A stretch of 20,303 nt of DNA from a virus. The stretch spans positions 1 through 20,303 of IMG/VR virus record IMGVR_UViG_3300008450_000615; one strand, given 5' to 3'. This document shows, piece after piece, positions 1 through 20,303 of the stretch. The notes beneath the pieces are model-generated. The model was not told the origin of the DNA. It saw nothing but the letters and a program-made list of their open reading frames with translations, and did no database searches. Both the position numbers and the translations under genes were made by a program. Within the stretch, counting starts at the first letter, position 1; each line of letters begins with the position of its first letter.

Positions 1-362
1 ATTTGACTAGCGCAAGAAAGAGGAATAAATTCCTTAGGTAAAGAAAGTGCATTAACAACCGTTTCTTGTTTAGTACCCGGTTTAATTAATGAATATAGGT
101 CTTGAATTTTATGTTGTGGTGCCTTTAATTTTTTAAACAATGAAGACACGGTCTTACCCTTTTCATCACACGACCAACAATGCCAAGGGTTTTCCTTTTT
201 CTCGTTAGTATGAATTTGTATTTCTAATTTGGGTTTAGAATGATGACAAAACGGACAGTTAAATGCGGCATTGTTACGAGCAGTAGACCGCCCCTTTCCT
301 AATACCGATTCTATCAACGTCATTAACATTTTTCCCCTTATTCCCTTTTCTTCTATTTCCAT
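1..362 (-). CDS. DNA primase, N-terminal zinc-finger part (runs off left edge)
   Basis: This frame starts at an ATG at 360-362 that is directly preceded by an in-frame stop (TAA AAA ATG). It stays open to base 1, giving about 120 residues of a longer protein. Residues 36-65 form a zinc-ribbon: CPFCHH at 36-41 and HCWSCD at 61-66, followed by KGKTVSSLFKKL. This matches the N-terminal zinc-binding domain of DnaG-type and T4 gp61-type primases, where the pattern is CxxC-H...C-x2-C and then G.(S/T)..S. Primases lay RNA primers at the phage replication fork, and the zinc domain helps select template sites. The catalytic TOPRIM domain would lie beyond the window, so full identity cannot be confirmed. 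The gene lies 66 bases downstream of the GIY-YIG gene on the same strand. Confidence 0.8.
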   Translation of the reverse strand, partial: MEIEEKGIRGKMLMTLIESVLGKGRSTARNNAAFNCPFCHHSKPKLEIQIHTNEKKENPWHCWSCDEKGKTVSSLFKKLKAPQHKIQDLYSLIKPGTKQETVVNALSLPKEFIPLSCASQ

Positions 363-428
363 TTTTTAACTGTTTTACCAAATCTGTAGGGTTAAGGTAA
401 TAAAAATCTCTGAGGGATCCAAGCGATG

Positions 429-857
429 TTAGATAAAATCTCGACGGAAAAACTTAGCTAATATATTATCATTATATGAATTAGCACCTAATAAACAATC
501 ACTTAAACATTGATAATGTACTTCAAAATATGTAAGTTGTTTTTTGGTTTTACATAGACGTAAGATAAGACATTCAAAATGCTCTGGTCCTAATTCTTTA
601 ACGTCTTGTATTAACTCTTTATTGGAACCCCAATAGTCTTCCCAATTACTTTCTTTAATAACTAATTTAGTTGAGGGTTTTTTACCACGAGCTGTGGGTA
701 GTGCGGCTAATTCCTTTTTGCCTAATTTAACATTAGTGTTATGGAAGAATGATTTCTTTCCAATATAGAATTTTCCATTTGTGAGGTTTGTAATTTTATA
801 AACAAAACCTGTGTAGTCTTCGGGGTTAAATTCGTCCCCACATATCCATTTATTCAT
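429..857 (-). CDS. GIY-YIG family endonuclease (free-standing, Seg-like)
   Basis: This 142-aa protein carries the GIY-YIG nuclease signature as GFVYKITNLTNGKFYIGKK at residues 17-35. A later candidate catalytic glutamate (E112 in YFEVHYQ) and SYN at 127-129 correspond to the ERENFW and GYN parts of I-TevI. The segment WEDYWGSNKELIQDV (72-86) is typical of a compact family common in T4-like and marine phages. These enzymes cut DNA and are often mobile homing endonucleases; others serve in host DNA degradation or repair. I see no DNA-binding domain beyond the small nuclease core. After YIG the family's usual arginine position holds lysines (KK), so activity is not assured. The ATG at 855-857 gives a sensible N-terminus, 15 bases after the upstream gene. 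Confidence 0.75.
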   Translation of the reverse strand: MNKWICGDEFNPEDYTGFVYKITNLTNGKFYIGKKSFFHNTNVKLGKKELAALPTARGKKPSTKLVIKESNWEDYWGSNKELIQDVKELGPEHFECLILRLCKTKKQLTYFEVHYQCLSDCLLGANSYNDNILAKFFRRDFI

Positions 858-872
858 AACAATCTTTTTATT

Positions 873-1469
873 TTATTTTAAAGTTATAACATTCCAACCA
901 TTTTCTTTATCTAATTTAGCACTAGGTAATTGTTTTCTAATATATGCTAAATATAAATTTTCTCTTTGTGCACCATTATCACTAATTTGGGTGTCTTGAT
1001 TTACTGGAGGGTTATTGTTGGATTTAAATTTTTTATTAGGGGTTAGGTTATTTGTTGATCTAATCTTAGCAGCCGGGATAAAAAGTAAATATTCTATTCC
1101 TTTATGCTTATTTAATACTGTTTTAATAGAATTTACAACAGTACCCATCACACCAAAAAGATATCCCTTATTAATTTCAGGAAAAACCCATGCACCGTTT
1201 TCAATAATCCCAAAATCTACTTTAGCAGCATTTCCTCTATATTTAGATAAATTAAATCCTGATTTATTAGCATCATCATCCGGAGATTGACTAATAATAT
1301 TATCTTTATCAGCTAAAGTTATAGCAATCCAAAAATTATCAATAGGGAAATTAGGATCATCAATTTTAAAAAAAATTGTTTTTCCATCATCTGTTTTAGT
1401 TGTGTTGAATGTTTTAGAGGCTTCTCCTATTTCCTTTAATAAATCTACTAGTTTAATCATCTTATTCAT
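873..1469 (-). CDS. Uncharacterised protein with shared N-terminal MIKLVDLLKE peptide
   Basis: This frame encodes 198 aa as opened (ATG at 1467-1469). The likely start is the second ATG at 1458-1460, because from there the protein begins MIKLVDLLKEIGEAS, which aligns exactly with the start of the upstream neighbour (MIKLVDLLKE). With that start the gene sits one base after the neighbour's stop; with the first ATG it overlaps by 8 bases. After the leader comes a mixed alpha/beta region (KTIFFKIDDPNFPIDNFWIAITLAD), then a Lys/Asn-rich linker (about 138-160) and a charged C-terminus. I recognise no catalytic motif. The N-terminal amphipathic segment could be a targeting signal (see findings), which would make this a packaged or structural accessory protein; that is inference. 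Confidence 0.6.
   Translation of the reverse strand: MNKMIKLVDLLKEIGEASKTFNTTKTDDGKTIFFKIDDPNFPIDNFWIAITLADKDNIISQSPDDDANKSGFNLSKYRGNAAKVDFGIIENGAWVFPEINKGYLFGVMGTVVNSIKTVLNKHKGIEYLLFIPAAKIRSTNNLTPNKKFKSNNNPPVNQDTQISDNGAQRENLYLAYIRKQLPSAKLDKENGWNVITLK
1431..1460 (-). repeat. 30-base imperfect direct repeat, copy 1 (N-terminal leader codons)
   Basis: This segment encodes the N-terminal MIKLVDLLKE of the 198-aa protein. It matches 2035-2064 at 27 of 30 positions. It is a coding repeat shared by two adjacent genes, suggesting a duplicated or conserved leader peptide. Confidence 0.7.
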
Positions 1470-2064
1470 TTAATTTATATCCACTTTTAATAAACCACAT
1501 ATCATTTTTAGGTGGGGTAGCCGGTGGAATATAATCTTCATCCGGACCTAATCTAGATGCTAATCCTTTTTTAACTAAATCTTCCCACATACTAAACCCA
1601 TCATATTTACCAGTTTGTTTATTATACAAAAATATAAAGTCTGAAGTGAATTTATCAAAATTTGGGAAATTGTTTTGTAACCATTCATTAAAGGATTGGT
1701 AGAAATTCCTCATAATACTTTTTCCTTTATATTTAGGATATATTTCTACTTTTTGAATTTGTAATGAAATTTGACCTGTTTCTTTATCTTTATATAATAT
1801 AGCAAGAAATCTACCAACTTTATCTTTACCTTTTATAATATCAATAATAAATGAATTACCTTGACTAGTTTTATATTTTAAAGTATAATCATCAAATTTA
1901 GCACCATTAACTTGCTTAATCTTATTTAACCATTCTGTAGTTTCCTTACCTTTAATAAATCTACTAATAGCACCTAATACTTTAGTCAAACCAGAATCTT
2001 CTACTGGCTTCTCTGCTGGAGTAATTTGGCTTAATTCCTTCAATAAATCTACTAACTTAATCAT
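1462..2064 (-). CDS. Possible GNAT-fold acetyltransferase-like protein with MIKLVDLLKE leader
   Basis: This 200-aa protein begins with the same decapeptide, MIKLVDLLKE, as the next gene downstream. The middle part alternates beta strands (FIIDIIKG, RFLAILYKD, SLQIQKVEIYP). It then reaches VEIYPKYKGKSIMRNFYQ at 106-123, resembling GNAT motif A (beta strand 4, then the P.(R/Y).G.G....L acetyl-CoA loop). The later segments GFSMWEDLVKKGLASR (156-171) and MWFIKSGYKL (189-198) would suit the end of such a fold. GNAT-type proteins do occur in phages. Two of the glycines in the acetyl-CoA loop are replaced (KGKSIM), so cofactor binding is uncertain. The start is one base beyond the stop of the 115-aa gene (TAA-A-ATG), consistent with translational coupling. 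The function is a structural guess from pattern only. Confidence 0.5.
   Translation of the reverse strand: MIKLVDLLKELSQITPAEKPVEDSGLTKVLGAISRFIKGKETTEWLNKIKQVNGAKFDDYTLKYKTSQGNSFIIDIIKGKDKVGRFLAILYKDKETGQISLQIQKVEIYPKYKGKSIMRNFYQSFNEWLQNNFPNFDKFTSDFIFLYNKQTGKYDGFSMWEDLVKKGLASRLGPDEDYIPPATPPKNDMWFIKSGYKLNE
2035..2064 (-). repeat. 30-base imperfect direct repeat, copy 2 (N-terminal leader codons)
   Basis: These are the first ten codons of the 200-aa gene. They differ from 1431-1460 at three positions, all synonymous or nearly so, because the encoded decapeptide is identical. Confidence 0.7.
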
Positions 2065-2065
2065 T

Positions 2066-2413
2066 TTATTTATCGTATCTAATTACAAATGTCATGTCTG
2101 TGTTTTGTGATAATGATATAGGTTGTCCTAATTTAGCTACTGCCAATAATGTATTATCTTCATTATATAAACCTATAGTTGTAACATATGGTTCAAAATA
2201 TGATGCTGTTGCAAAATCTTTTACCTGAGGTAGAGGAGTGTTCAATGATTGAGACATAAAATTACTTCCCGACTGTAAATTATCTTGCAATAATGTTGGA
2301 TTGTATGAAAGATTAAATTCATTATCCTTAACATGACAAATCACATTTTGTTGATAAATAGTTACTTCATTTTGGAAAGTAATATTAAAGCTTGGCGGTG
2401 GTGAAAATGACAT
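2066..2413 (-). CDS. Small structural protein, stand-alone copy of a tail-protein C-terminal module
   Basis: This 115-aa protein is largely a free-standing version of the last ~90 residues of the 340-aa structural protein at 4625-5647. Two blocks align: HVKDNEFNLSYNPTL (27-41) with RVKNQDFNYTTNPSI (268-282), and TTIGLYNEDNTLLAVAKL (78-95) with TTIGLYNDNNELLAVAKL (303-320). Both proteins also end in a short beta strand (FVIRYDK here, IKVKLDY there). I recognise the TTIGLYN...LLAVAKL block as recurrent in structural proteins of uncultured marine T4-like phages, but I know of no assigned biochemical role. It is likely a virion or tail-surface component. The start MSF follows the 268-aa fibre-like gene by 17 bases; no alternative upstream start is needed. 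Confidence 0.65.
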   Translation of the reverse strand: MSFSPPPSFNITFQNEVTIYQQNVICHVKDNEFNLSYNPTLLQDNLQSGSNFMSQSLNTPLPQVKDFATASYFEPYVTTIGLYNEDNTLLAVAKLGQPISLSQNTDMTFVIRYDK

Positions 2414-2430
2414 ATTTTAAAATATTTTAA

Positions 2431-3237
2431 TTAACCTAGATCAGGATTTAAAGGAACACAATTTCTAAATTGTACATCTAATACTTCCCCAAAATTATTA
2501 ATTTGGTAAAAATATCCATTACCTAGCTCATTCTGAGAAACCCATGTATCAATAAAATAATATAGATTACCACCAACATATGGAGAATAAATAGTAGGAA
2601 AAACTGAAGTGGCTTCTAAAATTATAGTACCTACAGTTAACGGATTTGGTATAGTAATATTTGCTGGGGTGGCGATAAATATCCCAGTATTTACAATAGC
2701 AGTAGAATTAATAACATTTATGCAAGCTTGAAAAGCATCATTCCCCCCAGGTGTTACTAAATAAAATCTATCATTATAAACTAGAGGAGTAGTTGCCGAA
2801 GGTGTTCTAGTAGGAGATGGAGAAGGAGATGTAGATTGAGATGCTCCAGGTGTAGATGTGGGTGTTGGGGTAACAGAGTTAGATGGTGGTGGAGTAAAAC
2901 TAGGAGTTCTTGTTGGACTAATAGAAACAGTTTTACTTGGAGTTCGACTAATAGATACAGAACGAGTTACACTTGGTGTTGTAGTAATAGTAGGTGTAAC
3001 AGAAGGAGTCCGTGAAGGAAAAGGTACATTTTGTTCTGTAAAACAACCAAAAGATATATCATATATAGCAACAGAAGATGAAGGTATTATATCTGGAAAG
3101 GTTATTTGATAACCATTTACTAACTGGTCTTGAGTAACTCCTGAATCATAAAGATTTAATCCACTACTTCCTGATAAATAAATATTGAAAGGGCCGGGAG
3201 TATTTCCTTGAGTATAAGATATTGTAAATGTAGGCAT
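2431..3237 (-). CDS. Tail fibre/appendage-like protein with Ser/Thr/Pro repeat linker
   Basis: This 268-aa protein has three parts. A small beta-rich N-terminal domain (1-72) begins MPTFTISYTQ. A low-complexity linker at about 75-149 is made of TPSV/SPSP-type units. A C-terminal beta-rich domain (about 152-268) includes YNDRFYLVTPGG and two cysteines. Such proline-spaced Ser/Thr linkers commonly separate an attachment domain from an exposed tip domain in fibre or decoration proteins, so a host- or surface-contacting role is likely. No enzymatic motif is visible. The neighbour upstream (446 aa) has the same kind of linker, and the two share exact 16-base DNA repeats, so the genes may have exchanged or duplicated sequence. 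It lies in the fibre end of the late operon. Confidence 0.6.
   Translation of the reverse strand: MPTFTISYTQGNTPGPFNIYLSGSSGLNLYDSGVTQDQLVNGYQITFPDIIPSSSVAIYDISFGCFTEQNVPFPSRTPSVTPTITTTPSVTRSVSISRTPSKTVSISPTRTPSFTPPPSNSVTPTPTSTPGASQSTSPSPSPTRTPSATTPLVYNDRFYLVTPGGNDAFQACINVINSTAIVNTGIFIATPANITIPNPLTVGTIILEATSVFPTIYSPYVGGNLYYFIDTWVSQNELGNGYFYQINNFGEVLDVQFRNCVPLNPDLG
2791..3015 (-). repeat. Degenerate Ser/Thr/Pro-coding repeat region
   Basis: This tract codes residues ~75-149 of the 268-aa protein, built of short units such as TPSVTP, SPTRTPS and SPSPSP. The repetition is irregular compared with the array at 3485-3670. One exact 16-mer (agttacacttggtgtt on the plus strand, 2965-2980) recurs in the neighbouring gene. 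Confidence 0.75.
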
Positions 3238-3259
3238 ATTTTACTTTTATAATTTTTTA

Positions 3260-4600
3260 TTAAATACATGGATTACTAGATATACAATCACTACAATCTA
3301 TATATGTAGAAGGGGATTCTAAACCACTCCATGTTTCATTAGCAACAACTCCTGTTCCTGCAGTAACAATAAAACATCTTTTATCAACTGAAGTAACTGA
3401 CGAACCTATGAAAGCAGCAGGTAATACCATTGTTCGTTTTGCCCCAGTACAACAATCAACAACTGATCTAACAGCTAAAGGTGATGAAGGGGTTATTGAT
3501 GGAGTTATAGATATAGTTACACTTGGTGTTGCTGTTACACTAGGTGTTTTAGTTACACTTGGCGTTATACTAGGCGTTACACTAGGTGTTCTAGTTACAC
3601 TTGGTGTTCTAGTTACACTTGGTGTTACAGTTATACTAGGCGTTATACTTGGTGTTACACTTGGAGAAGATGCTAATCTAGCAATTCCAATTTCAAATTC
3701 ACATTCTGGGTCGGTTACATATATAGTAACACTAGCTGTACTACTCATTAATGGAGCACAATATGACCCAGTAGTTAAGAATGTATAAAAAGTTTGGTAG
3801 GTTCCTAACCCTAACCCGGAAAAAGATAATGATATAGAGTTATCTGAGCCTGTACTAAAGAAATTAGCATTCCCTCCAAATATTTGAATAGAATTATCTA
3901 TTAATGTATTTCCTCTTAAATCATCATTTAATAAAGGATAAAATGAGAATGTTAATGGATTTGGATATTCATTTCTCATTAAAGTATAAGTTTCATCATA
4001 AGCTACAGCAGGTAATACAAAAGCATTCTGATAATCCTGATTTGTAATCACAATAGTACCCTCAGAATAAAATATATTTCCAGCATGGGTAGGTGAGGGA
4101 TTAATTAGATTATCATAAACATTTCCTTTACCATCATCGTAAAAATTATAATTAGATGATGACATTTGAAATGAATATGGTAAAACTTTATTACCATATG
4201 CTTTAGGAGATATTTGAATTACTCTAATAGTTTCATTTGCTCCTGTTGGAAAATATGAAATAAAGGCAGGATCATTATTAAAATTAAAAAATGAAGCTGA
4301 TGGGTGTTGACTACTAGCTGATAAGTAATGAATAGAAGAAGCTAGAGATGATGTATTTAAACTTCCCGAGTATTGATGATAGAATAATTGATTAATTTGT
4401 CTATAGGTAAGTCTATCATAATGTGTATTAGTTGTAGGCTCATTCCCTGGATTAAAAGAATTAGTATAATTAGTTCCATTATATACTGAAATGTAAGGGT
4501 CAGTAGAAGGAAGAGGACAATAGTTAAAATTCCAAGTTCTATTTGCTATAACAGGTATGGTTATAACATCTGATGATTTTAACTGTTTGAATGATCCCAT
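3260..4600 (-). CDS. Tail fibre/adhesin-like structural protein with TPSV tandem repeats and Cys-rich C-terminus
   Basis: This 446-aa protein begins MGSFKQLKSSDVITIPVIAN, a start I recognise from structural proteins of uncultured marine T4-like phages. Residues 1-200 (including NHLFYHQYSG-like QINQLFYHQYSGSLNTSSLA) form the conserved domain. Residues ~200-300 look like an Ig-like beta domain ending VTIYVTDPEC. Residues 311-372 are a TPSV/TPSI tandem linker. Residues 375-446 form a small cysteine-rich tip with C383, C384, C409, C436, C439 and C445 (YIDCSDC...NPC). This layout, anchor-linker-tip, suits a tail appendage or receptor-contact protein. The YIDC element resembles that in the four-Cys modules of the 1734-aa protein. 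The start sits 24 bases after the 340-aa gene; the upstream spacer is AT-rich with no ribosome-binding motif. Confidence 0.65.
   Translation of the reverse strand: MGSFKQLKSSDVITIPVIANRTWNFNYCPLPSTDPYISVYNGTNYTNSFNPGNEPTTNTHYDRLTYRQINQLFYHQYSGSLNTSSLASSIHYLSASSQHPSASFFNFNNDPAFISYFPTGANETIRVIQISPKAYGNKVLPYSFQMSSSNYNFYDDGKGNVYDNLINPSPTHAGNIFYSEGTIVITNQDYQNAFVLPAVAYDETYTLMRNEYPNPLTFSFYPLLNDDLRGNTLIDNSIQIFGGNANFFSTGSDNSISLSFSGLGLGTYQTFYTFLTTGSYCAPLMSSTASVTIYVTDPECEFEIGIARLASSPSVTPSITPSITVTPSVTRTPSVTRTPSVTPSITPSVTKTPSVTATPSVTISITPSITPSSPLAVRSVVDCCTGAKRTMVLPAAFIGSSVTSVDKRCFIVTAGTGVVANETWSGLESPSTYIDCSDCISSNPCI
3485..3670 (-). repeat. Tandem repeat array of 12-base TPSV/TPSI units
   Basis: This array codes residues 311-372 of the 446-aa protein. 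On the plus strand the units read as variants of ttacacttggtg followed by tt/ct. The exact 16-mer agttacacttggtgtt occurs at 3515-3530, 3593-3608 and 3611-3626, and again in the next gene at 2965-2980. Such arrays are prone to copy-number change by slippage or recombination. Confidence 0.85.
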
Positions 4601-4624
4601 GCAATAACATTATTATTTTTTAAA

Positions 4625-5647
4625 TTAATAGTCTAATTTTACTTTTATTAAAGCTTCCTTAGTAAAATCTTTTACTAATGGTTTACTTAATTTAGCCACA
4701 GCTAATAATTCATTATTATCATTATATAATCCAATAGTTGTTATAAAAGTTTGAGGATTATTAATTAATGTAGTATAAAGTAAATTTCCATTAGCATCTA
4801 TAATTGATGGATTAGTTGTATAATTAAAATCTTGATTTTTTACCCTAGTAAAGAAATAATGAGCTGACACATTTTCAGAAGATTGCAAAGCAAAATTAGC
4901 ACTAGAAGACATTAAACCATAAATTTGGGAGGGTAAATCATCATTATTTCCTGGGGAGTTTATAGTAGGTGAAAATGCTATTCCTCCATCTATTACGGAT
5001 TTACTTAAAGCTGTGGGGTTTAAGATAATAATATCACTTTGAGGAAATAAATACCCATAAACAGAAGCATTTACAGAGGCAGTAGCAGCCACTCCGACAC
5101 TACCCGAAACCAAAGTATAATATAAAGCCCCAGCTGTAGTATAATTTGTGGTAGCAGAGATCTGACTATTGTCTGTTAAAGAAATTTCAGCAGCACCGTT
5201 TTTTAATTTTAATGTTAAAGATCCAGGATTAATATGTTCTTTATATCTATTTCTAGCTATGTTAATAATATACATATCATTTGGTTTGTCTATTCCAAAA
5301 TCAAAACTTCCACTTTCTGTTCCTAACAATAATGTTCTATATTGCCCATAAACTACTCTAGAGGTAGTTAAGGATGACCCATCAGGCATTACTGTATTAA
5401 TAGAAGAGTTAATATAACTGGATCCGTTTCCTAGTTTATTTCCATATTGTATAGCCATCTGAACAGATGATGTAGTAGAAAGTAAAGCTCCGGGATATTC
5501 ACTATATACATTTAAATAAAATGGGCTAGTAATAATACTAGATGTAAAAAAAGTAGTTAAAGTATTAAGATTACCACTCCACATTGGTCTTACTACGGTT
5601 TCTGTACTTACTACTGAGTCTTCTGGATTGTATCTTACGAATGACAT
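4625..5647 (-). CDS. Conserved phage structural (tail/baseplate-associated) protein
   Basis: This 340-aa protein starts MSFVRYNPEDSVVSTETVVR. Its N-terminal half (about 1-160) includes TESGSFDFGIDKPNDMYIIN (110-129) and ARNRYKEHINPGSLTLKL (131-148), which I recognise as conserved in structural proteins of uncultured marine T4-like phages. The C-terminal module (about 255-340) contains FITTIGLYNDNNELLAVAKL and is duplicated as a separate 115-aa gene at 2066-2413. No enzyme motif is present. The middle is Ser/Thr/Ala-rich and beta-prone, as in virion surface proteins. It is encoded three bases after the 220-aa tail protein in the same run of genes, pointing to assembly in the baseplate or fibre network. 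Exact role unknown. Confidence 0.65.
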   Translation of the reverse strand: MSFVRYNPEDSVVSTETVVRPMWSGNLNTLTTFFTSSIITSPFYLNVYSEYPGALLSTTSSVQMAIQYGNKLGNGSSYINSSINTVMPDGSSLTTSRVVYGQYRTLLLGTESGSFDFGIDKPNDMYIINIARNRYKEHINPGSLTLKLKNGAAEISLTDNSQISATTNYTTAGALYYTLVSGSVGVAATASVNASVYGYLFPQSDIIILNPTALSKSVIDGGIAFSPTINSPGNNDDLPSQIYGLMSSSANFALQSSENVSAHYFFTRVKNQDFNYTTNPSIIDANGNLLYTTLINNPQTFITTIGLYNDNNELLAVAKLSKPLVKDFTKEALIKVKLDY

Positions 5648-5650
5648 ATA

Positions 5651-6313
5651 TTATGAATTTGATTTTGCAATAGTTAATGGAATAGTTATTCTAGCTCCTG
5701 AATCTCTACCTAAAACAGTAATAGTGGTTGTTATCTGATTTAACCCAGAACCAAATAATGTATTAATTGTAGTTCCAGTTAATGTAAACGAAGTACCAAT
5801 AATAGTTTGGCTTAATTGTGAACCTACTGTTGATGTAACACCTGTTGGAGTAGTCTCAGATCCAGGAACACCCGTTGATGAAAATGTAGATAAGAATCTA
5901 ACATCAGCAATAGTAATAGCATATCCGTTAGCTTCAAATGTACTAGTAGCACCTAAGTAATTCAATGTTTGAGGAGTAATTGTTAAAGTAGATCCTTGTT
6001 TTAATGAAATACTATTGTACCCAACATTAATTACTGGTAGCTTAGCTGTACCTCTAGGTAAAGTTACTAGTTTATAAATCATAATTTGAGTGTCATCTGG
6101 AAAAGCTTCCATTAACGGCATAGCTTCAATTGCTTGCCCGTAAAATGCAGATCCGGAGGGTTGCGATGGATTATATAATGTATAATCTATTTCGTCGTCT
6201 GCCAAGGAGAATTGTGTAATTCTAAAAGAACCATCATTTCTAGCTAATAATTCTCTCCCTTTAGCTGTTAAAACTGCATCAATTGTTACAGTATTGTTAT
6301 TTAATATAGCCAT
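5651..6313 (-). CDS. Conserved phage tail/baseplate-associated structural protein
   Basis: This 220-aa protein has a highly recognisable N-terminal half. It contains DAVLTAKGRELLARNDGSFR (13-32), then ITQFSLADDEIDYTLYNPSQ (33-52) and later LVTLPRGTAKLPVI. This combination is widespread in T4-like phages of aquatic bacteria as a structural protein of unassigned role. The C-terminal half is Thr/Ser/Gly-rich and beta-prone. It lies between the giant 1734-aa baseplate-type gene and the 340-aa structural gene, so it probably assembles on the baseplate or proximal fibre. The ATG at 6311-6313 follows a 46-base AT-only spacer, one of the longer gaps in the tail block, containing the ATATTTATA motif (6335-6343). 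It could therefore head a separate transcript. Confidence 0.65.
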   Translation of the reverse strand: MAILNNNTVTIDAVLTAKGRELLARNDGSFRITQFSLADDEIDYTLYNPSQPSGSAFYGQAIEAMPLMEAFPDDTQIMIYKLVTLPRGTAKLPVINVGYNSISLKQGSTLTITPQTLNYLGATSTFEANGYAITIADVRFLSTFSSTGVPGSETTPTGVTSTVGSQLSQTIIGTSFTLTGTTINTLFGSGLNQITTTITVLGRDSGARITIPLTIAKSNS

Positions 6314-6334
6314 TTATTAATTAATTATTTTGTT

Positions 6335-6343
6335 TATAAATAT
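6335..6343 (-). promoter_or_regulatory. ATATTTATA motif in spacer before the 220-aa gene
   Basis: The minus strand reads ATATTTATA 21 bases before the start codon, within a 46-base spacer. The same nine bases occur before the starts at 13060 and 18609. It resembles the Bacteroidota -7 element (TAnnTTTG) imperfectly. It is only a candidate, since nine A/T bases are easily found by chance in this DNA. Confidence 0.25.
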
Positions 6344-6359
6344 TTGTATTTTATGTTTT

Positions 6360-9300
6360 TTATTGAATTACACTACTTCCAGCATCCGGTAACTGTAATT
6401 TAACGTTTTTAGTAATATTATCTATGTTATTCATCACATCTGAAGATATATTTTGTGGTATTATAAATCCATAAGATGCTTTTCCTGGTGGTTTTATTAA
6501 ATTTAAAATAACACTGGTTTCATCTCGTAGTCGTTTTAAAAGTATTATTTTATAAAAACCATTACAGATAGCATCTTGAAAATATCCATTTATATCCTCT
6601 TGAATTAGTATATTTACCCTACCACTACCATCTACAGCTATTTGAGCTATATTATACTCAAATATAAAACCATTTGCGGCATCGATTTGAATTAGTACTT
6701 TATCAAAAGGTTCTAATTGAAAAGGATAAGCAATATAACCATATTCTTGATATAAAGAAGCATAAGAAGCTGAATAGATTGTAGATAATGGATCAAAATA
6801 ATAGTTTGGACTATAAAAACTTGATAATTGATTTCCTAATACTAAAGAATTTTGTGCTTGATTGATACAAATAGAAGCAGTAGATGCCTGGGAGCCATTA
6901 TTAGGAGTAACTTGTAATACCCCCGGAGAATAACTACTCCCATTAAATATAGATTTATTCCCAGAAGCTGTATTGCTAGATATAAAAGAATTTAATGTTC
7001 CTGAGGTTATTTTATTAACTCCATTAGATGTAGTATTGCAAAAAAATCTAAATGATACAATATCACCAACATTATAAATCCCAATTTGATTAGTATCAAG
7101 AGTCCAAGCATTTGTAAATCTTAATGTGGATACGGGGTTACCCTGATCACATTGTTCTAAACTTTTATATTTTTTAAGTGCTGGTGTTCTCCATGTGCTA
7201 ATAGCCGTGGAACTTAGGGGAAAAGTTACTTGACTAGAATCTACCCAAAATGCTTCACCTAGCGTAGCACTTACAGATGGGTCTGAGCCAGGTAATGGTA
7301 GTTTTAGATAATTATAAAGCTTATAAGTAACATCAGATGTCACAACTTGCTCACTAGATGGAAGTTGACCACAACCAGCCGTTACCCCATTATAGTCATT
7401 TATCTTGAACCCATTATATACTGTTATAGTAGTTAAGGCAGGTATAGGAGTATTTGTTCCAGGATAATTAGGAGAACCTTCTACTAAAAAAAGTGGACTA
7501 GTTATGTATTGTTCATTAATAGGTCCACTAAAATTACCAACAACAATGTCCTGTTGCCCTAATAATCCATTCCACACTCCCGGTTCTACTTTTACTGATT
7601 GAGTAGTAATAAGTTGTGGAGTATTAGCTGTTATTGAACTACTTAACCAAATTTCCATACTACCAGTAAAAGTAGCTCCAACTTGTCCAGTTACATTTAT
7701 TTCAAAATCATGAAAAAAACTATAAACCCCTGTACTAGGTATTTGATAGTATGAAGAAGTAAGTCTTAAATTATTACTATCAACTACACCGGGCCCAGAT
7801 CCTGTAAAAAACGACGCTCCTAAATAGCTTGGAGGAGCTACAACTGTTGCACCCCCTCCAGTTGATTGGGGCCCCGCGGACATTGTTATGTTAAATAAAT
7901 CCCACACTTCATGTCTAGCTCCATTACTAGAAGAACGATAAGCAATAGCAGGTATAAAATTACCCCCAGATGGATAGTTTCTAAAATAATTTGTTCCTAA
8001 AATATCTAATTCACCCGAAGGATTAAAGAAAGGTATATATTGAGAAGGAGAATTAGCTGATGAGCCAAAGTAATATAATATAGGAGAATATGAATATCCA
8101 CTTTCATAAATTACTCTATTCCCATTAGTAACAGATTGATTTGAATATTGTTGGGAGTTAAATAAAGATACATTTAATATATCTCCTGTTTTAAAAGTAT
8201 TCTGAACTTCCTCCCAATTTCTATTACGTTGGTTTAATTCAACAAGTCTACCAGACTCGTCAACTAAATATTTTAAAGCAACATTAGTCTTATTAGGTAA
8301 TATACTTTTTGTAACTTCTGTAAACAGACCCAGTTTTTTAGTATTATAATTTATTACAGGAGTTGATCCATAAGATATATCATTTAAAGACCAATTATTA
8401 TATAGTCTACTATAAAGATGTACGCCATCATGTCTTGAATTAAGATATGATGTATTACTTAGATATGAATCTTGAAGTTGAACTGATTCTGTTATTGAAT
8501 ATGAAGTAAATACTCTTCCTAAAGAATCTGTAGTTAGTATAGGGGTTAATTTCTTTCTATATTGAGATACTAAACTTTCATTAACATTATTCTGCAATGC
8601 ACTAAAATCAGAATTTTCAAAGAAATTCTCATAATATGGTGCTGTATAATTTAGTATAAAATCCATATCCCCTGAAGATATGTAGTTACCTGTGGGGCAA
8701 ATTCCTAAATCTGTTACTTTTAATCCAGAAGATAAAGGTAAATAACTTCCACTTATAGCACAAACTATATCAGCTTCCCCAGGAGTTAAAGTTATAGTTT
8801 GAGATGATCCACTGCAGTCTAGATAAGTATCACTTCTAGTAGAAACACTAATATTTTCAAATAGATATTGCCTACATTGGGGATCTAAGGCAAAAAGTTT
8901 AGATCCGGGAGCTACATAATTTGTTGTATTGTTAACTAAATATGGATTTATATTATTTTCTTCAAAATACTCATAAGTATCAAGAATAGAACCTGTAATA
9001 TCTCCTGTATAATAAGGCTCTTTATTTTCTGTTAAGTCAAAATAGTAAGGATCATAAATTGAAGATAAATTAACTCCTTCAATATTACCTTCTAAGTCTA
9101 CTTCACTAGTAAATATTGGTTTTGCCTCAGGCACTTTAGGTCGTTCTAATACTGGTGATTTAATAGATACCCCGGTCCATGTGTTACTTCTAGCAGGAGT
9201 AAAATCTTCAACCATTTTAAATAACGAATTATCAAAAAATTGAATTAATCTAATAAATCCATTATAATCAAATCCTTCACTTGGGTGTGTAAATGTTTGC

Positions 9301-11564
9301 CCAAACCAGTAATCTCGTTGAAACGATAAAGAAGGATAAGTATCTAAGTGAAGAGCTTCTGGGTATGCTATGTAGTTATCTATAACCCAATTAGGGTTTA
9401 CAGTTGTAATAGAAGCTGATACTGAGTTGTCTATTTGGGTTTGAGGAGAAAAAGATACATCTACAAAATGTAAATCTTGACTTCTAATAGCTCTAGAAGA
9501 TGTTGTAGTAGTTTCAAATCGCTTTATAGGAGATAATATACTTCCTGTAAGATTATTTGAACCTAATGTTATTTTATTTGGTGAGTATCCTTTTAAATCT
9601 TGATAATCGTTTGTTCCCCCATATTCTTTAATAGGTAAAATAGAGCCGGTAATACCAAATAATGTAATTAATCCTTGCAAACCACCATGGGCACCTTTTC
9701 CTTTAAATAGATAGGGTAAATTATGATATATTCTTTTATAAGTATCTAATAATAAATCTTTTTTAGGAACATTATTTAAAAAACTACTGGAGGGAGAATA
9801 ATTTCCATTATAACATACCCCTCTATCACTAGCACTCAAACCAGCAGTTATAGGAAAAATACTTCCTGATAAAGCACAAATATTTTGTTTAATAGCAAAA
9901 GGAGCAAATTCTGCTATTTGAGCTACTCCATTACAGTCTATATATGGTTGAGAGTTAAAAACACCTGTAGAATTACTAAATCTATATTGTCTACAGTTAA
10001 AAGCAAATACAGTACTTCCGCTAAGACTACCTATATTGTAATCTAATACATCTTGACTTTTCTGAGAGTTATATAGTTTTACACCAAAAGATTTTAGCCA
10101 ATCATATACTAAATCTTGAGATATACCTTCATTTAAATTATTATTATTATCCCATACATCTGTTAAGTTATCAATATAAACCCAAATATTATCAAAATAT
10201 TGGCCTATCATATTAACAAATACAGTATAAGGTAAATAATTTCCTGGGTCATCCAGTATATAGGAAGGTATAGTATTAATTAATATATCTTTATTTACTG
10301 TATCATAATCATCAGCTACAGCAATAGCATCTCTATACCAATTTGAAACTGTAGTTGAGGATGATGCGTATAAATTATATGGTTGAGTATTATTAGATTT
10401 AGGATATGGAGCTATATTGTATGATAAGTACGATCCCGTTTCTAAATTATATTGTACAATAGAAGATGTTAATGAGCTTGAATTATAATACAAATATGAT
10501 TCAAATCCATCAAATTTAGCAATAGTAGTATTTAAACTTGAAGTTGCCTGATTTATTTGATTTATTAAAGAAGCATTACTTGCTGTTAATGGAGAAAAAG
10601 CATTAATTTGATATTTATATCCTTCAATTTCTCCAACCTTAAACATAAAATTATTTATCCTACTTACAGCTGAGCTGTAGTGAATAAATTCATTAAGTGA
10701 ACTATAGTCTACATTTAAATTTATCTCCTGATTGGTAAGTGAATTTAAAACGGCTTGGTATGACGAGCCAGTAAATGAAGTAACTAATTGGGCTAAATTA
10801 TTATACTTAGTAGGAACTACTGTTTTAAATTCTAAATCAATATTAAAATTAGGGCCTTTTAAAGATGGCCGAGATGGTGGAGTAATAAATTTATCTAAAT
10901 TAAGATCATAGATATAAGGATTTATTATTTCTTCTACAATCCAAAATGAAGCTTTTAAAGTAATATTAGCAGGAAGAGGTTCATAAAGTTTAAATAATAA
11001 ACTAGCCTCTCCTAAATCTGTTACCTCACTTAAAACATTTACTACTATTATTTGATTATTATCACCAAAATTAAGAATAAAATAGTAATAATATGGGACA
11101 GCTAATTGCTTATCAGCAAAATTGCTGGCAATATCTAGTAAACTAATATTGTTTATTAAAGTAGAATTAACCCTTAATTCTGTTCTATCTGATGATATTT
11201 GAGAAATGAACAGATTAGGATTAGAAGATTCTCCTACTAATTTTCTAAAAAAATTATATCTAGATGTAACTTCTCCTGATTCAAATCCTAGATTTTTAAT
11301 ATCTTGGATAGGGTCTATTTCTATTACTGGGAGATAATCTTGTTGATAGCTCGAATTAGAAGGAAGTTTATATGAAGTATAGTTATAGGTTCGGTCTATT
11401 ATATTTCCTCCTAAATCAAATACAAAATACTCAATATAATCTTCAGGTTTTCCAAAAGTTTCTTGTTGTACAATAGGACGTAATAACTGTTCATCTTCAA
11501 CACTATAACGGTCTATTTGATCTCTATTTAAAACTTGTCCTACTATTCTTACATTATCGGCCAT
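6360..11564 (-). CDS. Giant baseplate/tail structural protein with P2 gpI-like segment and duplicated four-Cys modules
   Basis: At 1734 aa this is the largest gene in the window. The N-terminus (MADNVRIVGQVLNRDQIDRY) and YIEYFVFDLGGNIIDRTYNY are typical of a large structural protein of marine T4-like phages. At ~600-652 the segment YKRIYHNLPYLFKGKGAHGG, followed by LQGLITLFGITGSILPIKEY, resembles the P2 gpI/T4 gp7-type tail-protein pattern (H.....KGT...L..LI..FGI). This supports a baseplate-wedge role next to gp6- and gp25-like proteins. Two homologous four-cysteine modules flank it at ~524-590 and ~897-961 (CRQY...DC...CA.SGS...C..GNY). The remaining C-terminal ~700 residues are Ser/Thr/Asn-rich and beta-prone, like fibre or lectin-type domains. 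It may therefore fuse a wedge protein with peripheral domains. Start: MADNV, 15 bases after the 116-aa gene. Confidence 0.65.
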   Translation of the reverse strand: MADNVRIVGQVLNRDQIDRYSVEDEQLLRPIVQQETFGKPEDYIEYFVFDLGGNIIDRTYNYTSYKLPSNSSYQQDYLPVIEIDPIQDIKNLGFESGEVTSRYNFFRKLVGESSNPNLFISQISSDRTELRVNSTLINNISLLDIASNFADKQLAVPYYYYFILNFGDNNQIIVVNVLSEVTDLGEASLLFKLYEPLPANITLKASFWIVEEIINPYIYDLNLDKFITPPSRPSLKGPNFNIDLEFKTVVPTKYNNLAQLVTSFTGSSYQAVLNSLTNQEINLNVDYSSLNEFIHYSSAVSRINNFMFKVGEIEGYKYQINAFSPLTASNASLINQINQATSSLNTTIAKFDGFESYLYYNSSSLTSSIVQYNLETGSYLSYNIAPYPKSNNTQPYNLYASSSTTVSNWYRDAIAVADDYDTVNKDILINTIPSYILDDPGNYLPYTVFVNMIGQYFDNIWVYIDNLTDVWDNNNNLNEGISQDLVYDWLKSFGVKLYNSQKSQDVLDYNIGSLSGSTVFAFNCRQYRFSNSTGVFNSQPYIDCNGVAQIAEFAPFAIKQNICALSGSIFPITAGLSASDRGVCYNGNYSPSSSFLNNVPKKDLLLDTYKRIYHNLPYLFKGKGAHGGLQGLITLFGITGSILPIKEYGGTNDYQDLKGYSPNKITLGSNNLTGSILSPIKRFETTTTSSRAIRSQDLHFVDVSFSPQTQIDNSVSASITTVNPNWVIDNYIAYPEALHLDTYPSLSFQRDYWFGQTFTHPSEGFDYNGFIRLIQFFDNSLFKMVEDFTPARSNTWTGVSIKSPVLERPKVPEAKPIFTSEVDLEGNIEGVNLSSIYDPYYFDLTENKEPYYTGDITGSILDTYEYFEENNINPYLVNNTTNYVAPGSKLFALDPQCRQYLFENISVSTRSDTYLDCSGSSQTITLTPGEADIVCAISGSYLPLSSGLKVTDLGICPTGNYISSGDMDFILNYTAPYYENFFENSDFSALQNNVNESLVSQYRKKLTPILTTDSLGRVFTSYSITESVQLQDSYLSNTSYLNSRHDGVHLYSRLYNNWSLNDISYGSTPVINYNTKKLGLFTEVTKSILPNKTNVALKYLVDESGRLVELNQRNRNWEEVQNTFKTGDILNVSLFNSQQYSNQSVTNGNRVIYESGYSYSPILYYFGSSANSPSQYIPFFNPSGELDILGTNYFRNYPSGGNFIPAIAYRSSSNGARHEVWDLFNITMSAGPQSTGGGATVVAPPSYLGASFFTGSGPGVVDSNNLRLTSSYYQIPSTGVYSFFHDFEINVTGQVGATFTGSMEIWLSSSITANTPQLITTQSVKVEPGVWNGLLGQQDIVVGNFSGPINEQYITSPLFLVEGSPNYPGTNTPIPALTTITVYNGFKINDYNGVTAGCGQLPSSEQVVTSDVTYKLYNYLKLPLPGSDPSVSATLGEAFWVDSSQVTFPLSSTAISTWRTPALKKYKSLEQCDQGNPVSTLRFTNAWTLDTNQIGIYNVGDIVSFRFFCNTTSNGVNKITSGTLNSFISSNTASGNKSIFNGSSYSPGVLQVTPNNGSQASTASICINQAQNSLVLGNQLSSFYSPNYYFDPLSTIYSASYASLYQEYGYIAYPFQLEPFDKVLIQIDAANGFIFEYNIAQIAVDGSGRVNILIQEDINGYFQDAICNGFYKIILLKRLRDETSVILNLIKPPGKASYGFIIPQNISSDVMNNIDNITKNVKLQLPDAGSSVIQ
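8682..8880 (-). repeat. Four-cysteine module, copy 2 (within 1734-aa gene)
   Basis: This codes residues ~897-961. The pattern is CRQYLF...YLDCSG..Q...ICA-type (IVCAISGSYLP), then SSGL..TDLGICPTGNY. It is aligned with copy 1 at 9797-10000 through all four cysteines and the CRQY, SGS and GNY landmarks. The DNA is diverged, so this is an old domain duplication. Confidence 0.75.
9797..10000 (-). repeat. Four-cysteine module, copy 1 (within 1734-aa gene)
   Basis: This codes residues ~524-590, with CRQYRF, PYIDCNG, NICALSGSIFP, AGL..SDRGVCYNGNY. The four cysteine positions and spacing match copy 2. The spacing suggests a small disulfide- or metal-stabilised fold. Confidence 0.75.
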
Positions 11565-11579
11565 TAATAGTTATTTTTA

Positions 11580-11930
11580 TTATATATTTAAATTATTTTG
11601 AGCTAAAGTTGTAACTGCGTTTACCTCAGCTTCTAATAATTGTTGTCTTAAATCTGTTATTTCTTGTAATAGTGCTTGAATCTCATCATCATCTGCTATC
11701 TTTACATTAAGATACTCTGCTTCTCTTAATAATATAAATCTATGAGAATCAGTATCACCCTCAGTAGGTATGATAGAAAATAATTCATCATATAAATCAA
11801 AAAAAGCCTCTACTGTTGTATCAGGAACAGTAGGTTGAATTGGATTAAATTCACCAAATTGAGTATTTATAACTTTAGTAAATATACTTTTATCATAAAC
11901 TAAATTTCTAACATTAATTCTTTCAGCCAT
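11580..11930 (-). CDS. Small conserved tail-operon protein with C-terminal coiled coil
   Basis: This 116-aa protein begins MAERINVRNLVYDKSIFTKV. Its middle is acidic (TVEAFFDLYDELFSIIPTEG), and the stretch ~76-108 (DDDEIQALLQEITDLRQQLL) is a clear heptad-type coiled coil. It fits a small adaptor or oligomerisation protein of the baseplate. I recognise the type from uncultured marine T4-like phages but know of no assigned function. Its start overlaps the stop of the DNRLRE-like gene by one base (TAATG at 11928-11932), so translation is probably coupled. Its location between a baseplate-associated protein and the giant wedge/fibre protein suggests it bridges or chaperones one of them, which is inference. 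Confidence 0.6.
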   Translation of the reverse strand: MAERINVRNLVYDKSIFTKVINTQFGEFNPIQPTVPDTTVEAFFDLYDELFSIIPTEGDTDSHRFILLREAEYLNVKIADDDEIQALLQEITDLRQQLLEAEVNAVTTLAQNNLNI

Positions 11931-13060
11931 TATTTATTTATTTTAAAAATATAATCATTGTCATATATAACAGATGAACCATTATTAAAGGTAGATTTAA
12001 TTAATATCTTATAATATCTCTCAGGTTGGAACCCAGCAGTATATAATGTAAAAAAGTTTCCTGCGGTATCACAACTTACCTTAGTGTGTTCTTCATTAAA
12101 ATCCACAACATATTCTTCTGTGTCTAAATCTTGGATAGCATAATAAGAAGATGAAGGTAAAGCACTATTTAAAGTAAATACAGATACAGTATTAAATTGA
12201 CGAGGCGGATAAATAGGTCGCGCATTTACTCTGAATTGACATACACTATCTGAAGTATATGATCCTAGATTATTTCCTAGAGTAATAGCTATATTCTGGT
12301 CAGTTAATAAAGTTAAACTCCCTGTATTATATACGCTATCATCCCATCTAAATTCAAGTTGAGGAGCATATATAGTATGAGTATCTCTAGAGAAAAATTT
12401 TAATGAATAAGATGATGAAGTATTAAATTCATATTGATCATCAAATTTTAATATAAAACCATTATTTTCTATAAATAAAAAACTATTAAAAGTTTCTACT
12501 ATAGGAGTAACATCTATGTTAGTATCTTTAGTAGTGTTTATTTCAAAAGATTGAGAACCTAAATAAGTAGTAAACCAAGATCCCCCTCCAGGATTGTTAG
12601 GTAAAAAGGACATAGTAGTATCTGGGAGTAAACTAGAAGTAGCCCAGAAGGTACCAGTTTCTCTATTATACCAAGTACAATCTTGAGTATAAGGAGGGTC
12701 AAATAAATACTTCCCAGTTCCCGCTTGCCAAGATTGAGATACGGCATAGCAATAAAGATCATAATTATCGGGAAGATTATTAGTATCTGATATGAATAGT
12801 TTTAAAGAAGCACTGTATAGACCAATAGGGGCGGGAGATAAAGAGGGTGAAGTTCCTACTACAGTACTTGAAATAATATTAGTAGCTTTTATCATTTCAC
12901 TAGAAGAAAACTTAATAAGAGCTCTAGCTACTTGAGGATCCTTAGTTAATCCCATACTAGTGTTTTTTACTTCTAATATTGGGTCTAACCCTGTGTTGGT
13001 GTTAGGAAATTCAGAGTATATAGTTGTATCCTTTTCGGGAAATATTTTATAAACAGCCAT
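11930..13060 (-). CDS. DNRLRE/CBM96-like domain structural protein
   Basis: This 376-aa protein opens AVYKIFPEKDTTIYSEFPNT, then NTGLDPILEV, then VARALIKFS (~45-52). Later come SASLKLFIS (83-91), YAVSQSWQAGTGKY (105-118), QDCTWYNRETGTFW (126-139) and SFEINTTKDTNIDVTPIV (171-188). This order (D..I......N.G....L.V, A.I.F, A.L.L, W..GTG, W) matches the DNRLRE (CBM96-type) beta-sandwich domain found in secreted carbohydrate-binding and surface proteins. In a phage baseplate it may contact the cell-surface polysaccharide or simply be a structural beta-sandwich. The C-terminal part (~245-376) is a second beta-rich domain. It lies directly downstream of the gp6-like gene after a 33-base spacer, and its stop overlaps the next start. 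Confidence 0.6.
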   Translation of the reverse strand: MAVYKIFPEKDTTIYSEFPNTNTGLDPILEVKNTSMGLTKDPQVARALIKFSSSEMIKATNIISSTVVGTSPSLSPAPIGLYSASLKLFISDTNNLPDNYDLYCYAVSQSWQAGTGKYLFDPPYTQDCTWYNRETGTFWATSSLLPDTTMSFLPNNPGGGSWFTTYLGSQSFEINTTKDTNIDVTPIVETFNSFLFIENNGFILKFDDQYEFNTSSSYSLKFFSRDTHTIYAPQLEFRWDDSVYNTGSLTLLTDQNIAITLGNNLGSYTSDSVCQFRVNARPIYPPRQFNTVSVFTLNSALPSSSYYAIQDLDTEEYVVDFNEEHTKVSCDTAGNFFTLYTAGFQPERYYKILIKSTFNNGSSVIYDNDYIFKINK

Positions 13061-13077
13061 TTATATTATTTATTTAC

Positions 13078-13086
13078 TATAAATAT
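13078..13086 (-). promoter_or_regulatory. ATATTTATA motif before the DNRLRE-like gene
   Basis: The minus strand has TATATTTATAG 17 bases before the ATG, in the 33-base spacer after the gp6-like gene. TATATTTA matches seven of the eight positions of the Bacteroidota -7 element TAnnTTTG. Candidate only. Confidence 0.25.
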
Positions 13087-13093
13087 AGAGTTA

Positions 13094-14905
13094 TTAAAAA
13101 GTTACAACTCTACCCTGTATATCTAAATCAGGGTATCTTATTTCAAATATAGCAGGATCTAAAGAAGGGTATAAAATATCACTTCTAAAAGCACCAGCAA
13201 CATCATAACTAAAAGGGGAATAATTGCCTCCTGATTTGTTTGTAAATTCAATTTTAACTACAGATTGTACTCCTTTTATTTGAAGTAAAATTGAGTTGAT
13301 ATTTGAAATTATAATGGGTTGGTTAATTTGCCATTTATCTATATGAAAATAATTGGTTAAAGCATTTATACAGTCTGTTAATACCACATTACTACTCAAC
13401 CCAGGATTAATAGTTATATCAAAGTTTAATCCTAAATTGATATAATATGCATCTTTAATTATTATAGCATCAGTAACCATCCTAAAAGGCTCCAAATATT
13501 CTTTTAAATTATTTTTTAACTCAGTAGTTACATTATCTAATTTCTTATTATTATTGTATGATAAAACATACATAGATAAAGCTAAAGGATTATTATCAAT
13601 TAAAGGATCATTACCTGGGCTTGAAGACAATGCTGAAGCTTGTTCAACATATACTTTAGCTATATTTCCAAAATCTGAAGGCATGCTTAAAGCACGAGTC
13701 ATATAATCATCTTTTGTTACTGCTCTTAATTGTGCTGAGAATGCATTAAGTGTGTTTAAACGTATTTCTTCTATAGTATCACCACTTCGGCCACCCATAG
13801 AAGGTATTGGATTACCTGCGACTAAAGTGCTAAGAGATGCGTTGGTGTAAATGGGGTTAAAAGCTCCTATATTATTAGTAGAAGCAATTATAGTAATATT
13901 ATTTGCTGGTAAATTAGCCTCTATTCCTCCTCCTGATAGATATTGAACATTTAAAACTACTTGAGAAGGAACAGTACCATATTGTTTAGTATAAAATACA
14001 GCAGCTTGATTATAATTGTTAACTAAATCTGAGGTATCAGCAGAAGGCACCATTCCTAATAGAATATTATCAGGAGTTGGGATAATTAAATTATCATCTT
14101 GATTCACATACATCCCAGACCCAAATTGTAGTTCTACAACACCATCTGTTCTAATTCTAGATACAAATCTATTAGGAGTTTCAAGTAAACTTATTAAATA
14201 GGGTACTTGATTAGAAGAGGGACCTGTATTAACTGTTTTATTTATAATAGTAGATTGAGCTAAATAAGGCACTTCATACCATTCACTTCCATCATTCCCA
14301 TTAACATCGATTATTTGAAGAAAGTTAGGATCATTTATTTCAACTGATGTAAATTTTACAGGTGCTCCAAAAGTAAATGTAGCTGTCTTTACTTCAGCTG
14401 ATATTGCTTTTACTGATTGTTTAAACAAGTAGTTATTCCCATCAAATAAACTAATTTCTGTAGATCCTGTATTAGTAAAATCAACTTTCTGGGTTGTTAC
14501 AAATTTAGTTTGGGTTGAGTTTGATGAAAGTACAGTATTTTCAGGAATTATAAGAGCATAATCTAAATTAGGGGCATTATTAAGAATAGGGACTTGTTGA
14601 TAAAAATCAATTGTAGTAACAGAAGCATATGATAATTTAGGACGATATCCTAAAGAATATGCCATATTAAATAAATTTTCCTTTTCCTTAGCGGTTAATA
14701 CAAAATTCTCTTGTATTTGGGTATCTATATAAAAAGATAAAACATCTCCCACATATGAAGACATCTCAATAAACATAGTACCAGGAGATGTATCTGAAAA
14801 ATCAGTATAAGTATTGGGAAAATAATTCTTAGCAAAGTCAATCAGAGATGCTTTATACTGAGTGAAGTTCTTATTTAAATAGGATATGTTTTTGTTTTGG
14901 GCCAT
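13094..14905 (-). CDS. gp6: Baseplate wedge protein, gp6/baseplate-J-like
   Basis: This 603-aa protein has a diagnostic N-terminal block. FSDTSPGTMFIEMSSYVGDV at 36-55 is followed by LSFYIDTQIQENFVLTAKEK (56-75) and ENLFNMAYSLGYRPK. This is the hallmark of baseplate J/T4 gp6 family proteins, with the P......E..........YY.D....E......A...EN....A...GY.P pattern. A central GRSGDTIEEIRLN segment and later DYMTRALSMPS (~402-412) continue the family pattern. The C-terminal part ends with EPFRMVTDAIIIKDAYYINL. Its length is close to T4 gp6 (660 aa). In T4, gp6 dimers form the backbone of the baseplate wedge. It follows the gp25-like gene with a shared base (TAATG at 14903-14907), the conserved gp25-gp6 pairing of contractile systems. 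Confidence 0.88.
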   Translation of the reverse strand: MAQNKNISYLNKNFTQYKASLIDFAKNYFPNTYTDFSDTSPGTMFIEMSSYVGDVLSFYIDTQIQENFVLTAKEKENLFNMAYSLGYRPKLSYASVTTIDFYQQVPILNNAPNLDYALIIPENTVLSSNSTQTKFVTTQKVDFTNTGSTEISLFDGNNYLFKQSVKAISAEVKTATFTFGAPVKFTSVEINDPNFLQIIDVNGNDGSEWYEVPYLAQSTIINKTVNTGPSSNQVPYLISLLETPNRFVSRIRTDGVVELQFGSGMYVNQDDNLIIPTPDNILLGMVPSADTSDLVNNYNQAAVFYTKQYGTVPSQVVLNVQYLSGGGIEANLPANNITIIASTNNIGAFNPIYTNASLSTLVAGNPIPSMGGRSGDTIEEIRLNTLNAFSAQLRAVTKDDYMTRALSMPSDFGNIAKVYVEQASALSSSPGNDPLIDNNPLALSMYVLSYNNNKKLDNVTTELKNNLKEYLEPFRMVTDAIIIKDAYYINLGLNFDITINPGLSSNVVLTDCINALTNYFHIDKWQINQPIIISNINSILLQIKGVQSVVKIEFTNKSGGNYSPFSYDVAGAFRSDILYPSLDPAIFEIRYPDLDIQGRVVTF

Positions 14906-15315
14906 TATGTTATATTAATTATTACACTATCAGATTGATTTGAAAGTAGTATTGTATAATCCATTGTTACTGCTAAAGTATTTTCATCTTCAAAAGGTAC
15001 TAAATCAATAAAATTTACGGTAATTTCTGGTAGATATTGGTCTACAGCAGTAGTTATACTGTTTTTAATAAGTGGAAATGTTTCGTTTGTAATAGGTTCA
15101 AATAATTGTTGTTTTAAAATTGTGCCAAAGTTAGGGTGTCCAATTCGCTCTCCTTTAGATGTTAAAATTAAATTAATTAAATTATATTTAATCTGCTCTC
15201 TAGTAGAATATACACTATTAAATACTCCGGGAGCATCAAAAGGTAAAGCAACTCCTATAGCTGTATTAATTTGAAAATCTCTAGGATCAACCCTATTACT
15301 TCTTATATAGGCCAT
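14905..15315 (-). CDS. gp25: Baseplate wedge protein gp25-like (GPW/gp25 family)
   Basis: This 136-aa protein is close to T4 gp25 (132 aa). It contains NTAIGVALPFDAPGVFNSVY, then STREQIKYNLINLILTSKGE (37-56), RIGHPNFGTILKQQLFEP (57-74) and the tail TTAVDQYLPEITVNFIDLV. The LLLT..GER...P.FG..L..(L/F)F.P core is the signature of the gp25/GpW family. In T4, gp25 joins the wedge to the hub and sheath and is essential for contraction-competent assembly. It is the first of the recognisable wedge genes here, and its stop overlaps the gp6 start by one base. It also overlaps the previous gene's stop by one base (TAATG at 15313-15317). Confidence 0.92.
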   Translation of the reverse strand: MAYIRSNRVDPRDFQINTAIGVALPFDAPGVFNSVYSTREQIKYNLINLILTSKGERIGHPNFGTILKQQLFEPITNETFPLIKNSITTAVDQYLPEITVNFIDLVPFEDENTLAVTMDYTILLSNQSDSVIINIT

Positions 15316-15692
15316 TATTGAATATTTCTAAAATTACTTATTTCCGCAGGATTATTTCTCATATCATTAGCTACTTGAGCTAACATATCAGAATATATAT
15401 TTTGTTTTTCTGCAAATGTTGTAGGTGGAGCTACCGGAGGGGGAGCAATACCCATTTGATCCATTAAGGATTGGCGAATAGTTTCTTTACTAGCTGCCGG
15501 ATTGATGTTACTAGAGTTAAAGTTTAAAGTAGGCCACGCTCGACTATCAGAAACAGTAGAGTTAGGTTGGGTATGAGTTAATCCTATAGATAAGGATTCA
15601 TTAATTTTTTGTTTACCTAATTCTGCTAGTTCTTCTTTAAGAACTTCTCTTACGGCTTCTTTAATAAGGGTTTTTAATTCATTTGTTTTCAT
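15315..15692 (-). CDS. Small amphipathic-helix protein of the baseplate operon, function unknown
   Basis: This 125-aa protein starts MKTNELKTLIKEAVREVLKE. Residues 1-33 are a highly amphipathic, charged helix. A Ser/Asn-rich linker (34-70) follows, then a short helix (KETIRQSLMDQMGI), a proline stretch (APPPVAPPTT) and a helical tail (FAEKQNIYSDMLAQVANDM). The N-terminal helix type is common in small proteins of uncultured marine T4-like phages, but no biochemical role is assigned. It sits between the coiled-coil protein upstream and gp25 downstream, and shares a TAATG junction with gp25. The start ATG (15690-15692) is eleven bases after the previous stop; a TATAAATAT string on the plus strand lies in this gap, probably by chance. 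Confidence 0.6.
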   Translation of the reverse strand: MKTNELKTLIKEAVREVLKEELAELGKQKINESLSIGLTHTQPNSTVSDSRAWPTLNFNSSNINPAASKETIRQSLMDQMGIAPPPVAPPTTFAEKQNIYSDMLAQVANDMRNNPAEISNFRNIQ

Positions 15693-15703
15693 ATCTATAA
15701 ATA

Positions 15704-17050
15704 TTAAGCTTCAAGATTTCGTTTATCAATTTCTAATTTTAATTCTTCAATAAGCACCTCAGGATCTAATGTAAATGATGGAGTAGATTGTAATGCTACA
15801 AATCCACTTCTATCTAAGGCAACAGCATATCTACGTTTATTCCCAGCTACAACAAATTCAGGATTTTCTTCTTCTACTATAGAGAATGTAAATCCATTAT
15901 ATACAACTCCCTCTACAGGTCCTAATCCTTCACTATTTGCTGTTAACAAATCACGCACTTCTTCAGGGGTTAAATCTTGAGCATCAGCTTGTTCTAAAAC
16001 TTTATTTAAAGGAAGTAATCTAGAGCGTTCATATTGGATAGTATTTAAAAACCCATCTAAAGTAGTTAATGAAACTTGGAGTAAAATTCCCAACGATAAT
16101 AATACTGGATTGAATTTGGCTATCAGTCTGCTAACTTTTACAGCAATTGGAGATATTTGATACGGTGATGTAGGTAATGCTGATAATATAGATAATAATA
16201 GAGTAAAAACTCTTATTACAGTATTTAAAGTATTAATAGTTTTTCTAAAAGCTTCTACTTGTCTTTCTGCGGATGCAAGTGCTACTAAAGCAGCATCTCT
16301 AGTTACTTTTGCTTTTTTAATATCTTCTTTAGTTGTAGCAGCTTGAATAATTTCATTAGTTTTATCTACTAAAGCACCTAATCTAGTTACAATATCTGAT
16401 AGTCTAGTAATAAAAATATTTAATACTCGTGCTAGTACTAATACAATAATTATAGGGCCTATAGCCTTAATAAATTTCTTTAAACCTGCTTTTAATTTAG
16501 CTTTATTAAATTTTAATCTACTTTTATTTGTTTTTAATTTTGATTGGGTACGTAATTCTTTTGATTTAGCTTTTTCTTCTAATGTTCGTTTAGTAAATAA
16601 AACATTGAGTTTTTCTTTAATTACAATAACTCGTTTTTTAGCTCCTTCTAGTGCTTTCTTAGCTTTTTCAAATTCTTTCTTAGCTTTTTTCTCTATTTTT
16701 TTAAATTCTTCTTTATATTTATTAATCTCTTCATCCCTTGCTTCTGGGGAGAGAAATTTAAGAGTTTCACCTATACCTTCTCCAATGGCTGTTCCAGTAG
16801 TAGAGGCGGCTTCTTGACTCCCTACACCCCCAGCAGCGGATACATTAGATGCTAATCCATTAAAAGCTCCAGTAGCACCAGCAGCAGCACCTGCTGCTAA
16901 TGCTTGGATAGAAAGAGCAGCAACTTTAGCTTTATTATATAAAGTTTCTGCTTTAGAATATTGTGTTTGAGCACTTTCAACTAACTTTTGAGATTCTTCT
17001 AGTGCTTTTTTAGCAGCTGCTATTTTATCTTTTTGGGTAACTTCAGCCAT
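15704..17050 (-). CDS. Coiled-coil protein with hydrophobic segments, baseplate operon, function unknown
   Basis: This 448-aa protein has an N-terminal coiled coil (1-45) and an Ala/Gly-rich stretch (44-95). A long Lys/Glu coiled coil (108-190) follows, then three hydrophobic helices at ~196-215 (IGPIIIVLVLARVLNIFI), ~276-292 and ~312-330. The compact C-terminal domain (380-448) contains YNGFTFSIVEEENPEFVVAG and RRYAVALDRSGFVALQSTPS. The C-terminal domain is conserved in marine T4-like phages next to the spike gene. Its composition resembles tape-measure or membrane-interacting tail proteins, although it is far shorter than most tape measures. It starts at a one-base overlap with the spike gene stop (TAATG at 17048-17052), so the two are likely made in a coupled ratio. 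It might be a hub or tail-tube terminus protein that interacts with the membrane; I cannot assign more. Confidence 0.55.
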   Translation of the reverse strand: MAEVTQKDKIAAAKKALEESQKLVESAQTQYSKAETLYNKAKVAALSIQALAAGAAAGATGAFNGLASNVSAAGGVGSQEAASTTGTAIGEGIGETLKFLSPEARDEEINKYKEEFKKIEKKAKKEFEKAKKALEGAKKRVIVIKEKLNVLFTKRTLEEKAKSKELRTQSKLKTNKSRLKFNKAKLKAGLKKFIKAIGPIIIVLVLARVLNIFITRLSDIVTRLGALVDKTNEIIQAATTKEDIKKAKVTRDAALVALASAERQVEAFRKTINTLNTVIRVFTLLLSILSALPTSPYQISPIAVKVSRLIAKFNPVLLSLGILLQVSLTTLDGFLNTIQYERSRLLPLNKVLEQADAQDLTPEEVRDLLTANSEGLGPVEGVVYNGFTFSIVEEENPEFVVAGNKRRYAVALDRSGFVALQSTPSFTLDPEVLIEELKLEIDKRNLEA

Positions 17051-18249
17051 TATATTGTATATACTGTTTCAGATATTAATACTTTTTTATCTAATTTAAT
17101 ATTTAAAGCATCTATAGACTCTATAAGACCATTAGCAGCTGAATTTAAAGTTTCCATTAAAGTTCCTTCTGGTTGAGCAAATGTGGGACCTAAAATAGAA
17201 GCAAAAGTACTTAAAGCTGCAGACAAATCAGAAAGATATTCCTGGAGTTGAAACCCCATAACTAAAGGTTCAGGTCCATCTGAACCATTATTAGCTGGGC
17301 CTAAATAGACTTTATTATCTTGTAAAACTATTCCAACTTTACTACTTTGCAAATATACAGGACCTTGTGAATATAACTCAACTCCTGTTTTTCCAAATAT
17401 TAAAACCTCATCCGATTTAGCTGATAAGATAACTCTATCAGAATTTACAATGACTTGGGGGTCTGAAAAATCTGCTATATTGGTAGGGTTAGTAATTCCA
17501 CTTAAAATAATATTTCCTATATCTAAAGGTACAATTTGATTAGATGTTAAATAAATAGACGATCCATCTTTATTTATATTTTCTACATTTACACCGGAAT
17601 TAGGTGATTTATAATTATGTTGGTTTGAAATAAGTAAAATTGGATTACTATCTAACTCAGTGGGGTTAGTAGACCAGGGGGATAAATCTTGATTTCCTGA
17701 TTTATTTGTACTTCCAAAACGAATTGAATTTCCAAATCGACCTTCTAATAAATAATCTCCTTCAAATACTTGTAAACTTTTAAAATTTTTATTTTCAATA
17801 AAAGAATCATACAATATATCTTTATCTGTTTCTGAAAATAAACCATTAAATTGAGGACTATTCCACACATTAATGGGACTTAAATAATAAGTCTCTCTAG
17901 TTCTTTCAGATATAATTGAAGGTGCCGAAGGAAGATCTACTAATAATACTATTTCTCCAGGTAAAGGAAAATATTTTTGATTAGGATATAAAGGAAGAGC
18001 TGTAGGTAATGTGCTTAGAAATTTGTTAGTTAAATCTTTTAATGATATTTCATTATCTTCTTGATATTCTTGATAAATAATAGTACCAATACCCCCCCAA
18101 CCACTATTTTGTTCCCATACATTATCAGGGACACTAGATGGACTTAACATAACAGCATAAACTTTACCAACTTTATACCCTTGAGGAACCTGGTAATTAT
18201 TATTCCCTATATTAGAAGTAATAAAAGATAAATTATTTTTTACTATCAT
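17050..18249 (-). CDS. Baseplate central spike/hub-like protein (gp5/gpV-type OB-fold region)
   Basis: This 399-aa protein has an N-terminal beta domain with KVYAVMLSPSSVPDNVWEQN and the motif FPLPGEIVLLVDLPSAPS (94-111), consistent with the OB fold of gp5/gpV spike proteins. Then YYLSPINVWNSPQFNGL (121-137), FEGDYLLEGRFGNSIRFGST (162-181) and NINKDGSSIYLTSNQ follow, blocks I recognise from the conserved spike/hub genes of marine T4-like phages. Residues ~240-320 are short alternating beta strands (QVIVNSDRVILSAKSDEVLI), suiting a needle-like beta region. No lysozyme domain is seen, unlike T4 gp5. It starts three bases after the 118-aa gene and ends in TAATG with the next gene. Its placement ahead of gp25 and gp6 supports a baseplate hub or spike role. 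Confidence 0.65.
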   Translation of the reverse strand: MIVKNNLSFITSNIGNNNYQVPQGYKVGKVYAVMLSPSSVPDNVWEQNSGWGGIGTIIYQEYQEDNEISLKDLTNKFLSTLPTALPLYPNQKYFPLPGEIVLLVDLPSAPSIISERTRETYYLSPINVWNSPQFNGLFSETDKDILYDSFIENKNFKSLQVFEGDYLLEGRFGNSIRFGSTNKSGNQDLSPWSTNPTELDSNPILLISNQHNYKSPNSGVNVENINKDGSSIYLTSNQIVPLDIGNIILSGITNPTNIADFSDPQVIVNSDRVILSAKSDEVLIFGKTGVELYSQGPVYLQSSKVGIVLQDNKVYLGPANNGSDGPEPLVMGFQLQEYLSDLSAALSTFASILGPTFAQPEGTLMETLNSAANGLIESIDALNIKLDKKVLISETVYTI

Positions 18250-18252
18250 GGT

Positions 18253-18609
18253 TTATTCCCCATCAGGTTTTACAATAGCACCTCCAATTTCATTTACAGC
18301 TGAAAATAGTTGTTGTTTCTCGGCTTCGCTTAAAATCATATGAGCCGCTTCATCTGAAGAAGAAGTGTTCATAGCACGTTGTACTATGCTAGCTAATTTA
18401 ATTAATTGATCATCATTCTTTACACTTATGTTAAGATGTTCAGCAATTAAGGGAACAATCATAAGAGCCGATTGAGAGTTAGTAACCAATGGTTTTAATG
18501 TTTCAATCAGGTCTTTAATTTGCTTTTCCTTTTCCTTTGAGTTATTATAAATGTCTTTGAGCAAATCCGAAAATTTCTTATTGCCCCACATTACTTGATC
18601 AAAATCCAT
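18253..18609 (-). CDS. Small helical protein downstream of the late sigma gene, function unknown
   Basis: This 118-aa protein begins MDFDQVMWGNKKFSDLLKDI and is nearly all helical. YNNSKEKEKQIKDLIETLKP (21-40) forms an amphipathic helix, and VPLIAEHLNISVKNDDQLIK (52-71) is followed by LASIVQRAMN. The block VPLIAE.L...VKND.QL.KLA.IVQR is a recurrent conserved pattern in marine T4-like phages, where the gene accompanies the late sigma factor. T4 gp33, a late-transcription coactivator, has similar size, so a gp33-type role is conceivable. I see no sequence resemblance that would prove it; a tail-assembly chaperone is the alternative. It follows the sigma gene after a 37-base spacer and ends three bases before the spike gene. 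Confidence 0.6.
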   Translation of the reverse strand: MDFDQVMWGNKKFSDLLKDIYNNSKEKEKQIKDLIETLKPLVTNSQSALMIVPLIAEHLNISVKNDDQLIKLASIVQRAMNTSSSDEAAHMILSEAEKQQLFSAVNEIGGAIVKPDGE

Positions 18610-18622
18610 AGTTATTTTTGGT

Positions 18623-18631
18623 TATAAATAT
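18623..18631 (-). promoter_or_regulatory. ATATTTATA motif before the 118-aa gene
   Basis: The minus strand reads TATATTTATAA 13 bases before the ATG, in the 37-base spacer after the sigma gene, with a TTTTG upstream. It is a candidate -7-type element for the tail operon, matching the motifs at 6335-6343 and 13078-13086. Unproven. Confidence 0.25.
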
Positions 18632-18646
18632 AAAAACTACAAAATT

Positions 18647-19417
18647 TTATGTTACCACATGACCTTTTGAGTAGTATTGGTTATATAGTTCGGAATATGA
18701 TATTTTTAGTTTTTTAATTATTTTAGTAATTTGAGGAGTATCTACATCTACTATTTCACGAATGTAAATGTAAAGTGCTTTTTTATTAAATATATCTAAG
18801 GATTCACATTTGCGAAATAATTCAATTATAGCATTAGCAGTTAAAGCATCAATTTCTTTAGGAAATAATTTACTTAAATTTTTATCTACATATTTAATGT
18901 ATAATTTCATAAACTCATTTACACTATAATCATCACTATAATACTCGTTTATAATTTCCTCTCTAATTGTCTTATCTTCATCTACTTCAATTAAATCACC
19001 TTTGTCTTGAAGTTTCTGGTAATTTTTCTTATTTTTAAGAATTAAATAACGTTTAGCTATAGTCCCAAAATAAGAATAAGCCTTACCTTTCTCTGGTTTA
19101 TATAATTTAAGTTTTTCAAGCAAAAAAGCAATTACTTCCTGCTGCACATCCTCTACAGATTCCCCATCAGTATAATAAAATTTAAACGTATGTATAATAT
19201 TTTGAGTCAATTTAAAAAATCCATACTCTATACGTTCACGATATACTTTATCTCTAAAATCCTGGTTAGTTGAAGCTACATACTCCAAAATAGCATCCTG
19301 GGTATCCTCAGTAAAATAAGTATTAGATGTTTTAGGTTTACGTTTACGAGGCTTTCCAGATTTAGTTAATTCAATAACTAAGGTTTTATTTTCTATTTCC
19401 ATTAAGATTGAAGTCAT
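18647..19417 (-). CDS. gp55: Late-transcription RNA polymerase sigma factor, gp55-like
   Basis: This 256-aa protein has a clear sigma region-2-type block. KLTQNIIHTFKFYYTDGESV (69-88) leads into EDVQQEVIAFLLEKLKLYKP (89-108) and EKGKAYSYFGTIAKRYLILK (109-128). This is the pattern of T4 gp55-like late sigma factors in aquatic phages, which bind host RNA polymerase core and direct it to late promoters. A basic patch, KPRKRKPK (22-29), precedes it. The C-terminal segment (TPQITKIIKKLKISYSELYN, 228-247) looks helix-turn-helix-like rather than the short acidic clamp-binding tail of T4 gp55, so promoter recognition may differ. The gene overlaps the membrane-protein gene by 32 bases if ATG at 19415-19417 is used, or 17 bases if the second ATG (residue 6) is used. 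Both starts are plausible. Confidence 0.8.
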   Translation of the reverse strand: MTSILMEIENKTLVIELTKSGKPRKRKPKTSNTYFTEDTQDAILEYVASTNQDFRDKVYRERIEYGFFKLTQNIIHTFKFYYTDGESVEDVQQEVIAFLLEKLKLYKPEKGKAYSYFGTIAKRYLILKNKKNYQKLQDKGDLIEVDEDKTIREEIINEYYSDDYSVNEFMKLYIKYVDKNLSKLFPKEIDALTANAIIELFRKCESLDIFNKKALYIYIREIVDVDTPQITKIIKKLKISYSELYNQYYSKGHVVT

Positions 19418-19667
19418 TTAATTCATTTTGAAGGGTCTTTATACTTTCAAAAAACCATCCTATTTCATCATCAGATTGAAATGTCCCCTTGTCATCAATC
19501 TCTCCTAATCTTTTATTAGTAAAGTCAACAGTACTAGAAAGTCGTCGAATATATTGGTCCTGACCATCAGCCATTTGCTCTAATTTCTCCACTTTTCTAA
19601 ATAAGTTATAGGAAGTATAACCTAATATACCTACTAAGAGGATTAATATAATAATAAAGGTAATCAT
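19386..19667 (-). CDS. Small single-pass membrane protein with coiled coil
   Basis: This 93-aa protein has an N-terminal hydrophobic helix, residues 2-22 (ITFIIILILLVGILGYTSYN), ideal as a membrane anchor or uncleaved signal anchor. A coiled-coil-like cytoplasmic or periplasmic segment (RKVEKLEQMADGQDQYIRRL, 24-43) and an acidic tail with DDEIGWFFESIK (66-77) follow. The DDE(I/V)G(W/F)FF block recurs in small phage proteins next to late sigma genes. The role is unknown. The reading frame shares its final 32 bases with the sigma gene, so the two are probably translationally linked. A regulator of sigma activity at the membrane is possible but speculative. Confidence 0.6.
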   Translation of the reverse strand: MITFIIILILLVGILGYTSYNLFRKVEKLEQMADGQDQYIRRLSSTVDFTNKRLGEIDDKGTFQSDDEIGWFFESIKTLQNELNDFNLNGNRK

Positions 19668-19670
19668 AAA

Positions 19671-19856
19671 TTAATAATTCATTTCATCATTCTCAATAGA
19701 GATAGTATCTCTTAAGCTCGATACTGCTTCTCTCATGTCTCTAAAGGCACCAGCAATAACACTCATTTCTTCACTACGACTAATAGCGCTCTCTAAAGCA
19801 GCAACTTTGTGATCAATTTTTTCAATTTTTTTAAGGGCTTGTTCTTTGTATTTCAT
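19671..19856 (-). CDS. Very small coiled-coil protein leading the sigma-factor operon
   Basis: This 61-aa protein, MKYKEQALKKIEKIDHKVAA onward, is entirely helical with a heptad pattern to about residue 52. It has no cysteine or catalytic motif. It is the first gene after the terminator-bounded intergenic region, so it is the promoter-proximal gene of the sigma operon. Its stop is three bases before the membrane-protein start. The coding signal is supported by the compact spacing and by the leader directly before its ATG (CTATAAAAATT then ATG). Function unknown; small helical proteins in this position may bind host polymerase or sigma, but nothing in the sequence shows it. Confidence 0.5.
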   Translation of the reverse strand: MKYKEQALKKIEKIDHKVAALESAISRSEEMSVIAGAFRDMREAVSSLRDTISIENDEMNY

Positions 19857-19885
19857 AATTTTTATAGTTTTGATTCAACATACGA

Positions 19886-19947
19886 AATGAGGTTGGGGCA
19901 GCCAAGTCTCTCCCGACTTATCTTCAAGCAGGCACTCCAACAACATC
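19886..19947 (-). ncRNA. Candidate structured 5' leader of the sigma-factor operon
   Basis: This is a GC-rich island in otherwise AT-rich DNA, on the minus strand. Nested pairings can be drawn: GAUG 19944-19947 with CAUU 19886-19889; GUUGG 19937-19941 with CCAAC 19892-19896; GCC 19931-19933 with GGC 19901-19903. The apical stem AAGUC 19915-19919 pairs with GACUU 19904-19908 around a six-base loop (19909-19914). A competing hairpin pairs UUGG (19902-19905) with CCAA (19893-19896). It could be a leader RNA or attenuator controlling the downstream genes. It matches no riboswitch I recognise and I cannot run a fold. Confidence 0.4.
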
Positions 19948-19982
19948 ATCAATAGATACATATATACAAGTATGCGGAAACA

Positions 19983-20008
19983 TAAAGAAACCCGCCTTTA
20001 AGGGCGGG
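19983..20008 (-). terminator. Rho-independent terminator after the right-edge gene
   Basis: The minus strand carries CCCGCCCTTAAAGGCGGG followed by TTTCTTTATG. Six or seven G-C-rich pairs enclose a four- to six-base loop, followed by a T-rich tract (19983-19990). It lies about 30 bases after the stop of the acidic right-edge gene and isolates it from the sigma operon. Confidence 0.85.
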
Positions 20009-20016
20009 TCGGCCAA

Positions 20017-20029
20017 TGCGTACTACGCA
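20017..20029 (-). other. Small inverted repeat between gene end and terminator
   Basis: TGCGTA and TACGCA flank a single base, making a perfect 13-base palindrome-like element. As RNA it could form a five-pair hairpin with a three-base loop. It lies between the stop codon at 20040 and the terminator, and might be a protein-binding site or an auxiliary 3' hairpin. Confidence 0.45.
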
Positions 20030-20039
20030 AAGGGTGGAA

Positions 20040-20303
20040 TTATTCTTCCCCATAGATTTTACTATCAATATAGTCTTCTACTTCTTTACTTATCATATAA
20101 GCATTTGGAAAATCATCCATGAAATGTGTTAATAACTCATCATGAAAATCAGCTTGCCAAAACTCTACATCTTTTAAATATTCCCAATCTTGATCACTAT
20201 CTCTAACATCCTCTACTCTTTCATCAATAAATTCAATAACCTCCGGAGCTAAAGGAAGATATTCCGAATCTCTATTTTCATTTAACAATTTTGAGTTACG
20301 TGT
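20040..20303 (-). CDS. Small acidic protein, 5' end beyond the window
   Basis: The frame is open from the stop at 20040-20042 up to the right edge. At least 87 codons are visible, and the start is probably outside. The only start-like codon near the edge is a TTG at 20286-20288 within ...RNSKLLNENRD..., and the first in-frame ATG comes far inside, so a partial gene is the better reading. The protein is strongly acidic (EVIEFIDERVEDVRDSDQDW, YLKDVEFWQADFHDELLTHF) with no basic patch, transmembrane helix or motif that I recognise. The gene is transcribed in the same direction as everything else and is followed by a strong intrinsic terminator. Acidic small phage proteins can be nucleic-acid mimics or inhibitors of host enzymes, but nothing here shows that. 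Confidence 0.55.
   Translation of the reverse strand, partial: TRNSKLLNENRDSEYLPLAPEVIEFIDERVEDVRDSDQDWEYLKDVEFWQADFHDELLTHFMDDFPNAYMISKEVEDYIDSKIYGEE

Follow-up and report, generated by a model that had tools for sequence, protein, structure and literature searches.

An N-terminal decapeptide recurring on dissimilar proteins of aquatic T4-type phages is probably a head-targeting leader

The internal proteins of the T-even phages, on whose genes Repoila et al. (1994) reportedly worked, are among the closest described counterparts of the proteins analysed here. As described in PMC3012670, they form a diverse set in which the targeting sequence alone is conserved, and according to PMC12373910 the injected proteins Ip1-3 inhibit different GmrSD enzymes. 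For the T4 internal protein IPIII, the account in PMC9026906 assigns residues 4 and 7 to targeting and residues 8 and 10 to processing, ten residues being sufficient; the same account reports that gp24 of T4 is cleaved, that gp23 carries a propeptide of 65 residues and that gp21 cleaves after L/I-x-E. In the T4 genome (NC_000866), IPIII starts with MKTYQEFIAE and gp24 with MAKINELLRE. An IPIII with Asp at residue 10 reportedly enters the head but stays uncut.

Here, we analysed a 20,303-base virus record (the window, i.e. the whole stretch of DNA under study), whose source is an aquatic T4-type phage. Two neighbouring genes on its minus strand encode proteins with the same first ten residues, MIKLVDLLKE. 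Gene A (873-1460, minus strand; 195 amino acids from the MIKL start, or 198 if an upstream ATG at 1467-1469 adds MNK) carries this leader at 1431-1460 (minus strand), followed by IGE↓A as a second candidate cleavage site (arrows mark putative cuts). Gene B (1462-2064, minus strand; 200 amino acids, predicted GNAT-like fold) carries it at 2035-2064 (minus strand). A first-pass annotation had remarked on the shared decapeptide and on an identity of 27 of 30 bases in the underlying DNA, and both observations hold, the three differences (codons 3, 4 and 8) being synonymous. It had also called the remaining bodies dissimilar, which is true of their sequences, as BLASTP yielded a single significant match between A and B at residues 1-15, but less so of their predicted models, both of which resemble GNAT folds. 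The AlphaFold2 model of B, built from a single sequence, has a mean pLDDT of 64; Foldseek returned a best E value of 2.7e-4 with TM-scores to the query of 0.25-0.40, and with VIA-align nearly all of the 50 matches listed bore the name of an acetyltransferase or of ICL2 (best Z 8.7). The earlier guess of a GNAT-like body is thus supported for B at the model level only; at E ≤ 0.1, B matches no Pfam profile, those of GNAT included, and no PHROG. For A (six sequences, pLDDT 66), the best Foldseek E value was 0.06, with none at 0.001, and the VIA matches listed were mostly acetyltransferases with a best Z of 8.1, a level that the tool calls common. Going by these models, B resembles a GNAT fold fairly clearly and A weakly; A has in addition a weak Pfam match to R2K_2 (E 0.0007, below the family cut-off). 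Both models place the leader, which might have turned out to be part of a folded domain, ahead of the folded body and render it as a short, low-confidence helix: in B, pLDDT drops under 50 at residues 1-5 and 7-22, and in A at residues 5-14.

An initial search for direct relatives of A and B in viral_contigs and the phage records came back empty, and megablast matched the window to nothing in the phage collection. Because direct relatives of the two genes were not found, related phages were retrieved via the window's gp6-like baseplate protein and not via the leader. This protein shares 43.5% identity with its counterpart in Flavobacterium phage immuto, and relatives of it are encoded by 57 viral contigs, 55 of them at 73-95% identity (best segment). 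One related contig, G002, holds an ortholog of gene A, which belongs to a leader-bearing family; for gene B, no relative was found in viral_contigs, the phage records or the collected loci.

Do related phages contain more such leaders, as the first-pass annotation had proposed to ask? They do: a scan of viral_contigs with the pattern MIKLxD[IL]LxE returned at least 120 stretches, and adding the matches from the window, from its relatives and from immuto brought the total to at least 169, with at least 162 distinct N-termini. After one 17-residue N-terminus at a contig end was left out, at least 161 distinct leader-bearing proteins of at least 50 amino acids each fell into at least 71 body clusters, 51 of them singletons. 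The clusters were built by single linkage of phmmer matches (E ≤ 1e-3), which may join unrelated bodies and can miss remote homology, perhaps also between A and B; the number of clusters is thus approximate. With one protein per cluster, positions 1-10 carried 1.4-4.3 bits of information and positions 11-26 carried 0.25-0.65. The search pattern presets most of the first ten positions but does not impose the drop after Glu10, and the pattern-free positions 5 and 9 reach 1.8 and 1.4 bits. Looser listings from the gp6-selected contigs showed the same leader form, with D, E, N or Q at position 6 and mostly E, in some cases D or Q, at position 10.

In the window, a degenerate form of the leader pattern matched twice, whereas 100 dinucleotide shuffles gave 0.00 matches on average, and the nine gp6-selected relative contigs contained 14 exact matches against a mean of 0.008 and a maximum of 1 in 120 codon-order permutations. 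Within two mismatches, 27 matches were spread over nine of 11 records, and a reversed-pattern control gave none. Across 3300 open reading frames of at least 60 amino acids from the window, the nine relatives and immuto, all 18 occurrences of IKLxD[IL]LxE lay behind a start codon and none was internal. We called a match gene-start-like if it lay in an open reading frame of at least 60 amino acids with an in-frame stop within 60 codons upstream. This held for 147 of the 150 viral matches listed (120 loci), none of which fell into a closed frame of less than 40 amino acids, and for 29 of the 121 cellular-genome matches listed, 47 of which lay in frames of less than 40 amino acids and 42 of which had more than 100 open codons upstream. 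Among the cellular genomes, a contig of Prochlorococcus sp. AG-409-L21 contains two nearby genes that start with MIKFxDILKE and are possibly cyanophage DNA in that assembly. A codon-permuted pattern found 17 stretches in the whole viral collection, of which one counted as gene-start-like under the above definition. A chance origin of the shared leader, which is independent of body identity and nearly confined to gene starts, was rejected on these grounds and on the codon-order controls.

The bodies behind the leader are varied. Among the 71 cluster representatives and ten chosen members, matches were obtained to AAA/zeta-toxin P-loop, NUDIX, RNase_T exonuclease and ART-PolyVal families, and further to cell-wall hydrolase, zincin-like, deoxyribonucleotidase and polynucleotide-kinase families, several of all these matches being weak. 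Each matched family accounts for one or two of the 71 representatives, and the Pfam and PHROG matches differ between members. Four of the ten chosen members have a Pfam match at E ≤ 0.01, and the matched stretches in this set start after residue 10, with the exception of a weak AAA_16 match at residues 3-36. Some bodies read as protein-kinase-like or histone-like. Three leader-bearing bodies were searched against the phage records to find leader swaps: the AAKIA/HHF body matched solely four immuto records, the histone-like body gave one partial match, and the HiPIP-like body matched seven records; in the best of them, that of Actinomycetia phage DSL-LC01, the match runs from query residue 16 and lies within a longer protein adjoining an annotated capsid maturation protease.

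Genes A and B occupy a slot between two conserved borders, gene D upstream (2066-2413, minus strand; similar to part of the protein encoded at 4625-5647) and gene C downstream (429-857, minus strand; SegE-type GIY-YIG family). D and C are adjacent in ten contigs, in six of which the slot is empty (G006 and G008 look like one phage), and the other four contain five genes in the slot, every one of them leader-bearing. The window contributes A and B, G002 the ortholog of A, G001 an unrelated gene and G011 a kinase-like one. In all four filled slots, the ATG of the leader lies one base past the stop of D, and that of A also lies one base past the stop of B if A starts at MIKL. To judge from these sequences, the slot looks like a site of cargo exchange with the leader as its 5' border, the exchange mechanism being our interpretation. 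As an aside on annotation, two labels look wrong: 'NAD synthetase' (phrog_447, immuto gp100), given to a SegE GIY-YIG family protein (compare 429-857 in the window), and TiaS, given to immuto gp082, a homologue of a leader-bearing cargo protein. Immuto itself has gp231 as a leader protein and gp082 as a variant of one.

A gp21-type prohead protease gene, whose presence the first-pass annotation had suggested checking, does occur in the relatives. PF03420 was detected in six of the nine gp6-selected relatives and in 17 of the 24 leader contigs of at least 47 kb (among 80 listed), including all six of at least 164 kb; relatives and leader contigs together, all eight contigs of at least 164 kb contain it, and in a 369-kb leader contig it appears as two partial matches in one frame. 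It was absent from seven of the 24 (48-126 kb, perhaps fragments), and there was no match in the window record, a 20 kb fragment. Among permuted-pattern contigs of at least 20 kb, a small control that was not size-matched, PF03420 was present in one of eight (one of the three above 150 kb). The gp23 capsid family (PF07068) was found in 14 of the same 24 leader contigs listed. An alignment to T4 gp23 of the capsid proteins from eight leader contigs, G001, G002 and immuto showed a V/I/L-x-E site at the position of T4 FLTE-65 in all 11 proteins, each followed by A, S or T.

The conservation of the leader, its near confinement to gene starts, its independence of the body, the turnover of the slot and the protease and capsid genes in relatives are the basis on which we propose that MIKLxD[IL]LxE is, with good probability, a 10-residue N-terminal head-targeting propeptide that works like the capsid targeting sequence (CTS) of T4. 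That the leader is cut exactly after Glu10 is suggested with more reserve. As many dissimilar proteins of related phages have the same start, the leader is probably a head-loading tag for delivery into the infected cell. We infer the following course of events: the short amphipathic leader helix would dock a newly made protein onto the scaffold within the prohead, and the gp21-type prohead protease would cut at a hydrophobic-x-Glu site, after Glu10 or slightly beyond, e.g. at IGE↓A in gene A. The body would then stay in the head beside the DNA and be injected together with the genome when the phage next infects a cell. The leader may be acquired by unrelated proteins for host takeover or counter-defence, and cassettes may swap where it lies, the slot between D and C being an example.

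But, could the leader serve a purpose outside the prohead? A docking or localisation motif for another target, such as the tail tube, the host membrane, a host protease or chaperone or a phage compartment, would agree with the lack of a clear P1' preference at Glu10 and with the position of the window's leader genes on the side of the tail genes (gp25-like, 14905-15315, same strand), away from head genes; moreover, our literature search turned up no virion proteomics of a carrier phage. However, the layout of the leader fits the N-termini of T4 IPIII and gp24, T4-type protease and capsid genes co-occur with it, Glu10 stands where a gp21 site is expected, and in G002 two leader genes are located among the head genes (at 150481 and 165828, with the protease at 152314), and we regard a non-prohead target as unlikely.

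The peptide might also be incidental to a DNA-level element, be it a recombination hotspot, a ribosome-loading site or a regulatory sequence. Such an element would account for slot junctions that fall exactly at the leader and for the leader DNA of A, which differs in one base of 35 from that of the unrelated gene in G001. However, leader DNA of the cluster representatives is identical at a mean of 22.7 of 30 bases, with several synonymous codons in use at K3, L4, D6, L8 and E10, and the differences between A and B are all silent, which argues that the peptide and not the DNA is conserved; on this codon variation we rejected a purely DNA-level element, and the whole line of explanation appears highly improbable. 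Hardly any weight can be given to the assumption that A and B are diverged GNAT-like duplicates which kept only their first ten residues. Both models do match GNAT folds, A's weakly, but the bodies share no significant similarity and the leader also precedes P-loop, NUDIX, exonuclease and ART bodies, which contradicts paralogy as its source.

If the decapeptide is a head-targeting propeptide, where might it be cut? Among the 71 representatives, A, S, G or T occupy position 11 (P1') in 34%, compared to 24.5% at positions 14-40, a weak enrichment that contrasts with the A, S or T behind all 11 capsid sites, and a second hydrophobic-x-E site near the leader was present in four of the 71 against 2.8 in shuffles; since there is no clear small-residue preference after Glu10, a cut at exactly this residue is putative. 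The motif EAR(V/I/T)xP occurs nine times in 2228 open reading frames from 12 sources, where shuffles predict 0.6, and each occurrence is in G002. Two of these sites follow MIKL-type leaders, two follow a second leader type (RLQKLAGIxE) and five lie inside two proteins, three of them in a protein of 539 amino acids; P3 is I or L in eight of the nine. One peptide behind differing upstream contexts suggests a common cut in this one genome. The 539-amino-acid protein (G002:165828-167480, minus strand) starts with the leader variant MKKLYDILKE, contains three internal xxE↓AR(I/V)xP sites and has a sequence like that of a protease-cleaved polyprotein. The second recurrent N-terminus, approximately M(K/S)KQ(F/Y)ITEAxR(L/M)QxLAGI, precedes dissimilar bodies in 15 proteins of G001, G002, G004, G006, G009 and immuto and is possibly another head-targeting leader, its QFITEA start being closer to EFIAEA of T4. 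Somewhat speculatively, the decapeptide and this second type could together define a large modular repertoire of injected effectors in aquatic T4-type phages, including polyproteins such as that of G002, which the prohead protease would cut at repeated (hydrophobic)xE↓AR(V/I)xP sites.

Some other genes of the window deserve mention in their own right. The protein encoded at 15315-15692 (minus strand) adjoins the gp25-like gene; its amphipathic N-terminus, MKTNELKTLIKEAVREVLKEELAELGKQKINESL, is found again in relatives, the rest being more variable. At 18647-19417 (minus strand), a Sigma-70 region 2 match lies barely above the Pfam cut-off (26.1 vs 24 bits), and the product may be a late sigma factor of the T4 gp55 kind. 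Long Thr/Ser/Pro repeats, e.g. TPSVTPSITPSVT, are a feature of the two proteins encoded at 2431-3237 and 3260-4600 (minus strand).

Injected effectors are among the first phage proteins that a host meets, and with a tag that can be searched for in DNA, candidates for such effectors could be listed from among the many hypothetical proteins of uncultured phages. A head-targeting role of the leader would extend the T-even mechanism, whose injected proteins inhibit restriction enzymes, to phages with cargo of the ADP-ribosyltransferase-like, NUDIX and zeta-toxin-like kinds, and for other T4-type phages the leader is a candidate for a short head-loading signal.

How does the leader compare with known systems? 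In phiKZ and SPN3US, head proteins are cut after a short Glu-ending motif by a distant relative of gp21, but the motif of phiKZ is S/A-x-E, and the description of the two phages in PMC9026906, as far as it extends, includes no comparable common decapeptide. The CTS of P1 DarB likewise sits at the N-terminus and directs a protein into the head of a myophage, but, according to the account in PMC9024508, it is longer than nine residues and its authors found no consensus among Dar N-termini. With T4 IPIII and gp24, the leader has in common a length of ten residues, hydrophobic positions 4, 7 and 8, an acidic position 6 and Glu10, whereas T4 IPI (MKTFKEFTST) lies outside this exact 10-residue form. 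Nearest in sequence is the propeptide of gp24 (MAKINELLRE↓S, presumably cut at Glu10), with K3, I/L4, an acidic residue 6, L7, L8 and E10; gp24, however, is a vertex protein of the shell and not injected cargo. The layout is thus common with IPIII and by eye nearer to gp24, ten residues being too short to prove homology with the T4 internal protein leaders. In the open-licence literature searched, we found no earlier description of the leader. Like the T4 CTS, it is N-terminal, about ten residues long and placed on dissimilar bodies in phages with gp21 and gp23. It differs in sequence, MIKLxD[IL]LxE having low identity to the start of IPIII with layout and Glu10 shared, and in its carriers, which are aquatic phages outside the T-evens; its cargo is broader and often enzyme-like, and its targeting and cleavage are read from sequence. 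The class of mechanism is one known from T4, while the sequence of the leader, the breadth of its cargo and its spread look new.
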